Assembly (NCBI RefSeq): GCF_002266465.3 | Contig: NZ_CP029427.2 | Span: forward strand, 6,822,501 to 6,886,500 | Source: Bradyrhizobium symbiodeficiens | GTDB taxonomy: Bacteria; Pseudomonadota; Alphaproteobacteria; Rhizobiales; Xanthobacteraceae | Reading direction: 5' to 3' | DNA: 64,000 nucleotides | Shown here: positions 1 to 64,000 of the stretch, piece by piece | Layout of the letters: each line of letters starts with the position of its first letter | Position numbering within the stretch: position 1 is the first letter of the stretch | The notes under the pieces: generated by a model | Database searches by the model: none | The model's input: the letters and a program-made list of their open reading frames with translations, nothing else | Told to the model about the DNA's origin: nothing | Made by a program: the position numbers and the translations under genes

Positions 1-334
1 TCTCGGCACCACGCTCGGGCTGGTCTGGACGCCCTGCGCCGGGCCCGTGCTCGGCTCGATCCTGACCCTGGTTGCGACGTCGACGAATGCCGCCTGGGCC
101 GGCACGCTGCTGATTGCCTACGCCATCGGTGCGGCGATCCCGATGCTGGCGATCGCCTATGGCGGACAGGCCGCAACCACGCGGGTGCGCAGCCTCGCGC
201 GGATATCGCCGCGGCTTCAGCAGGGCTTTGGCGTCGTCGTGATCGGCTTCGCGGTCGCCGCCTATTTCCAATACGACACGCTGATCGTGGCGTGGCTCAC
301 CGGCTTCTATCCCACCGGCCAGATCGGCCTGTGA
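1..334 (+). CDS. CcdA-type cytochrome c biogenesis / thiol transporter, C-terminal part
   Basis: This is the 3' end of a gene that begins before the window; it reads in frame from base 2. It encodes the last ~110 residues of a DsbD/CcdA-family inner-membrane protein, which passes electrons from cytoplasmic thioredoxin to periplasmic thiol proteins. The visible WTPCAGPVLG motif carries the conserved Pro-Cys of a CcdA redox half-site. Two hydrophobic segments follow, and the protein ends in a short polar tail. The next gene, 31 bases on, is an exported thioredoxin-like protein, so the pair resembles the two halves of a DipZ-type protein as separate genes. The family call is firm; the substrate is inferred from the neighbour. 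Confidence 0.85.
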   Translation, partial: LGTTLGLVWTPCAGPVLGSILTLVATSTNAAWAGTLLIAYAIGAAIPMLAIAYGGQAATTRVRSLARISPRLQQGFGVVVIGFAVAAYFQYDTLIVAWLTGFYPTGQIGL

Positions 335-365
335 TCATCCCTCATCATCACCGGAGGACGCTTCC

Positions 366-929
366 ATGACTTTCAAATTGCTCGCCGTCTCGGCCGCCCT
401 GATCGGCATCACCGTCACCGGCGCGGTCATCCCCGGCATCTGCGAGGAGGCCGCGCGCGCCACGCCCGTCGTCACCGCGGCCGCAGGCCAGCAGACCGCG
501 CCCGATTTCACCGGCATCAACAACTGGTTCAACTCGAAGCCGCTGAGCCTGGCAGACCTTCGCGGCAAGGTCGTGCTGGTCGACTTCTGGACCTATGGCT
601 GCGTCAACTGCGTCAACACGCTGCCGCACGTCACCGATCTCTACGCCAAATACAAGGACAAGGGCCTCATCGTGGTCGGCGTCCACACGCCGGAATTTCC
701 GTTCGAGCACTCGGCCTCCAACGTCCAGGCCGCGCTGAAGCGCCACGGCATCACCTATCCGGTGGCGCAGGATAACGATTCGAAGACCTGGAATGCCTAC
801 CGCAACCAGTATTGGCCGGCCCAATACATCATCGACCAGAATGGCAAGATCGTATTTCAGCACGCGGGCGAAGGCCGCTACGAGGAGATCGACCGCACCG
901 TGGCGCGGCTGCTGAATGCGAACAGCTGA
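366..929 (+). CDS. Exported thioredoxin-like (TlpA/DipZ-type) redox protein
   Basis: The product has 187 residues. An N-terminal hydrophobic segment (about 1-25) looks like a signal peptide or anchor, and a thioredoxin-fold redoxin domain follows (about 45-185). The active site is WTYGCVNC, with C79 and C82 as the redox pair. The later WPAQYIID stretch holds the cis-proline region expected of thioredoxins. It most likely works in the periplasm as a disulfide reductase or carrier, recharged by the CcdA-type protein encoded just upstream. A good Shine-Dalgarno (CCGGAGGA) precedes the ATG. The TlpA/DipZ-like family is clear; whether it serves cytochrome c maturation, oxidase assembly or stress defence cannot be read from sequence. 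Confidence 0.88.
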   Translation: MTFKLLAVSAALIGITVTGAVIPGICEEAARATPVVTAAAGQQTAPDFTGINNWFNSKPLSLADLRGKVVLVDFWTYGCVNCVNTLPHVTDLYAKYKDKGLIVVGVHTPEFPFEHSASNVQAALKRHGITYPVAQDNDSKTWNAYRNQYWPAQYIIDQNGKIVFQHAGEGRYEEIDRTVARLLNANS

Positions 930-1071
930 TGTCGTACGGGTTAGACAAAGAGTCCTATAGGATAAGAGCCCGGCATGGGTCATCATGCATAGGCCGGGCG
1001 CGATAGTATAGCTGAGCAGCGAGATCGGCGCCCCCGCAGCCCACAACTTTCGCGTTGTGACGGGAGCGCCG

Positions 1072-2481
1072 ATGCTATCGAACCTTGATCCCATCGTACT
1101 CGCACGAGCGCAATTTGCCTTCACGATGTCGTTCCACATCGTGTTTCCTGCGTTCTCGATCGGGCTTGCAAGTTATCTTGCGGTGCTGGAAGCCCTCTGG
1201 CTGTGGACCGGCCGCGAGGTATTCCTCAACCTGTTCCACTATTGGCTGAAGATCTTCGCGATCGCGTTCGGCATGGGCGTGGTGTCGGGCATCGTGATGT
1301 CCTACCAGTTCGGAACCAACTGGTCGGTGTTCGCCGACAAGACCGGACCGGTCATCGGTCCGTTAATGGCCTACGAGGTGCTGACCGCGTTCTTCCTCGA
1401 GGCGGGCTTCCTCGGCGTCATGCTGTTCGGTCTCGAACGCGTCGGCCCGCGGCTGCACTTCGTCGCGACGCTGATGGTCGCGATCGGCACGCTGATCTCG
1501 GCGTTCTGGATCCTCTCCGCCAATTCGTGGATGCAGACCCCGGCCGGCTACGCAATCAATCCCGACGGCCAGTTCGTGGTCGCCGACTGGTTCAAGGTGA
1601 TCTTCAATCCGTCCTTCCCATACCGCCTCGTGCATATGGTGCTCGCCGCCTACCTGACGACGTCGCTCGTGGTCGGCGCGGTCGGCGCATATCACCTGCT
1701 GCGCGACCCGCATCTTGCCGGCCCGCGGGTGATGTTCTCGATGGCGATGTGGATGGCGGCCCTGATCGCGCCGATCCAGATCCTGGCCGGCGACCAGCAC
1801 GGCCTGAACACGCTGGAGCATCAGCCGGCCAAGGTGATGGCGATGGAAGGGCATTACCAGAGCCACAAGGACGGTGCGCCGCTGATTCTGTTCGGCCTGC
1901 CCGATCAGGAGGCCGGCCGGGTCGACTACGCGATCGAGATCCCGAAGCTGTCTTCGCTCATCCTCAAGCATTCCCTCGATGCGCCGCTGGCGGGACTTGA
2001 TACGGTACCGCGCGAAAACTGGCCGCCGGTAGCTATCACGTTCTGGTCGTTCCGCATCATGGTCGCGCTCGGCTTCCTGATCTTCGCGCTCGGGCTGTTC
2101 AGCCTGTGGACACGCTGGCGCGGCACCTTGTTCGACTCCCGGCCGCTGCACATCTTCGCGCTGACGATGGGGCCCGCGGGTTTCATCGCGGTGCTCGCGG
2201 GCTGGATCACCACAGAGACCGGCCGGCAGCCTTTCACGGTCTACGGCCTGTTGCGAACCGCGGACGCCGTCTCGCCACTGGCTGCGCCCGCGGTGGGCTC
2301 GTCATTGCTGGCCTTCGTCGTCGTCTATTTCATCGTGTTCGCGGCGGGCGCCATCTACATCCTGCGCCTGATGGCGGCCTCGCCCCATCACGGCGAGGAA
2401 GGGCCGCGCGGCGACATGCCGGCGCGCGCCGCCGGCATCACACCGGCCTCGGGCGTTGCGGGACAGGGGGCGCCGTCATGA
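1072..2481 (+). CDS. cydA: Cytochrome bd-type quinol oxidase subunit I (cyanide-insensitive type)
   Basis: Subunit I holds the haems and the quinol site of a bd-family terminal oxidase that reduces oxygen to water in the inner membrane. About nine hydrophobic segments are visible. The early FAFTMSFHIVFP stretch carries the conserved haem-ligand histidine (H22). GRQPFTVYGLLRTADAVSP is typical of CioA-like proteins, and the region between is short, as in the short-Q-loop class. I chose the ATG at 1072 because GGGAG lies 5 bases before it; an in-frame GTG at 1057 would add five residues. The 142-base leader holds a perfect TCCTATAGGA palindrome (953-962) and a 7-bp hairpin (968-999), either of which could be regulatory. 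The gene overlaps cydB by four bases (ATGA). Confidence 0.95.
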   Translation: MLSNLDPIVLARAQFAFTMSFHIVFPAFSIGLASYLAVLEALWLWTGREVFLNLFHYWLKIFAIAFGMGVVSGIVMSYQFGTNWSVFADKTGPVIGPLMAYEVLTAFFLEAGFLGVMLFGLERVGPRLHFVATLMVAIGTLISAFWILSANSWMQTPAGYAINPDGQFVVADWFKVIFNPSFPYRLVHMVLAAYLTTSLVVGAVGAYHLLRDPHLAGPRVMFSMAMWMAALIAPIQILAGDQHGLNTLEHQPAKVMAMEGHYQSHKDGAPLILFGLPDQEAGRVDYAIEIPKLSSLILKHSLDAPLAGLDTVPRENWPPVAITFWSFRIMVALGFLIFALGLFSLWTRWRGTLFDSRPLHIFALTMGPAGFIAVLAGWITTETGRQPFTVYGLLRTADAVSPLAAPAVGSSLLAFVVVYFIVFAAGAIYILRLMAASPHHGEEGPRGDMPARAAGITPASGVAGQGAPS

Positions 2482-3488
2482 TTGCCGCCGTCGACCTTGC
2501 CACTGTCTGGGCCTTCATCATCGCCTTCGCGGTATTCGTCTATGTCGTGATGGACGGTTTCGATCTCGGTCTCGGCATGCTGTTTCCCTTGTTTCCCGCC
2601 AAGGCCGACCGCGACGTCATGATGAACAGCGTGGCACCCGTCTGGGATGGCAACGAGACCTGGCTGGTGCTGGGCGGCGGCGGCCTGATGGCCGCCTTTC
2701 CGCTCGCCTATGCGGTGCTGATGCCGGCGCTCTACACACCCATGATCGCCATGCTGATCGGACTGGTCTTCCGCGGTGTCGCGTTCGAGTTCCGCTGGCG
2801 CACCACCGCCGCTCGAAACCGATGGGACATCGCCTTTGCCGGAGGATCGTTGCTGGCGACGCTGGCACAGGGCGTCGCCCTTGGCGCCATCCTGCAAGGC
2901 GTGCATGTCGAGGGCCGGCATTATGCCGGCGGCTGGTGGGACTGGCTGACGCCGTTCAGCCTGCTGACGGGTGTTGCCCTGGTGATTGGCTATTCCCTGC
3001 TTGGCGCCACCTGGCTCATCCTGAAGACCGAGGGCGCGCTGCGCGAGAAGGCCTACCGGCTGAGCTGGGGTCTGCTGTTCGCGATGCTTGCGGCGATCGC
3101 ACTGGTCAGCATCGCCACGCCGTTTCTCAACATTCAATACGCGCAGCGTTGGTTCGCCTGGCCGAACGTCGCCCTGGCCGCGCCGGTGCCGATCGCGGTC
3201 GCCGCCGTCACCGCACTCCTGATCCGCAGCCTTGGGCAAAAGCAGGACTCCCGGCCGTTCTTTCTCGCGCTGGCGTTGTTCGCACTGTCCTATGCCGGGC
3301 TGGGTATCAGCATGTATCCCTTCATCGTGCCGCAGAGCATCACGATCTGGCAGGCGGCTGCGCCGCAGAACAGCCAGATCTTCATGCTCGTCGGCGTGGC
3401 CGGACTGGTGCCTCTCATTCTTGGCTACACCGGCTGGGCCTATTGGGTCTTCCGCGGCAAGGTCCGGGCCGGGAGCGGTTATCACTGA
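2478..3488 (+). CDS. cydB: Cytochrome bd-type quinol oxidase subunit II
   Basis: The protein has 336 residues and about eight membrane segments, and pairs with CydA in the quinol oxidase. The N-terminal VVMDGFDLGLGML and the WDGNETWLVLGGG motif are hallmark CydB sequences. The start codon overlaps the cydA stop (ATGA), so translation is probably coupled. It is followed at once, through a TGATG overlap, by a 42-residue membrane peptide. No cydCD exporter genes are present in the window. The longer in-frame reading from 2106 overlaps cydA and is not real. Confidence 0.96.
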   Translation: MIAAVDLATVWAFIIAFAVFVYVVMDGFDLGLGMLFPLFPAKADRDVMMNSVAPVWDGNETWLVLGGGGLMAAFPLAYAVLMPALYTPMIAMLIGLVFRGVAFEFRWRTTAARNRWDIAFAGGSLLATLAQGVALGAILQGVHVEGRHYAGGWWDWLTPFSLLTGVALVIGYSLLGATWLILKTEGALREKAYRLSWGLLFAMLAAIALVSIATPFLNIQYAQRWFAWPNVALAAPVPIAVAAVTALLIRSLGQKQDSRPFFLALALFALSYAGLGISMYPFIVPQSITIWQAAAPQNSQIFMLVGVAGLVPLILGYTGWAYWVFRGKVRAGSGYH

Positions 3489-3616
3489 TGCCGCACAAAG
3501 CAGAAGCAACGCCGCTGGGGCGACGGCTGATATGGTTCGCCGTTCTCTGGCTCGGCGGCGTGGGCGCAGTCACCGTGATTTCATTCGGTCTCAGACTGTG
3601 GCTTGCGCCGAAATGA
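3488..3616 (+). CDS. DUF2474-type small membrane subunit of the bd oxidase (CydX-like role)
   Basis: This 42-residue peptide starts on the ATG inside TGATG at the end of cydB. It has a basic N-terminus (MPHKAEATPLGRR), one hydrophobic helix (about residues 14-38) rich in Trp and Gly, and a short tail. Size, single membrane span, position and the Trp-Leu-Gly-Gly pattern fit the DUF2474 family found behind cydAB of the cyanide-insensitive class. CydX, a small peptide in the same place in E. coli, is needed for a stable oxidase; a matching role here is inference. The start overlaps the stop of cydB, so expression probably depends on translation of cydB. Confidence 0.8.
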   Translation: MPHKAEATPLGRRLIWFAVLWLGGVGAVTVISFGLRLWLAPK

Positions 3617-3706
3617 TCGGGCCGGCCACACCCTGAGCGGAACCTCGTTCTCCGCTGCTCAACGCCGACAGCTGATGCCGGATGAAGCGGGCCTTGATGC
3701 TGCTTG

Positions 3707-3730
3707 ACTCCACGGACCCGTCCGTGGAGT
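3707..3730. terminator. Perfect 10-bp inverted repeat after the cyd operon
   Basis: ACTCCACGGA and TCCGTGGAGT form a 10-bp stem with a CCCG loop, 90 bases after the last cyd gene and 28 bases before the next ATG. Only TT follows, so it is not a classical T-run terminator. It could end cyd transcription or act in the leader of the next gene. Confidence 0.45.
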
Positions 3731-3758
3731 TTCGCGCTGACGCAATCAGCCGCCCGCA

Positions 3759-4733
3759 ATGGACGACACAATCACCACCACCGACATTCGCCTTCGTGAA
3801 GGCGCCTCGATCGCGCAGCGGCTGGTGATGGCCGGCTTCTCCGCCGCCGTCGCCCTCTGCTTCACGCCGGGCCTGTTCACGCATGATACGACGGAGGTGA
3901 TCATCTCTGTCGTGGCGCTCGTCCTCGGTGCCGTGTTCGTCGTCGGCATCATGATGGCGCCGGCGGTGGTGTGGATCATCACGCCGGACGAAATCCTGAT
4001 TGGTCAGCAGCGCCCGTTCGGAAAACTCCACACCAGGGTCGTCGCGAAGGACGACATCGCGGGATTACAGGTTCCCGGCAGCAAGCGGGCGAAGGCGCGG
4101 TTCCAGCTGGCCTTCACGCTGGCCTCGGGCGAACGGCTGACGTCGCCGCCGATCTCCGACGTCACGCATGTTCATGACACCGTGGCCCGGATCGCCGCCC
4201 AGTTCGACGTTCCCGACGTCGAGGCCCCGATCAATCCGCTCGATGCCAGCAATGCCGAGATGCGTCTCGGCGAGCCGCTGGAGCCGTTTCCCGCGAGGGA
4301 CATCCGGATCGTCGCGATGATCGCCGTGGCTTTGTGCGCGGTTCCTTACGCCTACAAGCTCTGGCGTGGCCTGCCGCCCGGCCCGGTCGATATCATGCTG
4401 CTGCCGATCGGCGCGATCGCCGCGTTCGCCGTCTACCGATACGCCAACCTCGTGACCGGCGCGTTCTGGATCATCCGGCAGGCCGACATTCGCGTCGAAC
4501 GCCTGTGGGGCAACGGCAGCCTGCGCGCCGATCATATCGCAGGACCCGACGTGAAGACGATCAACGTCGAGCGCCGCGGCCGATCCGAGGACGAGCACTG
4601 CATCGTCGTGATCCGGCTGCACTCGGGGCGACGATTTCGCAGCCCGCGCATCGGCTCACGGCCGGAGGCGCGGGCGGTGGGGACGGAGATCGTGCGACGG
4701 CTGGGGATTGGGGCGGAGAGCAACAAGATTTAG
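3759..4733 (+). CDS. Membrane protein with a duplicated TM-hairpin plus beta-rich module; function unknown
   Basis: The product has 324 residues. Residues about 20-75 form a membrane hairpin. A soluble, strand-rich stretch follows, beginning WIITPDEILIG and containing LTSPPISDV. The arrangement then repeats: a second hairpin (about 190-240) leads to WIIRQADIRVE and FRSPRIGSR. The shared order WII-x-x-D-x-I, then S-P-x-I, then a C-terminal helix suggests an internal duplication resembling bacterial PH-like membrane proteins. No catalytic motif is seen. The start ATG lacks an evident Shine-Dalgarno, and the perfect hairpin at 3707-3730 lies just upstream. The function is unknown. Confidence 0.65.
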   Translation: MDDTITTTDIRLREGASIAQRLVMAGFSAAVALCFTPGLFTHDTTEVIISVVALVLGAVFVVGIMMAPAVVWIITPDEILIGQQRPFGKLHTRVVAKDDIAGLQVPGSKRAKARFQLAFTLASGERLTSPPISDVTHVHDTVARIAAQFDVPDVEAPINPLDASNAEMRLGEPLEPFPARDIRIVAMIAVALCAVPYAYKLWRGLPPGPVDIMLLPIGAIAAFAVYRYANLVTGAFWIIRQADIRVERLWGNGSLRADHIAGPDVKTINVERRGRSEDEHCIVVIRLHSGRRFRSPRIGSRPEARAVGTEIVRRLGIGAESNKI

Positions 4734-4788
4734 CTGGCATCGCGTGCCAATTGGCGCAGTTCGATTTCACCGCGCGTTCGGTCTGAGC

Positions 4789-4906
4789 CTTTCCCGCTTG
4801 CGGGAGAGGTCGGCGCGCAGCGCCGGGTGAGGGTTCTATCCTCTTGGGGTGTCCCGTTGCGGAGACACCCTCTCCCCAGCCCTCCCCCGCAGGCGGGGGA
4901 GGGAGC
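4789..4906. repeat. Dispersed palindromic repeat, family A, copy 1
   Basis: A ~118-base imperfect palindromic element begins CCCGCTTGCGGGAGAGG and ends in the strong hairpin CCTCCCCCGCAGGCGGGGGAGG. The same ordered blocks (GGTGAGGGTTCT, GTCCCGTTGCGGAGACACC, CTCTCCCCAGCCCTCCCCC) recur at 15892-16036. It lies just after the end of the membrane-protein gene. Confidence 0.85.
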
Positions 4907-5095
4907 ACACCGCCCTCGTGGCGACGAATACTGCTTTTCGCGCCATCCCCTGTTTGTGGCATTCTCCGATACCGTCAAAAAACCAAAGCATTCTCGTGAC
5001 ATATCAGGACGGCGCGCCATCAACTTGCCATGAACATGCCCCTCAGGTTTGATGGTTCCGAATGATTTGCGCCGTGGCAGTGGGGAGAGCTTGAA
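4907..5095. other. Intergenic leader of the L,D-transpeptidase gene
   Basis: No gene is seen here. The stretch is lower in G+C than its surroundings around 4970-5060 and ends with a GGGGAGAG Shine-Dalgarno before the ATG at 5096. No promoter boxes are convincing. Together with the repeat before it, this makes the 362-base gap between two genes. Confidence 0.5.
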
Positions 5096-5689
5096 ATGAC
5101 GGATTTTCGTCGCCTGACCGGGATTTTCATGGCTGCGGTGGGGCTTATCCTGTCCGCCCCGCAGGCCTTCGCCCAGCAGCCCGACCGCGGCGATGAGCCG
5201 GGCCTGGTCGCCGACGACGCCTACCAGCTCGACCCGGAATGGCAGAAGCAGGTCGTCTATTTCCGCACCACCGAGGCGCCGGGCACAATCATCGTTTCGA
5301 CCGCCGAGCGGCATCTCTATCTGGTGCAGCCGGGCGGGCGCGCGATCCGCTACGGCATCGGCGTCGGCCGCGACGGCTTCCAGTGGCAGGGGCTGGTGAC
5401 CATCACCAACAAGAAGGAATGGCCGGACTGGACGCCTCCGCCGGAGATGATCCAGCGCCAGCCCTATCTGCCGCGCTTCATGGCCGGCGGTCCCGGCAAC
5501 CCGCTCGGCGCCCGCGCGATGTATCTCGGCACCACCGTCTATCGCATCCACGGCACCAACCGCCCCGACACGATCGGCACCAAGGTGTCCTCGGGCTGCT
5601 TCCGCCTCGTCAACAACGACGTCGCCGACCTCTACAACCGCGTCCCTGTCGGCACCAAGGTGGTGATCCGGCAGAAGCCCGAACTCTGA
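5096..5689 (+). CDS. Exported L,D-transpeptidase (YkuD family)
   Basis: The product has 197 residues, with a signal peptide (cleavage probably after AFAQQ, about residue 27) and a YkuD catalytic domain (about 63-193). The active-site block reads IHGTNRPDTIG...SSGCFRLVNND, with H152 and catalytic C168. The enzyme acts in the periplasm, cross-linking peptidoglycan through 3-3 bonds or attaching proteins to it. The N-terminal linker with LDPEWQKQ and the YFRTTEAPGTIIV strand are typical of the short alphaproteobacterial ErfK/YbiS-like enzymes. The gene stands alone between a repeat-containing gap and a binding-protein gene. The exact cross-linking role cannot be told. Confidence 0.93.
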   Translation: MTDFRRLTGIFMAAVGLILSAPQAFAQQPDRGDEPGLVADDAYQLDPEWQKQVVYFRTTEAPGTIIVSTAERHLYLVQPGGRAIRYGIGVGRDGFQWQGLVTITNKKEWPDWTPPPEMIQRQPYLPRFMAGGPGNPLGARAMYLGTTVYRIHGTNRPDTIGTKVSSGCFRLVNNDVADLYNRVPVGTKVVIRQKPEL

Positions 5690-5774
5690 GGCTTTGATCC
5701 GGGCATGGTCCTCCAGAGCATGCTCGTCGCCTCTCCTTCCTAATTCCTTTTCCCGATTATTCGAGAGATCAAAA

Positions 5775-6815
5775 ATGATGCGCACTTTTCGTGGCGGCCT
5801 GCTGATCGGGCTCGCGGTCGCCGTGCTGGTCGCCGTTGTGGCCATCATCTACGAATTCTACGACACCCGCACGCTGAAGCGCACCGTGCGCCGCGGCGAG
5901 GTGCTGTGCGGCGTCAACAAGGGCCTGCCGGGCTTCTCCTACTCCGAGGACAACAAGACCTGGACCGGCTTCGACGTCGATTTCTGCCGCGCGGTGGCCT
6001 CGGCGATCTTCAACGACCCCGGCAAGGCGAAGTTCATCCCGCTCGATGCCGGGGAACGCTTCAAGGAATTGCAGAGCCGCAAGGTGGACATCCTCTCGCG
6101 CAACTCGACCTGGAGCATGGCGCGCGAGCTCGATTACGACCTCTATTTCCCCGCCGTCGCCTATTACGACGGCGCCGGCTTCATGCTGCCGCGTTCGCGC
6201 AACAAGGAGACGTCGCTGGACCTCGATGGCAGCAAGGTCTGCGTCCAGGCCGGCACCACGACCGCGCTCAACGTCGCCGATTACTTCCGTGCCAACAACA
6301 TGAAGTATGAGGAGATGAAGTTCGACAAGCTCGACGATGTCGTGAAGGCTTACGACACCGGCAAGTGCGACACGCTCTCCGCCGACGTCTCCCAGCTCTA
6401 CGCGCTGCGGATCAACCTGGCGAAGCCCGGCGACAACATGATCCTGCCGGACATGATCTCCAAGGAGCCGCTCGCCCCCGTGGTGCGCCAGCGCGACGAC
6501 GACTGGATGATGATCGTGAAGTGGACGCTCTATGCGATGATCAACGCCGAGGAGCTCGGCGTCACCTCGGAGAACATCGACGAGGCGCTGAAGTCGAAGA
6601 AGCCGGAAGTGATGCGGCTGGTCGGTACCGAAGGCAATTACGGCGAACAGCTCGGCCTCACCAAGGATTGGGCCGTCCGCATCATCCGCCACGTCGGCAA
6701 TTACGGCGAGATGTACGAGCGCAACATCGGCGAGAAGTCGAAGCTGAAGATCCCGCGCGGCATGAACCAGCTGTGGAACGCGGGCGGCGTGCAGTATGCA
6801 CCGCCGATGAGGTAA
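5775..6815 (+). CDS. Amino-acid ABC transporter substrate-binding protein (AapJ-like)
   Basis: The product has 346 residues. One hydrophobic N-terminal segment (about 5-30) is a signal peptide or anchor, and a type-3 periplasmic binding fold follows. GEVLCGVNKGLPGFS, TGFDVDFCRAVA and DILSRNSTWS are characteristic of general L-amino-acid binding proteins of the AapJ type. Cysteines in the early lobe are conserved in that group. I chose the first ATG of ATGATG at 5775, since GAGAG lies 7 bases upstream; a longer reading from 5694 lacks support. No permease or ATPase gene is adjacent, so it must work with a transporter encoded elsewhere, or as a sensor. Confidence 0.88.
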   Translation: MMRTFRGGLLIGLAVAVLVAVVAIIYEFYDTRTLKRTVRRGEVLCGVNKGLPGFSYSEDNKTWTGFDVDFCRAVASAIFNDPGKAKFIPLDAGERFKELQSRKVDILSRNSTWSMARELDYDLYFPAVAYYDGAGFMLPRSRNKETSLDLDGSKVCVQAGTTTALNVADYFRANNMKYEEMKFDKLDDVVKAYDTGKCDTLSADVSQLYALRINLAKPGDNMILPDMISKEPLAPVVRQRDDDWMMIVKWTLYAMINAEELGVTSENIDEALKSKKPEVMRLVGTEGNYGEQLGLTKDWAVRIIRHVGNYGEMYERNIGEKSKLKIPRGMNQLWNAGGVQYAPPMR

Positions 6816-6866
6816 GGGGCCTAACGGCCCTCATTTGCGATCTTAGGCTCGCGCTACGTTCTCGAT

Positions 6867-6950
6867 CGTCATGCCCGGGCCTGTCCCGGGCATCGACGTT
6901 TTTGAGTCACGTTAAGAACGTGGATGGCCAGGACAAGCCCGGCCATGACG
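6867..6950. repeat. Dispersed palindromic repeat, family B, copy 1
   Basis: An 84-base imperfect palindrome runs from CGTCATGCCCGGGC to AAGCCCGGCCATGACG, with AAGAACGTGGATGG in the right arm. A related copy lies at 55713-55838, where the right arm is interrupted by an extra 34 bases. Confidence 0.85.
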
Positions 6951-6965
6951 GCTCGTGCCAGCACC

Positions 6966-7042
6966 GTAGCCCGCATGAGCGAAGCGATATGCGGGGCGGG
7001 CCGCGCGACATTCCCGGATGTCGCTTCGCTCATCCGGGCTAC
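6966..7042. repeat. Dispersed palindromic repeat, family C
   Basis: A 77-base imperfect palindrome runs from GTAGCCCGCATGAGCGAAGC to its complement ending CATCCGGGCTAC. Each arm carries GAGCGAAGCGA or its complement. It lies 15 bases from family B copy 1 and 22 bases before the 3' end of the acyl-CoA dehydrogenase gene on the other strand. Confidence 0.8.
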
Positions 7043-7064
7043 AAGCTCTACCCAATGGCCAGCC

Positions 7065-8204
7065 TCAATATCCCCGCGCCCGCGCCAGCTGCTCGGTGTG
7101 GTAGTTCGCGTCGCCGAACAGCTCCTCGCACACCCTTGCGCGCTTCATGAAGAAGCCGATGTCGAACTGATCGGTCATGCCCATGCCGCCGTGCATCTGC
7201 ACGCCCTCCTGCACCGCGCGCGTGGCGGTGGTGCCGGCGCGGGCCTTTGCCACCGCGACGGCTGACGTTGCCTTGGCAACATCGGCGTCCAGCGCCTGCA
7301 GCGCCTTCATGGTGGCGGCGCGGGTGATCTCGATATCGACATAGAGCTCGGCGGCGCGGTGCTGCAGTGCCTGGAATTCGCCGATCAGCTTGCCGAACTG
7401 CTTCCTGCTCTTGAGATACTCGACGGTGCGATTGAAGACTTCCTCGCTCAAGCCCACCATTTCGGCGGCGACCGCGCCGCGGCCGATATCGAGCACGCCG
7501 TCGAGCAGGGCGGCGCCCTGGTCGACCTCGCCGAGCACATGGTCGGCATTGACCTCGACATTGGTGAGTTCGATCCGCGCCGCATTGTGCGAATCGACCA
7601 TGATGGTGCGCTCGATCGCGACGCCCTTGGCCTTGGGACTGACGAGGAACAGCGTCAAGCCGTCGCGCTCACCGGCGGCGCCAGCGGTGCGCGCGGCAAC
7701 GATGAGGAGATCGGCGACATGACCGTCCAGCACGAGCGCTTTGGCGCCCGAGAGCTTGAAGCCGTTGCCGGCGCGCACGGCCTGCAGGCTGGTCTGGAGC
7801 GGCCGATGCTTGGCGCCCTCTTCGATCGCCAGCGTCGCGAGCAGCGAGCCATTCGAAATCTTAGGCAGATATTCCGACTTCTGCGCGGCATTGCCGCCGC
7901 GGCTCAGCGCCGAGGCCGCGACCACGGAGGTGGCGAGGAACGGCGACGGCATCAGGGTGCGGCCGATCTCCTCCATCAGGACACCGGCCTCGACATAGCC
8001 GAGCCCGCTGCCGCCGAATTCTTCCGGCACCAGCAGGCCGGCAAAACCCATCTCGGCGAAGGAATGCCAGAGCTCCCTGGAGAAGCCGGTCGGGTCCTTG
8101 TCATCGCGCAGGGATCGCAGATGCGAGACCGGCGCCTTGTCGCTGATCAGCCCGCGCGCTGAGTCGCGGAGCATCGATTGTTCTTCGGTGAGGACGAGGG
8201 CCAT
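7065..8204 (-). CDS. Acyl-CoA dehydrogenase, second subunit of a probable pair
   Basis: The product has 379 residues in the acyl-CoA dehydrogenase fold: a helical N-terminal domain with WHSFAEMGFAGLLVPEEFGG, a middle beta domain, and a helical C-terminal domain with VQMHGGMGMTDQFD. FAD-dependent enzymes of this family introduce the alpha-beta double bond into acyl-CoAs. The usual flavin-binding S/T-E-P-x-x-GSD motif of the middle domain is replaced by a weak ATLAIEEGAKH stretch, and no GTxE near the C-terminus is seen. That is expected of the degenerate partner in heteromeric enzymes such as mycobacterial FadE/ChsE pairs. I chose the ATG at 8204 (MALVLTEEQ); the longer reading enters a repeat. 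It lies downstream of a second dehydrogenase on the same strand. Confidence 0.85.
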   Translation of the reverse strand: MALVLTEEQSMLRDSARGLISDKAPVSHLRSLRDDKDPTGFSRELWHSFAEMGFAGLLVPEEFGGSGLGYVEAGVLMEEIGRTLMPSPFLATSVVAASALSRGGNAAQKSEYLPKISNGSLLATLAIEEGAKHRPLQTSLQAVRAGNGFKLSGAKALVLDGHVADLLIVAARTAGAAGERDGLTLFLVSPKAKGVAIERTIMVDSHNAARIELTNVEVNADHVLGEVDQGAALLDGVLDIGRGAVAAEMVGLSEEVFNRTVEYLKSRKQFGKLIGEFQALQHRAAELYVDIEITRAATMKALQALDADVAKATSAVAVAKARAGTTATRAVQEGVQMHGGMGMTDQFDIGFFMKRARVCEELFGDANYHTEQLARARGY

Positions 8205-8238
8205 GTGCGTGTTTCCGATTCGAAATCTGTTGGTCTTC

Positions 8239-8340
8239 GTCATTCAGGGATGCGCCGTAAGGCGCAGGCCCGGAATCCATACTCCCGACTGGTGGTTATG
8301 GATTCCGGGCTCGCCGCTACCGCGGCGCCCCGGAATGACG
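8239..8340. repeat. Dispersed palindromic repeat, family D
   Basis: A 102-base imperfect palindrome runs from CGTCATTCAGGGATGCGCC to CGGCGCCCCGGAATGACG, with a strong inner pair GGAATCCAT and ATGGATTCC. It fills most of the gap between two acyl-CoA dehydrogenase genes read on the minus strand. Confidence 0.85.
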
Positions 8341-8357
8341 GGTGGTGAGAGCGCGGC

Positions 8358-9557
8358 TCACGCCCCCGGCAAATCCAGGATGCGTTTGGCGACGATGCCG
8401 AGCATCACCTCGGTGGTGCCGCCCTCGATCGAGTTGGCCTTGGTGCGCAGCCATGCGCGCGGGCGGGCGCCCTGCCTGGAGCGCTCGCTCTCCCATTCCA
8501 GCGCATCGATGCCGCCGGCCGCCATCAGGATCTCATGGCGGCGCTTGTTAAGCTCGGTGCCGTAATATTTCATCGCCGACGAGAACGCCGGATGGGCCTG
8601 TCCCGCCTTGGCGAGATCGACCGCGCGCTCGGCGCAGGCCGCGAGCGCGGCTTCATCGACGTCGAACGTCGCGATCTCTGCACGCAACATCGAATCGTCC
8701 AGCTTGCCTTGCGCATCGGTGCCGACGGAATCCGCCGCGATCTGGCCGAGCGGCCGGCCGACGCCGCGCTCGCCCATCCCCGAGATCATCGCGCGTTCGT
8801 GCTGCAGCAGATATTTCGCGACGTCCCAGCCGCGGTTGACGGTGCCGACCACATGCGACTTCGGCACGCGGACGCCGTCGAAGAAGGTCTCGCAGAACGG
8901 CGAATAGCCGGAGATCAGAAGGATCGGCTTGGTCGTCACGCCCTTCGAGGTCATGTCGAACAGGATGAAGCTGATGCCGTCGTGCTTCTTGGCCGCGGGA
9001 TCGGTGCGGACGAGGCAGAAGATCCAGTCGGCATAGTTGGCGTAGGAGGTCCAGATCTTCGAGCCGGTGATGACGAAATCGTCGCCGTCGCTCTCGGCAC
9101 GGGTCTGCAGCGAAGCAAGGTCGGAGCCGGCGTTCGGCTCGGAATAGCCCTGGCACCAGCGGATCTGTCCAGCTGCGATCTTCGGCAGGTGCTCCTTCTT
9201 CTGCGCGTCGTTGCCGTATTTGAGCAGCGCCGGTCCGAGCATCCAGATGCCGAAGCTCGACAGCGGCGGACGGACGCCGATCCTGCCCATCTCGGCGCGC
9301 AGCACCTTGTGCTCGGCGGCGCTGAGGCCGCCGCCGCCATATTCCTTGGGCCAATCAGGCACGGTCCAGCCCTTGTCGCGCATGCGCTCGAACCAGATGC
9401 GCTGCGGCTCGGACGAGAACTTTGCGTTGCGGCCGCCCCAGAACACGTCGGCATCCGAGGTCGCGGGCTTGCGCATCTCCGGCGGGCAATTGGCTTCCAG
9501 CCAGGCGCGCGTCTCGGCGCGGAATGTTTCGAGATCGGCCGTCTCAGTGTCACTCAT
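8358..9557 (-). CDS. Acyl-CoA dehydrogenase, catalytic-type subunit
   Basis: The product has 399 residues. It carries the full FAD signature GYSEPNAGSDLASLQT, followed by SKIWTSYANYADW, and ends with the flavin/substrate motif SIEGGTTEVMLGIVAKRI. The N-terminus RAETRAWLEANCPPEM marks the FadE17/ChsE-like group used on bulky or CoA-activated ring-derived substrates. With the dehydrogenase at 7065-8204 it probably forms a mixed tetramer. I chose the ATG at 9557 (MSDTETADL), with GGAAACG just upstream; in-frame starts at 9569 and 9572 are possible. The substrate is unknown; no other beta-oxidation gene is adjacent. Confidence 0.88.
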   Translation of the reverse strand: MSDTETADLETFRAETRAWLEANCPPEMRKPATSDADVFWGGRNAKFSSEPQRIWFERMRDKGWTVPDWPKEYGGGGLSAAEHKVLRAEMGRIGVRPPLSSFGIWMLGPALLKYGNDAQKKEHLPKIAAGQIRWCQGYSEPNAGSDLASLQTRAESDGDDFVITGSKIWTSYANYADWIFCLVRTDPAAKKHDGISFILFDMTSKGVTTKPILLISGYSPFCETFFDGVRVPKSHVVGTVNRGWDVAKYLLQHERAMISGMGERGVGRPLGQIAADSVGTDAQGKLDDSMLRAEIATFDVDEAALAACAERAVDLAKAGQAHPAFSSAMKYYGTELNKRRHEILMAAGGIDALEWESERSRQGARPRAWLRTKANSIEGGTTEVMLGIVAKRILDLPGA

Positions 9558-9694
9558 GGTCGTTTCCATCAATCAAATCGACTTGTTGGGCACGACTCTG
9601 GGCCAAGCCCTCGTGGAATTCAACCACTTCCGCGAGCCCACATTCGGCTATAGTCGCCGCCATGACGGTGCTTGAAAACAAAGAGGAAACGACA

Positions 9695-10240
9695 ATGCGC
9701 CTGAAACTTCTTTCGCCTGGCGAAATGAACGAGAGTCAGCGGCAGACCTATGACGAGTCGATCGCCGGCAAGCGCGGCAAGCCGCCAGCGCCGATGATGG
9801 CCTGGCTCAACAGCCCGGACATGGCCCGTCACGCCACGCGGCTCGGCGAGGTGCTGCGCTACGACACGATGTTTCCCGCAAAACTTTCGGAGATCGCGAT
9901 CCTGGTCACGGCGCGGCACTGGACCGCGCATTACGAATGGTACGCGCATAAGCGCCTCGCGCTCGCCGGCGGCATGAAGCCTGAGATCATCGACGCCATC
10001 CGCGACCGCCGCACGCCCGCGTTCGACGATCCCAAGGGCCAGATGATCTACGATCTGGCGAAGTCGCTGCACGAGGGCCACGGCGTCGAGAAGGTTCTCT
10101 ATAATGAGGCGGTGAAGCTGCTCGGCGAGCGCGGCGTGGTCGAGGTGATCGGCCTGTGCGGCTATTACACGATGGTGTCGATGACGCTGAACACGTTCGA
10201 GTTCGAGCTGCCGGAGGGCGAGGTGCCGGAGCTGACCTAG
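9695..10240 (+). CDS. Carboxymuconolactone decarboxylase-like protein without CxxC
   Basis: The product has 181 residues in the all-helical CMD/AhpD-like fold. LSEIAILVTARHWTAHYEW and a later GLCGYYTMVSMTLNTFEF match the family core. The CxxC redox pair of peroxidase-type AhpD members is missing: the only cysteine is the one in GLCGYY. This makes it more like the decarboxylase or unassigned branch. The start ATG has AGAGGAAA 8 bases upstream; the longer readings in frame are not needed. It is followed 109 bases on by a VOC-fold protein, suggesting linked catabolic roles. The reaction is unknown. Confidence 0.85.
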   Translation: MRLKLLSPGEMNESQRQTYDESIAGKRGKPPAPMMAWLNSPDMARHATRLGEVLRYDTMFPAKLSEIAILVTARHWTAHYEWYAHKRLALAGGMKPEIIDAIRDRRTPAFDDPKGQMIYDLAKSLHEGHGVEKVLYNEAVKLLGERGVVEVIGLCGYYTMVSMTLNTFEFELPEGEVPELT

Positions 10241-10349
10241 CTTCTGATCCCGAGGCGCAATTGCGCAACGGGAAACGCTGGGTTTCGGGATCGGCCGTAG
10301 CACCGCGCCGGTGCTCGCCCTATGTGCATGCTTTCAACGGAGCAATCCC

Positions 10350-10844
10350 ATGTCGCAAAGCGCAGCCGTCGATGCCGGCACAAGGATCGGCCACGTTCAC
10401 CTCAAGGTCGCCGATCTCGATCGCGCGCTCGGCTTCTATTGCGGCGTGCTCGGCTTCGAGCTGATGCAGCGCATGGGCTCCGGCGCGGCCTTCATCTCGG
10501 CCGGCGGCTATCATCACCACATCGGGCTCAACACCTGGGAGAGCAAGGGCGGCTCGCCGCCGCCGCCCGGCACGACGGGGCTCTATCACACCGCGATCCT
10601 CTATCCGACGCGCGCAGCTCTTGCCGACGCGCTGCACCGCGTGCTCACGGCCGGCATTGCGCTGGACGGCGCCAGCGATCACGGCGTCAGCGAGGCGCTG
10701 TATTTGCGCGATCCCGACCAGAACGGCGTCGAGCTGTATCGCGACAGGCCGAAGGAGCAATGGCCGCTCGGGCCGGACGGCAAGCTTTCGATGTTCACCA
10801 AGCGGCTGGACGTGGAGGCATTGTTGCGAGAGCGGGAGGCATGA
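10350..10844 (+). CDS. VOC (glyoxalase/extradiol dioxygenase-like) metalloprotein
   Basis: The product has 164 residues with two beta-alpha-beta-beta-beta modules. GHVHLKVADLDRALGFYCGV carries the first metal-ligand histidine (H17). YHTAILYP and NGVELYRDRP supply the later His and Glu ligands. The family includes glyoxalase I, extradiol dioxygenases and fosfomycin-resistance enzymes; the GLNTWESKGG stretch resembles CatE-like ring-cleavage or lactoylglutathione lyase-like proteins. The start ATG follows an ACGGAG Shine-Dalgarno by 7 bases. The gene ends within 10 bases of a palindromic repeat. The substrate cannot be assigned. Confidence 0.88.
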   Translation: MSQSAAVDAGTRIGHVHLKVADLDRALGFYCGVLGFELMQRMGSGAAFISAGGYHHHIGLNTWESKGGSPPPPGTTGLYHTAILYPTRAALADALHRVLTAGIALDGASDHGVSEALYLRDPDQNGVELYRDRPKEQWPLGPDGKLSMFTKRLDVEALLREREA

Positions 10845-10853
10845 TGCCGTAGC

Positions 10854-10951
10854 CGTAGGGTGGGCAAAGCGAAGCGTGCCCACCGATTCTCTCATCGCGC
10901 GTCGAGAGGAAGATGGTGGGCACGGCGCTTCGCGCCTTTGCCCACCCTACG
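10854..10951. repeat. Dispersed palindromic repeat, family E, copy 1
   Basis: A 98-base palindrome runs from CGTAGGGTGGGCAAAGCG to CGCCTTTGCCCACCCTACG, with GTGCCCACC/GGTGGGCAC inside. The same outer arms recur at 52782-52872. The end of this copy provides the TAG stop codon of the MFS gene read on the minus strand. Confidence 0.9.
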
Positions 10952-12185
10952 AGAGCTTCGTCCGCGGCGCCCCTCGCACCATGATCAGCGCAGCTGCCAC
11001 CACCTCCAACGCAATGCAGAGATAGAACGGCAGCGCGTAACCGCCGGACCAGTCGCGCAAGGCCCCGACGACACCCGGGCCGAACGCATAGGTCACCTGG
11101 TTGATCGCGGTGTTGAGGCTGATCAGCACGCCGAACGACGCCGAATCGAACTCCCGCTGCACGATCAGCGAAGGCAACGTGATGAGGTTGCCGACCGAGA
11201 AGCCGAACAATGCGCAGGCTGCGATCAGCGCATAGTCGTCGTGCAGGTTGATGACGACGAGGAGTGCCGCGGCCTGGCTGAGGAACGACAGCGCGGAGGC
11301 CAGGCGCTGGTTGAGGCGGTCGATCACCAATGAGAACAGTACGCGGCCGACCACGGCCATCGCGGTCAGCACCGCGACGGCGACCGCGGCGCGCTCGCGG
11401 CCGATCACGGGATCGAGGAACGAGATCAGGTGGACGATGAAGCCGACCTGCGCGAACAGCACCAGCGCGAACGCAATCGTCACCGTGAGGAAGCCGACGT
11501 CGCGCAGCGCCCATGCGCGGATCTGCGTCGATGATTGCGGCTTCGCCTTCGCCGACGCGTGCCGGCCGTGGAGATCGGGCGGCCGGCCGACGACGAGAAG
11601 GATCACCGGCAGCAGCAGCACCAGCATGGCGCCGGCGGCGGCATACATCGCGCCGGCAAAGCCTATATGGCCGATCAGGGTCACCAGCAGCGGCACGCCG
11701 ACGATGCCGCCGAAACTGGCGCCGTTCAACGCGAGGCTGATCGCCATGCCGCGCTTGTGGTCGAACCACAGGCTGATCGTGTTGGTGATCATGGCGAGAC
11801 TGGTGCCGGCCCAGCCGAAGGCGAGCACGGCGTCGGCGAGATAAAGCTGCCAGGGCTCGCGCACCGCGCCGATGGCAACGCTGGCTGCCGCCATCGCCAG
11901 CGTGCCGGCAACCAGGCAGAGGCGCGGGCCGTATCTCCTCACGGCCTCGCCGACGAAGACGACGAGCAGCGCGCCGAACAGATAGAAGAACGTGGTGCCT
12001 GACGAGATCAGCGTGGTCGGCCAGCCCCGCGCGCGCTGCAGCTCGGCGACATAGACGCTCTGGCCGTAGAAGCCGAGCCCCCAGCCGAAGGTCGCCAGCA
12101 GGAAGCAGACCGCGACGATGCGCCAGCCTTCGTAGCGGAGGGAGGCTTCGTCGACGGGCGCGGTGGTGTGGGGATTGTCGAGCAT
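10947..12185 (-). CDS. MFS transporter
   Basis: The product has 412 residues and about 12 membrane segments. GQSVYVAELQRARGW, WFDHKRGMAISLALNGASFGG and GRVLFSLVIDRLNQRL match major-facilitator carriers of the oxalate/formate and monocarboxylate-like type. I chose the ATG at 12185 (MLDNPHTT), which has AAGGA upstream; the longer reading is basic and unlike a carrier N-terminus. The stop codon lies inside a palindromic repeat, so the C-terminus may have been reshaped by that element. A perfect ACTTCGA-N6-TCGAAGT palindrome lies 93 bases upstream of the start. The substrate is unknown. Confidence 0.87.
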   Translation of the reverse strand: MLDNPHTTAPVDEASLRYEGWRIVAVCFLLATFGWGLGFYGQSVYVAELQRARGWPTTLISSGTTFFYLFGALLVVFVGEAVRRYGPRLCLVAGTLAMAAASVAIGAVREPWQLYLADAVLAFGWAGTSLAMITNTISLWFDHKRGMAISLALNGASFGGIVGVPLLVTLIGHIGFAGAMYAAAGAMLVLLLPVILLVVGRPPDLHGRHASAKAKPQSSTQIRAWALRDVGFLTVTIAFALVLFAQVGFIVHLISFLDPVIGRERAAVAVAVLTAMAVVGRVLFSLVIDRLNQRLASALSFLSQAAALLVVINLHDDYALIAACALFGFSVGNLITLPSLIVQREFDSASFGVLISLNTAINQVTYAFGPGVVGALRDWSGGYALPFYLCIALEVVAAALIMVRGAPRTKLS

Positions 12186-12277
12186 TTGCGCTGGTCCTTC
12201 GTTTCCCCCGCGAGCGCACTGCCTTACGCTCGTCTGTTGATGACGAGCATCATGTAACAACCGCGTCCCCAAAAATC

Positions 12278-12297
12278 ACTTCGACCTGGATCGAAGT
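12278..12297. promoter_or_regulatory. Palindromic operator candidate ACTTCGA-N6-TCGAAGT
   Basis: Two perfect 7-base arms are separated by CCTGGA in the 140-base gap between two MFS genes on the minus strand. It lies 93 bases upstream of the MFS start at 12185, a position that fits a dimeric repressor site. No regulator gene is adjacent. Confidence 0.4.
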
Positions 12298-12325
12298 ATC
12301 AACGCTGCTGACAATCTCCTGCCAG

Positions 12326-13579
12326 TCAAATCGCGTCCGGGAACTCGCCCATCGCCGCCTCCAGCCGCGCCTTGCGGCGGCGGGCCCAGGAGACCAGCGA
12401 GAGCACGACGAGGCCGAGAATCACCGGCGGGAACACCACCAGGTTCACCGCCGACCAGCCATAGTTGGCGAGCAATTGCCCGGAGGAGAACGAGCCGATC
12501 GCCATCATGCCGAACACCAGGAAATCGTTGAAGGCCTGCACCTTGTTACGCTCCTGCGAGCGGTGCGTCTCCAGCACCAGCGCGGAGGCGCCGATGAAGG
12601 AGAAATTCCAGCCGACGCCGAGCACGATCAGCGTGGCCCAGAAATGCATCGCGGTGAGACCCGAGAGGCCGATGCCGGCGGCGCCGGCCTCCAGCAGCAG
12701 GCCGGCGGCGACGACCTTCTGCGCGCCGAAGCGGGAGATCAGCGTGCCGGTGAAGAAGCTCGGCCCGTACATCGCGACGATGTGCCATTGAATGCCGAAA
12801 TTGGAATCGGAGACGGACAGGCCGCACATCTTCATGGCGAGCGGTGCCGAAGTCATCACCAGATTCATCATCGGATAGGAGATGATGCCGCACAGCGCCG
12901 CGGCGATGAAGCGCGGCTGCGTCACGATCGTGAGCAGCGGCCGGCCGCCATGCAGATCGGCCGGCGCGGGCTTGGGCATGTCGACGCCGGCGACGATCCC
13001 CATCGCGATCAGTGCAACGGCGGCCTGGACCAGAAAGCTGAAGGCGAACAAATAGGGCTGCCAGACATCCATGGTCCATTGCACGAGCTGCGGACCGAGC
13101 ACGCCGGCGAACACCCCGCCCGCCATCACCCAGGACACCGCCTTGGGCCGGTAGGCCGCGCTGGCGCCGTCGGCGGCGGCGAAGCGGTAGGACTGCGCCA
13201 CGGAGCCGTAGAGGCCGCCGAGGAAGGTCGCGATGCAGAACAGCGCGAACGAGCCGTGCAGGATCGCGAACGAGCCGAGCAGGCCGGTGAGCGTGCCGAG
13301 GCCGGTGCCGATGACGAAGGCCGCGCGGCGCCCGAAGCGGCGCGAGATCGCGCCGGTCGGCAGCGTGCCGGCCGCGAGTCCGACCACATACATCGAGATC
13401 GGCACGGTCGCGAACGACATGTCGGGCGCGAGCGTGGCTCCGACGATGGCGCCGGTGGCGAAGATCACGGCCGAGTTGGCGCCGGTCAGCGCCTGGGCTG
13501 CGGCCAGGCGCACCACATTGGCGCGCACGCGGGCGTCGGCGGCGATCTCATGGGCAGACGTCACGTCAAGCATCGGCAT
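12326..13579 (-). CDS. MFS transporter
   Basis: The product has about 417 residues and 12 likely membrane segments. GTLPTGAISRRFGRRAAF is the typical MFS loop 2-3 motif, and HFWATLIVLGVGWNFSFIGA occurs in the YcaD/permease-like branch. Two ATGs in frame (13579 and 13573) are both possible; the far longer reading from 13855 runs across the divergent promoter region and is rejected. The gene is divergent from the peptidase gene at 13779, with a 199-base shared upstream region. The substrate is unknown. Confidence 0.87.
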   Translation of the reverse strand: MPMLDVTSAHEIAADARVRANVVRLAAAQALTGANSAVIFATGAIVGATLAPDMSFATVPISMYVVGLAAGTLPTGAISRRFGRRAAFVIGTGLGTLTGLLGSFAILHGSFALFCIATFLGGLYGSVAQSYRFAAADGASAAYRPKAVSWVMAGGVFAGVLGPQLVQWTMDVWQPYLFAFSFLVQAAVALIAMGIVAGVDMPKPAPADLHGGRPLLTIVTQPRFIAAALCGIISYPMMNLVMTSAPLAMKMCGLSVSDSNFGIQWHIVAMYGPSFFTGTLISRFGAQKVVAAGLLLEAGAAGIGLSGLTAMHFWATLIVLGVGWNFSFIGASALVLETHRSQERNKVQAFNDFLVFGMMAIGSFSSGQLLANYGWSAVNLVVFPPVILGLVVLSLVSWARRRKARLEAAMGEFPDAI

Positions 13580-13724
13580 TTCCGCCCCGAGGGGACTATC
13601 AAGGAGCTCAAGGGCTTTGTTGATTCCCGGCACTATGGAGGGACGCGCGTGGCCGGGCAACCGGCGCAAACGGGCGCAGGCCATGCCTCTGACGCAATCG
13701 GTGCGATGATAGCGGGCCGCGCTC

Positions 13725-13753
13725 TTGACGGCTTGCGCTCGATCAAATCCTAT
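13725..13753 (+). promoter_or_regulatory. Candidate promoter of the S9 peptidase gene
   Basis: TTGACG (13725-13730) and TCCTAT (13748-13753) are spaced by 17 bases, and the ATG of the peptidase gene follows 25 bases later. The -35 box is good and the -10 box is weak. Confidence 0.4.
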
Positions 13754-13778
13754 GCCGCCATTTTTCGGAGTTTCGTTC

Positions 13779-15848
13779 ATGACCGTCGACGCCAGGCCCA
13801 CGCTCAGCGCTCCCGACGACGATCCCTTTCTGTGGCTGGAGGAGATCGAGGGCACGCAGGCGCTCGATTTCGTCGCGCGGCAGAATCAGCTGACGCTCAC
13901 GGCGTTCGGCGGCAAGGCCTTCGAGCACGACCGCGACATTCTCGCGTCGATCTACGATCGCTCCGACAACATTCCCTATGTCAGCCGGCGCGGCACCGAC
14001 CTGCACAATCTCTGGAAGGACGCTACCAACCCGCGCGGCCTGTGGCGGCGGACCACGCTGACCGAGTTTCGCAAGGCTGCTCCTGCGTGGGAGACCATGC
14101 TGGATATCGACGAGTTCGCAGCGCGCGAAGGCGAGGATTGGCTGCTGAGCGGGATCGCCACGATTCCGGGAAGCCCGCGCGCCATCTTGAGCCTGTCGCG
14201 CGGCGGCAGCGACGCCGTCACGTTGCGGGAATTCGACCTCGTTACGAAGAGCTTCGTGGCGGACGGCTTTACGCTGCCGGAAGCCAAGGGCGGCGCGGAC
14301 TGGCTCGATGCCGATACGCTGCTGCTATCGAGCGCCCATGGCGAGGGCATGGTCACGAGCTCCGGCTATGCACGGACAGTTCGGCTGTGGCGGCGTGGCC
14401 AGCCGGTCGATCAGGCTGAGGTGATCATCGAGACCACCGCCGATCACATGATGATCTATGGCAGCGCCGACGACACCGGACCTGAGCCGCGGGTCTGGAT
14501 CGTCGAGCAGATCGACTTCTTCAATCACGCGGTCTGGCTGCGCGATGCGGTCGGTCACATGACGAAACTCGATCTGCCGACCGGGATCTGGCTGCAGGCC
14601 CATGGCGACTGGTTCGCGATGAAGCTCCGCAAGGACTGGGCCGTGCAGGGGCGGACCTACGCCACCGACACCGTGCTCGGCATCTCGCTGTCGGCGTTCC
14701 TCAACGGCAGCCGCGATTTTTCGGTTCTGTTCGAGCCGGCGCCGCGGCGCGCCTTGCAAGGCCTGTTCTGGGCGGCGGGCAAGCTCGTGCTGTCGATCCT
14801 CGACGAGCTGCGCCCGCGCTTCGAGATCTGCACGCCATCCGCGACCGGCTGGAGCCGCTCGACGCTTCCCGGCCTGCCTGAGATCGGCGTCGTCGACGTC
14901 TGGCCGCTCGATCGTCATCCATCCGAGAGCAACGGCGATCTGCTCGCCAATGTGCAGGATCCGCTGACCCCGCCGTCGCTGCTGTTGATCGAACGCGGCG
15001 TCGCAAGCCCGGTCGTGCTGAAGCAGGCGCCGAAGACGTTCACCGCCGACGGGCTCGTGGTGACGCAGCACGAAGCGATCTCTGTTGACGGCGAGCGCAT
15101 TCCCTATGTCCAGACCGGCCCGCGAGGCGAGACGGGCGATGCGCCGGTCTATATGAGCGCCTATGGCGGCTTCGGACATTCGGTGAAGCCGTACTACAAT
15201 TCCTCGCTCGGCAAGCTGTGGCTGGAGCGCGGCGGCACCATTGTGCAGGCCAATTTGCGCGGCGGCGGCGAGTTTGGCACGCGCTGGCACGATGCTGGCC
15301 GGCTCGCCGGCAAGAAACTCTCGCATGACGATTTCGCTGCCGTCGCCGCCGATCTCGTTCGGCGCGGCGTGACGAACCCAAGACGGATCGCGGCACAGGG
15401 CGGATCGAACGGCGGCATCCTCATCACCAACATGCTGGTGCGCTATCCCGAGCGCTTCGGCGCTCTGTTCTGCACCATCCCGCTGATCGACATGCGCCGC
15501 TACACGAAGCTGCTCGCGGGCGCGAGCTGGATCGCGGAATATGGCGATCCCGACAAGGCGGAAGATTGGGAGTGGCTGAAGACCTACTCGGCCTATCACA
15601 ACGTAAGGGCTGGCCAATCCTATCCGCCGATCCTGATCGCCACCACGCGGCGTGACGACCGCGTGCATCCCGGCCACGCCCGCAAGATGGCGGCGAAGCT
15701 GCAGGCCATGGGCTACGAGGCCTGGTTCTACGAGCCGGAAGCCGGCGGCCACGGCTACGGCAAGGACAACAAGGAGCGCGCCGGCTTCGAGGTGCTCGGC
15801 TATCGGTTCTTGAAGGAGAAGATCGGGTGGCGGGATGGCGAGACGTGA
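13779..15848 (+). CDS. Prolyl oligopeptidase-family serine peptidase (S9)
   Basis: The product has 689 residues. An N-terminal beta-propeller half (about 20-430) is followed by an alpha/beta-hydrolase domain. The catalytic serine sits in GGSNGG (S543), the acid in RRDDRVHPGH (D626/D627) and the histidine in EAGGHGYG (H658). The N-terminal DDPFLWLEEIEG is the usual opening of this family. No signal peptide is seen, so it should act in the cytoplasm on proline-containing or other short peptides. CGGAG lies 8 bases before the ATG. The gene stands alone, divergent from an MFS gene. True prolyl specificity is not proven by the motifs. Confidence 0.93.
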   Translation: MTVDARPTLSAPDDDPFLWLEEIEGTQALDFVARQNQLTLTAFGGKAFEHDRDILASIYDRSDNIPYVSRRGTDLHNLWKDATNPRGLWRRTTLTEFRKAAPAWETMLDIDEFAAREGEDWLLSGIATIPGSPRAILSLSRGGSDAVTLREFDLVTKSFVADGFTLPEAKGGADWLDADTLLLSSAHGEGMVTSSGYARTVRLWRRGQPVDQAEVIIETTADHMMIYGSADDTGPEPRVWIVEQIDFFNHAVWLRDAVGHMTKLDLPTGIWLQAHGDWFAMKLRKDWAVQGRTYATDTVLGISLSAFLNGSRDFSVLFEPAPRRALQGLFWAAGKLVLSILDELRPRFEICTPSATGWSRSTLPGLPEIGVVDVWPLDRHPSESNGDLLANVQDPLTPPSLLLIERGVASPVVLKQAPKTFTADGLVVTQHEAISVDGERIPYVQTGPRGETGDAPVYMSAYGGFGHSVKPYYNSSLGKLWLERGGTIVQANLRGGGEFGTRWHDAGRLAGKKLSHDDFAAVAADLVRRGVTNPRRIAAQGGSNGGILITNMLVRYPERFGALFCTIPLIDMRRYTKLLAGASWIAEYGDPDKAEDWEWLKTYSAYHNVRAGQSYPPILIATTRRDDRVHPGHARKMAAKLQAMGYEAWFYEPEAGGHGYGKDNKERAGFEVLGYRFLKEKIGWRDGET

Positions 15849-15891
15849 TTGAGTCTTGATTTGCCGAGCACGAGCCCAACAGGCGGTGCAC

Positions 15892-16036
15892 CTCGCCCGC
15901 TTGCGGGAGAGGTCGGCGCGCCCGGGCGATGCGAAGCATCGTCCCGCGCGCCGGGTGAGGGTTCTCTCCTCTGGGGGATTGTCCCGTTGCGGAGACACCC
16001 TCTCCCCAGCCCTCCCCCGCAAGCGGGGGAGGGAGC
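15892..16036. repeat. Dispersed palindromic repeat, family A, copy 2 with nested palindrome
   Basis: This shares the blocks of the copy at 4789-4906, but the stretch after GGTCGGCGCG contains about 25 extra bases that form their own hairpin, centred on CGATGC-GAA-GCATCG and flanked by GCGCG on both sides. It fills the gap between two convergent genes. Confidence 0.85.
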
Positions 16037-16051
16037 GCACCTGCCGCGTAG

Positions 16052-16723
16052 CTACCGCGCAAACACCAACGTCAGATTGTTCGCGGGCATGTCGATGGAA
16101 TCGACGAGGCGAAGATCCGCGGCCTTCGCGAGCATCTCGACATCGCCGATGTCGCGCACGCCCCAATCGGGATTGCCTTCACGCAACGAGGTGTCGAACA
16201 CCGCATTGCTGAGCGCGGTGTGCTTGCCGTCGCGCTTGAACGGGCCGTAGAGGAACAGCTTGCCGTCGGGTCGCAGGTAGCGGCCGGCGCTGGCGAACAG
16301 ACCCTCGGCCACCGCCCAGGGCGCGATGTGGATGACATTGGCGCAGAACACGGCCGCAAGGCTCGTCGGCGCCTGCCCGCTTTTCATCTCCTGACACCAG
16401 CCGGGATCGGTGAGATCGATCCGCAGCGGGCTGCGGATGTTTGGCAGGCCCGCATAGACGCGCCAGGCTTCGATGCTCTTGAGGTGGCGCTGGTTGAGGT
16501 CGCTGGGCCACCAGATCAGGCCGGGCGTATGGCGAGCGAAATGGACCACGTGCTGGCCTGTTCCACTGCCGAGTTCGACCACGTCGCCGGTCATCCCGGC
16601 GAGGTGCTTTTCCAGCGCCGTCCATAGCGGCTCGTGATTGCGATGAAATGCCGGAGCATCGAGCCGCCCGTCCGGCTCGACCCGTCCGCCGTCCCTGCCA
16701 AATTCGACGACATATTCTGTCAA
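16052..16723 (-). CDS. DUF938-type SAM-dependent methyltransferase
   Basis: The product has 223 residues. The opening REP-like segment VEPDGRLDAPAFHRNHEPLW is typical of DUF938 proteins. The Rossmann methyltransferase core follows: VVELGSGTGQHVVHFAR (SAM-binding glycine motif), then FCANVIHIAPW and KLFLYGPFKRDG. I chose the TTG at 16723 (reading LTEYVVEFGRDG), because GGGGA lies about 6 bases upstream and family members begin here; a longer in-frame reading from 16771 lacks support. The substrate is unknown. The gene is divergent from the sox block, with a 238-base gap that is relatively A+T-rich around 16840-16930, where a sox promoter should lie though I cannot fix the boxes. Confidence 0.85.
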   Translation of the reverse strand: MTEYVVEFGRDGGRVEPDGRLDAPAFHRNHEPLWTALEKHLAGMTGDVVELGSGTGQHVVHFARHTPGLIWWPSDLNQRHLKSIEAWRVYAGLPNIRSPLRIDLTDPGWCQEMKSGQAPTSLAAVFCANVIHIAPWAVAEGLFASAGRYLRPDGKLFLYGPFKRDGKHTALSNAVFDTSLREGNPDWGVRDIGDVEMLAKAADLRLVDSIDMPANNLTLVFAR

Positions 16724-16961
16724 GTGAGTCCCCAATGAATGCGAAACAGAAAAGCCGGCAAGAAGGGCCAAACGCCCCTGGAATAATTTGCTAATACCGC
16801 CCCGTTAGATGAACGAACTTTATCTCGCCGGTTGCAATGCGGAGGATATTAACTCCATTTTGCCGCAAGCATAGTCTTGATTGTCAGGCGATGCCCTTTG
16901 TGCTTTGGAACGCTTATATTTCCGCAAACGAGATCATCGACATAACGCTTGGGACGATGCC

Positions 16962-17318
16962 TTGACCGCCTTTCCTTGCAAGCTTGCCGTCCTGGTGGCG
17001 CTGGTCCTCTCCGCCGGAGCGGCTGTGGCTCCGGCGCGGGCACAATCCGCTGTCGCCGACGGCCAGAAGCTCGCTTTCGATCGCGGCAAGGGCAATTGCC
17101 TGACCTGCCATGTCATCAAGGGCGGCGACCTGCCGGGAACGATCGGGCCGGAACTGAGGGACCTCAAGACCAAATACCCCGATCGCAGCGAACTCACCGC
17201 GATCATCTTCGACGAGACCAAGCGCAACCCGCAGACCATGATGCCGCCGTTCGGCCGGAACCGGATTTTGACCGAACAGGAGATCAGCGCGATCGTCGAT
17301 TTCCTGCAAACCCTATAA
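16962..17318 (+). CDS. soxX: Sulfur oxidation c-type cytochrome SoxX
   Basis: The product has 118 residues. A signal peptide ends near AQS (about residue 28), a single haem site CLTCH follows (C46, C49, H50), and MMPPFG holds the likely Met axial ligand. SoxX forms the SoxXA cytochrome that couples thiosulfate to the SoxY cysteine in the periplasm. The chosen start is TTG at 16962, with GGGA 7 bases upstream and a well-formed signal peptide right after; the GTG-type extension to 16881 would put 27 polar residues before the signal. First gene of the sox block, 25 bases before soxY. Confidence 0.93.
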   Translation: MTAFPCKLAVLVALVLSAGAAVAPARAQSAVADGQKLAFDRGKGNCLTCHVIKGGDLPGTIGPELRDLKTKYPDRSELTAIIFDETKRNPQTMMPPFGRNRILTEQEISAIVDFLQTL

Positions 17319-17343
17319 CGGCCGGCTGCCCAGGAGATTTGAG

Positions 17344-17829
17344 ATGACCACGACCAGCGGCCCGCTTGCGACAAGGCGCCTGATCCTTCAGGGCGCGGCC
17401 TCCGTCGCCCTGCTCGGCCTTGGCAATCTGCCATTCGCGCCCGCGCGTGCCGCGGCCAATGACAAATATCCGGAAGAGGCCTTCAAGCAGAAGAACGAGG
17501 CCGACGCGATCAAGGCGCTCTATGGCAGGAACGCCGAGCCCTCCGACAAGGTCAAGCTGGATGCGCCCGAGATCGCCGAGAATGGCGGCGTGGTCCCGGT
17601 GTCGGTGACGACGACTCTCGACAAGGTGAGCTCGATCTCGTTCTTCGTGACCGAGAACCCGTTCGCGCTTGCCGCATCCTACAAGATCGCCGAGGGCACC
17701 ATTCCGGGCGTCGCCAACCGGCTGAAGATGGCCAAGACCACCAAACTGGTCGCCATCGTCGAGGCTGACGGCAAGCTCTACAGCGCGACCAAGGAAGTGA
17801 AGGTCACCGTCGGCGGCTGCGGCGGCTAG
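17344..17829 (+). CDS. soxY: Sulfur carrier subunit SoxY
   Basis: The product has 161 residues. A twin-arginine signal peptide is visible (TRRLILQGAASVALLGLG). The mature protein ends in VGGCGG, the flexible arm on which sulfur intermediates are bound by the single cysteine (C159). SoxY works as a complex with SoxZ, and the Tat signal would carry both across the membrane, since SoxZ here has no signal. It sits 25 bases after soxX and 13 bases before soxZ. Confidence 0.96.
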   Translation: MTTTSGPLATRRLILQGAASVALLGLGNLPFAPARAAANDKYPEEAFKQKNEADAIKALYGRNAEPSDKVKLDAPEIAENGGVVPVSVTTTLDKVSSISFFVTENPFALAASYKIAEGTIPGVANRLKMAKTTKLVAIVEADGKLYSATKEVKVTVGGCGG

Positions 17830-17842
17830 GAGGATCGGTCCG

Positions 17843-18154
17843 ATGGCATCAAGCATTCGCGTGCGCGCAACATCCAATGGCGACATCACCGAGGTGCAGG
17901 CGCTGATCCAGCACCCCATGGATACCGGCCTGGTCAAAGATCCCAAGGGTGAGGTGATCCCGGCACACTACATCCAGCAGCTGACATTCGAATGTAACGG
18001 CAAGGACGTCTTCGTCGCCGATTGGGGTACCGCGGTCTCCAAGGACCCCTACGTCAAGTTCAGCTTCAAGGGCGCCAAGAAGGGCGACGACCTCAAGATC
18101 TCCTGGACCGACAACAAGGGTGCGTCGGATACGACCACCGCGAAAATCGCGTGA
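17843..18154 (+). CDS. soxZ: Sulfur carrier complex subunit SoxZ
   Basis: The product has 103 residues, a small immunoglobulin-like protein. The opening IRVRATSNGDITEVQALIQHPM, met here in part, and the later GTAVSKDPYVKFSFKG are classic SoxZ features. No signal peptide is present, in line with co-export bound to the Tat-dependent SoxY. The stop overlaps the soxA start by one base (TGATG). Confidence 0.96.
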   Translation: MASSIRVRATSNGDITEVQALIQHPMDTGLVKDPKGEVIPAHYIQQLTFECNGKDVFVADWGTAVSKDPYVKFSFKGAKKGDDLKISWTDNKGASDTTTAKIA

Positions 18155-19017
18155 TGAAGACCCGATCCGCCCTGCTGCTTGGCTCGCTCGGCGCCGCTCT
18201 CGCAGCGTTCGCCCTCACCTCGCCGCGCGTCGTCGCGGCGGACAAGGTCGATCCCGTTGCCGACGCCAAGGCGTTCCAAAGCTTCTTCTTCCAGAAATTT
18301 CCTGACGTGAAGCACGAGGACTTCGTCAACGGTCCGTATTCCATGAACGCGGACATGAAGCGGCAGTGGCAGGAGAAGGAAGAATTCCCGCCTTACGAAT
18401 TCGCGCTCGACGCCGGCAAGGAGATGTTCGCGACCCCGTTCAAGAACGGCAAGACCTATGCCGATTGCTTCCCCAATGGCGGCGTCGGCGTCCGCCAGAA
18501 CTATCCTTACTTCGACGAGAAGGAGGGCAAGGTCGTCACGCTGGAGCTCGCGCTCAACCGCTGCCGCGAGGCCAATGGCGAACAACCCTATTCCTACGTC
18601 AAGGACGAGATGGCCTCGCTCACCGCCTACATGGCCTTCACCTCGCGCGGCAAGCCGATGGACATCAGGATTCCCGACGACCCGCGCGCGCTCGCGGCGT
18701 TCGAGAACGGCAAGCGCTATTTCTACACGCGGCGCGGCCAGATGAACTTCTCCTGCGCCAGCTGCCATGTGCAGAGCCCGGGCGAGCGCATCCGTGCCGA
18801 GGTCCTGGCGCCGGCGCTCGGCATTCTCAACGCGATGCCAATCTACCGCTCCGAATGGAGCGGCATGGGCACCATCAGCCGCCGCTTCGTCACCTGCAAC
18901 AGCCAGACCCGCGCGGTTCCGCTGGAGCCGCAGTCGGACGAATACCGCGACGTCGAATATTTCCTGTCCTACGTCGCCAACGGCCTGCCGATCTCAGGCC
19001 CGGGAGCGCGGCCATGA
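18154..19017 (+). CDS. soxA: Sulfur oxidation c-type cytochrome SoxA (single-haem type)
   Basis: The product has 287 residues, with a signal peptide ending near VVAADK. One haem-binding site, CASCH (C201, C204, H205), is present. The first-domain haem site of dihaem SoxA proteins is missing; C105 and C137 remain there and probably form a disulfide. C248 in RFVTCNSQTRAVP is the conserved active-site cysteine that ligates haem and is thought to be modified by sulfur. With SoxX it forms the enzyme that attaches thiosulfate to SoxY. The start ATG lies in TGATG at the end of soxZ, and the stop overlaps the next start (ATGA). Confidence 0.95.
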   Translation: MKTRSALLLGSLGAALAAFALTSPRVVAADKVDPVADAKAFQSFFFQKFPDVKHEDFVNGPYSMNADMKRQWQEKEEFPPYEFALDAGKEMFATPFKNGKTYADCFPNGGVGVRQNYPYFDEKEGKVVTLELALNRCREANGEQPYSYVKDEMASLTAYMAFTSRGKPMDIRIPDDPRALAAFENGKRYFYTRRGQMNFSCASCHVQSPGERIRAEVLAPALGILNAMPIYRSEWSGMGTISRRFVTCNSQTRAVPLEPQSDEYRDVEYFLSYVANGLPISGPGARP

Positions 19018-19319
19018 AGCGGTCACTTCCCCTCGCCATGCTGCTGGCCTTGAGCCTCGCGCCAGCGGCGCGCGCGGCAAATGAAGCGGATTACAAGGCG
19101 GCCTACGCCACCGCCGAAGCCGCATCGAAGGAGGCTGCCGGCTTGCGCAACCAGTGGACCACCACCGTCGCGACGCTGACCGCGGCCAGGAAAGCGGCGG
19201 ATGGCGGCGATTTCGACCGCGCCACAGCCGCAGCCAGGGAAGCCGAGGCGCTGGCAAAAGCGTCGATCTTCCAGGCGACGACCGAAAAAGAAGCCTGGAA
19301 AGCGATGGAAATCCGCTAG
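19014..19319 (+). CDS. soxK: Small exported helical protein, SoxK-like (SoxXA-binding)
   Basis: The product has 101 residues, with a signal peptide (LPLAMLLALSLAPAARA). The rest is an alanine-rich helical repeat: YKAAYATAEAASKEAAGL, then WTTTVATLTAARKAADGGDF, then a final helix with QATTEKEAW. Size, position right after soxA and the W...L..A..A...GDF pattern fit SoxK, the SoxXA-binding protein described first in green sulfur bacteria, which raises SoxXA activity. The gene overlaps soxA by four bases and precedes soxB by 56. I recognise the pattern rather than a strict motif, so another small periplasmic helper is possible. Confidence 0.65.
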   Translation: MKRSLPLAMLLALSLAPAARAANEADYKAAYATAEAASKEAAGLRNQWTTTVATLTAARKAADGGDFDRATAAAREAEALAKASIFQATTEKEAWKAMEIR

Positions 19320-19375
19320 ACTGGGCCTTAAGTGGAACCGTCTTGCGATCGTTGAGGGCGCGGAGAATTTTTTGG

Positions 19376-21127
19376 ATGGCGATCCGCCGCCGTGATTTCC
19401 TGAAGAGCGCGGGCCTTGCCGCTGCATCGCTCGGTCTGCCGCGGCTTGCGCGGGGCACCGAGACGGCGAGCATTTACGACCTCGAAAAGTTCGGCAATGC
19501 GCGGATCCTGCACATCACCGACACGCATGCGCAGCTGAACCCGGTTTATTTCCGCGAACCCAGTGTCAATATCGGCATCGGTGAGATGGCGGGGCGACCG
19601 CCGCATCTGGTCGGCCGCGCCTTCCTTGACCGGTTCGGCATCCGCCCCGACAGCGCCGATGCCTATGCCTTCACTTGTCTCGAGTTCGACAAGTCCGCGG
19701 GCCGCTTCGGCAAGCTCGGCGGCTTTGCCCATCTGAAGACGCTAGTCGATCGTTTGCGCGACGAGGTCGGCGAGAAGCGTTCGCTGCTGCTCGACGGCGG
19801 CGATCTCTGGCAGGGCACCGGGCTTGCCAACGTCATGCAGGGTCGCGACATGGTCGAGGTCGCCAATCTGCTCGGCATCGAAGCGATGACCGGGCATTGG
19901 GAGTTCACCTATGGCGAGCAGGTGCTGCGCGACAATCTGGAGCGCTTCAAGGGCGAGTTCCTGGCACAGAACGTGTTCCTGACCGAGGAAGCCGCGTTCA
20001 ACGACGCAACCGCCTTCGACAAGGCGACCGGGCGCGTGTTCAAGCCCTCCGTCGTCAAGGAGATCGGCGGTCATCGGATCGCAATCGTCGGCCAGGCTTT
20101 CCCCTACGTGCCGATCGCCCATCCCAAGCGGTTCACGCCGGACTGGACTTTCGGCATCCGCGAGGAGGAATTGCAGAAGCATGTCGATGCCTTGCGCAGC
20201 GCCGACAAGGTCGATGCGGTCGTTCTGCTGTCGCACAACGGCATGGATGTCGACCTCAAGCTCGCAAGTCGCGTCACCGGCATCGACGTCATTCTCGGCG
20301 GCCATACCCATGACGCCGTGCCGCAGCCGATGCCAGTGAAGAACGCCGCCGGCACCACGCTCGTCACCAATGCCGGCTCCAACGGAAAATTCCTCGCGGT
20401 GCTCGACCTTGCGATCGACAAGGGCAAGGTCGGCGACGTTCGTTATCGCCTGCTGCCGGTCTATTCCGAGCTGCTGAAGCCCGATCCCGCCATGGCCGAG
20501 CTGATCGGCCGGCTGCGCGCGCCGCACGTGACCGACTGGTCGGAGAAGATCGCAACACCCGACCGCCTGCTCTATCGCCGCGGCAATTTCTCCGGGCCGG
20601 TCGACGAGCTGATCTGCACCGCGCTGCGCACCGAGCTCGATGCCGAGATCGCGCTGTCGCCGGGGTTCCGCTGGGGCATTACCGCGCTGTCAGGCCAGCC
20701 GCTGACCATGGAGGATCTGCTCGCAGAGACCGCGATCACCTATCCTGAGACCTACGTGCAGGAGATGACGGGCGCCCAGATCAAGGACGTGCTGGAAGAC
20801 GTCTGCGACAACCTCTTCAATGCCGACCCCTATTACCAGCAGGGCGGCGACATGGTGCGCACCGGCGGGCTCAGCTATACCTGCACGCCGACGGGCGCTA
20901 TCGGCGGCCGCATCTCGGAGTTGAAGCTCAATAGCGGCAAGGCGCTCAGCGCCCACCACCGCTACAAGGTCGCAGGCTGGGCTTCGGTCAACGGCCAGCA
21001 GGGCGCGCCGGTGTGGGATGTCGTCGGCAAATATCTGCGCTCGGGCCGGATGTTTCAGGAGCGGCTCGGCTCCGGCGTGACGCTGAGGGGCGTCGAGGAC
21101 AATCCGGGCATTGCGGGACAGGGATGA
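19376..21127 (+). CDS. soxB: Thiosulfohydrolase SoxB
   Basis: The product has 583 residues. A twin-arginine signal peptide (RRRDFLKSAGLAAASLG) precedes a two-domain fold of the 5'-nucleotidase family. Dimanganese-type ligands are seen in HITDTHAQLNP (D49, H51), DGGDLWQG, the SoxB-specific GHWEFTYG, LLSHNG and LGGHTHDA. The enzyme hydrolyses the sulfate group from thiosulfonate bound to SoxYZ in the periplasm. The ATG at 19376 was chosen because the Tat signal begins there; GGAG lies about 11 bases upstream, after a T-run. The stop overlaps the next gene's start (ATGA). Confidence 0.96.
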   Translation: MAIRRRDFLKSAGLAAASLGLPRLARGTETASIYDLEKFGNARILHITDTHAQLNPVYFREPSVNIGIGEMAGRPPHLVGRAFLDRFGIRPDSADAYAFTCLEFDKSAGRFGKLGGFAHLKTLVDRLRDEVGEKRSLLLDGGDLWQGTGLANVMQGRDMVEVANLLGIEAMTGHWEFTYGEQVLRDNLERFKGEFLAQNVFLTEEAAFNDATAFDKATGRVFKPSVVKEIGGHRIAIVGQAFPYVPIAHPKRFTPDWTFGIREEELQKHVDALRSADKVDAVVLLSHNGMDVDLKLASRVTGIDVILGGHTHDAVPQPMPVKNAAGTTLVTNAGSNGKFLAVLDLAIDKGKVGDVRYRLLPVYSELLKPDPAMAELIGRLRAPHVTDWSEKIATPDRLLYRRGNFSGPVDELICTALRTELDAEIALSPGFRWGITALSGQPLTMEDLLAETAITYPETYVQEMTGAQIKDVLEDVCDNLFNADPYYQQGGDMVRTGGLSYTCTPTGAIGGRISELKLNSGKALSAHHRYKVAGWASVNGQQGAPVWDVVGKYLRSGRMFQERLGSGVTLRGVEDNPGIAGQG

Positions 21128-21582
21128 GGCGAGCGCAGATCTCATTTGCGCTGATGCTGGCGCTGCTGGTCCGAGCCGCGATTTCGCCGACCTCGGCGCA
21201 GCAGGTGCCGCTTCAGGACAAGCCGTTCGCGGAGCACAGAATCGTGCTGCAGCTCTCCGACGGCGATGCGAAGAAGCAAGCGCTGGTGCTGAGCGTCGCC
21301 AACAATCTTCTGAAGGCCTACGCTCCCGACAAGATCGCGATCGAAGTGGTGACGTTCGGGCCCGGCATCGACCTCCTGCTGTCCGGCAGCGAGCGCCGCA
21401 AGCAGGTCGAAAGCCTGATCGCGCAGGGCGTGCGGTTCGACATCTGCCTCAACACGGTCGATACGATCGAACGCGAGACCGGCAAGCGGCCGGATTTCAT
21501 CCCCGCCGCGACACCGGTGCAGGTGGGCGTCGGGCAGATCCTGTTCCTGGCGGAGAACGGGTATACGGTGGTGAGGCCGTAA
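21124..21582 (+). CDS. Exported DsrE-family protein at the end of the sox operon
   Basis: The product has 152 residues, with a signal peptide ending near TSAQQ. A DsrE/DsrF-like fold follows, with VLSVANNLLKAY, EVVTFGPGIDLLL and a single conserved-type cysteine in FDICLNTV. DsrE-family proteins carry or sense sulfane sulfur; exported members occur near sox and sulfide-oxidation genes. The four-base overlap with soxB makes it part of the operon. Its cysteine could accept sulfur from SoxY or from persulfides, but this is inference; the exact partner is unknown. Confidence 0.85.
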   Translation: MRRAQISFALMLALLVRAAISPTSAQQVPLQDKPFAEHRIVLQLSDGDAKKQALVLSVANNLLKAYAPDKIAIEVVTFGPGIDLLLSGSERRKQVESLIAQGVRFDICLNTVDTIERETGKRPDFIPAATPVQVGVGQILFLAENGYTVVRP

Positions 21583-21624
21583 GGCTGTCCTGAGCTTTTG
21601 GCACACCGCCGCGACAGACCCGGT

Positions 21625-21724
21625 GTCATTTCCCGCGAAAGCGCGGAATCCAGTACGCCGCGGCTTTTCCGTATCCCACTACGGCCTCTGGACTGCTGGA
21701 TCGCCCGCTTTCGCGGGCGATGAC
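21625..21724. repeat. Dispersed palindromic repeat, family F
   Basis: A 100-base imperfect palindrome starts GTCATTTCCCGCGAAAGCG and ends CGCTTTCGCGGGCGATGAC. Inner segments pair through GGAATCCAGTA / TGCTGGATC. It lies between the dsrE-like gene and the persulfide dioxygenase gene; the rest of that 270-base gap shows no gene. Confidence 0.8.
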
Positions 21725-21852
21725 GGGGCGGGTGGGGCGCGTTCACGCAAAACAAAATCTTCCAAACTTCATGGTCCACACAGTGAATTGCTTCTCTTTC
21801 TGGCCCCGGGCGTAGTAGAATCCTCGAAATCAGTTCCATGCCGGGTGCTGCC

Positions 21853-22890
21853 ATGATCTTCCGCCAACTCTTCGACAGCGTTTCGGGTACCTACAGCTAC
21901 GTGCTTGCCAGCCGCCCCGGCGGCGAGGCGCTGATCCTCGATCCCGTGCTGGAGAAGGTCGATCGCTACTGCCAATTGCTGCGCGAGCTCGACCTCAAGC
22001 TGGTCAAGGCGGTCGACACCCATCTGCATGCCGACCACGTCACCGGCCTCGGTGAGCTGCGCGACCGCACCCATTGCATGACCGTGATGGGCGACCAGAC
22101 CAAGGCCGACGTGGTGGCGATGCGGGTCGCCGAGGGCGACAAGGTGACGATCGAGGGCCTGTCGCTCGACGTGATGTACACCCCGGGCCACACCGACGAT
22201 TCCTATTCCTATCTGATGGGCGATCGCGTCTTCACCGGCGACACGCTGCTGATCCGCGGCACCGGCCGCACCGATTTCCAGAACGGCTCTTCGCGTGCGC
22301 AGTACGATTCGATCTTCAACCGGCTGCTCAAGCTGCCGGAGGAGACGATGGTGTTCCCGGCGCATGACTACAAGGGCGACACCGTCTCCACCATCGGCGA
22401 GGAGAAGCGCTACAACCCGCGGCTCCAGGTACGCTCGGTCGACGAATATATCGAGCTGATGGCAAACCTGAAATTGCCCAACCCGAAGATGATGGACGTG
22501 GCGGTGCCCGCCAACATGCATGTCGGCCTGCATCAGGAAGAGCTGGAGAAGGAAGGGCGTGCGCTCAGCGCGGTCGAGGCGATCCGCGTCCTCGGCCGGC
22601 CCGACATGCTGCTGGTCGATCTGCGCGAAGCCAACGAGCGGATGAAGCACGGCATGCTCGAAGGCGCGCTGCATACGCCCTATCCGTCCGTCGAGGAAAG
22701 CCTCAAACCGGGCGGCATGCTGCGCGAGGTCGCCGCCGCCACCGGCCGCCGCATCGTGTTCTTCTGCGCGTTCGGCGAGCGCTCGGCGATGGCGGTGGCT
22801 GCCGCCAAGGCGGCCGGCCTGTCCAACACCGCCCACATCGCCGGCGGCGTGGACGCCTGGAAGAAGGCAGGCGGGCCGCTGGTGCACTGA
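21853..22890 (+). CDS. Persulfide dioxygenase-rhodanese fusion (ETHE1-like MBL plus rhodanese)
   Basis: The product has 345 residues. The N-terminal metallo-beta-lactamase domain (about 1-235) carries THLHADH (H57, H59, D61, H62), a TPGHTDDSYSY site and FPAHDYKG, matching ETHE1-type persulfide dioxygenases that use one iron to oxidise glutathione persulfide to sulfite. A rhodanese domain (about 245-345) follows, with the sulfur-carrying cysteine in FCAFGERSA (C305). Fusions of this kind couple sulfur transfer and oxidation. No signal peptide is seen, so it should act in the cytoplasm. Start is either 21853 or the in-frame ATG at 21838. Placement next to sox suggests a joint role in handling sulfane sulfur. 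Confidence 0.9.
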   Translation: MIFRQLFDSVSGTYSYVLASRPGGEALILDPVLEKVDRYCQLLRELDLKLVKAVDTHLHADHVTGLGELRDRTHCMTVMGDQTKADVVAMRVAEGDKVTIEGLSLDVMYTPGHTDDSYSYLMGDRVFTGDTLLIRGTGRTDFQNGSSRAQYDSIFNRLLKLPEETMVFPAHDYKGDTVSTIGEEKRYNPRLQVRSVDEYIELMANLKLPNPKMMDVAVPANMHVGLHQEELEKEGRALSAVEAIRVLGRPDMLLVDLREANERMKHGMLEGALHTPYPSVEESLKPGGMLREVAAATGRRIVFFCAFGERSAMAVAAAKAAGLSNTAHIAGGVDAWKKAGGPLVH

Positions 22891-22942
22891 CGGCCTGCTT
22901 GCGATAGGTCAGAAACTGCACATATGTTCCGGGTAGGATCGG

Positions 22943-23152
22943 ATGAAGCATCACCATCCGGGACAAGGCATGACCAGGATCTGCAAACCAAGCGAGCCGC
23001 CCAAGGTCGCCGAGAACAAGATCGCCGAGAAGAAGCCGGCGGAAGGCAAGGTGAAGACACCTCCGCCGCCTCTCGATGACGACGACTACGAGGACGGCGA
23101 CATCGCAACGCCCAAGCGCGACCGCTATGGCCCGGATGACGAGCCGTTGTGA
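22943..23152 (+). CDS. Small charged, proline-rich protein; unknown
   Basis: The product has 69 residues with no hydrophobic segment: a lysine/glutamate/proline-rich first half (PPKVAENKIAEKKPAEGKVK), then PPPPLDDDDYEDGD and a tail ending RYGPDDEPL. It is likely disordered. The ATG at 22943 has AGGA 5-6 bases upstream; an internal ATG at 22970 is also possible. A 6-bp GC hairpin (23153-23174) follows the stop. No family is recognised. Confidence 0.6.
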   Translation: MKHHHPGQGMTRICKPSEPPKVAENKIAEKKPAEGKVKTPPPPLDDDDYEDGDIATPKRDRYGPDDEPL

Positions 23153-23174
23153 GGGGGCCCGACGGGGCGCCCCC
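23153..23174. terminator. GC-rich hairpin after the small charged protein gene
   Basis: GGGGGC (23153-23158) and GCCCCC (23169-23174) form a stem with a 10-base loop directly after the TGA stop. No T-run follows, so termination would be factor-dependent or weak. Confidence 0.4.
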
Positions 23175-23268
23175 ATGCGCACTAGCTGCCATGCGCCTGC
23201 GTTCGTGGACAAATAACCGCTCTCCCCGATAGTTTGCGCGCCTTCCAGGGAGTGAAACCGAAACTGCA

Positions 23269-24486
23269 ATGGTCGACATTCTTGCCGCACCGCAGCAAGG
23301 CAAGGCGGACAGCGCGCTCCGCACGCTGTCCGGAATCTCGATCGCGCATTGGGTCAGCCATTTCCATCTGCTGGTCCTGCCGATGCTGTTCCCGTTCCTC
23401 AAGGACAAGCTCGGCGTCGGCTATGTCGAGCTCGGCTTCTCGCTGACCACGCTTGCCGTCGTCTCCGGCCTGACGCAGGCGCCGACCGGCTATCTCGTCG
23501 ACCATTTCGGTGCGCGCAAAATCCTGCTGATCGGGCTGGTGCTCGGCGGCTGCGCGCTGATCCTGCTCGGCCTGCATGTGAGCTACGCTTCGCTGATCGC
23601 CTGCGCCGTGCTGCTCGGGCTCGCCAACAGCGTCTATCACCCCGCCGATTACGCCATCCTGGCCGAGCACATGGACGAGGCGCGGATGGGCCGCGCCTTC
23701 TCGATTCACACCTTTGCCGGCTATCTCGGCGGCGCGGTGACGCCGGCGATCATCGCCGCGCTCGTCATCGTGTCGGGCGGGGTCGGCGCGCTGATCGCAT
23801 CCGGCGCCATCGCCATTCTGGTGGCGCTGCTGCTGGTGGCCATCGGCATCCCCGAGGCCGGCGCCCACAAGAAGAAGCCGGGCCACGAGAACGCGCCGAA
23901 GCAGGCCGTCATCACCCCGGCGCTGATCACGCTGACCGCTCTATTCATGCTGCTCAGCCTGTCGGTGGCCGGCATCAACAATTTCGGCGTGGTGGCGCTG
24001 ATGAGCGGCTACGGCACCTCCTATTCGATCGCCAACGTCGCGCTGGCCGCGTTCCTCGGCGCCAGCGCCGCCGGCGTGCTGGCCGGCGGTTTCCTTGCCG
24101 ATCACACCGAACGCCATGGCTATGTCGCCGCGGCCTGCTTTGCCGCGAACGCGGCGATCGTGCTGCTGATCGCGCTGGTGACGCTGCCGGGCTGGGCCTT
24201 GACCGCGACCATGACCGCTGCAGGTTTCCTCTCCGGCGTGATCGCACCCTCGCGCGACATGCTGGTGCGCAATGCCGCGCCGGCAGGCGCCGCGGGACGC
24301 GCCTTCGGCATCGTCTCCACCGGCTTCAACCTCGGCGGCATCGTCTCGCCGCTGCTGTTCGGCTGGATCATGGACCAGAGCGCGCCGCACTGGGTGTTCG
24401 GCGCGTCGGTGATCTTCATGGTCGCGACCGTGCTGCTGTCGCCGTTCACGGAACGGAAGCCGGCCAAGGCTGCAACGCAACCCTGA
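23269..24486 (+). CDS. MFS transporter (fosmidomycin-resistance-like)
   Basis: The product has 405 residues and 12 likely membrane segments. HWVSHFHLLVLPMLFPFLKD and QAPTGYLVDHFGARKILL resemble Fsr-like MFS exporters, and LANSVYHPADYAIL is highly typical of that group. The cytoplasmic centre is lysine-rich (KKKPGHENAPKQ). It is followed 79 bases on by an amidohydrolase gene. The substrate is unknown; drug export is only one possibility for this branch. Confidence 0.88.
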   Translation: MVDILAAPQQGKADSALRTLSGISIAHWVSHFHLLVLPMLFPFLKDKLGVGYVELGFSLTTLAVVSGLTQAPTGYLVDHFGARKILLIGLVLGGCALILLGLHVSYASLIACAVLLGLANSVYHPADYAILAEHMDEARMGRAFSIHTFAGYLGGAVTPAIIAALVIVSGGVGALIASGAIAILVALLLVAIGIPEAGAHKKKPGHENAPKQAVITPALITLTALFMLLSLSVAGINNFGVVALMSGYGTSYSIANVALAAFLGASAAGVLAGGFLADHTERHGYVAAACFAANAAIVLLIALVTLPGWALTATMTAAGFLSGVIAPSRDMLVRNAAPAGAAGRAFGIVSTGFNLGGIVSPLLFGWIMDQSAPHWVFGASVIFMVATVLLSPFTERKPAKAATQP

Positions 24487-24565
24487 GCGCACTTCCCCGC
24501 GGTTGACACTGCGACTGCGCACCCGAAAATGCGCCCAAGCAAAACAACAACCGGGAAGAAGCACC

Positions 24566-26281
24566 ATGAGCAATCCTGACCTCGTGATCCGCGGCGGCAC
24601 CGTTGCGGACGGTCGCGGCGGCGAGCTGTTCGAGGCTGATGTCGCCATCAGCGGCGGGAAGGTCACCGAAGTCGGCAAGATCTCGGCCAAGGGCCGCGAG
24701 GAAATCGACGCGCGCGGCAAGCTCGTCACGCCAGGCTTCGTCGACGTGCACACCCACTACGACGGCCAGGTCACCTGGAGCCAGGATATCACACCATCCT
24801 CGCAGAACGGCGTCACCACCGCGATCATGGGCAATTGCGGCGTCGGCTTCGCGCCTTGCAAGCCGGCCGATCACACAAGGCTGATCCAGCTGATGGAAGG
24901 CGTCGAGGACATTCCCGAGCCTGTCCTGAGCGCAGGCATTCCCTGGGCCTGGGAGAGCTTTCCGGACTACATGAACTGGCTCTCGAAGCGCGATTTCGAC
25001 ATCGATGTCGGCGCACAGCTGCCGCATGCGGCGCTGCGGGTCTATGTCATGGGCGAGCGCGGCGCGCGCCGCGATCCCTCGACTGCCGAGGACAATGCCG
25101 CGATGGCGAAGCTGGCGGGCGAAGCGGTCCGCTCCGGCGCGCTCGGCTTCTCGACGTCGCGCACGCTCAACCACCGCACCTCGACCGGCGATTTCACGCC
25201 GACGCTGAAGGCCGGCGAGGACGAGCTCACCGCCATCGCCGGCGCGATGCATCGTGAGGGCCGCAGCGTGCTGCAATTCGTGCTCGACCTCTCCACCATC
25301 CACGAGGACCTGCCGATGATGCTGCGGGTCGCAGATAGCACGAAATGCCCGATCTCGTTCTCGATCACGCAGAACGACAAGGCGCCGCAGCGCTGGCGCC
25401 AGACGCTCGACGAGATCAACGCGGCCGCCAAACGCGGCCTCTCCATCACAGCGCAGATCGCGGCGCGCCCCGTCGGTCTCTTGCTCGGGCTCGAGCTGTC
25501 GCGCAACCCGTTCCAGACTCATCCCAGCTATAAGGCGATCGCGCATCTGCCGCTGAAGGAGCGGCTGACGAGGCTGCATCAACCGGAGGTGCGCAAGGCG
25601 ATCCTGAGCGAGACAGCGACCGCCACCGACGATCCGCTGTTCTTCCGGCCCAACTACGACAAGATGTTCCTGCTCGGCGATCCCCCCGATTACGAGCAGC
25701 CGCCGGAGAACGCGCTGGGGCCGCAGGCACGGCGGCAGGGACGCCAGCCGGAAGAGCTCGCCTATGAAGCGATGCTGTCGGACGAGGGCCGCGGCATGCT
25801 CTATGTGCCCTTCCTCAATTATGCCGACGGCAATCTCGATGCGACGCGCGAAATGCTGATCGACCCGCAATCGGTCCCGGGCCTGTCCGACGGCGGCGCA
25901 CATTGCGGCATCATCTGCGACGCCAGCTTCCCGACCTATCTGCTGACACACTGGACGCGCGACCGCAGGCGCGGCGAGAAGCTGTCGATCCCGTTCGTGG
26001 TCGCGGCGCAGTCGCGCAAAACCGCGCTGTCGGTCGGCCTCACCGATCGCGGGCTGATTGCGCCGGGCTACAAGGCCGACCTCAATGTGATCGATTATGA
26101 CCGGCTGCATCTGCATCCGCCGAAGGTGCATTACGATCTGCCGGTGGGTGGGCGACGGCTGTTGCAGGACGTCGACGGCTATGACGCCACGATCGTCTCG
26201 GGCGTGGTGACGCGTCGGCACGGTGAAGCGACAGGACGACGGCCAGGGAAGCTGATTCGTGGGGCGCAGGGGGTTAACTAG
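24566..26281 (+). CDS. N-acyl-D-amino-acid deacylase-like amidohydrolase
   Basis: The product has 571 residues of the amidohydrolase superfamily (D-aminoacylase / dihydroorotase-like branch). An N-terminal beta strand domain (VIRGGTVADGRGGELF) is followed by TPGFVDVHTHYDGQ with metal-ligand histidines. NCGVGFAPC holds the cysteine that is a metal ligand in D-aminoacylases. LSDGGAHCGIICD gives the late Asp/His region, and the C-terminus returns to the composite beta domain (GYKADLNVIDYD). It should hydrolyse N-acyl-D-amino acids or a related amide in the cytoplasm. GGGAAGAA lies 7 bases before the ATG. The substrate is not certain. Confidence 0.88.
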   Translation: MSNPDLVIRGGTVADGRGGELFEADVAISGGKVTEVGKISAKGREEIDARGKLVTPGFVDVHTHYDGQVTWSQDITPSSQNGVTTAIMGNCGVGFAPCKPADHTRLIQLMEGVEDIPEPVLSAGIPWAWESFPDYMNWLSKRDFDIDVGAQLPHAALRVYVMGERGARRDPSTAEDNAAMAKLAGEAVRSGALGFSTSRTLNHRTSTGDFTPTLKAGEDELTAIAGAMHREGRSVLQFVLDLSTIHEDLPMMLRVADSTKCPISFSITQNDKAPQRWRQTLDEINAAAKRGLSITAQIAARPVGLLLGLELSRNPFQTHPSYKAIAHLPLKERLTRLHQPEVRKAILSETATATDDPLFFRPNYDKMFLLGDPPDYEQPPENALGPQARRQGRQPEELAYEAMLSDEGRGMLYVPFLNYADGNLDATREMLIDPQSVPGLSDGGAHCGIICDASFPTYLLTHWTRDRRRGEKLSIPFVVAAQSRKTALSVGLTDRGLIAPGYKADLNVIDYDRLHLHPPKVHYDLPVGGRRLLQDVDGYDATIVSGVVTRRHGEATGRRPGKLIRGAQGVN

Positions 26282-26293
26282 CGAGGCAATCGC

Positions 26294-26322
26294 CTTACCC
26301 TCCCCTGAAGGGGGAGGGTAAG
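26294..26322. terminator. Perfect 12-bp hairpin between convergent genes
   Basis: CTTACCCTCCCC and GGGGAGGGTAAG pair perfectly around a TGAAG loop, between the stop of the amidohydrolase gene and that of the MFS gene on the other strand. No T-run follows on either side. It may act as a two-way transcription barrier or be a fragment of a dispersed repeat. Confidence 0.6.
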
Positions 26323-26339
26323 AGAGAGCCAGAGCCCCC

Positions 26340-27674
26340 TTACGTCGGCGACACCGCGCCCTTCAGCGCTGCGCCTTGCGGAGCCGCACCGCGGGTCAGC
26401 CTGGCCTTTTCCGTGTTCGGCCACAGCAGCAGCAGGCCGAGCAGGCCGGAGCCGACCATGATCACGGCGTTGATGGTGAAGCCGGTCATGTAGCCGTCGA
26501 TCATGCTGCCGGCACGCTGGATCATTGCTCCCATCACGGCCGGCGCGATGATTCCGGCCAGCGTGTAGAGCGCGCCGTAGATCGCGAGGATCGCGCCGCG
26601 CTGCGACGCCGGCGTGAACTCGCCGAGCATCGGCGGGCAGACCACGTAGATCGCCCCGCACAGTCCCGAGCCGACCACGAGCAGTGCGATCTGCAGGCCT
26701 GCGCCCTGGACATGCGGCATCATCGCCAGGATCAGCCCACCGAGCACCAGCGGCACCGAACCGAGCACGCCGCGCGCCACGCGGGTGTTGTAGCCGCGGG
26801 CCATCATCACCTGCGAGATCCAGCCAGTGAGAATGACAATGGTGGCACCGAACACCCAGGGCAGGATCGAGATGAAGCCGGCCTGGCTCTGCGAGAAACC
26901 GAGGCCCTTGACGATGAACGGCGTGAACCAGGTCAGGCCGAGCGACAGCGCCCAATAAGCACCGAAGGTCGCGGCGACGCAGCCGACGAAGGTGCGCGAG
27001 GTGAGGAGCTGCAAGTAAGGGATCTTCTGCTCGGTCGCGGCCAGGACCTGCGTGTCCTCCAGCGGGCCTTCCTTGCCGAGCGCGAGCCAGGCACAGACCC
27101 AGATCAGACCGACGATACCGAGCGCGCCAAAGGCATAGTGCCAGGAATGATTGACGATGACCCAGTTCAGCGCCGGCACCGCCAGGATCACGCCGAAGGC
27201 CGAGCCCTGCGACAGGAGCGCGGTGGGCAGCGTGCGCTTCTCGTCGGGGAACCATTTGTAGATCGCGTGTGCCGCGACCGAGAAGGCCGGGCCTTCACCG
27301 GCGCCCAGCACGATGCGGCAGATCAACAGGGTGGTGAAGGAGACGGTGCCGACCATCGGAAACTGCGCCAGCGCCCAGATTACGGCGAGCGCCAGCAGCA
27401 CCCAGCGCGTCGGCACCTTGTTGACGATGAAGCCGACCACGATGGCGGCGATCGAGAACAGGAAGAAGAACGAGGAGCCGAGCAGGCCGAACTGCTCCGG
27501 GCTGAGCTTCAGATCGGTCATGATCGGCACGCCGGCGAGACCGACGACGATCTTGTCGGCGAAGTTCACGACCATGAAGAGAAAGAGGAGAAACGTGACG
27601 GTCCAGGCGCCCTTCGGCGTTGCCTTGGTGCCGATCGTTTTGCCGGCCACCTCCGTCGTTCGCTCAACGCTCAT
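26340..27674 (-). CDS. MFS transporter, anion:cation symporter type
   Basis: The product has 444 residues and 12 likely membrane segments. NFADKIVVGLAGVPIMTDL, RIVLGAGEGPAFSVAAHAIY and WFPDEKRTLPTALLSQGSA are clear features of the ACS family, which takes up organic acid anions such as hexuronates, phthalate or tartrate with protons. The ATG at 27674 is well placed. It is divergent from the ABC ATPase gene (155-base gap with several T-runs). The substrate is unknown. Confidence 0.9.
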   Translation of the reverse strand: MSVERTTEVAGKTIGTKATPKGAWTVTFLLFLFMVVNFADKIVVGLAGVPIMTDLKLSPEQFGLLGSSFFFLFSIAAIVVGFIVNKVPTRWVLLALAVIWALAQFPMVGTVSFTTLLICRIVLGAGEGPAFSVAAHAIYKWFPDEKRTLPTALLSQGSAFGVILAVPALNWVIVNHSWHYAFGALGIVGLIWVCAWLALGKEGPLEDTQVLAATEQKIPYLQLLTSRTFVGCVAATFGAYWALSLGLTWFTPFIVKGLGFSQSQAGFISILPWVFGATIVILTGWISQVMMARGYNTRVARGVLGSVPLVLGGLILAMMPHVQGAGLQIALLVVGSGLCGAIYVVCPPMLGEFTPASQRGAILAIYGALYTLAGIIAPAVMGAMIQRAGSMIDGYMTGFTINAVIMVGSGLLGLLLLWPNTEKARLTRGAAPQGAALKGAVSPT

Positions 27675-27829
27675 GATTCTCCCCCATCGATGTCTTTTTT
27701 GGCTTTTGGCACTTTTTTGATTTGGCCGTCTTGGGAGCTAACAACGGCTTCGAGACCAACGCAACCCGGCATTTCCGCAGCAAGTGTGCTACGCAGCAAT
27801 TCCGCTAATTCCGCCCGGCGCCATTCATC

Positions 27830-28483
27830 GTGTTGAGCATCAAGAATCTCTCCAAGACCTTCTCCTCGGCCGGCGAGCCGGTGCATGTGCTGCGTGGCGT
27901 CGATCTCGACCTCAGGGCCGGCGAACGCGTCGCGCTGACCGGCGAGTCCGGCAGCGGCAAGAGCACGTTGCTGCATTTGATCGCGGGGCTGGACGCCGCC
28001 GATGGCGGCACGATCCGGCTCGAAGACATCGAGGTTACCGCGCTGTCCGATGCGGGGCGCGCCCGCTTGCGGCGCAACCGGATCGGGCTGGTTTTCCAGC
28101 AATTCAACCTGATCCCGAGCCTGTCGGTCGCGGACAATCTGGCCTTTCAGGCGCGGATCGCCGAGCGTCACGATGCGGCCTGGACCAAGGAACTGGTCGA
28201 GCGGCTCGGGCTCGGCGCTCTCCTGAAGCGCTATCCCGAGCAATTGTCCGGCGGTCAGCAGCAACGGGTCGCGATCGGCCGGGCGCTGGCGACAAAGCCA
28301 TCGCTGCTGCTGGCGGACGAGCCGACCGGCAATCTCGACGAGGCCACCGCCGAGAATGTGCTGGCGCTGACGCGCGACCTCGTCGCGCGCACCGGCTGCG
28401 GCTTCCTGATGGTGACGCATAGCCTGCATCTGGCAGCGACGCTCGACCGCCATCTCACTTTGCATGCGGGGCGGATCGCATGA
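27830..28483 (+). CDS. ABC transporter ATPase (LolD/MacB/YbbA type)
   Basis: The product has 217 residues. Walker A is GESGSGKST, the signature is LSGGQQQRVAIGRAL and Walker B is LLLADEPTGNLD, the last being typical of the lipoprotein/macrolide-export ATPases of the LolD-MacB-YbbA group. The start is GTG at 27830 (reading MLSIKN) or TTG at 27833. Its stop overlaps the permease start by four bases. It powers the FtsX-type permease encoded next. Confidence 0.92.
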   Translation: MLSIKNLSKTFSSAGEPVHVLRGVDLDLRAGERVALTGESGSGKSTLLHLIAGLDAADGGTIRLEDIEVTALSDAGRARLRRNRIGLVFQQFNLIPSLSVADNLAFQARIAERHDAAWTKELVERLGLGALLKRYPEQLSGGQQQRVAIGRALATKPSLLLADEPTGNLDEATAENVLALTRDLVARTGCGFLMVTHSLHLAATLDRHLTLHAGRIA

Positions 28484-30942
28484 GACGCGCGCTGTGGGTG
28501 CTTGCGGTGCTGCTCAGTCATTGGCGGCGTCACAAGATGCAGTTCGCGACGCTTCTGGTCGGGCTGATCGCGGCGACAGCCCTGTGGAGCGGCGTGCAGG
28601 CCATCAACCAGCAGGCCCGCACCGCCTATGACCGCGCCGCAGCGACCTTTGGTGGCGCACGCACCGCGATGCTGGTCGCGCCTGACGCGGCGACCTTTCC
28701 GCAAGAGTTGTACGTGAAACTCCGCCGCGCCGGCTGGCCGGTGTCGCCGACGCTGGAGGGCCGCGTCCAGGTCAACGGCCGCTCGGTGCGGCTGCTCGGC
28801 ATCGAGCCGGTGACGCTGCCGGTCGAAATCGGCAACGCACCGCGTCTCGGCGCCTCCGACCTGAGCAGCTTCGTGGCGCCGCCGGGCCAGACATTGGTGG
28901 CACCGGAGACGCTGAGCGATTTGCAGGAAACCGAAGGTGCGTCGCTCCCGATCAGCAACGGCGCAAAGCTGCCGCCGCTGCGCGTGCTGCCGCAGCTCGC
29001 ACCGGGCGTGCTGGTGGTCGATATCGGCGTGGCGCAGCGTCTGCTGAACAAGCCGGATCAGGTTTCGCGGCTGCTGATCGGCCGACCAAAGAGCAAGCCT
29101 GCGCCGCTGGCCCGCGTCGTCGGAGACCAGTTGCAACTTATCGAACCGACTGCGGAGACCGAACTGGAGCGCCTCACCGACAGTTTTCATCTCAACCTCA
29201 CGGCGTTCGGCCTGTTGTCGTTCTTCGTCGGGCTCTTCATCGTCAACTCGGCCGTGGGGCTCGCCTTCGAGCAGCGACTGCCGATGCTGCGCACCTTGCG
29301 CGCCTGCGGCGCCTCGGCGCGGCTGGTCAACAGCGTGCTGGTGGTTGAGCTCGTCGCGCTGGCGCTGGTTGCAGGCCTGATCGGGCTCGTCTGCGGCTAT
29401 TTCATCGCGGCCGTGTTGCTGCCTGATGTCGCAGCGTCGCTTCGCGGGCTCTATGGCGCGCAGATCCCGGGACAGCTCAGCTTGCGGCCCGAATGGTGGT
29501 TCGCCGGGATCGGCATCAGCATTGCCGGCGCGCTCGTTGCGGCGACGACCAGCCTGATCAAGGCGATCAGGATGCCGGTGCTGGCGACGGCGCAGCCACG
29601 CGCCTGGCAACAGCGGCAGCGCCGCTGGCTGGTCCTGCAGAGTCTTGCCGCCTGCGTCGTGTTCGCGGTCGGGCTGCTGCTGCTTGGCTATGGCGAATCG
29701 CTGATCGCAGGCTTTGGCTTGCTGGCGGCCTTGATGCTCGGTGCGGCGCTGATCCTGCCGGCCTTCCTCGAACTTCTCCTGCTCGCAGGGCAATGCGCTG
29801 CGCGAAGACCGCTTGCGCTTTGGTTCTGGGCGGACAGCCGGCAGCAACTCTCCGGACTATCGCTGGCGCTGATGGCGCTGCTGCTCGCCCTCGCCGTCAA
29901 TGTCGGGGTCTCCACCATGGTGGAGACGTTCAGCCGCACCTTCCTCGGCTGGCTCAACGGTCGGCTCGCAGCCGACGTCTACATCAGCGCCGCCGACAAC
30001 GCGCAAGGCGTCGCGATCCGCAACTGGCTGAAGGAGCGCAGCGACGTGCAGGCGATCCTGTCGGGCGGCCGCGCCGAGACGCAGGTTCAGGGCCAGCCGG
30101 TGGAATTGCTCGGCCTGCCCGATCACGGGCTCTATCGCGAGCGCTGGCCGCTGCTGGAGGCCGCGCCGCAGGCCTGGACCCGGCTCGTGCCGGGCAATGC
30201 CGCCTTCATCAGCGAGCAGCTCAGCCGCCGTCTCAACGTCCGCATCGGCGACGTCGTCGAAGTGCCGGCGCCGGGCGGGAGCTGGGAGCTCGACATCGTC
30301 GGCATCTACGCCGATTACGGTAACCCCAAGGGACAGTTGACCGTCAACGTCGCCGCGTTGATCCGGCAGTTTCCGCAGACGCCGCAGACGCGGATCGGGC
30401 TGATCGTCGCCAAGGAGAACATCCCCGGCCTGATCGCGGATTTGCAGAGACAGTTTGCGCTCGACGACCGCAGTGTCGCCGACCAGGCCACGGTGAAGGC
30501 CGAATCGATCCGGATTTTCAACCGCACCTTTGCCGTCACGTCGGCGTTGAATGCCTTCACGCTCGGTGTCGCCGGGATCGCGCTGTTCACGAGCCTGCTG
30601 ACGCTGGCGAATTCCCGCCTGCCGCAGCTTGCGCCGCTATGGGCGATCGGCATCACGCGGCCGCACCTTGCCGCGATCGAATTGACCAAGACGCTGTCGG
30701 TGGCGCTGTTCACGGCGCTGCTGGCGGTGCCGCTCGGGCTGCTGGTGGCGTGGTGCCTGATCGCGATCGTGAACGTGAAGGCGTTCGGCTGGCGGCTGCC
30801 GTTCCATGTATTCCCGCTGCAACTGGTCGAGCTGGTCGCGGTGGCGTTGGTCGCGTCGATGCTTGCGGCGCTGTTGCCGGTGATAAGGCTGGCGCGGATG
30901 CAGCCGGCCAGCCTCGTCAAGGTGTTTGCCAATGAGCGCTGA
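28480..30942 (+). CDS. Large FtsX-domain ABC permease (YbbP/AttFG-like)
   Basis: The product has 820 residues. The first membrane segment lies at about 15-40, a periplasmic domain follows (about 45-235), then a run of roughly eight membrane segments (about 240-490), a second periplasmic domain (about 500-680) and three C-terminal segments. Two FtsX-like units are therefore joined in one chain, as in E. coli YbbP. Such permeases of the MacB/LolCE class move or release lipids and lipoproteins without a normal channel. It overlaps the ATPase gene by four bases and the next gene by eleven. Agrobacterium attE-F-G-H is an analogous arrangement with the permease split in two. Confidence 0.88.
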   Translation: MRRALWVLAVLLSHWRRHKMQFATLLVGLIAATALWSGVQAINQQARTAYDRAAATFGGARTAMLVAPDAATFPQELYVKLRRAGWPVSPTLEGRVQVNGRSVRLLGIEPVTLPVEIGNAPRLGASDLSSFVAPPGQTLVAPETLSDLQETEGASLPISNGAKLPPLRVLPQLAPGVLVVDIGVAQRLLNKPDQVSRLLIGRPKSKPAPLARVVGDQLQLIEPTAETELERLTDSFHLNLTAFGLLSFFVGLFIVNSAVGLAFEQRLPMLRTLRACGASARLVNSVLVVELVALALVAGLIGLVCGYFIAAVLLPDVAASLRGLYGAQIPGQLSLRPEWWFAGIGISIAGALVAATTSLIKAIRMPVLATAQPRAWQQRQRRWLVLQSLAACVVFAVGLLLLGYGESLIAGFGLLAALMLGAALILPAFLELLLLAGQCAARRPLALWFWADSRQQLSGLSLALMALLLALAVNVGVSTMVETFSRTFLGWLNGRLAADVYISAADNAQGVAIRNWLKERSDVQAILSGGRAETQVQGQPVELLGLPDHGLYRERWPLLEAAPQAWTRLVPGNAAFISEQLSRRLNVRIGDVVEVPAPGGSWELDIVGIYADYGNPKGQLTVNVAALIRQFPQTPQTRIGLIVAKENIPGLIADLQRQFALDDRSVADQATVKAESIRIFNRTFAVTSALNAFTLGVAGIALFTSLLTLANSRLPQLAPLWAIGITRPHLAAIELTKTLSVALFTALLAVPLGLLVAWCLIAIVNVKAFGWRLPFHVFPLQLVELVAVALVASMLAALLPVIRLARMQPASLVKVFANER

Positions 30943-32014
30943 TCGGATCTCGCGCCGCGCCTTCGCCGGCGGCATCGCTGCGCTGGCGCTGGCACGCCGC
31001 GCCGGCGCGCAAGGCTATGCCGGGCTGGGTGAGAGCGCGGACGGATTTGCGAAGGTCGTGCCGGGAAAGACCTTCACATTTCCCGGCGATCACGGACCGC
31101 ATCCGGAGTTTCGTATCGAGTGGTGGTATCTGACGGCAAACCTCGTCGATTCCAGCGGCGCGGCTTGCGGCCTGCAATGGACGCTGTTCCGTCAGGCGGC
31201 GCAGCCGGGCCCGCAAGGAGAGGGCTGGGCCAATCAGCAGGTGTGGATGGCGCATGCCGCGGTGACGCGGGCCGACACCCACCGCTTCAACGAGGTCTTT
31301 TCACGCGGCGGCGTGGGCCAGGCCGGCGTCACGGCCAAGCCGTTCGATGCCTGGATCGACGATTGGGAACTGAAGGGTTTTGACCGCACCGACGATCGTA
31401 CATTGGCGCCGCTGGCGCTGAAGGCGTCCAGCACCGATTTCAGCTACGCGTTGACGCTGGAGGCCGATCGTCCGGTCGTGCTGCAGGGCGACCGCGGCTA
31501 CAGCCGCAAGTCGGAGCGCGGCCAAGCGTCCTATTATTACAGCCAGCCGTTCTACCGCGCCCGCGGCACGCTCACCATCGACGACAAGCCGGTCGATGTC
31601 TCGGGCCAGGCCTGGATGGACCGCGAATGGAGCAGCCAGCCGCTCGATACCGATCAGACCGGCTGGGACTGGCTGTCGCTGCATCTCGCGTCCGGCGACA
31701 AGCTGATGCTGTACCGGCTGCGGCAGAAGGACGGCCGGGATTATCCGTTCGGCAACTGGATCAGCGCTGCTGGCGAGACGCAGATGATCGCGGGCGGCGA
31801 CATTCAAATGATCCCGAAGGCGACAGCGGAGGTCGCCGGGCGCAAGCTGCCGGTGGAATGGCAGATCGCGATCCCGTCGCGATCGTTCTCGATCCTCTGC
31901 AAGCCGCTCAATCCAAAAGCCTGGATGGGGACCGGCTTCTCCTACTGGGAGGGGCCGATCAGCTTCGCCGGGACGCATGACGGCGTTGGCTATCTCGAGC
32001 TGACCGGCTATTGA
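30932..32014 (+). CDS. Exported lipocalin-like / CrtC-AttH-family protein
   Basis: The product has 360 residues. A twin-arginine-like signal (RISRRAFAGGIAALALARR) precedes two beta-barrel halves. FPGDHGPHPEFRIEWWYLTANL and GQAWMDREWSSQPLDTDQ are hallmark motifs of the CrtC / AttH family (hydroxyneurosporene-synthase-like, predicted secreted hydrolases). Carotenoid hydratases belong to this fold, but no carotenoid genes are nearby. The gene overlaps the permease by 11 bases, so the product probably receives or modifies what the ABC system moves. Lipid binding is the best guess; the activity is unproven. Confidence 0.88.
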   Translation: MSADRISRRAFAGGIAALALARRAGAQGYAGLGESADGFAKVVPGKTFTFPGDHGPHPEFRIEWWYLTANLVDSSGAACGLQWTLFRQAAQPGPQGEGWANQQVWMAHAAVTRADTHRFNEVFSRGGVGQAGVTAKPFDAWIDDWELKGFDRTDDRTLAPLALKASSTDFSYALTLEADRPVVLQGDRGYSRKSERGQASYYYSQPFYRARGTLTIDDKPVDVSGQAWMDREWSSQPLDTDQTGWDWLSLHLASGDKLMLYRLRQKDGRDYPFGNWISAAGETQMIAGGDIQMIPKATAEVAGRKLPVEWQIAIPSRSFSILCKPLNPKAWMGTGFSYWEGPISFAGTHDGVGYLELTGY

Positions 32015-32043
32015 AGCCGCGACCTCTTCAAAGGAATTCCGCG

Positions 32044-32430
32044 ATGTATCATTTCACCGCTCTCGTCACGCTGCTGGCGATCGCGTTTTATTTCCTCACC
32101 TGCATCAACGTGTCGCGCTTGCGCAGCAAGACCGGTGTCAAGGTGCCGGCAATGTCGGGCCATCCGGATTTCGAACGCGCCTTCCGCATCCAGATGAACA
32201 CGCTGGAATGGATGCCGATCTTTCTGCCGGCGCTCTGGCTGTTCGCGGTCTATATCGGCGACAGCATCGCAGCAGCGATCGGCGCGGTCTGGATCATCGG
32301 CCGCATCGTCTATTTCATCGGCTATTCGAAGGCGGCCGCCAAGCGCGGTCCGGGCTTTGCGATCCAGGGCATCGCGGCCATCGCATTATGGGCGGGGGCG
32401 CTGGGGGCGGTGGTGTTGCGGCTGGTGTGA
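32044..32430 (+). CDS. MAPEG-family membrane protein
   Basis: The product has 128 residues with four likely membrane helices. The second-helix motif FERAFRIQMNTLEWMPIF is the MAPEG signature found in microsomal glutathione transferase and related eicosanoid enzymes. AAGGAATT lies 8 bases before the ATG. It follows the ABC/AttH-like operon by 29 bases and may be cotranscribed. Glutathione-dependent activity is suggested by family, not shown. Confidence 0.88.
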   Translation: MYHFTALVTLLAIAFYFLTCINVSRLRSKTGVKVPAMSGHPDFERAFRIQMNTLEWMPIFLPALWLFAVYIGDSIAAAIGAVWIIGRIVYFIGYSKAAAKRGPGFAIQGIAAIALWAGALGAVVLRLV

Positions 32431-32451
32431 GACGCCGCAGCACGCATTCTC

Positions 32452-32500
32452 GTGTCCCGGGCGCGGTGCAGCGTGCAACGCTGCTGCGCGTCCGGGACAC
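32452..32500. repeat. Dispersed short palindrome, family G
   Basis: A 49-base palindrome pairs GTGTCCCGG with CCGGGACAC and holds GTGCAGCGTGCAACGCTGC inside. It lies between the MAPEG gene and the convergent binding-protein gene, where it could end transcription from both sides. Confidence 0.7.
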
Positions 32501-32507
32501 CAGAGCG

Positions 32508-33701
32508 TCACTTCGTCAGCGGGCAGCCACTGTCCTTGGCGGTGAAGAAGGCCTTGTCGCCGGGAACGGTGGCGAGCAGCTTGTAATAGTCCCAGGGCTT
32601 CTTCGATTCCGAGGGCTTCTTCACCTCGAAAAGATACATGTCGTGGACCATGCGGCCGTTCTCGAGAACCTTGCCGCCTTGCGCGAAGTCGTCGTCGACC
32701 GGCAGCTCCTTCAGCTTCTTGGCGACAGCGTCGGGATCCTTGGTGCCGGCGGCCTTGACTGCCTTCAGATAGCTCAACGTCGCCGAATAAGTGCCGGCCT
32801 GGATCATGTTCGGCATCCGACCGGTGCGCTTGAAGAAGCGTTCACCGAGATGGCGGCTCTTGTCGTTGACATCCCAATAATAGCCTTCCGTCAGCACCAG
32901 GCCCTGTGCCGCCTGCAGGCCGAGGCCGTGAACTTCGGCCACGGTCATGAGCAAACCGGCGAGCTTCTGGCCGCCGGAGACGATGCCGAACTCGGAGGCC
33001 TGCTTGATCGAGTTGGTGGTGTCGAGGCCGGCATTGGCGAGGCCGACGATCTTGGCCTTCGAGCTCTGCGCCTGCAGCAGGAAGGAGGAGAAGTCCGAGG
33101 AGTTGAGCGGCACGCGCACCGAGCCGACCACCTTGCCGCCATTGGCGGTGACGATCTCGCTGGTGTCCTTTTCCAGCGCGTAGCCGAAGGCGTAGTCGGC
33201 AGTGAGGAAGAACCAGGTGTCGCCGCCGGCCTTGGTCAGCGCACCGCCGGTGCCGACGCCGAGCGCGCGGGTGTCGTAAGCCCAGTGGAACCCATAGGGC
33301 TGACAGGCATCGCCCGTGAGGCGCGAGGTCGCGGCGCCGACGACGATGTCGATCTTCTTCTTTTCCTTGGAGAGCTCGTGGATCGCGAGCGCGACCGAGG
33401 AGGTCGTCAGCTCCGTGATCATGTCGACGTTCTCGACGTCGTACCAGCGCCGCGCGATCGAGGTCGCGAGGTCAGGCTTGTTCTGATGGTCGGCGGTGAC
33501 GAGCTCGATCTTCTGCCCCAGCACCTCGCCGCCGAAATCCTCGATCGCCATCCTGGCCGCCTCGACCGACCATTTGCCGCCGTAATCGGCATAGACGCCG
33601 GACTGGTCGTTGAGAATGCCGATCTTGACGCCTTGCGCAGACGCCGGCGCCGCCAGCACCAGGGCGGAGGTTGCGACGGCGGCCAAAAGTGCAGATTTCA
33701 T
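32508..33701 (-). CDS. ABC transporter substrate-binding protein (branched-chain amino acid type)
   Basis: The product has 397 residues, with a signal peptide ending APASAQG. The type-1 periplasmic binding fold (LivJ/UrtA/AmiC-like) opens KIGILNDQSGVYADYGG, and ATSRLTGDACQPYGFHWAYDT is typical of the rhizobial aromatic/branched-chain group. It binds a small ligand in the periplasm for a HAAT-type transporter. No permease or ATPase is adjacent, so its partners lie elsewhere. The ligand is unknown. Confidence 0.92.
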   Translation of the reverse strand: MKSALLAAVATSALVLAAPASAQGVKIGILNDQSGVYADYGGKWSVEAARMAIEDFGGEVLGQKIELVTADHQNKPDLATSIARRWYDVENVDMITELTTSSVALAIHELSKEKKKIDIVVGAATSRLTGDACQPYGFHWAYDTRALGVGTGGALTKAGGDTWFFLTADYAFGYALEKDTSEIVTANGGKVVGSVRVPLNSSDFSSFLLQAQSSKAKIVGLANAGLDTTNSIKQASEFGIVSGGQKLAGLLMTVAEVHGLGLQAAQGLVLTEGYYWDVNDKSRHLGERFFKRTGRMPNMIQAGTYSATLSYLKAVKAAGTKDPDAVAKKLKELPVDDDFAQGGKVLENGRMVHDMYLFEVKKPSESKKPWDYYKLLATVPGDKAFFTAKDSGCPLTK

Positions 33702-33813
33702 CTGTTAGCTCCCAGCAGTTTTCTGTTTTGAAATCGTGCGGATAGTAGTGAAGAACCCCGCGCCTGCCCATCCATTTCACGTTGGCCGTTAGTATGGAGG
33801 TCGCCATGAAAAT

Positions 33814-33950
33814 GGTGTCGTCCCGGACGAGCGAAGCGAAGATCCGGGACCCATAGCCACAGGGAGAGGTTTGACGAAGACTCGTGGTTGCCAATCCTCG
33901 CCAAACTGCTCCCTGGGGTTATGGATCCCCGCGTTCGCGCGGACGACACC
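33814..33950. repeat. Dispersed palindromic repeat, family H
   Basis: A 137-base imperfect palindrome runs from GGTGTCGTCCCGGACGAGCG to GCGCGGACGACACC, with inner arms CATAGCCACAGGGAG and CTCCCTGGGGTTATGG. It lies in the gap between the binding-protein gene and the RND pump gene; nothing else is seen there. Confidence 0.8.
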
Positions 33951-33981
33951 GAGAGTGTGGCACCGCAGGCGACCACAATGG

Positions 33982-36900
33982 TCAGCCCGCCACGACCTCC
34001 GGCTTCTTCCCCTCGTTCCGCCCCTCGGCCAGATTCCGCACCACCACATAGAAGATCGGCGTGAACAACAGGCCGAACAGGGTGACGCCGATCATGCCGA
34101 AGAAGACGGCGACGCCGACCGCCTGCCGCATCTCCGAGCCGGAGCCGCTCGATATCACCAACGGCAGCACGCCGAGGATGAAGGCGAAGGACGTCATCAG
34201 GATCGGCCGCAGGCGCAACCGACAGGCGTCGATCACGGCCTCCAGCCGCGGCTTGCCCTCGTTCTCGATGTCGCGCGCGAACTCGACGATCAGGATCGCG
34301 TTCTTGGCCGCCAGCCCCACCAGCACGACGAAGCCGATCTGGGTGAGGATGTTGACGTCCTGCCCCATGATGCGCACGCCGATGGTGGCAGCTAACAGGC
34401 ACATCGGCACGATCAGGATCACCGCAAACGGCAGGGTCCAGCTGCCATATTGTGCGGCGAGCACGAGATAGACGAACAGCACGCAGATCGGGAACACGTA
34501 GAGGCCGGCATTGCCGCCGGTGATCTGCTGATAGGACAGGTCGGTCCATTCGAAGGTGAAGCCGCTCGGCAAGGTGTCGTCCGCCAGCTTCTTGATGGTG
34601 TTGAGCGCCGTGGTCGAGCTGGTGCCCGGCGCCGGCTCGCCCTGGAGCTCGGACGCCGCATAGAGATTGTAGCGCGCGACGCGGTCGGGACCCGAGACAT
34701 CCTTGAACTCGACCACGCTGCCGAGCATCACCATGTCGCCGGAGGCGTTGCGCGTGCGCAGGCGCGCGAGATCGCTCGGCTCTTTCCGGAACGGGAAGTC
34801 AGCCTGCGCGGTGACGTGATAGGTACGGCCAAACAGGTTGAAGTCGTTGACATAGGTCGATCCGAAATAGCTCTGGATCGTGTCGTTGATATTCGAGATA
34901 GGTACGCCGAGCTTCTGCGCCTTGGTGCGGTCGATGTCGACGAACAGCTGCGGCGTGTTGGCCGAGAACGGCGAGAACACCGTGGGAGCGAGCAGCGAGG
35001 GCGATTTGCGCGCCGCGGCGACAAGCTCGTCGGTGGCTGCGGCAAGCATCTCCGCTCCGCGCCCCTGGCGGTCCTGGATGCGGATGGTGAAGCCGCCGCC
35101 GGTGCCGATGCCCGGTACGGCCGGCGGCGGGATCACGATGATGAACGCGCCCTGGATCGCGGACAGGCGCTTGCGCAGCTCGGCCGTGATCGCATTGGCC
35201 GTGAGCCCTTTCTTGATCCGAGCCTCGGGCTCGTCGAACACCGGGAACAGCGCGGCCGCATTGCCGGCCTGCGTGCGGGTGGCGCCCGAGAAGCCGGCGA
35301 AGGCAGCGACGCGGACGATGCCCGGCGTATCGAGCGAGATCCGCTCGATCTCGCGCACGACCTCCGTGGTGCGCGCCAGCGACGCCGCGCCCGGCAATTG
35401 CGCGGAGATGATGACGTAGCCGCGGTCCTGCGCCGGAATGAAGCCTTGCGACGTGGTCGCGATCAGCCAGCCGGCACTGCCGATCAGCACGACGTAGATC
35501 AGGATCATCACCACCGAATGCCGAATGACAAAATTGGCAAGCCCGGCATAGCCGTGCGCCAGCCGGTCGAACACGCGGTTGAACACGCCGGTGAAGGCAC
35601 CCCACGCCCGCGCGATGACATTCCAGCTCGCCGGCGGCCGCTTCTCCACGTGCGGCGTGAGGATCTGCGAAGCCAGCGCGGGCGACAGGGTCAGCGAGCA
35701 GAAGCAGGAAATCGCGGTCGCAACCGCAATGGTGACGGCGAATTGCTGGAAGAACTGCCCGGAGATGCCGCCGAGGAACGCGGTCGGCACGAACACCGCG
35801 CAAAGCACCAGCGCGATCGAGACCAGCGCGCCGCCGACCTCCTCCATCGTCTTGAGCGCGGCGTCGCGCCGGCTCATGCCGTGCTCGAGATGGCGCTCGA
35901 CGTTCTCTACCACCACGATGGCGTCGTCGACGACGATGCCGACGGCGAGGACGAGGCCGAACAAAGTGAGGTTGTTAATGGAGAAGCCCAGCGCCGCCAT
36001 CACCGCGAAGGTGCCGACCAGCGACACAGGTATTGCGATGATCGGAATGATCGCGGGCCGCCAGCCCTGCAGGAACACCAGCACGACGATGACCACGAGC
36101 AGCATGGCTTCGTAGATGGTCTTGATCAGTTCGTGGACGGACTGGGCGATGAACTCGGTGGGATTATAGCCGATATTGTAGTCGAGGCCTTTCGGAAAGC
36201 TCTCCTTCAGCCTCGTCATGGTGTCGGTAATGTTCTTCGCGGTGGCGAGCGCGTTCGATCCCGGCCGCTGCGTCACCAGCATCGCGACCGCGGATTTGCG
36301 CAGCAGGAAGCTGTTGGTGGTGTAGGAGAGCGCGCCGAGCTCGATGCGGGCGACGTCGCGCAATCGCACGATACGGCCGTCGGAGCCGGCCTTGATCAGG
36401 ATGTCCTCGAACTGCTTCTGGTCCTTCAGGCGGCCGGTGAAGGTGAGGTTGGGCTGGAAGGCGCGATCGGCGATCGGCGGCTCGGCGATCTGGCCGCCCG
36501 CGATCTGCACGTTCTGGGCGCGGATCGCGGCCAGCACCTCCGCCGAGGTCAGGCCGAGATTGGCAATTCGATCAGGGTCGAGCCACAGCCGCATCGAATA
36601 GTCGCGCGCGCCGAACATCTGGATGTCGCCGACGCCGTCGAGACGCAGCAGCTGGTCGCGGACCTGGAGCAGCGCGTAGTTGGAGATGTAGAGCTGGTCG
36701 AAAGTGTCGTCCGGCGACAGCATGAACACGACCATCAGGATATCGGGCGAGTTCTTGCGGGTGGTGACGCCGTTGCGCTGGACCTCCTCGGGCAAGCGCG
36801 GCTGCGCGATCGCGACGCGGTTCTGCACCAGCACCTGGGCCTTGTCGAGATCGGTGCCGAGCTTGAAGGTGACGGTGATGGTGAGCTGGCCGTTCGAGGT

Positions 36901-37152
36901 GGCCTGGCTGTAGAGATACAGCATGTCCTCGACGCCGTTGATCTCCTGCTCGATGGGAGCGGCCACCGTGTCGGACACGGTCTGCGCGGAGGCGCCGGGA
37001 TATTGCGTCGTGACGACGACGGTCGGCGGCACCACTTGCGGATATTCGGACACCGGCAGGGTGGTGTAAGCGAGCGCGCCGACGATCAGCAGCACGATCG
37101 ACAGCACCATCGCCAGGATCGGCTGGTTGATGGAAAGACGGCCGAGATTCAT
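33982..37152 (-). CDS. RND efflux pump inner-membrane transporter (HAE1/AcrB family)
   Basis: The product has 1056 residues, normal for an AcrB-type pump. It begins with a membrane segment (LSINQPILAMVLSIVLL), followed by a large periplasmic domain, TM2-7, a second periplasmic domain and TM8-12. The proton-relay aspartates are in GIVVDDAIVVVENVER (D409, D410), and the late GLAAKNAILIVEFA is also conserved. It pumps hydrophobic compounds out through a trimeric complex with the adaptor encoded four bases upstream by overlap. No outer-membrane factor gene is seen. The substrate range is unknown. Confidence 0.96.
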   Translation of the reverse strand: MNLGRLSINQPILAMVLSIVLLIVGALAYTTLPVSEYPQVVPPTVVVTTQYPGASAQTVSDTVAAPIEQEINGVEDMLYLYSQATSNGQLTITVTFKLGTDLDKAQVLVQNRVAIAQPRLPEEVQRNGVTTRKNSPDILMVVFMLSPDDTFDQLYISNYALLQVRDQLLRLDGVGDIQMFGARDYSMRLWLDPDRIANLGLTSAEVLAAIRAQNVQIAGGQIAEPPIADRAFQPNLTFTGRLKDQKQFEDILIKAGSDGRIVRLRDVARIELGALSYTTNSFLLRKSAVAMLVTQRPGSNALATAKNITDTMTRLKESFPKGLDYNIGYNPTEFIAQSVHELIKTIYEAMLLVVIVVLVFLQGWRPAIIPIIAIPVSLVGTFAVMAALGFSINNLTLFGLVLAVGIVVDDAIVVVENVERHLEHGMSRRDAALKTMEEVGGALVSIALVLCAVFVPTAFLGGISGQFFQQFAVTIAVATAISCFCSLTLSPALASQILTPHVEKRPPASWNVIARAWGAFTGVFNRVFDRLAHGYAGLANFVIRHSVVMILIYVVLIGSAGWLIATTSQGFIPAQDRGYVIISAQLPGAASLARTTEVVREIERISLDTPGIVRVAAFAGFSGATRTQAGNAAALFPVFDEPEARIKKGLTANAITAELRKRLSAIQGAFIIVIPPPAVPGIGTGGGFTIRIQDRQGRGAEMLAAATDELVAAARKSPSLLAPTVFSPFSANTPQLFVDIDRTKAQKLGVPISNINDTIQSYFGSTYVNDFNLFGRTYHVTAQADFPFRKEPSDLARLRTRNASGDMVMLGSVVEFKDVSGPDRVARYNLYAASELQGEPAPGTSSTTALNTIKKLADDTLPSGFTFEWTDLSYQQITGGNAGLYVFPICVLFVYLVLAAQYGSWTLPFAVILIVPMCLLAATIGVRIMGQDVNILTQIGFVVLVGLAAKNAILIVEFARDIENEGKPRLEAVIDACRLRLRPILMTSFAFILGVLPLVISSGSGSEMRQAVGVAVFFGMIGVTLFGLLFTPIFYVVVRNLAEGRNEGKKPEVVAG

Positions 37153-38354
37153 GACTTGCCACCGGCTGGGGCTTGCGCCGTCTGCGGCGTGACCTTGGCG
37201 CCGACACGGGCGCGCTGGATGCCGTTGACGATGACGCGGTCATCGGCCTTCAATCCCTCGCGGATCACGCGCAGGCCTTCGTCGAGCGGCCCGAGCACCA
37301 CAGGGCGCGCCTCGACGGTGTCGTCGGGTTTCACCACGAACACGATCTTGCGGGACTGGTCGGTCGCAACAGCGACGTCCGGAATCAGCAGCGCCTCGTA
37401 GGGCGCGCTGCCGATCAGCCGGACGCGGCCGAACTGGCCGGGCAGGATCGACAGGTCCGTGTTCTTGACGACAGCGCGGCTGCGCAACGTGCCGGTCGAA
37501 ACGTCGAGCCGGTTGTCGAGGAAGTTGATGGTGCCTTCATGCGACGGCTTGGTTTCGCCGGCCAGCGTCACCTGCACCGGATTGGCCGTGTCACGCGAGC
37601 TCGGGCGCCGGCCTTCGAACCACAGCTTGCTGTATTTCATGAAGGTCGCCTCATCCATGTCGAAATAGACGTAGATCGGGTCGAGCGTGACGATCGAGGT
37701 CAGGAGGGTCGAAGAGCCATTGTCGCTGCCCTGCACGAGATTGCCGGGGCTGATGAGATGGCGGCTGACGCGGCCGGTCAACGGTGCCGTCACATGGGTG
37801 AATTCGATGTTCAGTCTGGCGGCTTTCAGCGCGCCTTCCGCCTGCACCTCCGCGGCATGCGCAGCTTGCAGGGCCTGACGGCGCTGGTCGACGACCTGCT
37901 CTGAGACCGCGCTGGTCTGCACCAGGCTGAGGCCGCGGTCGAGCTCGCGCTTGGCCAGCTCCACCTTGGCGCGGGCATCCGACAGCTGTCCCTCCGCCTG
38001 CGTGGCGACGGCCTCGAATGGACGCGGGTCGATCACATAGAGCAGATCGCCCTGATGGACGATGGCGCCGTCCTGGAATTCGACCGAGTTGACGAAACCG
38101 CCGACGCGCGGGCGCACCTGAACCTCCTCGACCGCCTCGAAGCGTCCGGTGAACTCGTCCCAATCGGTGACGGTGCGCTTGACCGGCTGGGCGACCGTCA
38201 CCGGCGGCGGCGGCGGCGCGGCTGCTTGCGAAGTCGGCTGCCCGCAACCGGTGAGCGCGAACGAAGCGACGAGGAGACCCGCTAGTGCGTAATGCCGCGG
38301 CTGGACGAATTCGTGCTTTTTGACAAGTCGCTCGCTTCCATCCGGTCCAGCCAT
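37149..38354 (-). CDS. RND efflux periplasmic adaptor lipoprotein
   Basis: The product has about 401 residues. The lipobox LTGC (near residue 37-39) follows a hydrophobic signal. VRPRVGGFVNSVEFQDG and HVTAPLTGRVSRHLISPGN form the biotinyl-lipoyl-like halves, with a helical hairpin rich in Ala, Glu and Gln between. It links the RND pump to an outer-membrane channel. I chose the ATG at 38354 because GAGGA lies about 8 bases upstream; another ATG at 38369 is in frame. The stop overlaps the pump start (ATGA). Confidence 0.94.
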   Translation of the reverse strand: MAGPDGSERLVKKHEFVQPRHYALAGLLVASFALTGCGQPTSQAAAPPPPPVTVAQPVKRTVTDWDEFTGRFEAVEEVQVRPRVGGFVNSVEFQDGAIVHQGDLLYVIDPRPFEAVATQAEGQLSDARAKVELAKRELDRGLSLVQTSAVSEQVVDQRRQALQAAHAAEVQAEGALKAARLNIEFTHVTAPLTGRVSRHLISPGNLVQGSDNGSSTLLTSIVTLDPIYVYFDMDEATFMKYSKLWFEGRRPSSRDTANPVQVTLAGETKPSHEGTINFLDNRLDVSTGTLRSRAVVKNTDLSILPGQFGRVRLIGSAPYEALLIPDVAVATDQSRKIVFVVKPDDTVEARPVVLGPLDEGLRVIREGLKADDRVIVNGIQRARVGAKVTPQTAQAPAGGKS

Positions 38355-38683
38355 CCCAGGTCCTCGCATCGTCCTTTGTCAAAAGCCGCGGAAAAAGCAG
38401 GGTAGGCATTTACCCGCGGGCGTCCCAAGATGGGTGGAGTTGATGAACACTTCAAGGCCAAAGCGCGTGCGGGGCGTCCAAGCGCACCCTGACCGGATGG
38501 CGGGTTGACGGACCCGAGCGGAGCTCTCTCACGCGATGCGAGACTGTGACGAAGGCACGATGCCACCCACCCCTGAAGGAGAAGGATAAAGGAAACAAGC
38601 CAGCGCCTTCGCACATGACGGGAGCCGGTGGCTCGGCTAGATTACTTCCACAAAAACAAGACGAATTGTCCGGGAGGACAGGC
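38355..38683. other. Divergent upstream region of the RND pump and the alcohol dehydrogenase
   Basis: This 329-base gap has no gene I trust. It holds a GAAGGAGAAGGATAAAGG purine stretch (38573-38590) and, at its right end, the GGGAGGA Shine-Dalgarno of the dehydrogenase. No regulator gene or operator palindrome is seen, although pump genes of this type are often repressed from such a position. Confidence 0.5.
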
Positions 38684-39838
38684 GTGCATCAAGGACGTGT
38701 CGTTTTCGGCGCGATCGAGGAGGTCGTGTTCGGCCATCCTGCGACTGAGGCCATCGTCGCGCAGATGGACCGGCTGGGAACACATCGTGCTTTCCTGATG
38801 GTGTCGGGCACGCTCAACCGGCAGACCGATGAAATCGAGAAGATCAAGCAGGCCCTGGGCTCCCGCTGCGCCGGCCTGTTCGATGCGATGCCGGCGCATA
38901 CGCCGCGCGAGGCGGTGATCGCGGCTGCAAATGCCGCGCGCGAGGCGGGTGCCGATCTGATCGTCACCGTGGGCGGCGGCTCGATCACCGACGGTGCCAA
39001 GGCGGTGCAGCTTTGCCTCGCCAACGGCATCGACGATGTCGACGGTATCGAGCGCATCCGCGTGCACAAGGGCATAGCGCCCGAGATGAATGCGCCGACG
39101 GTGCGGCAGGTCAGCGTGCCGACCACGATCGCCGGCGGCGAGTTCAGCGCGATCGCGGGCGTCACCGACCGCCGCACCAACGTGAAGCAGATGCTGCGGC
39201 ACCCGCTGGCTGTGCCGCGCGCGACCATCCTCGATCCCGCCATTACCGTGCACACGCCGGAATGGCTGTTCCTGTCGACCGGGGTCCGCGCCATCGACCA
39301 TTGCGTCGAGGCGATCTGCTCGCGCGAGACGCATCCTTACGCCGACGCGCAATCGGTGAAGGGCCTCGCGATGCTCGCCGACGCCTTGCCGCGGGTGAAA
39401 GCCGATCCCGCCGATCTCGACGCGCGGATGGATGCGCAAATCGGCACCTGGCTGTCGATGGGCGCGCTCGCGGCCGGCGTTCCCATGGGCGCGAGCCACG
39501 GCATCGGCTACGTGCTGGGCGCGGCCTTCGACGTGCCGCATGGCTACACCTCCTGCATCATGCTGCCGGCGGTGATGCGCTGGAACGCGCGCGACAATGC
39601 CGAGCGGCAGATGATCGTCGCCGCCGCCATGGGTTATCCCGGCCACGCCGCTGCCGACGTGCTCGATGCCTTCATCCGCTCGCTCGGCATGCCGCGCAGC
39701 CTCGCGGAGATGCGCGTCTCGCCCGAGCATTTCGACGATATCGCCGAACAGGCGATGCGGACGAACTGGATTCCGCGCAATCCTCGCAAGATCGAGGGTC
39801 CTGTCGATTTGCGCGAAATCCTGCTTCTCGCCGCCTGA
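38684..39838 (+). CDS. Iron-containing alcohol dehydrogenase / maleylacetate reductase-like
   Basis: The product has 384 residues of the type III (iron-containing) dehydrogenase fold. The nucleotide-binding part holds VTVGGGSITDGAKAVQLC. The metal site uses histidines in GVRAIDHCVEA and GASHGIGYVLGA...VPHGYTS. A short chain without the usual bulky N-terminus resembles maleylacetate reductases. It oxidises an alcohol or reduces a keto/ene acid with NAD(P). The start is GTG at 38684 with GGGAGGA five bases upstream; upstream ATGs in frame are rejected. A CoA ligase gene follows after 18 bases, so the pair may form one route. The substrate is unknown. Confidence 0.88.
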   Translation: MHQGRVVFGAIEEVVFGHPATEAIVAQMDRLGTHRAFLMVSGTLNRQTDEIEKIKQALGSRCAGLFDAMPAHTPREAVIAAANAAREAGADLIVTVGGGSITDGAKAVQLCLANGIDDVDGIERIRVHKGIAPEMNAPTVRQVSVPTTIAGGEFSAIAGVTDRRTNVKQMLRHPLAVPRATILDPAITVHTPEWLFLSTGVRAIDHCVEAICSRETHPYADAQSVKGLAMLADALPRVKADPADLDARMDAQIGTWLSMGALAAGVPMGASHGIGYVLGAAFDVPHGYTSCIMLPAVMRWNARDNAERQMIVAAAMGYPGHAAADVLDAFIRSLGMPRSLAEMRVSPEHFDDIAEQAMRTNWIPRNPRKIEGPVDLREILLLAA

Positions 39839-39856
39839 TCCAGAGCCGGAGGATAG

Positions 39857-41407
39857 ATGTACCCAGGTCAGCATGCCCGCCTACGCCCGCTGCAGCCCGC
39901 CTTCATCATGGCGACAACAGGCGAGGCCGTCACCTATCGCGAGCTCGATGCGCGCAGCAACCGGCTGGCCCAATTGTTCCGCAAGCACGGCCTGAAGCGG
40001 CTCGACCACTATTCGATCTTCATGGAGAACAATTCGCGCTATCTCGAGGCCTGCGGCGCGGGCGAGCGCTCCGGGCTGTATTACACTTGCATCAACTCCT
40101 TCCTGACGCCGGGCGAACTCGCCTATCTGCTGGTCAACAGCCAGTCGAAGATCCTGATCACCTCGGTGGCGAAGCTCGACATCGCCCGCGAGGCGATCCA
40201 GGCTTGTCCCGATATCAAGCTCTGCATCGTCGCCGACGGCCCCGGCGAGAGCGAGCGCATCGTCGGTCTTGCGGACGTGACCGCGGATATGCCGACAACA
40301 CCGATCGCGGACGAGTGGCTCGGCACCGCCATGCTCTATTCGTCCGGCACGACGGGACGGCCGAAAGGCATTTTGCGACCGCTGCCGGAGGAGCCGCCGA
40401 AGTACAATCTGCCGCTGTTCGATTTCCTGACAAAACTTTGGCACTACCGCGAGGGCATGGTCTATCTCTCGCCGGCGCCGCTCTATCATTCCGCGCCGCA
40501 GGCGGCCGTGAACCTCACGATCCGCATGGGCGGCACCGTGATCATCATGGAGAGCTTCGATCCCGAACGCTACCTCGAGCTGGTCCAGCGCTGGGGCATC
40601 ACGCACACCCAGCTGGTGCCGACGATGTTCTCGCGCATGCTGAAGCTGCCGGAGGAGGTGCGTGGCCGCTACGACCTGTCATCGCTGGAGATCGCGATCC
40701 ATGCCGCGGCGCCCTGCCCGGCGCTGGTCAAGGACGACATGATCAAATGGTGGGGCCCTATCATCCACGAATATTACGGCGCGACCGAAGGCCTCGGCTT
40801 CACTGCCTGCAACAGTGAGGAATGGCTCGCCCATCGCGGTACCGTCGGCAAGGTGCTGCTCGGCGACCTCCACATCCTCGACGAGAACATGCGGGATTGC
40901 CCGACCGGCACGCCCGGCCAGGTGTGGTTCAAGACGGCGACGCCGTTCGAATATTTCAACGATCCGGAGAAGACCAGGGAGGCACGTTCGGCCGACGGCA
41001 GCATGAGCACGGTCGGCGATGTCGGCTATGTCGATGCCGACCGCTTCCTGTACCTGACCGACCGGGCGACCTTCATGATCATCTCCGGCGGTGTGAACAT
41101 CTATCCGCAGGAATGCGAGAATCTGCTGATCACCCATCCCAAGGTCGCCGATGCCGCCGTGTTCGGCGTGCCCAATCCCGATCTCGGCGAAGAGGTGAAG
41201 GCGGTGGTGCAGCCGATGCCCGGAATCGCGCCGGACGCGGCGCTCGCCGAAGAGCTGATCGCGTTCTGCGCAAAATCGCTGTCGCGGCAGAAGGTGCCGC
41301 GCTCGGTGGATTTCGAGAAGGAATTGCCGCGGCTGCCGACGGGGAAATTGTACAAGCGCCTGCTGCGGGACCGGTATTGGGGCAACAAGGCGTCACGGAT
41401 CGTGTGA
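39857..41407 (+). CDS. AMP-forming acyl-CoA ligase
   Basis: The product has 516 residues of the ANL superfamily. The ATP loop is YSSGTTGRPKGILRP, the A5 region is EYYGATEGLG, the A7 region GDVGYVDADRFLYLTDR and the catalytic lysine motif PRLPTGKLYKR near the C-terminus. It activates a carboxylic acid to its CoA ester in the cytoplasm. It follows the iron alcohol dehydrogenase gene by 18 bases. A 195-base gap separates it from the dipeptide-type transporter, which may feed the same pathway. The carboxylic acid is unknown; medium- to long-chain or aromatic acids are both possible. Confidence 0.92.
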   Translation: MYPGQHARLRPLQPAFIMATTGEAVTYRELDARSNRLAQLFRKHGLKRLDHYSIFMENNSRYLEACGAGERSGLYYTCINSFLTPGELAYLLVNSQSKILITSVAKLDIAREAIQACPDIKLCIVADGPGESERIVGLADVTADMPTTPIADEWLGTAMLYSSGTTGRPKGILRPLPEEPPKYNLPLFDFLTKLWHYREGMVYLSPAPLYHSAPQAAVNLTIRMGGTVIIMESFDPERYLELVQRWGITHTQLVPTMFSRMLKLPEEVRGRYDLSSLEIAIHAAAPCPALVKDDMIKWWGPIIHEYYGATEGLGFTACNSEEWLAHRGTVGKVLLGDLHILDENMRDCPTGTPGQVWFKTATPFEYFNDPEKTREARSADGSMSTVGDVGYVDADRFLYLTDRATFMIISGGVNIYPQECENLLITHPKVADAAVFGVPNPDLGEEVKAVVQPMPGIAPDAALAEELIAFCAKSLSRQKVPRSVDFEKELPRLPTGKLYKRLLRDRYWGNKASRIV

Positions 41408-41602
41408 GGCTCCCCGCAACTTCGGCACAACAGCCGCTTGTTCGCACTTGCACTCTCACATTGTGCGCAGGCGAAACTCCGGAGCGTTCCGTCATCCCAA
41501 TTGTCGAGAGGTCGGACGTCCTTGCGGGTTGCCTCGCTGCGCGCGCCTCGCTATCGTCAACACAAACAGGCCGCAAAAGGCCGATCTCCAGGGAGGATGA
41601 GC

Positions 41603-43201
41603 ATGCGGAGCGTATGGACGCTCGCCGCAATGGCGGCGCTATCTGTGCTGACGGCCTCAACCATCACGCTCGCCGGCGAGCCCAAGCAAGGCGGCGTCCT
41701 GCGGATGTATCACCGCGACAGTCCGGCAAACGCATCCATCCTCGAAGGCGCGACCTATTCGGTCAACGTGCCGTTCATGGGCGTTTTCAACAATCTCGTC
41801 ATTTACGACCAGCACATCGCGCAGAATAGTCCTGATACCCTTCGGCCCGAACTGGCCGAAAGCTGGTCCTGGGGCAACGACAACAAGAAGCTAACGTTCA
41901 AACTGCGCCAGGGCGTCAAATGGCATGACGGCAAGCCGTTCACGTCGGCCGATGTCAAATGCACCTTCGATCTCCTGATGGGAAAATCACAGCAGAAGCT
42001 TCGGCAGAATCCGCGCAAGGCCTGGTACAGCGAGGTCAACGACATCACGACAAGCGGCGATTTCGAGGTCTCCTTCGATTTGAAGCGGCCGCAACCCTCG
42101 CTGCTGGCGATGCTGGCGTCCGGCTATACGCCGATCTATCCCTGTCACGTCTCGCCGGCGGACATGCGCACCCATCCGATCGGGACCGGACCGTTCAAAT
42201 TCGTCGAGTTCAAGGCCAATGAATCGATCAAGCTGACGCGCAATCCGGACTATTGGAAGAAGGGTCTGCCCCATCTCGACGGCATCGAGTACACCATCAT
42301 CACGAACCGCTCGACCGCGATCCTCGCTTTCGTCGCCGGCAAGTTCGACATGACCTTCCCGACGCACATCACCATCCCACTGCTGAAGGACATCAAGTCG
42401 CAGGCGCCGAACGCGACCTGCGTCGTCGAGCCGACCAACGTTTCGACCAACATCATCGTCAATTCGAGCTCGCCGCCGTTCGACAACATCGATATCCGCC
42501 GGGCGATGGCGATGGCGCTCGACCGCAAGGCCTTCGTCGATATCCTGTTCGAAGGCCAGGCCGATATCGGCGGCACCATGCTGCCGCCGCCGCAAGGCAT
42601 CTGGGGCATGCCCAAGGACAAGCTCGAGACCATTGCGGGCTACGGGCCGAACGTGAATGCGAACCGCGAGGAGGCGAAGAAGCTGATGCAGAAGGCGGGC
42701 TACGGCCCGGACAAGCATCTCGCGGTGAAAGTCTCGACCCGGAACATCGCGGAATATCGAGACCCCGCCGTGATCCTGATCGACCAGCTCAAGAGCATCT
42801 ATATCGACGGCGAGCTCGACGTCGTCGAGACCGCGAACTGGTTCCCGAAGGTCGCGCGCAAGGACTACATGCTGGGCCTCAACCTGACCGGCAATTCCGT
42901 CGACGATCCCGACCAGTCCTTCTACGAGAACTATTCCTGCGGCTCGGAGCGGAACTACACCAATTACTGCAACAAGGAGATCGAGAAGCTGTTCGACGCG
43001 CAGTCCCAGGAGACCGACATCGCCAAGCGCAAGCCGCAGGTGTGGGAGATCGACAAGAAGCTGCAAGAAGATGTCGCACGCCCGATCATCTTCCACGCAC
43101 GGGCCGGCACGTGCTGGCAGCCCTATGTCAAGGGCGTCACGATCATGTCGAACAGCTCCTATAACGGCTTTCGCTACGAGGATGTGTGGCTCGACAAGTA
43201 G
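41603..43201 (+). CDS. Dipeptide/oligopeptide-type ABC substrate-binding protein
   Basis: The product has 532 residues, with a signal peptide ending near TLAGEPK. The SBP_bac_5 fold is shown by KQGGVLRMYHRD, VFNNLVIYDQHIAQN and PELAESWSWGNDNKKLTF, and by FKLRQGVKWHDGKPFTSADV. It delivers a peptide or other bulky solute to the permeases encoded next. I chose the ATG at 41603, six bases after GGGAGG; an earlier ATG at 41597 leaves no spacing. First gene of a complete five-gene transporter. The ligand is unknown; such proteins also bind nickel, opines or sugars. Confidence 0.92.
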   Translation: MRSVWTLAAMAALSVLTASTITLAGEPKQGGVLRMYHRDSPANASILEGATYSVNVPFMGVFNNLVIYDQHIAQNSPDTLRPELAESWSWGNDNKKLTFKLRQGVKWHDGKPFTSADVKCTFDLLMGKSQQKLRQNPRKAWYSEVNDITTSGDFEVSFDLKRPQPSLLAMLASGYTPIYPCHVSPADMRTHPIGTGPFKFVEFKANESIKLTRNPDYWKKGLPHLDGIEYTIITNRSTAILAFVAGKFDMTFPTHITIPLLKDIKSQAPNATCVVEPTNVSTNIIVNSSSPPFDNIDIRRAMAMALDRKAFVDILFEGQADIGGTMLPPPQGIWGMPKDKLETIAGYGPNVNANREEAKKLMQKAGYGPDKHLAVKVSTRNIAEYRDPAVILIDQLKSIYIDGELDVVETANWFPKVARKDYMLGLNLTGNSVDDPDQSFYENYSCGSERNYTNYCNKEIEKLFDAQSQETDIAKRKPQVWEIDKKLQEDVARPIIFHARAGTCWQPYVKGVTIMSNSSYNGFRYEDVWLDK

Positions 43202-43241
43202 CGCGCCAGGCTGAAGACTAGCGGCTCGCGGAGGGCGGAGG

Positions 43242-44189
43242 ATGCTTGCCTATCTGGTGCGACGCCTGTTCCTGATGCTCGTGACCCTGTTCGGGATCTC
43301 GATCGTCATTTTCCTGCTGCTGCGCATCGTGCCCGGCAATATCGTCGACATCCTGTTCGCCGCGGCCGGCTATGTCGATCCCGCCGACAAGGCCAATCTG
43401 GAGAAGGAGCTCGGCCTCGACCAGCCGCTGGTGATGCAATATTGGCACTGGATTAGCGGCTTCCTGCGCGGTGACTTCGGCTACTCCTACGTCTCCGAGA
43501 AGCCGGCGCTTCAGGAGATATTGCCGCGGATCCCGATCACAGCGCGGCTCGCCGGCCTCGCGCTGCTGTTCTCGGCCTCGATCGGCATCCCGCTCGGCGT
43601 CATCAGCGCGGTGAAGCAAGGCACGCGGCTGGATTACGCCTTGCGTGTCGTCAGCTTGAGCGGATTGTCGCTGCCCTCGTTCTGGCTCGGGCTGCTCATA
43701 CTGACAGCGTCGGTGGCGATGTTCGGCCAGATGCCGATCTTCAATCCGAATCCGCAGACCTGGCTCGAGGCGTTCGCAACCTACGCCGTGCCCGCCGCCG
43801 CCGTCGGCTTCCGCAGCGCGGCCCTGACCATGCGCATCACGCGGTCCTCGATGCTGGAGGTGCTGCGCCAGGATTACATCCGCACCGCGCGCGCGAAAGG
43901 CGCCTCCGACGCCGCCGTCAACTATCGGCACGCGCTGAAGAACGCGATCCTGCCCGTCATCACCGTGATCGGCATCGAAGCGGCATTCCTGATCGGCGGC
44001 CTGATCGTCACCGAGACGGTGTTCAACATCCCCGGCGTCGCCCGCTTCTTGGTCGAGGCGATCCGCTGGCGCGACTATCCGATCGTGCAGAACCTCGTGA
44101 TGCTGATCGCCGTCGTGGTGGTGAGCGCGAATTTCATCGTCGACATGCTCTACGCCGTGTTCGATCCGCGCATCAGGTACACGGATTAG
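43242..44189 (+). CDS. ABC permease, DppB type
   Basis: The product has 315 residues and six membrane segments. The ATPase-docking EAA loop lies in the RTARAKGASDAAVNYRHALKN stretch, present here in part, and the N-terminus ends a first helix with LRIVPGN, all typical of DppB/OppB. The start has a GGAGGG Shine-Dalgarno. Ten bases separate it from the next permease gene. Confidence 0.94.
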   Translation: MLAYLVRRLFLMLVTLFGISIVIFLLLRIVPGNIVDILFAAAGYVDPADKANLEKELGLDQPLVMQYWHWISGFLRGDFGYSYVSEKPALQEILPRIPITARLAGLALLFSASIGIPLGVISAVKQGTRLDYALRVVSLSGLSLPSFWLGLLILTASVAMFGQMPIFNPNPQTWLEAFATYAVPAAAVGFRSAALTMRITRSSMLEVLRQDYIRTARAKGASDAAVNYRHALKNAILPVITVIGIEAAFLIGGLIVTETVFNIPGVARFLVEAIRWRDYPIVQNLVMLIAVVVVSANFIVDMLYAVFDPRIRYTD

Positions 44190-44198
44190 GAGATCAAT

Positions 44199-45092
44199 TT
44201 GGCCGCTATCGACTTCGACGTTGAACTGAGGCGGGCCGGCGCGCATGCGACCGGCGGCTGGCGGCGCGTGCTGTTTCTGGCACAGCGGCATGTGCTGGGC
44301 GCCGCGGGCCTCGTCATCATGGCCGTGTTCGTATTCATGGCAATCTTCGCCGACTTCATTGCGCGCTATGATCCCCTCTCGATCGATTCGGCCCGCGCTC
44401 TGGCTCGCCCGAGCCTGGCGCACTGGATGGGAACGGACTCGTTCGGCCGCGACGTGTTCAGCCGCATCATCCACGGCGCACGGATCTCGCTTGCCGTCGG
44501 AATCGGCTCGACCGCGCTCGGCGGCACGATCGGCGTCATCGTCGGCCTGACCTCCGGCTATCTCTCCGGCTGGGTCGATCTGGTGTTTCAGCGCGTCTCC
44601 GATGTCCTCCAGGCGCTGCCGCTGCTGGTGCTGGCGCTGGTGATGACGGCGGCACTCGGCCCGTCGCTGCCGAACGTGATCATCGCGATTGCCATTCCGC
44701 TGATCCCGACGGTCGCGCGCGTCATCCGCGCCAACACGCTGGCGCTGCGGGAACTCCCCTTCATCGAGGCCGCCAAGTCGATCGGCATGAGTGAGGTGCG
44801 CATCGCGCTCCGCCACGTGCTGCCGAACACGATGGCGCCGCTGATCGTGCTCGCCACTGCGCAGCTCGGCTCGACCATCCTGACCGAAGCCTCGCTGTCG
44901 TTCCTCGGTCTCGGCATTCCCGAGCCTTATCCATCCTGGGGCCGCATGCTGTCGGAATCCGCCGCCGAATATGTCCGCACCGCGCCGTGGCTGGTGATTT
45001 TCCCGGGCATCGCGATCAGCCTCGCCGTATTCGGCGCCAATTTGTTCGGCGACGCCCTGCGCGACATCCTCGATCCCCGGCAGCGCGGCTGA
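44199..45092 (+). CDS. ABC permease, DppC type
   Basis: The product has 297 residues and six membrane segments. The early MGTDSFGRDVFSRIIHGARI is a DppC/OppC hallmark, and the EAA loop is seen as EAAKSIGMSEVRIALRHVLP. It starts at TTG 44199 with AGGAGA just upstream. The stop overlaps the ATPase start by one base (TGATG). Confidence 0.94.
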   Translation: MAAIDFDVELRRAGAHATGGWRRVLFLAQRHVLGAAGLVIMAVFVFMAIFADFIARYDPLSIDSARALARPSLAHWMGTDSFGRDVFSRIIHGARISLAVGIGSTALGGTIGVIVGLTSGYLSGWVDLVFQRVSDVLQALPLLVLALVMTAALGPSLPNVIIAIAIPLIPTVARVIRANTLALRELPFIEAAKSIGMSEVRIALRHVLPNTMAPLIVLATAQLGSTILTEASLSFLGLGIPEPYPSWGRMLSESAAEYVRTAPWLVIFPGIAISLAVFGANLFGDALRDILDPRQRG

Positions 45093-46099
45093 TGGCTGAA
45101 AAAACCGATCTCGTGCTCGACGTGAAGAACCTGAAGACGGTGTTCTTCACCAACTCCGGCCTGTTCAAGGCCGTCGACGACCTCTCCTTTACCGTGAAGC
45201 GCGGCGAGACGCTGGCGATCGTCGGCGAATCCGGCTGTGGCAAGAGCGTCACCGCGCTGTCGCTGATGCGGCTGGTGCCCGATCCGCCCGGCCGCATCGT
45301 CGGCGGCTCCATCTCGCTCGAAGGCACCGATCTGCTGGCACTGGATGAGGCGGAGATGCGCGCCGTCAGGGGCAACCGCATCTCCATGGTCTTCCAGGAA
45401 CCGATGACCTCGCTCAATCCGGTGATGCGGATCGGCGACCAGATCGTCGAGGCCGTGCGGCTGCACCGGAACATCTCGGCCAAGGAGGCCCAGAATGTCG
45501 CCGTCGAGATGCTGCGTCTGGTCCGCATTCCCGAACCGGCGCGGCGCGCGAAAGAATATCCGCATCAACTCTCCGGCGGCATGCGCCAGCGCGCGATGAT
45601 CGCGATGGCGCTGGCGTGCCGGCCGGCGCTGCTGATTGCGGACGAGCCGACCACCGCGCTCGACGTCACCATTCAGGCGCAGATCCTGGCGCTGATCCTC
45701 GACCTGCAGAAGGAGCTCGGCACCGGGCTCGTGCTGATCACGCACGATCTCGGCGTCGTCGCGCAGACCGCGCAGCGCGTGATCGTGATGTATGCGGGGC
45801 GGAAGGTCGAGGAAGCCAGCGTCGAAGCGCTGTTCGCCGCGCCCAAGCACCCCTATACGCGCGGGCTGATGGCGTCGATCCCGGCTGTGCCGGCCGCCGG
45901 CGTTCCGGCGCAGGCGCGGCTGAACGAGATCCCCGGCACCGTGCCGTCGCTGGTGCGGCTGCCGAAGGGTTGCGCTTTCGCGCCGCGCTGCAAGCTCGCG
46001 ATCAAGCGCTGCGAGGCAGAATATCCGCCGCTGGCGGATTGGGGTGGCGGCCATCTAGCCGCCTGCTGGCGCGCGGAAGAAGTCGCGGAGGTGGCATGA
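45092..46099 (+). CDS. Dipeptide-type ABC transporter ATPase, DppD type
   Basis: The product has 335 residues. Walker A is [10 protein letters not shown], the signature [15 protein letters not shown] and Walker [13 protein letters not shown]. The C-terminal oligopeptide-transporter extension with its cysteine cluster ([14 protein letters not shown]) is present. Together with the next ATPase it drives the DppBC-like channel. The end overlaps the next start by four bases. Confidence 0.94.
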
Positions 46100-47097
46100 C
46101 CGAGGCCCTGCTCGAAGTCACCGACCTCAAGAAACACTATCCGGTGCGCGCCGGCGTGCTGCGACGACAGGTCGGCACCGTACACTCGGTCGACGGCGTC
46201 TCGTTCTCGCTTCATGCCGGCGAGACGCTCGGCCTCGTCGGCGAATCCGGTTGCGGCAAGTCGACGGTGGCGCGCAGCGTGCTGCGGCTGGTCGAGCCGA
46301 CCTCGGGCCGGATCCGGCTCGACGGCGAGGACATCACCCATCTGTCCAAGACGGCACTGCGGCCGCACCGGCGCTCGATGCAGATCGTGTTCCAGGACCC
46401 GTTCGCCTCGCTCAACCCGCGCATGACCGCCGGCGACATCGTCGGCGAACCGCTCGCGGTGCACGGGCTCGCCAGCGGCAAGGCGCTGGAGGTACGGGTC
46501 GCGAAGCTGTTCGAGCAGGTGGGCCTGCGCCCCGACCAGATGCGCAACTTCCCGCATCAATTCTCCGGCGGCCAGCGCCAGCGCATCTGCATCGCACGCG
46601 CGCTCGCACTCGAGCCGCGCCTGATCGTCTGCGACGAGCCGGTCTCCGCTCTCGACGTCTCGATCCAGGCGCAGGTGATCAACCTCTTGATCGACCTGCA
46701 GCGCCGGCACGGCTTCTCCTACCTGTTCATCGCCCACGATCTGGCCGTGGTCGCCCATATCAGCCACCGTGTCGCGGTGATGTATCTCGGCCGGATCGTC
46801 GAGATGGCTGGCAAGGACGAGCTGTTCCGCAATCCCAGGCATCCCTATACGCAAGCACTGCTGGCCTCGGTGCCGGTCGCCAATCCGCTCGCGAAGAAGC
46901 TCGCGCCGCTGGTCGACGGTGATGTGCCGAGCCCGGTCAATCCGCCTTCGGGCTGCGCGTTTCACACCCGCTGCCGGTTTGCGATGGACCGGTGCAAGAC
47001 TGAACGGCCGGCGCTGCTGGAAGCCGGCGACGGGCATCAGGTGGCGTGCCTGCTCAATGACGGGACGGGACGGAGCCAGTTGGCGCCAACGACCTGA
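46096..47097 (+). CDS. Dipeptide-type ABC transporter ATPase, DppF type
   Basis: The product has 333 residues. It carries [17 protein letters not shown] (Walker A), [15 protein letters not shown] (signature) and [12 protein letters not shown] (Walker B), plus the cysteine-rich C-terminus ([14 protein letters not shown]). Its last 44 bases overlap the 3' end of the ceramidase-like gene on the other strand. It completes a binding protein-two permeases-two ATPases transporter. Confidence 0.94.
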
Positions 47098-47866
47098 TCA
47101 CCGGCCAGGCCGCCATCGCGGCAGCCAGATGCTTGAGCGTGTGACCCGAGACGATGTGTCCTGTCGCTTCGAAAATGAGCGCGTCACCCAGCTCGAAAAG
47201 CTTGGCCAGCACATAAAAGAAGATCACTCCCCCGAGCGGCACGCCGAGCGCGCCAGGCCGGGGGCGCGTCAACGCCAGTGCCACGGCGAGTGCCATGCCG
47301 CCGAACTGCACGACAACCCATGGCGTGAGATTCTCGCGTGCCACCCAGGCAGCCAGCAGGCCCGCGATCATCATCAGCACCAGCACCGCCTCTCCGGCGC
47401 GCACGCTGACGCGCTCGCTGGCGGCGATGCCCAGAAAGCCCGCGAACGCCACCGCCATGCCGAGACGATCGGCCAGGAGCCGTTGCGGCATGTCGGGGTC
47501 CAGGTGATAGAAGCCAGAACCCAGGCAAGTGAGGATCAGTCCCACGAAGAACCAGCTTGCACCCACGGGCGCCTCATTGCGGGCGCGCAGCCGCTCCGAA
47601 CCCCAAACGCCCATCGCGAGAAAGGCGAGATTGCTCAGCACGTCGCCGGCGTTGGGCACACCGAGCCAGGTACGACTGTCGACGAAGTGCGGGACGTGCC
47701 AGGCGGCGGCGGGCAGCGCGGGGGCGAGGAGCGCCGTCAGCGTCAGAACGCAGAGCGCGCCGATCACGTAACCCTCGCGGCGTTGCGGCGCGGCGAACGG
47801 GGGACGGCGGGATACCGAGGGTAGCGTGGGATTGGTCGCCTGGACGGGATCATTGGCGCGCAACAT
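47054..47866 (-). CDS. Ceramidase-like (CREST superfamily) membrane hydrolase
   Basis: The product has 270 residues with about seven membrane helices. Conserved blocks match alkaline ceramidase/CREST proteins: [18 protein letters not shown], then [10 protein letters not shown] with a His, then [10 protein letters not shown] with an Asp, and finally [11 protein letters not shown] with the HxxxH pair. In this superfamily these Ser, His and Asp residues hold a zinc and split an amide. It may cleave ceramide or another lipid amide in the inner membrane; no sphingolipid genes are nearby. I chose the ATG at 47866, with GGGG about 6 bases upstream. The promoter carries two similar operators. The 3' end overlaps dppF by 44 bases. 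Confidence 0.82.
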
Positions 47867-47878
47867 GCCGGCCCCACA

Positions 47879-47895
47879 ATTGAACAATGTTCAAT
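47879..47895 (-). promoter_or_regulatory. Operator-like inverted repeat 1 (ATTGAAC-N3-GTTCAAT)
   Basis: Seven-base arms, perfect in both halves, are separated by AAT. It overlaps the expected transcription start of the ceramidase-like gene, just downstream of the -10 box. The second site at 47912-47924 shares the core TGAAC-N3-GTTCA, centre to centre 31 bases away, about three helical turns. Confidence 0.65.
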
Positions 47896-47896
47896 A

Positions 47897-47925
47897 TATG
47901 TAGCCGAAGAATGAACAAGGTTCAA
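47897..47925 (-). promoter_or_regulatory. Promoter of the ceramidase-like gene
   Basis: On the minus strand, TTGAAC (-35, 47920-47925) and TACATA (-10, 47897-47902) are 17 bases apart. The start codon at 47866 follows about 31 bases after the -10 box. The -35 box lies inside operator-like site 2 and the start region overlaps site 1. Confidence 0.6.
47912..47924 (-). promoter_or_regulatory. Operator-like inverted repeat 2 (TGAAC-N3-GTTCA)
   Basis: Five-base arms around AAG repeat the core of site 1 and cover the -35 box. Such paired sites are usual for TetR- or MarR-type repressors. No candidate regulator is encoded next to it. Confidence 0.6.
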
Positions 47926-48115
47926 AATAAATTTTGGACCTCGTTCGAAATTCAACTAACCTTCTGTAATACCATAAAATTTTGGGCGAACGGCGCGCCG
48001 CATGGGGTCGGCAAAGTCAAGCGGCGCCCACCATGCCTCTCCACCACTTTGAATATCGAAGTTGCGCCTGACGCTTTGCGCCTTTCCCCTACCATTTCGG
48101 AGCTCGTGGCGCCGA

Positions 48116-50089
48116 CTATGCTCCGATCTCGGCGACGATCCTGCCCGTGGTGACCTGCTCGCCTTCAGCGACCTCAATCGCGGCGACCACGCCGTCGATG
48201 CCGGCTTTGTGGACGTGCTCCATCTTCATCGCTTCCAGCGTCAGCACCGGTTGGCCGGCTTTGACAGATTCCCCCGGCTTGACCAGTACGGCGACGACGC
48301 GCCCGTTCATGGCGGCGCGCACCTTGCCGTCACCGCCATTGGCGGCAATGGCCTTCGGCGCGGCGAGCGTGAGATCGGTGACCGCGAGCGGGATGCCTCG
48401 GTGCTGGAAGTAAAGCCGATCGCCGTCGCGCAGGAACTTTGCGCTGTCCATCACGCCGTCGTGGCGAAAGCGGATGGCGTCGGAATCGAGTTGATCAATT
48501 TCGAATGTGTCTTGCCGGCCGTCGCTGGCGACAGTGTAGCCACCATCGCGCTCGCGCGTGACTTCGAGTTCGTAGGTCTGACCGGCGATCTCGATCTTCG
48601 CCGGCAGGGGAAACGTCGCCGACAGGCTGCGGCCACACCGCCATGACGGCGCGCGCGGGTTGGTGACGTAGAGCAGCAGGCCTGCCAGCGCTGTATCGAA
48701 TACGGCATCTGTCCGCGGTGCCAGCAACTCGTCGCGATGCGCGCCGACGAAGGCTGTCGTCGCTTCGCCCTTGGCAAACCCGGTATGACGCAGGCAGGAC
48801 ATCAGGAACGCCTGGTTGGTGGTCACACCGAAAGCGGTGAGCTGCTCCAGGCCGACGATCAGCCGTCCCCTCGCCTCCTCACGCGTGGGGCCATAGCTGA
48901 TCACCTTGGCGATCATGGAATCGTAGAATGGCGGGATTTCCGAGCCCGATTGCAGCGCGTGCTCGACGCGGAAGCCTTCAGGCACCCGCCAAAGCGCCAT
49001 GCGGCCCGACTGCGGCATGAAGTCGTGCCCGGCATCCTCCGAGCAGAGCCGCACCTCGATGGCATGGCCGGTGAACTTGATGTCCTGCTGCTTCACCGGC
49101 AGCGCTTCGCCGCGGGCGACGCGCAGCTGCAGCTCGACCAGATCGAGCCCCGTAATGGCTTCGGTCACGGGGTGCTCGACCTGGAGGCGGGTGTTCATCT
49201 CCATGAAGTAGAATGCGCCGCTGGCATCGAGCAGGAATTCCAGCGTACCGGCTCCCTCATAACGCAGCGTCTTGACCGCAGCGACCGCAACGTCACCCAT
49301 CTTCGCGCGCAGCTCCGGCGTGACCGCCGGTGACGGTGCCTCCTCGATCAGCTTCTGGTGCCGCCGTTGCACCGAGCAGTCGCGCTCGCCGAGATGGACG
49401 GCGTTGCCGTGGCTGTCGCCGAACACCTGAATCTCGATGTGGCGGGGATTCTGGATTGCGCGTTCGAGGATCACGGTGGCATCGCTGAACGCCGCCTTCG
49501 CCTCCGACCGCGCACTGCGCAGCGCATCGGGAAACGACGCTGCCTCTGTCACAAGCCGCATCCCGCGGCCGCCACCGCCGGCAACCGCCTTGATCATGAC
49601 GGGGAAGCCGATCTTCCTGGCCTCAGCGAGCATGACCTCGTCGCCCTGCTCGGCGCCCTGATAGCCGGGCACGCAGGGAACGCCGGCCTTCTTCATGATC
49701 TCCTTGGCACCGGCCTTGTTGCCCATCGCCTCGATCGCCTGCGGCGAGGGACCAATGAAGACGAGACCGGCCTCCTTGCAGGCTTGCGCGAAGTCCTCGT
49801 TCTCGGCGAGAAAGCCATAGCCAGGATGAACCGCGTCCGCGCCGCTCGCTTTCGCCGCGGCGATGATCGCGGGGATGTTGAGATAGGACTGCGCCGGCAA
49901 GGCTTCGCCGATGCGCACGGCCTGATCGGCCTGCTTCACGTGAAGCGCATCCCGATCCGCATCCGAATACACCGCAACGACACCAAGCCCGAGCTTTCGC
50001 GCACTGCGCATCACGCGGAGCGCGATCTCGCCGCGGTTGGCGACCAGGACCCTGGAGAACGGCCGGTGCTGCACTGATCCGTTCCTCAT
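48116..50089 (-). CDS. Biotin-dependent acyl-CoA carboxylase alpha subunit (biotin carboxylase + BCCP)
   Basis: The product has 657 residues. The biotin carboxylase domain (about 12-460) opens RVLVANRGEIALRVMRSARK and holds HPGYGFLAENEDFA, GGGGRGMRLV and EMNTRLQVEHPVTE. A linker domain precedes the biotinyl domain at the C-terminus, with biotin on K622 in EAMKMEH. It carboxylates biotin with ATP and bicarbonate; the beta subunit, four bases upstream by overlap, transfers CO2 to an acyl-CoA. The domain order matches methylcrotonyl-, geranyl- or propionyl-CoA carboxylases; neighbours (acyl-CoA dehydrogenases) favour a branched enoyl-CoA, but this is not proven. Confidence 0.94.
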   Translation of the reverse strand: MRNGSVQHRPFSRVLVANRGEIALRVMRSARKLGLGVVAVYSDADRDALHVKQADQAVRIGEALPAQSYLNIPAIIAAAKASGADAVHPGYGFLAENEDFAQACKEAGLVFIGPSPQAIEAMGNKAGAKEIMKKAGVPCVPGYQGAEQGDEVMLAEARKIGFPVMIKAVAGGGGRGMRLVTEAASFPDALRSARSEAKAAFSDATVILERAIQNPRHIEIQVFGDSHGNAVHLGERDCSVQRRHQKLIEEAPSPAVTPELRAKMGDVAVAAVKTLRYEGAGTLEFLLDASGAFYFMEMNTRLQVEHPVTEAITGLDLVELQLRVARGEALPVKQQDIKFTGHAIEVRLCSEDAGHDFMPQSGRMALWRVPEGFRVEHALQSGSEIPPFYDSMIAKVISYGPTREEARGRLIVGLEQLTAFGVTTNQAFLMSCLRHTGFAKGEATTAFVGAHRDELLAPRTDAVFDTALAGLLLYVTNPRAPSWRCGRSLSATFPLPAKIEIAGQTYELEVTRERDGGYTVASDGRQDTFEIDQLDSDAIRFRHDGVMDSAKFLRDGDRLYFQHRGIPLAVTDLTLAAPKAIAANGGDGKVRAAMNGRVVAVLVKPGESVKAGQPVLTLEAMKMEHVHKAGIDGVVAAIEVAEGEQVTTGRIVAEIGA

Positions 50090-51702
50090 GGGCGTGCCAC
50101 CGAAAACTGCATGCGCTGCGGCGTCCGCGCATCGCCCTCGCGGCAGATGGCCAAGACTTCCGAGAGCACCGCGCGGGTGTCGCGCGGATCGATCACGCCG
50201 TCATCGAGCACGCGCGCGCTGGTCGAGAACACGTCCATCTGGCCATCGAATACGCCGATGATCTGCGCCTTCATGGCGTCGAGCTTTTCCTTCTCGACCG
50301 GCTTGCCGCGGCGGGCTGCGGCAGCCTCGGTCACGATCGCCATGGTCTCGGCGGCCTGCTCGCCGCCCATCACGGCCGTCTTTGCGTTGGGCCAGGAGAA
50401 GCAGAAGCGTGGATGGAAGCCGCGGCCGCACATGCCGTAATTGCCGGCACCGAACGAGGCGCCGCAATAGATCGTGATCTGCGGCACCGTCGCCGAGGTC
50501 ACCGCCTGGATCATCTTGGAGCCGTGCTTGATCATGCCAGCTTCTTCATAGGCTCGGCCTACCATGTAGCCGGTGGTGTTGTTGAGGTAGAGGATCGGCG
50601 TGCGGGTCTGGCAGCACGCCTGGATGAAATGCGTCGCCTTGTTGGCGCCGGCGGGATCGAGCGGACCGTTGTTGGTGATGATGCCGATCGCCTGGCCTTC
50701 GACGCGGGCATGGCCGCAGACCGTGGCGGGACCGTAATTCGGCGCCATCTCGGTGAAGTCGGAGTCGTCGACGATGCGCGCGATCACCTGCTTCATGTCG
50801 ACGGAGCGCTTGTGGTCTATCGGCATGATGCCGAGCAGCTCATCCTGGTCGTAGCGCGGCGGCTTGAATTCCCGGGCCGGCTTGCCTGGCCGTTCCCATT
50901 CCAGCGCCGCCATGATCTCGCGGGCGATGCGTAACGCATCGCGATCGTCCTCGGCAAGGTAGTCGCCAAGGCCGGACACTTGCGTGTGCATCTCGGCGCC
51001 GCCGAGCTCTTCCTCGGTCGCGATCTCGCCGGTCGCGGCCTTGAGCAGCGGCGGGCCCGCGAGGAAAGCGCGGGTCCGGCCGCGCACCATGACGATGTAG
51101 TCGGACAGGCCGGTCTGGTACGCGCCGCCCGCAGTCGAGGAACCGTGTGTCACGGTGACGACGGGCAGGCCCGCGGCCGAAAGCCGCGCCAGATTGCGAA
51201 AGATATTGCCGCCGCGAACAAAATCCTCGACGCGGTAGCGCAAGAGATTGGCTCCGGCGCTTTCGACCAGCTGCACGTATGGCAGCTTGTTCTCCAGCGC
51301 CAGTTCCTGCACGCGGATCGTCTTGTCGAGGCCGTAAGGCTGCAGCGCGCCGGCGTCGATGCCGGAATCATTGGCGCTGATCATGCAGCGGATGCCCGAG
51401 ACGAAGCCGATGCCGGCGACGACGCCACCGCCGGGCACGCTCTTGCCGGCATCCGGCACGTCGAACATGTAGCCGGCGAGCGTCGACAGCTCGATGAAGG
51501 GCGCACCGGGATCGAGCACCAGCGCGACGCGCTCGCGCGGCAGCAGCTGCCCGCGTTTGTGGAAGCGATCCTTGGCCGCGGCCGACGCCGCGCGCGTGCG
51601 CTCTTCGAGCGCGCGCATGCGATCGATCAGGCCGAGCATGCCGTCGCGGTTGGCGTGGTAGGCAGCGCTACCGGTGGAGACGGTGTTTTCCAGAATGGAC
51701 AT
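50086..51702 (-). CDS. Acyl-CoA carboxylase beta subunit (carboxyltransferase)
   Basis: The product has 538 residues of the crotonase-like carboxyltransferase fold. The N-half has RGQLLPRERVALVLDPGAPF, VVTVTHGSSTAGGAYQTGLS and EELGGAEMHTQVSG; the C-half has ILYLNNTTGYMVGRAYE and YCGASFGAGNYGMCGRGFHP. These features match methylcrotonyl- and geranyl-CoA carboxylase beta chains more than propionyl-CoA carboxylases. It moves CO2 from biotin to the acyl-CoA. I chose the ATG at 51702 (MSILENTVS), since the longer reading runs into a repeat. The stop overlaps the alpha start by four bases. Confidence 0.92.
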   Translation of the reverse strand: MSILENTVSTGSAAYHANRDGMLGLIDRMRALEERTRAASAAAKDRFHKRGQLLPRERVALVLDPGAPFIELSTLAGYMFDVPDAGKSVPGGGVVAGIGFVSGIRCMISANDSGIDAGALQPYGLDKTIRVQELALENKLPYVQLVESAGANLLRYRVEDFVRGGNIFRNLARLSAAGLPVVTVTHGSSTAGGAYQTGLSDYIVMVRGRTRAFLAGPPLLKAATGEIATEEELGGAEMHTQVSGLGDYLAEDDRDALRIAREIMAALEWERPGKPAREFKPPRYDQDELLGIMPIDHKRSVDMKQVIARIVDDSDFTEMAPNYGPATVCGHARVEGQAIGIITNNGPLDPAGANKATHFIQACCQTRTPILYLNNTTGYMVGRAYEEAGMIKHGSKMIQAVTSATVPQITIYCGASFGAGNYGMCGRGFHPRFCFSWPNAKTAVMGGEQAAETMAIVTEAAAARRGKPVEKEKLDAMKAQIIGVFDGQMDVFSTSARVLDDGVIDPRDTRAVLSEVLAICREGDARTPQRMQFSVARP

Positions 51703-51716
51703 GACTTGATCCCAAT

Positions 51717-51802
51717 CGTCATTGCGAGGAGCGAAGCGACGAAGCAATCCAGACTGCCTCAGCGGAAAGACTCTGGATTGCTTCGCTTCGCTCGCAATGA
51801 CG
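51717..51802. repeat. Dispersed palindromic repeat, family I
   Basis: An 86-base palindrome has nearly perfect arms CGTCATTGCGAGGAGCGAAGC and its complement ending GCTCGCAATGACG, with inner CAATCCAGA/TCTGGATTG. It lies 14 bases upstream of the carboxylase beta start codon and 14 bases after the BKACE stop codon. Confidence 0.9.
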
Positions 51803-51816
51803 GGTGAGGCGATACC

Positions 51817-52683
51817 TTACCTGTTCGTCCCAAAGATCTTCCGCGCCTCGGCGGGGCTTGCGATCTCGCGGCCCGCGCGCCTTGCGCAGGCGGCGATCGC
51901 CTCGATGAGCTGACCGTTCGAGGTCACTTTCTTGCCGTCAGCGAGATAGAAGGTGTCTTCGAGACCGGTGCGCAAATGGCCGCCGAGCTCGGCGCAGCGC
52001 TGGTGCAGCGGCCAGATTTCCTCCCGGCCGATCGCCGTGACCTGAAAATGCGCCTCGGGACGCTTCAGCTTGATCAGGATCGGCAGCAGCTCCTGGTCCG
52101 AAGGCATTCCCGAAGCGACACCCATGACAAAATTATATTCGAGCGGTCCCTTGTACATGCCGACCTGGGTGTACATGCCGACGCAGCGAACGATGCCGAC
52201 GTCGAAACATTCGAACTCGGGGATGGTGCCGACAGCGTTCATGACGTCGAGATAGTCCTTCACCTTCTCGACCGCGTTGTCGAACATCATCGGCGGCCAG
52301 GCCCAACTGTTGTCGGCCTTGACCTTCAGGTAATTCAGCGAGCCGGCGTTGCAGGCGGCGATCTCAGGCCTGGTCTCGCGGATGCAGTCGAGCGCGCCGG
52401 AGTAGTTCGGCCCTGACACACCCGAGGTGTGGTTGATGATCACGCCGGGACAGGCTTCGCGGATCGCCTGCTGGATCTCCTTGCTGACGGCGACCTCCCA
52501 GGACGGCAGGTGACCCTTTCCAGGCGCCTGCTGGCGCAGATGGATGTGCATGACGGATGCGCCGGCATCGAACGCAGCCTTGGCCTCGCGCGCCATCTGC
52601 TCGGGCGTGACCGGCACGTTGTGCTGCTTGGGGTCGGTGAGCACGCCGTTCAGCGCGCAGGTGATGACGGCCTTGTCGCTCAT
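51817..52683 (-). CDS. BKACE-family beta-keto acid cleavage enzyme
   Basis: The product has 288 residues of the 3-keto-5-aminohexanoate cleavage / BKACE family (TIM barrel, zinc). ITCALNGVLTDPKQ opens it. The zinc histidines are in SVMHIHLRQ (H46, H48), with a later GREEIWPLHQ. The family condenses a beta-keto acid with acetyl-CoA to give acetoacetate and a CoA ester. Here it shares the strand and neighbourhood of the acyl-CoA carboxylase, taking the place a 3-hydroxyacyl-CoA lyase would usually have. The ATG at 52683 was chosen (MSDKAVITC). The keto acid is unknown. Confidence 0.9.
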   Translation of the reverse strand: MSDKAVITCALNGVLTDPKQHNVPVTPEQMAREAKAAFDAGASVMHIHLRQQAPGKGHLPSWEVAVSKEIQQAIREACPGVIINHTSGVSGPNYSGALDCIRETRPEIAACNAGSLNYLKVKADNSWAWPPMMFDNAVEKVKDYLDVMNAVGTIPEFECFDVGIVRCVGMYTQVGMYKGPLEYNFVMGVASGMPSDQELLPILIKLKRPEAHFQVTAIGREEIWPLHQRCAELGGHLRTGLEDTFYLADGKKVTSNGQLIEAIAACARRAGREIASPAEARKIFGTNR

Positions 52684-52781
52684 GCCAAAAATGTCTCGCA
52701 CGTTGAGAATTCAACGGCTGCGATCATGTGATGCGCGGCATGCGGCTTCTTGCGCGGAGAAGCTGGAAAAAACGACGAATT

Positions 52782-52872
52782 CGTAGGGTGGGCAAAGGCG
52801 CGTAGCGCCGTGCCCACCATCTCTCTCGATCGCAAGAAATGCGTGGGCACGCTCCGCTTTGCCCACCCTACG
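52782..52872. repeat. Dispersed palindromic repeat, family E, copy 2
   Basis: A 91-base palindrome runs from CGTAGGGTGGGCAAAGGCG to CGCTTTGCCCACCCTACG, with the same arms as the copy at 10854-10951. It lies ten bases from the stop of the AraC gene, between two minus-strand genes. Confidence 0.9.
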
Positions 52873-52881
52873 GCAGCGACG

Positions 52882-53682
52882 TCAACTCGCCTCCGCGAGC
52901 CCCACCGTCTCGGTGCTGCGGTAGATCGCAAGGTCGCGCGAGCCGACGAAGATCGCGCGGGGCTTCAATCCGTAGAAGCGGCGGATCGAATGGCTGAAAT
53001 GCGTGGAATCGGGATAGCCGATGTCCTGCGCGAGATGGGCTAGGTTGAGATCCTGATTGGCGAAGTGCAGCAGATGCCGCGCGCGCTTCCAGGCGCGGAA
53101 GGAGCGGAACGAGATGCCGGTCTCTTCCTTGAACAGATGCAGGAAGCGCGAGGCGGAGAGGCCCGCTTCGGCTGCGCAGGTGTCCGCCGTCACCGGCTCG
53201 CCGGAGAAGCGCCCGATGCGCGCAACCGCGCGCATCACGCGAGGATCGAGCACGCGGCGCGGCAATGCCTCGCCAAAGCACATCTCGTCGAACTCGGCGG
53301 TGGTGATGTCGCCGTAGCGACGTTGGCGCAGCAGCGCGTAGGCGGCCAGGATCTTGCGGGAATAGGCGGCCTTGTCGGGCCCTCGCAGCCGCTCGGCCAA
53401 GGCCTCGATCACGCCATCCGGCATGCTCTCCGGCTCCAGCGTCACGCTGATGACGGTGCGATAGTCGCTGGCGATGGTGTGGCGCTGGTTCGGCAGGGTC
53501 ACGATCAATTCGTCCGAACTCTGGACGTCGTCGATCGTCAGATGCAGGCTGCCTTTCACCGCAACGTAGATGTGACAGCAGCCGGGGGTCCGCTTGCGAG
53601 GGCGACCGAGCAGACCGGCATAGAATACCCGCTCCGGCGTGATCAGCATCAGATGGTCGGATTCGCGACCTTTATCTTCCAT
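52882..53682 (-). CDS. AraC-family transcriptional regulator
   Basis: The product has 266 residues. An N-terminal cupin-like part (about 15-100) includes YVAVKGSLHLTIDD and LPNQRHTIAS. The C-terminal double helix-turn-helix (about 160-262) reads AEAGLSASRFLHLFKEETG and DIGYPDSTHFSHSIRRFYG. It should bind an effector and control nearby catabolic genes, most likely those around it. GAGGAGG lies before the ATG at 53682. A perfect 12-base palindrome (53761-53772) is upstream. The effector is unknown. Confidence 0.9.
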   Translation of the reverse strand: MEDKGRESDHLMLITPERVFYAGLLGRPRKRTPGCCHIYVAVKGSLHLTIDDVQSSDELIVTLPNQRHTIASDYRTVISVTLEPESMPDGVIEALAERLRGPDKAAYSRKILAAYALLRQRRYGDITTAEFDEMCFGEALPRRVLDPRVMRAVARIGRFSGEPVTADTCAAEAGLSASRFLHLFKEETGISFRSFRAWKRARHLLHFANQDLNLAHLAQDIGYPDSTHFSHSIRRFYGLKPRAIFVGSRDLAIYRSTETVGLAEAS

Positions 53683-53760
53683 TGGGATCCTCCTCGCGCG
53701 GCTCTATGGCCGCTGCGGACGGAGGTCACCTTAGCGGAAATTTGGGCGCTGTCACGGCGC

Positions 53761-53772
53761 GATAGCGCTATC
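53761..53772. promoter_or_regulatory. 12-base perfect palindrome GATAGCGCTATC upstream of the AraC gene
   Basis: The palindrome lies 79 bases upstream of the AraC start codon and 87 bases past the GST stop. It could be an operator; its short length means chance occurrence is possible. Confidence 0.3.
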
Positions 53773-53858
53773 ATGGAGCGCAAAACAATATCAGTTCAGG
53801 ACGGCGACGAGGCCGCCCCGAACCGTCATCAGACAGCAATCCCCGCCTGCGCGAAGGC

Positions 53859-54514
53859 TTAAGCCCTCGCGCGCGGTGCAACATTCTGCTCGGCGCCGGC
53901 CTTTTGCTCCGCAGCAACCGCGCGCTTGTAGCCGTCGCGCTGCTGCAGGCGCGCCCAATAGGCCGCGACATTTGGCCCGAAATCCTTGGCGAGCCCGATA
54001 TTGTCGGCCAGCCGAAGCGCGTAACCGATGACGATGTCGGCGGCGGTGAAGCGGCCGGCGCACAATGTTTCAGCATTGGCCGTCGCTGCCTCGACAGCGC
54101 GCAACCGGCCCAGAAACCATTTTGCATAGTCGCCGGCGACCTGCGGGTTGCGGCGCTCTTCCGGCTCGAGCTGGGTGTAGCGGAGCACCAGCGTCTGCGG
54201 GAAGGTTAACGTGGCGTCGCTGAAATACATCCAGTTCAAGAAGGCGGCATAGGCGGGATCTTCGGGGCCGACCATCAGCGGCGTCCGGCCGTGCTTGATG
54301 CCGAGATAGTGGCAGATGCCGGAGGACTCCGTCATCTTGCTCTCGCCGTCGACCATGAAGGGAATCGTGCCGAGCGGATTGAGTGCGAGGTATTCCTTGG
54401 CGAAGACCCGCGGCGGGAACGGCAGCATCTTCAGTTCGTAGGGCAGCCCCATCTCCTCCAGCATCCAGAGCGGACGGAACGAGCGCGCGGCGTCGCAGTG
54501 ATAGAGCGTGATCA

Positions 54515-54515
<1 letters not shown>
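53859..54515 (-). CDS. Glutathione S-transferase
   Basis: The product has 218 residues. The thioredoxin-like N-domain (ITLYHCDAARSFRPLWMLEE, NPLGTIPFMVDGESKMTESS) is followed by a helical C-domain (CAGRFTAADIVIGYALRL, the N-capping box). It adds glutathione to an electrophile in the cytoplasm. The start codon overlaps the stop of the dehydrogenase gene by one base (TGATG), so the two are translated together and probably serve one pathway. The substrate is unknown. Confidence 0.92.
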
Positions 54516-55678
<1,163 letters not shown>

Positions 55679-55712
55679 TTGTCGACTCAGCTCTCGATAT
55701 CTCTGATGTGCT

Positions 55713-55838
55713 CGTCATGGCCGGGCTTGTCCCGGCCATCCACGCCTTCGTCACGCGGTAGCAAGAACGTGGATGCCCGGGACTTCGCCGCGCCGAAGCG
55801 GCTTCGGCCGCGCAGGCGGGACAAGCCCGGGCGTGACG
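55713..55838. repeat. Dispersed palindromic repeat, family B, copy 2 with 34-bp nested insertion
   Basis: A family B palindrome (CGTCATGGCCGGGC ... AAGCCCGGGCGTGACG) in which 34 bases at 55784-55817 interrupt the right arm. The extra piece is itself palindromic (GCCGAAG-CGG-CTTCGGC) and is flanked on both sides by GGGAC (55779-55783 and 55818-55822). Copy 1 at 6867-6950 lacks it. Confidence 0.85.
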
Positions 55839-55848
55839 GAGGAGACAT

Positions 55849-56985
55849 TCACAACCCCATCTGCCTACTTGCCAGATCCTTCATGATCTCCTCGGTGCCG
55901 CCGCCTATGGCGTTGACCTTGACCTCGCGGTAGATGCGCTCGGCCTTGATACCGCGCATGAAACCGGCGCCGCCGAAAATCTGCACGGCCTCCGAGGCGC
56001 AGAAGGCCATGGTCTGCGTCGCCTGGTTCTTCATCATGCAGATTTCCGCAACCGGGCTCTCGCCCTGCTCGAGCCGCCACGCCAGCATTTCCAGCATCGC
56101 CTGACTTGCAGCCACCTTCTGCGCCATATCCACGATCTTGTGGCGGATGACCTGGTGCTGTGCCAGCGGCTTGCCGAACGTCTTGCGTTCCTTCGCATAG
56201 GCGATCGCCTCGTCGAGGCAGACCCGCGCGAAGGCGGTGCAGCCTGCCGCCATGCCCATGCGCTCGCTGTTGAAGTTCTGCATGATGATCTTGAATCCCT
56301 GGCCTTCCTCGCCGATCAGATTTTCGGCCGGCACGCGGCATGCGTCGAAATGCAGCGTCGCGGTATCGGAGGCCCACCACCCCATCTTCTTCAGTTTCGT
56401 CCTGGACAGGCCGGGCGTGTCGCCCTCGATCAGGAGGAGGCTGACGCCGCCGGCACCTTCGCCGCCCGTGCGCACCGCAACGGTCAGATAATCGGCCCGC
56501 ATCCCTGACGTGATGAAGGTCTTCTCGCCACTCACGACGTAGTGATCGCCGTCGCGCCGCGCTTTTGTGGCGAGGTTCGCAACATCGGAGCCGCCGCCGG
56601 GCTCGGTGATCGCGAGGGCGGAGATCTTGTCGCCCGACAGCACCTGCGGCAGCACGCGCGCCCTCACCTCGGGTCGCGCAGCCCGCGCGATCGGCGGCGA
56701 GCCGATGGTGTGGCTCATCAGGCTGGCGCTGACGCCTCCGGCGCCCGCCCGCGCCAGTTCCTGGCTGGCCACGATCTTCATGAACTGGTCCGCGGCGATC
56801 CCGCCATATTCCTCGGGGAATCCCAACCCCAACAGGCCGATCTCGGCCGCCTTGCGGTACAGCGCGCGCGGGAATTCGCCGGCCTCGTCCCATTCATGGG
56901 CAAGCGGGGTGATCTCTTTCTCGACGAAGCGGCGCATCATGTCGCGGAAGGCGTCGTGCTCGGCGGTATAGAACGGGCTCTTCAT
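55849..56985 (-). CDS. Acyl-CoA dehydrogenase
   Basis: The product has 378 residues. Motifs ALAITEPGGGSDVANLATK, GEKTFITSGMRADYLTVAVR and, near the C-terminus, FGGAGFMRGIKAERIYRE and IGGGTEEIMKDL are the normal active-type acyl-CoA dehydrogenase set. It stands first in the minus-strand series of acyl-CoA dehydrogenase, acyl-CoA dehydrogenase, GST. It is divergent from the CoA ligase gene, with a 265-base gap between them. The substrate is unknown. Confidence 0.92.
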   Translation of the reverse strand: MKSPFYTAEHDAFRDMMRRFVEKEITPLAHEWDEAGEFPRALYRKAAEIGLLGLGFPEEYGGIAADQFMKIVASQELARAGAGGVSASLMSHTIGSPPIARAARPEVRARVLPQVLSGDKISALAITEPGGGSDVANLATKARRDGDHYVVSGEKTFITSGMRADYLTVAVRTGGEGAGGVSLLLIEGDTPGLSRTKLKKMGWWASDTATLHFDACRVPAENLIGEEGQGFKIIMQNFNSERMGMAAGCTAFARVCLDEAIAYAKERKTFGKPLAQHQVIRHKIVDMAQKVAASQAMLEMLAWRLEQGESPVAEICMMKNQATQTMAFCASEAVQIFGGAGFMRGIKAERIYREVKVNAIGGGTEEIMKDLASRQMGL

Positions 56986-57221
56986 CGCAGTCTCGCCTCG
57001 CGGACGGATTCGTCTCGCTCACCATGGCCGGAACATCGGCGGCTCACTTGCGCAGAGTGGCTGACCGGCGAACCACTTCGGCGCAGGCTCTGGCCTAGCA
57101 ACTCAACGCAAGACGATTTTGACCCCTCGCGCGCCAACTCCAAATCAAAAAAGACGTCGATGCACCAACTCCGGCTGGCCCCGAGGCCACGCCGGGCATG
57201 GTGCACGACAATTGGGATGCA

Positions 57222-57237
57222 GGCGGCACCAGCCGCC
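57222..57237 (+). promoter_or_regulatory. Hairpin just before the CoA ligase ribosome-binding site
   Basis: GGCGGC and GCCGCC pair around ACCA, directly before the AGGGAGGA Shine-Dalgarno and TTG start of the ligase. It could affect translation initiation; no longer leader structure is seen. Confidence 0.35.
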
Positions 57238-57250
57238 GAGGGAGGAATTC

Positions 57251-58801
57251 TTGGCCGTTCGTTACTACGACTGGATCGTTCATCATGGCCGCCGCACGCC
57301 TGACAAGGTCGCGGTGATCGACCTCGCGAGCGAGCGCCGTTTCACTTATGCGCAGCTTGACGCCCGCGTCTCGCGCCTCGCCTCGTTCCTGCGCCACACG
57401 CTGAACGTCTCACGCGGCGACCGCGTCGCGGTGCTGGCGCTGAATACGACCGACACGCTGGAGGTTCAATTCGCCTGCGGGCGCCTCGGTGCGATCTTCG
57501 TACCGCTGAACACCCGCCTCACCGTCCCCGAGCTTCAGTTCATCACCGCCGACTGCGCGCCGAAGGTGATGATCCACGACACCGATCTCGCCGAGACCGC
57601 CCTTGCTGTTGCAAAGCGGTGCGGCATCGCAACCAGCCTGCTGCTCGGCCCCGACGGGTCCTATGAGGCCGGTATCGCGGCCGCAAGGCCGCTTGAGACG
57701 ATCGAGCAGGTCACACTCGATGACGTCTCGACCATCATGTACACGTCCGGCACGACGGGACATCCGAAGGGCGCGACCATCACCCATGGCATGACCTTCT
57801 GGAATTGCGTCAATCTCGGCGGCCCCGCCTGCATCGGGCCGGCCTCGGTGCTGCTCACCGTGCTGCCGCTGTTCCACACCGGCGGGCTCAATTGCTACAC
57901 CAATCCGGTGCTGCACGCCGGCGGCACCGTGATGATCATGCGCGCGTTCGATCCCGGCGCCGCGCTCGGCCTGATCAACGATCCCGCACAGGGCATCAAC
58001 GTGTTCTTCGGCGTGCCCGCGATCTACCAGTTCATGGCGCAACACCCCGCCTTCGCGACGACCGATCTCGGCCGGCTGATCGTCGGCGGTGTCGGTGGTG
58101 CGCCGATGCCGGTGCCACTCTTGAAAGTCTGGGAGGCGCGAGGCGTCGCGCTCCAGCAGGGTTACGGCATGACCGAGACCTCGCCGGCGGTTCTGGTGCT
58201 CGACCGCGAGGATGCGGCGCGGAAGGCCGGCTCCGCCGGCAAACCGGTGCTGCACACCGAGGTGCGGATCGTGCGGCCCGACGGCACCGATGCCGATGTC
58301 GGCGAACTTGGCGAGCTCTGGGTCAAGGGACCCAACATCACGCCGGGCTACTGGAACAGACCCGAGGCGAACAAATCCTCCTTCACCGACGGCTGGCTGC
58401 ACACCGGTGATGCGACGCGCGTCGACGAAGAGGGCTTCTACTACATCGTCGACCGCTGGAAGGACATGTACATATCCGGCGGCGAGAATGTCTATCCGGC
58501 CGAGGTCGAGAACGTCCTGCACCAGCTCAACGCGATCGCGGAAGCCGCAGTCATCGGCCTTCCCGATCCGCAATGGGGTGAAGTGGGCCTTGCCATTGTC
58601 GCGGTCAAGCCGGGACAAAAGCTGACCGAGGCCGATGTCATCGCGCATTGTGCGGCCAATCTGGCGCGTTTCAAATGCCCACGCCAGATCCGCTTCGTCG
58701 AAGCGCTGCCGCGCAACGCCACGGGCAAGATCCACAAGCCGACCTTGCGCAAGGACTTCTCAGTCACTTCCGAAGTCGACAAGAAAGTCGCCAACGCCTG
58801 A
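57251..58801 (+). CDS. AMP-forming acyl-CoA synthetase
   Basis: The product has 516 residues of the ANL superfamily. Motifs are IMYTSGTTGHPKGATITH (ATP loop), YGMTETSP (A5), HTGDATRVDEEGFYYIVDR (A7) and LPRNATGKIHKP (catalytic lysine). The start is TTG at 57251 with AGGGAGGA upstream; a longer in-frame reading from 57119 is rich in Arg and Pro and not credible. A T-run terminator at 58808-58835 follows the stop. It probably primes the acid degraded by the acyl-CoA dehydrogenases encoded divergently. The acid is unknown. Confidence 0.93.
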   Translation: MAVRYYDWIVHHGRRTPDKVAVIDLASERRFTYAQLDARVSRLASFLRHTLNVSRGDRVAVLALNTTDTLEVQFACGRLGAIFVPLNTRLTVPELQFITADCAPKVMIHDTDLAETALAVAKRCGIATSLLLGPDGSYEAGIAAARPLETIEQVTLDDVSTIMYTSGTTGHPKGATITHGMTFWNCVNLGGPACIGPASVLLTVLPLFHTGGLNCYTNPVLHAGGTVMIMRAFDPGAALGLINDPAQGINVFFGVPAIYQFMAQHPAFATTDLGRLIVGGVGGAPMPVPLLKVWEARGVALQQGYGMTETSPAVLVLDREDAARKAGSAGKPVLHTEVRIVRPDGTDADVGELGELWVKGPNITPGYWNRPEANKSSFTDGWLHTGDATRVDEEGFYYIVDRWKDMYISGGENVYPAEVENVLHQLNAIAEAAVIGLPDPQWGEVGLAIVAVKPGQKLTEADVIAHCAANLARFKCPRQIRFVEALPRNATGKIHKPTLRKDFSVTSEVDKKVANA

Positions 58802-58807
58802 CCCCAA

Positions 58808-58835
58808 GCGCCCCTCGCGGGCGCATTTTCTTTTT
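58808..58835 (+). terminator. Intrinsic terminator after the CoA synthetase gene
   Basis: GCGCCC and GGGCGC pair around CTCGC, followed by ATTTTCTTTTT, right after the TGA stop. A canonical, if short, rho-independent terminator; partial read-through into the binding-protein gene is possible. Confidence 0.7.
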
Positions 58836-58877
58836 GACGTGCCTGCTCCATCCAACAAGAAACCCCAAGGAATTTCG

Positions 58878-60101
58878 ATGAAGAACAAGAAACTCGTCCT
58901 GCTCGCCGCGGCAACTGCCCTGACATTGCTCTCCAACCAGGGCGCTTTCGCGCAGAAGAAATACGACACCGGCGCCAGCGATACCGAGATCAAGATCGGC
59001 AATGTCGAGGCCTATTCCGGCCCCGCTTCGGCCTACGGCATCATCGGCAAGACCGAGGAAGCCTATTTCAAGATGATCAACGACCAGGGCGGCATCAACG
59101 GCCGCAAGATCAACTGGATCTCCTATGACGACGGCTATTCGCCACCCAAGACCGTGGAGCAGGTCCGCAAGCTGATCGAGAGCGACGAGGTATTTTTGAT
59201 CTTCAACGCGCTGGGCACGCCGACCCAGACAGCCGTGCAGAAATATCACAATGCCAAGAAGGTACCGCAGCTGTTCCTCGCCACCGGCGCCAGCAAGTGG
59301 AACGACCCGAAGAACTTTCCCTGGACTATGGGCTTTCAGCCCAGCTACCGGGTCGAGGCCCAGATCTTCGCCAAGTACATCCTGAAGGAAAAGCCGGACG
59401 GCAAGGTCGCGATTTTCTATGCCAATGACGATTTCGGCAAGGACTACCTCGCAGGTATCAAGGAGGTGTTCGGCGACAAGGCGTCCAAGATGATCGTTGC
59501 CGAAGAGAGCTACGAAACGTCGGAGCCTTCGATCGACGCCCATATCGTCAAGCTCAAGGGCACCGGCGCTGACGTTTTCGTCAACATCGCAACCCCGAAA
59601 TTCGCGGCACAGGCGATCAAGAAGATCGCCGAGCTCGAGTGGAAGCCGATGCACCTGATGACCGACGTCTCGGTCTCGATCGGCGCGGTGATGAAGCCGG
59701 CCGGCCTGGAAGCGTCCGAGGGCGTGCTCTCGGCGGGCTACCTCAAGGACCCCTCGGATCCCCAGTGGAAAGACGATGAGGGCATGAAGAAGTTCATGGC
59801 GTTCATCGACAAATACATGCCCGGCGCCAACATCTCGGACGCCAACCTGGCCTATGGCTACGCCGCGTCGCAGACCATGGTGCAGGTGCTGAAGCAAGCA
59901 GGTGACAATCTCACCCGCGAGAACGTGATGAAGCAGGCCGCCAGCCTCAAGGACTTCGCGCCTGACACGCTGATCCCCGGCATCAAGATCAACACATCCG
60001 CGACCGACTTCGCCCCGATCGAGCAGCTCAAGATGTGGCGCTTCAAGAAGGGGCAATGGGAGCTGTTCGGCGATATCATCAGCGCCGAAACTGGCGGCTA
60101 A
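58878..60101 (+). CDS. ABC transporter substrate-binding protein (branched-chain amino acid type)
   Basis: The product has 407 residues, with a signal peptide ending GAFAQKK. The type-1 binding fold reads IKIGNVEAYSGPASAYG, FKMINDQGGINGRKINWISY and FFNALGTPTQ-like blocks seen here as LIFNALGTPTQTAVQ. It captures a small acid or amino acid in the periplasm. AAGGA lies 8 bases before the ATG. No permease or ATPase is adjacent; being next to a CoA synthetase suggests that the ligand feeds CoA-dependent catabolism. A strong terminator follows. Confidence 0.92.
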   Translation: MKNKKLVLLAAATALTLLSNQGAFAQKKYDTGASDTEIKIGNVEAYSGPASAYGIIGKTEEAYFKMINDQGGINGRKINWISYDDGYSPPKTVEQVRKLIESDEVFLIFNALGTPTQTAVQKYHNAKKVPQLFLATGASKWNDPKNFPWTMGFQPSYRVEAQIFAKYILKEKPDGKVAIFYANDDFGKDYLAGIKEVFGDKASKMIVAEESYETSEPSIDAHIVKLKGTGADVFVNIATPKFAAQAIKKIAELEWKPMHLMTDVSVSIGAVMKPAGLEASEGVLSAGYLKDPSDPQWKDDEGMKKFMAFIDKYMPGANISDANLAYGYAASQTMVQVLKQAGDNLTRENVMKQAASLKDFAPDTLIPGIKINTSATDFAPIEQLKMWRFKKGQWELFGDIISAETGG

Positions 60102-60130
60102 GGTCGCGGCCGGCGAACCGATCTCGACGA

Positions 60131-60160
60131 AATAGCGGCCGAAGGGCCGCTATTTTTTTT
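60131..60160 (+). terminator. Strong intrinsic terminator after the binding-protein gene
   Basis: AATAGCGGCC and GGCCGCTATT form a 10-bp stem around GAAG, running into an eight-base T-run (60153-60160). It separates the binding-protein gene from the convergent regulator gene. Confidence 0.92.
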
Positions 60161-60177
60161 GCACCCGCAAATGCGAG

Positions 60178-60948
60178 CTATCCCGATACGAAGAACGCGA
60201 AAGACTCCTCCACTGTGCGGCGCAGGTGCTTTCGATATAATTCGTAGCTTGCATCATCGGAGCCGATTCGTCCCAGCGACGGCTTCGAGATGTTCTTCAG
60301 CGGCACGTAGGCGATCGGCGCCGCGATCGGCGTCAACTGCGAGCCAGGGCCGGCGCGGAGCGTCGAGATGATTCCGTACATCTCGCCGGCGACCGTCGGC
60401 CGCGACACCGTGATCACGCGATGCTGGCCGTGCTTGATGATGACGAGGTAGATGAAGCCTGACTGATGCGGGACGGCAACCTCGCCGGTATGCTCGTAGG
60501 CGGCATCGGTCCGATCGCCCTCCCGAAAGACCAGCGAAGAGACCTTCGGCTCCCAGACGATCTCGGTGCGGTACGCAAAGATTGCGTCCTTGTCGCCGAA
60601 GGACGGCCGCAAGGTGATGTAGACGTCCTCGAGCCAGGTCACGGCGCGATGCGCATAGGAGCCGAGGCTGTCAGGGGCGACATCGTTGGCGGCCTGAGGC
60701 GCCGCCACGACCGGGTTGTTGCGCAAGGAGACGCCCAGCGCCTGCTCCAGCCGGACCGTCGTCGCCAGCGTGAACGGTCGCCGGCCGCCGAGCACCTTCT
60801 CCAGCGTCGACAGGCTCAGCTTGGCCTGCTCGGCCAGCGTCTGCCGGGAGATTCGGCGCCTGGCGAGCTCCTCGCGAATGGTCTCGGCGATCTCGCGGCT
60901 CTGCTCGTCCGAAAGCTGCTTGTCGGTGATCTTGTCCTGCATCTGCAT
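60178..60948 (-). CDS. Helix-turn-helix (XRE-type) regulator with a C-terminal sensor-like region
   Basis: The product has 256 residues. A helix-turn-helix lies near the N-terminus (about 24-80: ISRQTLAEQAKLSLSTLEKV, then LGGRRPFTLATTVRLEQAL). The remaining 165 residues, with WLEDVYITLRPSFGDKDAIF and HGQHRVITVSRPTVAGEMYG, form an alpha/beta region I do not recognise, presumably for sensing or dimerisation. No signal peptide. It is divergent from the sortase-target gene with a 186-base gap, so control of that gene, or of itself, is a fair guess. Two ATGs start the frame (60948 and 60942). Confidence 0.8.
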   Translation of the reverse strand: MQMQDKITDKQLSDEQSREIAETIREELARRRISRQTLAEQAKLSLSTLEKVLGGRRPFTLATTVRLEQALGVSLRNNPVVAAPQAANDVAPDSLGSYAHRAVTWLEDVYITLRPSFGDKDAIFAYRTEIVWEPKVSSLVFREGDRTDAAYEHTGEVAVPHQSGFIYLVIIKHGQHRVITVSRPTVAGEMYGIISTLRAGPGSQLTPIAAPIAYVPLKNISKPSLGRIGSDDASYELYRKHLRRTVEESFAFFVSG

Positions 60949-61134
60949 CGCTAGCCCTGCTCCAGCACGGCCACTCTAGCAGGGCGGACAAACCAGCACA
61001 AAACCGCACATGAGCGCCCCGCGGCGGCTTGCCCGGGCCGGCCGCGGCGGAACATGACCGATCATTCTGCTCGCGAAATCGACCCCTCCCGGCGAAAGCT
61101 CAAAGCCAGCAAACGTCCCTCCGGGAGCAGACCA

Positions 61135-63396
61135 ATGGACAGCTACGATACGGCCGACAACGAAGAGCACCCCATGTTGAAGGCGCTGATCAAGCTCGGG
61201 TTGTTTCTTCTCGCGCAAGGCGTCGCGGTGATGCTGATGGCCTTCGTGGCCCTGCTGGTCAGTTTCGGGACCAGCTGGTCCGCAACGATCGAGCAGGCGA
61301 GCCTGCTTCAGCCCGGCGACGCCAAGTCCGGCTCCCTGCTCCTGAAGGAGGATGGCGCCACCACCGAAGCGATCCGCCTCGGCACCGACATCGACATCAC
61401 GGTCTCCGGCCCGACGCTGCGCGCGCGCGTCACCCAAATCTTCCGCAACCCGACCAAGGACTGGGTCGAGGCAACCTATGTCTATCCGCTCGCGACCGAC
61501 GGCGCCGTCGATACGCTGAAGATGGTGGTCGGCGGTCGCGTCATCGTCGGTGATATCAAGGAACGGCAGCAGGCCCGCGTGATCTACGAAGAGGCACGCC
61601 GCGCCGGCCAGAAGGCGGCACTCACCGAGCAGGAACGGCCGAACATCTTCACCAATTCGGTCGCCAATATCGGCCCTGGCGAGACCGTGCTGGTGCAGAT
61701 CGAATATCAGGAGTCGGTGCATCAATCCGGCAACGAATATTCACTGCGCCTGCCGCTGGTGGTCGGACCGCGCTACAATCCGGCGCCGATCGTCCAGAGC
61801 GTCGACTTCCGCAAGGACGGATCGGGCTGGGGCGCGGCGACCTCGGACCCCGTGCCGGACCGTGACCGCATCTCGCCGACTGTGCTGGATCCCGCCAGGA
61901 ATGCACCGGTCAATCCGACCAGCATCACGGTGCGCCTGAAGGCCGGCTTCGCGCTCGGCGAGGTCAGGAGTCATCACCATAACGTCAAGATCGAGAGCCC
62001 GGACAACATGGCGCGTGTCGTCACGCTCGCCGATGGCGCCGTTCCGGCGGACCGCGACTTCGAGCTGACCTGGAAGCCCGCCGCCGAGAAGGCGCCGTCG
62101 GTCGGCCTGTTCCGCGAACATGTCGGCGATGCCGACTATCTGCTGGCCTTCGTCACTCCGCCCAGCGCCGAGCAGACGGCGCAAAAGCCGCTACCGCGTG
62201 AGGTCGTGTTCGTGATCGACAATTCGGGGTCGATGGGCGGCACCTCGATCGTCCAGGCCAAGGCGAGCCTCGCTTACGCCTTGTCCCGGCTCCAGCCGAC
62301 CGACCGCTTCAACGTCATCCGTTTCGACGATACCATGGACCTGCTGTTTCCCACCTCCGTCCCGGCAGACGCCGCCCATGTCGGCGAGGCAACCTCGTTC
62401 GTGAGCGCGTTGCAGGCGCGCGGCGGCACCGAGATGGTGCCGGCGATGCGCGCCGCGCTGGCCGACAAGCTCGGCGACACCGGCATGGTTCGCCAGGTCG
62501 TCTTCCTGACCGACGGCGCAATCGGCAACGAGCAGCAATTGTTCGAAGCCATCACGGCGATGCGCGGCCGCTCGCGCGTCTTCATGGTCGGCATCGGGTC
62601 GACGCCAAACACCTATCTGATGACACGCGCCGCCGAGCTCGGCCGGGGCGCCTTCACCCATATCGGATCCGTCGAGCAGGTGGAGGAGCGCATGCGCGGC
62701 TTGTTCGCCAAGCTCGAAAATCCGGCCGTGACCGGGCTCACCGCGAAATTCTCCGAGGCCAGGGCCGACGTCACCCCGGCGATCATCCCCGACGTCTATC
62801 GCGACGAGCCGCTGGTGCTGGCGGCAAGGCTCGACAAGCTCGCAGGCTCGCTCGAGATCAAGGGGCGCGTCGGTGATCGTCCATGGTCGGTGACGCTGCC
62901 GCTGCAAGATGCCGCCGAAGGCAACGGCCTGTCGAAACTCTGGGCCAAGCGCAAGATCGGTGACGCCGAAGTGGCGCGCGCGATGCGGGAGCTCGCGCCC
63001 GAGGAGGCCGACAAGGCGATCCTGGCGCTGGCGCTCGACCATCAGATCGTCACGCGCCTGACCAGCCTTGTCGCCGTCGACAAGACGCCGAGCCGGCCCG
63101 AAGGCGCGCCGCTCAAGCTCAGCGAATTGCCGATCAACCTGCCGGCCGGCTGGGACTTCGAGAAGGTGTTCGGCGAACGGCCGCAGATCCCGGCGCAGTT
63201 GCGCGAACGGCATGCCGATGCGCGTACCGCACCGGCGGCGCGGCGTCCGGCACCCGCAGCGCCTGATGCGATCCGTCTGCCCAAGACGGCAACCTCAGCC
63301 GAGCTGAAGATGATCGCAGGCCTGATCCTGATCGTGCTCGCCTTAACCCTGTTCGTGTTCAACCGGCGTCGGCTCTTGCTCATCGACGCCGCTTGA
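61135..63396 (+). CDS. VIT/VWA-domain protein with LPKTA sorting signal (proteobacterial sortase target)
   Basis: The product has about 753 residues. A membrane segment or signal anchor is near the start (LGLFLLAQGVAVMLMAFVAL). A VIT domain follows (about 65-185), with RVTQIFRNPTKDWVEATYVYPL, cut here. Next is a VWA domain (about 355-530) with a full MIDAS DNSGS (D362, S364, S366), GGTEM and FLTDGA. The C-terminus has LPKTA (715-719), then a hydrophobic helix and FNRRR, the layout of a sortase signal. This matches the marine-type proteobacterial sortase target family, and a class GN sortase gene follows. The start at 61135 has GGGAG 7 bases upstream; an ATG at 61054 adds 27 polar residues. 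The function of the target is unknown. Confidence 0.9.
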   Translation: MDSYDTADNEEHPMLKALIKLGLFLLAQGVAVMLMAFVALLVSFGTSWSATIEQASLLQPGDAKSGSLLLKEDGATTEAIRLGTDIDITVSGPTLRARVTQIFRNPTKDWVEATYVYPLATDGAVDTLKMVVGGRVIVGDIKERQQARVIYEEARRAGQKAALTEQERPNIFTNSVANIGPGETVLVQIEYQESVHQSGNEYSLRLPLVVGPRYNPAPIVQSVDFRKDGSGWGAATSDPVPDRDRISPTVLDPARNAPVNPTSITVRLKAGFALGEVRSHHHNVKIESPDNMARVVTLADGAVPADRDFELTWKPAAEKAPSVGLFREHVGDADYLLAFVTPPSAEQTAQKPLPREVVFVIDNSGSMGGTSIVQAKASLAYALSRLQPTDRFNVIRFDDTMDLLFPTSVPADAAHVGEATSFVSALQARGGTEMVPAMRAALADKLGDTGMVRQVVFLTDGAIGNEQQLFEAITAMRGRSRVFMVGIGSTPNTYLMTRAAELGRGAFTHIGSVEQVEERMRGLFAKLENPAVTGLTAKFSEARADVTPAIIPDVYRDEPLVLAARLDKLAGSLEIKGRVGDRPWSVTLPLQDAAEGNGLSKLWAKRKIGDAEVARAMRELAPEEADKAILALALDHQIVTRLTSLVAVDKTPSRPEGAPLKLSELPINLPAGWDFEKVFGERPQIPAQLRERHADARTAPAARRPAPAAPDAIRLPKTATSAELKMIAGLILIVLALTLFVFNRRRLLLIDAA

Positions 63397-63425
63397 GAGA
63401 GGAGCCTCCCCGAACTCCTCTGTTA

Positions 63426-63474
63426 GCGCGCGCGGCTGCCCGTCCCATACCAACGGCCGCGCGCGCCTTTTTCG
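63426..63474 (+). terminator. Intrinsic terminator between sortase target and sortase
   Basis: GCGCGCGCGGC (63426-63436) pairs perfectly with GCCGCGCGCGC (63456-63466) around a 19-base loop, followed by CTTTTTCG. Placed between the target gene and the sortase gene, it could limit sortase transcript relative to target. Confidence 0.7.
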
Positions 63475-63477
63475 TAC

Positions 63478-63510
63478 TGTCATCGCGGCGAGCGAAGCGA
63501 CGAGAGTCCA
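63478..63510. repeat. Degenerate fragment of repeat family I before the sortase gene
   Basis: GTCATCGCGGCGAGCGAAGCGACGAGAGTCC resembles the left arm of the repeat at 51717-51802 with a few changes. Its GAGAG (63502-63506) is the apparent Shine-Dalgarno of the sortase gene. Only one arm is present. Confidence 0.5.
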
Positions 63511-63514
63511 TGCC

Positions 63515-64000
63515 ATGCCCCGCCTCTTATTTCCCCTGACTCTGGCCCTGATCGGCCTCATCCTGGTTGGCGACGGCGCCTACATCCACGCCAAGGCGTG
63601 GCTGGCGCAGGTGCTGCTTGAGCGCGCCTTCGACAAGAGCCTTGCGACGGGCGAGCCGGTCAAACCGTGGGCATGGGCCGACACCTGGCCGGTCGCGCGG
63701 ATCGAGGTGAAGCGGATCGGCGCCAGCGCGATCGTGCTGGAAGGCACCAGCGGCCAGGCGCTCGCCTTCGGGCCGGGCCATATCCAGCAAACGGTTGATG
63801 CCGGTGAGCGTGGAGTTGCCGTATACGCAGCGCATCGCAACACACATTTCCGTTTCCTGCGGAATGTCGCCGTCGGTGACGTGCTTGAGATCACGCGCCG
63901 CGACGGCAGGCATTTTCGCTATCGGGCGGATTCTTCGGCCGTTGTCCGTTTCGACACGTCCGGCATCGATCCCTCGACGCAGGGTGTGGAACTCGTGCTC
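63515..64000 (+). CDS. Class GN sortase, 5' part (cut by window end)
   Basis: The first 162 residues are visible. An N-terminal membrane helix (LLFPLTLALIGLILVGDGAY) and an AKAWLAQVLLERAFD stretch typical of class GN sortases are followed by PWAWADTWPVARIEV and the catalytic histidine block YAAHRNTHFRFLRNVAVGD (H107). The usual AGHRDTH reads AAHRNTH here. The catalytic cysteine (TCYPF region) and arginine lie beyond the window. The enzyme should cut the LPKTA signal of the protein encoded just upstream and process or anchor it at the inner membrane; the acceptor in this group is unknown. GAGAG lies 8 bases before the ATG. Confidence 0.92.
   Translation, partial: MPRLLFPLTLALIGLILVGDGAYIHAKAWLAQVLLERAFDKSLATGEPVKPWAWADTWPVARIEVKRIGASAIVLEGTSGQALAFGPGHIQQTVDAGERGVAVYAAHRNTHFRFLRNVAVGDVLEITRRDGRHFRYRADSSAVVRFDTSGIDPSTQGVELVL

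Follow-up and report, generated by a model that had tools for sequence, protein, structure and literature searches.

A class GN sortase beside its VIT-VWA target and a divergent XRE-type regulator in Bradyrhizobium symbiodeficiens: a candidate dedicated envelope-sorting cassette

The window analysed here, a 64,000-nucleotide stretch of Bradyrhizobium symbiodeficiens contig NZ_CP029427.2, carries at its right-hand end a gene for a VIT-VWA protein, followed by a sortase gene and preceded by a divergently transcribed regulator gene. The features are as follows.

60178..60948, minus strand: XRE-type regulator of 256 aa, with an HTH at the N-terminus and a predicted beta-barrel domain at the C-terminus; its gene diverges from that of the target
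60984..61010, minus strand: operator-like tandem repeats TGTGCGGTTT TGTGCTGGTT TGTCCGC with a 10-nt period, in the intergenic region shared by regulator and target
61054..63396, plus strand: VIT-VWA sortase target (TIGR03788), an ORF giving 780 aa when read from its longest start (NCBIfam score 802.9 bits against a cut-off of 551.65)
61384..61707, plus strand: VIT domain (Pfam PF08487, aa 111-218 of the 780-aa form, E 3e-32)
62200..62652, plus strand: VWA domain with complete MIDAS (Pfam PF13768, aa 383-533 of the 780-aa form, E 1.1e-19)
63277..63291, plus strand: sorting motif LPKTA (aa 742-746; sorting-signal profile A2 finds one copy genome-wide, E 8e-17)
63310..63375, plus strand: C-terminal transmembrane helix, then RRR, read from the sequence
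63515..64000, on to the equivalent of 64126, plus strand: class GN sortase (TIGR03784) of 203 aa (L003:9515-10126 in our locus numbering; NCBIfam 201.9 bits, cut-off 158.25)

Both proteins of the pair scored above the curated equivalog cut-offs of NCBIfam, confirming the assignment made in a preliminary description of this DNA. The target reading frame ends at 63396 and can begin at 61054 (the longest form), at 61135 (the start used in the preliminary description) or at 61174, before the hydrophobic N-terminus; the true start is probably 61174 (MLKALIK...). The Pfam matches and the residues located within them (D389-x-S391-x-S393, T459 and D487, with the motifs DNSGS at 62218, GGTEM at 62422 and LTDG at 62506) bear out a VIT-VWA protein with a complete MIDAS, and the protein does end in the LPKTA-helix-RRR signal that had been proposed. 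The label of an adhesion-type domain holds as one reading of VIT-VWA among others. The solved relatives that gave the best PDB sequence matches were PARP4 and the inter-alpha-trypsin inhibitor heavy chains, which have the VWA region in common with the target; these are animal proteins of VIT-VWA architecture without an LPxTA signal.

When the sequence was extended past 64000, the sortase frame stayed open to L003:10126, and Cys165 and Arg177 were present just beyond the window, the catalytic His107 (63833-63835) lying inside it. The three residues were invariant in 160/160 aligned sortases, an alignment that holds some genomes twice, with named loci overlapping unnamed ones. Asn109 (63839-63841), near the catalytic His, occurred in this genome only, Asp being present in the other 159 of 160, and the last ~14 residues had no counterpart in 8 congeners. 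Such features might mean that D109N and the altered tail have left the sortase of this genome impaired or in decay, with the target staying anchored in the membrane. We regard this as improbable: the frame and the H, C and R residues are intact, the dN/dS of the sortase against the 8 congeners stays low (0.14-0.25), and, because the sequence comes from a single assembly, a local error is possible. The corresponding dN/dS values were 0.16-0.28 for the target and 0.10-0.27 for the regulator, indicating that all three genes are under purifying selection.

An AlphaFold model of the sortase (pLDDT 92) showed the sortase fold, with structural Z scores of 18-19 that were tied across classes A, C, D, E and F and did not single out class D. 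By sequence, the nearest class was class D. The best-scoring other sortase models of NCBIfam were of this class, the best PDB sequence match was class D 4d70 (Clostridium perfringens SrtD), followed by class F 5uus, and the best plasmid matches outside the alphaproteobacteria were class D sortases of Bacillus; an Ala after the Thr of the motif is common to both. Class D sortases are, however, Gram-positive enzymes, and the present sortase scored 77.5 bits with the class D model NF033746, below its cut-off of 165, which leaves it outside that class.

The sortase gene lies downstream of the target gene, as had been stated, but not directly after it, the two being separated by 118 nt. Across nine loci of the genus this gap was 27-196 nt, and an exact 4-nt overlap was seen in 17/62 measured pairs, with start codons assigned mechanically. 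Searches of the genome turned up a single sortase, a single target of this type and a single sorting signal, in agreement with the proposed one-enzyme, one-substrate arrangement; profile A2, used for the signal, is limited and recovered the known target tail in 51/57 genomes. A class GN sortase scoring over its cut-off was present in 57/297 genomes of the order. Because a target over the cut-off was found in all 57 of these, the pairing is not due to chance; two targets occurred without a sortase. The sortase adjoined the target in 79/80 named loci, and the 80th stops at a contig edge. The fifth motif residue was Ala in 52/56 targets of the order (56 of the 57 were counted, with a pattern that admits A, G or S only), and the target of genome G094, read by eye, carries LPEGAT.

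The pair is of a known kind, as the preliminary description had noted, and is already annotated in rhizobia: plasmid copies from Rhizobium, Phyllobacterium and Novosphingobium already bear the TIGR03784/TIGR03788 names. A mainly marine distribution does not apply to this branch, in which the named carriers include Bradyrhizobium, Rhizobium, Ensifer and Methylobacterium, together with a few from marine genera such as Hoeflea, Hyphomonas and Kiloniella. The system found here thus differs from the annotated one in occurring mostly outside marine genera, and also in its regulatory partner. The proteobacterial dedicated sortase system (PdsS TIGR03785, PdsR TIGR03787, PdsO TIGR03789) has the same target and sortase and the same single-target logic. 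However, the kinase PdsS was found at E<=1e-60 in 0/61 alphaproteobacterial sortase genomes versus 18/18 others (at most 12 candidates scored per genome), and the OmpA-like PdsO exceeded its cut-off in 0/61 versus 10/18; neither was matched at these thresholds in the present genome. What is new is that, PdsS not being found in the alphaproteobacterial sortase genomes, an XRE-type regulator is present instead in 32/57 sortase genomes of the order. No paper on a "proteobacterial dedicated sortase" was found in the open-licence literature.

The regulator is mostly adjacent to the pair in these 32 genomes and is also linked to it on plasmids. A strong match was missing in the remaining 25 of the 57, and five genomes have the regulator without a sortase. 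When the neighbours in 81 loci were clustered, the widest clusters besides target and sortase were the regulator (18 loci; 30 of the 81 when detected by profile) and a response-regulator cluster (15 loci), and a CoA-ligase-like gene after the sortase was shared by the 9 loci from the genus alone. One neighbour was labelled "sulfotransferase-like" by reading its sequence alone. The regulator's matches to HTH_31 and HigA were both below the cut-offs, and its C-terminal domain had no match. In the AlphaFold model (pLDDT 81), the PDB structural matches of this domain were middling (Z 8-10; designed barrels, avidins and Cap15), and for this reason we claim no ligand. The preliminary description had overlooked both the divergent regulator and the operator-like repeats just upstream.

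The sequence TGTGCNGNNNTGTGCNG has its only match in the genome at this site. TGTGCGG repeats were present upstream of the regulator in 20/39 non-redundant regions (shuffles 0.055), and the spacing was exactly 10 nt in 30/30 repeat pairs. These 39 regions were obtained from 79 regulator loci, of which 5 were without the anchor motif of the script, the remaining 74 being reduced at <70% identity; they include five from sortase-less loci (L167-L171) and consist of regions of at least 100 nt. Because the heptamer was derived from the same upstream regions, the test is in-sample, and spacing and shuffles served as its controls. In five loci in which the regulator follows the sortase (L101, L120, L268, L272 and L274), the repeats were upstream of the regulator, and no repeats were found upstream of the target in L101 and L120, both scanned whole. 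A scan of L003:6900-10400 for sigma-70-type promoters found none, and no RNA families were found at gathering scores in the window. The pair is accompanied by a conserved switch gene, for which a DNA docking site of its own is likely.

We give about an even chance to the reading that these genes form a dedicated three-gene cassette in which LPKT|A is cleaved, the target is joined to the diaminopimelate of lipid II and so to periplasmic peptidoglycan, and the divergent regulator acts on the 10-nt repeats. To judge from its anatomy, the VIT-VWA protein would leave the cytoplasm by export, and its C-terminal helix would keep it in the inner membrane. The sortase, anchored by its N-terminal helix, would cut LPKT|A with Cys165, His107 and Arg177, a reaction suggested by these residues and the fold. 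An amine would then resolve the acyl enzyme. The most likely one is that on the side chain of meso-diaminopimelate in lipid II, which would leave the VIT-VWA protein covalently attached to the periplasmic peptidoglycan. The XRE/beta-barrel regulator, given the repeat statistics, may bind the 10-nt direct repeats and control itself and probably the module. Against this reading stand the tied structural scores and the class F match, Asn109 and the unmatched tail of this sortase, the sortase genomes lacking a strong regulator match, the regulators found without a sortase, and the loci in which the repeats go with the regulator and not with the target. Display of the target at the surface or in the periplasm, as originally suggested from the sequence, is plausible.

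The lipid II of Gram-negative bacteria carries the meso-diaminopimelate amine. The missing thick wall, which had been taken to leave no usual acceptor, is therefore no obstacle, since the class D sortase SrtC of Bacillus anthracis, which cleaves LPNTA between T and A, uses m-Dpm as its acceptor amine, according to an excerpt of the published study (PMC3297441). We found no paper in the open-licence literature that establishes the acceptor or the purpose of the pair, consistent with the preliminary description, and class GN sortases are called poorly described and of unknown role in the available portion of a 2023 paper (PMC10581121).

Homologous targets also occur with other enzymes. In 18 genomes, picked mostly for holding a VIT-VWA homolog, all 6 rhombosortase matches over the cut-off lay directly downstream of a VIT-VWA target homolog of the same order, and the three rhombosortase-paired targets that were read had Gly/Ser-rich tails. 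Other VIT-VWA homologs adjoin an exosortase T-type gene, and six have PEP-like tails. The rhombosortase/GlyGly-CTERM and exosortase T/PEP-CTERM systems have homologous substrates with the enzyme gene adjacent, although the enzymes are unrelated to sortase. A three-way exchange of tails in this VIT-VWA family was published in 2011 (PMC3237569, in excerpt). In the present genome the best rhombosortase match (44.5 bits, under the cut-off of 84) lay at C1:4754598, far from the target, and did not indicate such a system; no exosortase was found among the scanned neighbours of the target.

The pairing of homologous targets with rhombosortase or exosortase T speaks for a lipid acceptor common to these enzymes. 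On that view the sortase, like rhombosortase, might join the target to the amine of a lipid, for instance phosphatidylethanolamine, and the product would be an envelope or surface protein with a lipid anchor. To our knowledge, no sortase uses a lipid amine. Vibrio VesB, a rhombosortase substrate, bears glycerophosphoethanolamine on its new C-terminus, as reported in an excerpt of PMC6219818. However, diaminopimelate is the acceptor suggested by LPxTA and by the sequence relatives in class D, and the rhombosortase and XrtT targets formed separate deep clades, not recent swaps, in a tree of 67 loci. This tree was built by a quick method from sequences trimmed of their last 70 residues, and long branches were flagged in it, above all L159 and also where these two groups join. 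We therefore consider transfer to a lipid amine possible but rather unlikely. The broader proposal, that class GN sortase works as a transamidase attaching its target to an ethanolamine-type lipid and converges with the unrelated rhombosortase and exosortase T on one lipidated VIT-VWA product, with an alphaproteobacterial one-component beta-barrel sensor dedicated to this locus, is doubtful.

The sortase could also act mainly as a processing protease, LPKT|A being hydrolysed and the VIT-VWA domain freed into the periplasm. Clustering of the neighbours in the 81 loci found no acceptor or pilin gene recurring widely beside the pair, which speaks for this reading. The systems that replace the sortase are, however, sorting enzymes, and the rhombosortase product described in the excerpt of PMC6219818 is modified at its C-terminus; we judge simple proteolysis improbable. 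Overall, the pair probably serves to attach a single envelope protein to the cell.

Some homologous targets lack the sortase and the motif together. In genome G251, the target and its helix are kept, the motif and the sortase are both missing, and the neighbouring gene is kept; this joint loss speaks for the proposed cassette reading. A search of the sortase-less loci L143, L144 and L159 with the sortase profile in all frames found no significant broken remnant; in L144 a contig edge follows 218 nt past the target, and local loss is therefore less certain there than in L143. Relatives that have lost enzyme and motif together, and those in which rhombosortase or exosortase T accompanies the target, are natural comparators for the role of a sortase in a Gram-negative envelope. 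The cassette makes this role tractable because it combines a single enzyme with a single substrate and, often, a single regulator, and because many soil and plant bacteria amenable to genetics carry it. The adjacent regulator with its likely docking site eases testing of where the target proteins end up.

In S. meliloti, the counterpart of the target is already known as an acid-induced gene bound by ChvI. One such study (PMC10659215) does not use the word "sortase" in its main text. Within the ExoS/ChvI regulon, ChvI binding upstream of the target gene has been published for S. meliloti SMc01580 only (PMC3687685).

The window lies on one 7.03-Mb contig (bases 6822501-6886500) and carries the following features.

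60178-60948, minus strand: XRE-type regulator of 256 aa, divergent from the target, with an N-terminal HTH
60994-61010, between regulator and target: operator-like repeat TGTGCNGNNNTGTGCNG, its sole occurrence in the genome
61054-63396, plus strand: sortase target, matching the NCBIfam model TIGR03788 "marine proteobacterial sortase target" with 802.9 bits (cut-off 551.65)
63515 to the equivalent of 64126, plus strand: class GN sortase of 203 aa, TIGR03784 (201.9 bits against a cut-off of 158.25)

The preliminary description of a VIT-VWA protein followed by a class GN sortase was borne out: Pfam gave VIT and VWA domains, reading of the sequence gave the full set of MIDAS residues, LPKTA, helix and RRR, and the sortase passed its family cut-off. 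The sortase frame, completed from genome sequence beyond the window end, was open and held the catalytic Cys and Arg that had been expected past position 64000 (C165 and R177). H107, C165 and R177 were invariant in 160 of 160 aligned sortases, an alignment in which unnamed and named loci overlap and some genomes are counted twice. The AlphaFold model (pLDDT 92, 34-row alignment) had a sortase fold; classes A, C, D, E and F all matched it at Z 18-19, so that structure comparison did not separate the classes. Residue 109 (63839-63841), two positions after the catalytic His, was Asn, where 159 of the 160 aligned class GN sortases have Asp, and the last ~14 residues (10085-10126 of L003, the genome stretch running past the window end) had no counterpart in 8 congeners; both oddities weigh against the reading of the pair proposed here, but dN/dS of the sortase was nevertheless low (0.14-0.25). 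Judged from sequence, the two proteins genuinely belong to a family already known, whose annotation in rhizobia predates the present work, in keeping with the earlier statement that such pairs are known by annotation.

The supposed one-enzyme, one-substrate relation held across the whole genome, which contained a single sortase (Pfam PF04203, even at E 1) and a single TIGR03788 match (E≤0.001). A sorting-signal profile matched it once (E 8e-17) and found no second signal up to E 0.1. The profile recovered the known target tail in 51 of the 57 sortase-bearing genomes of the Rhizobiales sample; none of its further matches in the 57 had an E better than 0.009, and only one of them included the profile's motif end. 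Among the 297 genomes of this sample, 57 had a sortase and 59 a target over cut-off, and every sortase was accompanied by a target in the same genome (57/57). Over-cut-off sortases were also present in 32 of 398 genomes of the phylum sample. In named genomes, the sortase adjoined the target in 79 of 80 loci (the best 80 of at least 216 relatives), and the remaining locus, L250, stops at a contig edge. The sortase was matched by 34 PLSDB plasmid records (13 alphaproteobacterial, the others Gram-positive). Class GN sortases are stated to occur in halotolerant proteobacteria only (PMC10581121), a range into which the present carriers do not seem to fall. Two records, titled Bacillus subtilis SK6B4 (L262) and Frankia sp. 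RB7 (L246), hold alphaproteobacterial cassettes and look misnamed or contaminated.

Homologous targets bore other tails. In six loci (L145-L149 and L151), a gene of an exosortase cluster adjoined the VIT-VWA target, and the two of these that were tested were identified as exosortase T (610 and 635 bits); in all six, a gene for a response regulator and one of a kinase cluster came next, so that the set recurs within the same bacterial order. PEP-like tails were present in L145-L150, and none was found in the last 55 residues of the L151 target. Gly/Ser-rich tails were found in L152, L153 and L156. A rhombosortase search of 18 genomes, 17 of them chosen for a VIT-VWA homolog, gave six over cut-off (G028, G060, G097, G107, G138 and G251), all directly downstream of a VIT-VWA homolog. 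Each kind of target formed one clade in a 67-row tree built by a quick method and with long branches. LPXTG, PEP-CTERM or GlyGly-CTERM tails in this target family were reported in 2011 (PMC3237569); new here are the adjacency of all three enzymes to targets within one order, and a co-loss. In the latter, G251 and its congener G268 fell within the LPxTA clade beside G002 (support 92, under the tree program's star mark). The gene order in G002 was target, sortase and a gene that we read from its sequence as sulfotransferase-like; in G251, the same neighbor followed the target after 34 nt with no sortase between, and the target retained its helix and had lost LPxT. Because enzyme and motif were lost together and the protein was kept, this is consistent with the enzyme acting on the LPxT motif. 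G251 also had an additional VIT-VWA copy, paired with its rhombosortase. In another genome, G009, a 193-aa ORF occupied the expected sortase place (L159:6187-6768), with no match to NCBIfam or to sortases.

The commonest motifs among the order targets (n=56) were LPQTAT (23) and LPKTAT (15), and the fifth residue was Ala in 52 of 56 under a pattern that allowed A, G or S alone at that place. Outside the order, this same loose pattern fitted 18 of 21 targets, in which L was often replaced by Y, M, F or V. The nearest other sortases by sequence models were those of class D, to which we take Bacillus anthracis SrtC to belong; the second PDB match was a class F enzyme (5uus). SrtC is reviewed as cleaving LPNTA between T and A and using the amine of m-Dpm (PMC3297441). 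Mainly because of this precedent and the nearness of class D, we propose that the acceptor would be the diaminopimelate of lipid II. The exchange of sortase for rhombosortase among homologous targets speaks for a lipid acceptor instead of peptidoglycan; a Vibrio rhombosortase substrate acquires glycerophosphoethanolamine (PMC6219818).

Outside Alphaproteobacteria, the pair had a different company. A PdsS-cluster kinase lay near target and sortase in nine loci; eight of these also had a response regulator and six an OmpA-like gene, each from a single cluster, and in locus L135 kinase, regulator and OmpA-like gene passed the cut-offs of the PdsS, PdsR and PdsO models, respectively. With at most 12 kinase candidates scored per genome, PdsS was matched at E≤1e-60 in every one of the 18 non-alphaproteobacterial sortase genomes, 12 of them over cut-off, and in none of the 61 alphaproteobacterial ones, of which 57 belong to the order and 4 to the rest of the class. 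PdsO was over cut-off in 10/18 and 0/61, respectively. Of the 22 genomes outside the order, five had a sortase that scored under its cut-off. The response regulator of the exosortase locus L145 resembled PdsR but, at 162 bits, fell short of that model's cut-off of 335.7. The alphaproteobacterial cassette thus appears to be a different branch from the annotated PdsS/PdsO set: the variant has a regulator of its own and operator-like repeats, and lacks PdsS and PdsO. No prior description of the regulator-bearing variant was found in the literature searched, judged partly on titles and abstract openings.

The preliminary description did not mention the regulator, homologs of which adjoined the pair in many loci. 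When the 297 order genomes were scanned with a regulator profile, 53 gave a match at E≤1e-10, comprising 37 strong matches (318 bits or more) and 16 much weaker ones (167 bits or less). Sortase genomes held 32 of the 37 strong matches, an association whose significance is inflated by kinship among the genomes, and in 30 of these 32 the regulator lay ≤1 kb from the target; the other 25 of the 57 sortase genomes had no strong match. Since the remaining five strong matches were in sortase-less genomes beside other genes (G001, G068, G152, G208 and G289), the regulator family is wider than the sortase system. Loci L167-L171 show such close homologs beside other genes in sortase-less genomes; in L167 and L168 the neighbor was a similar divergent gene of ~500 aa, and repeats of the operator-like kind preceded the regulator. 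Among the best 80 of at least 216 named relatives, the regulator was present in 42 loci, for example in most Bradyrhizobium, and not in the main Rhizobium/Ensifer group. Plasmids of Rhizobium sp. CCGE532, Phyllobacterium sp. 628 and Rhizobium tropici CIAT 899 carried regulator, target and sortase together, as did one from a different order, pHR1a of Novosphingobium resinovorum (typed as conjugative in PLSDB; L194), which supports a transferable module; an R. leguminosarum plasmid carried the pair without an adjacent regulator. The C-terminal region of the regulator had no NCBIfam or Pfam match. Its model joined the HTH to a beta barrel (pLDDT 81, 20-row alignment), whose best structural matches were middling (Z 8-10), and that it might sense a ligand is a guess.

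TGTGCGG recurred upstream of regulator genes. In 39 non-redundant upstream regions, with one mismatch allowed, all 30 pairs spaced 7-16 nt apart were exactly 10 nt apart, and the 10-nt pair was present in 20 of 39 regions, whereas 200 dinucleotide shuffles gave 0.055 on average. With 12 fixed bases, TGTGCNGNNNTGTGCNG would give ~0.8 chance matches, and its single occurrence says no more than that the genome lacks a further perfect copy; the reversed control had 0 matches in the genome. In Methylobacterium-type loci, where the regulator follows the sortase, the repeats lay upstream of the regulator. L101 and L120, scanned whole, had none upstream of the target; L108 had one pair 145 nt upstream of its target, but stray pairs occurred elsewhere in these loci. 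Because the repeats track the regulator where gene order differs, the evidence for autoregulation through a putative operator is stronger than that for control of the target.

Regulation of a probable rhizobial target gene can be traced in published data. The "marine proteobacterial sortase target protein" of Ensifer adhaerens OV14 is tabulated as an 80% counterpart of Sinorhizobium meliloti SMc01580; of the two comparisons in that table, SMc01580 went down in its own and the OV14 gene went up in the other (PMC6637203). The equation of SMc01580 with the sortase target rests on this OV14 annotation; the named E. adhaerens loci L206 and L208 had LPQTAT and an adjacent sortase. SMc01580 appears in transcriptome lists for phosphatidylcholine deficiency (PMC8343143) and Clr (PMC5498481). 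It belongs to an early acid response (PMC2651895) and goes up at pH 6 (PMC10659215, whose main text nowhere mentions "sortase"). Its upstream region was among the 3 of 19 tested that ChvI bound (PMC3687685).
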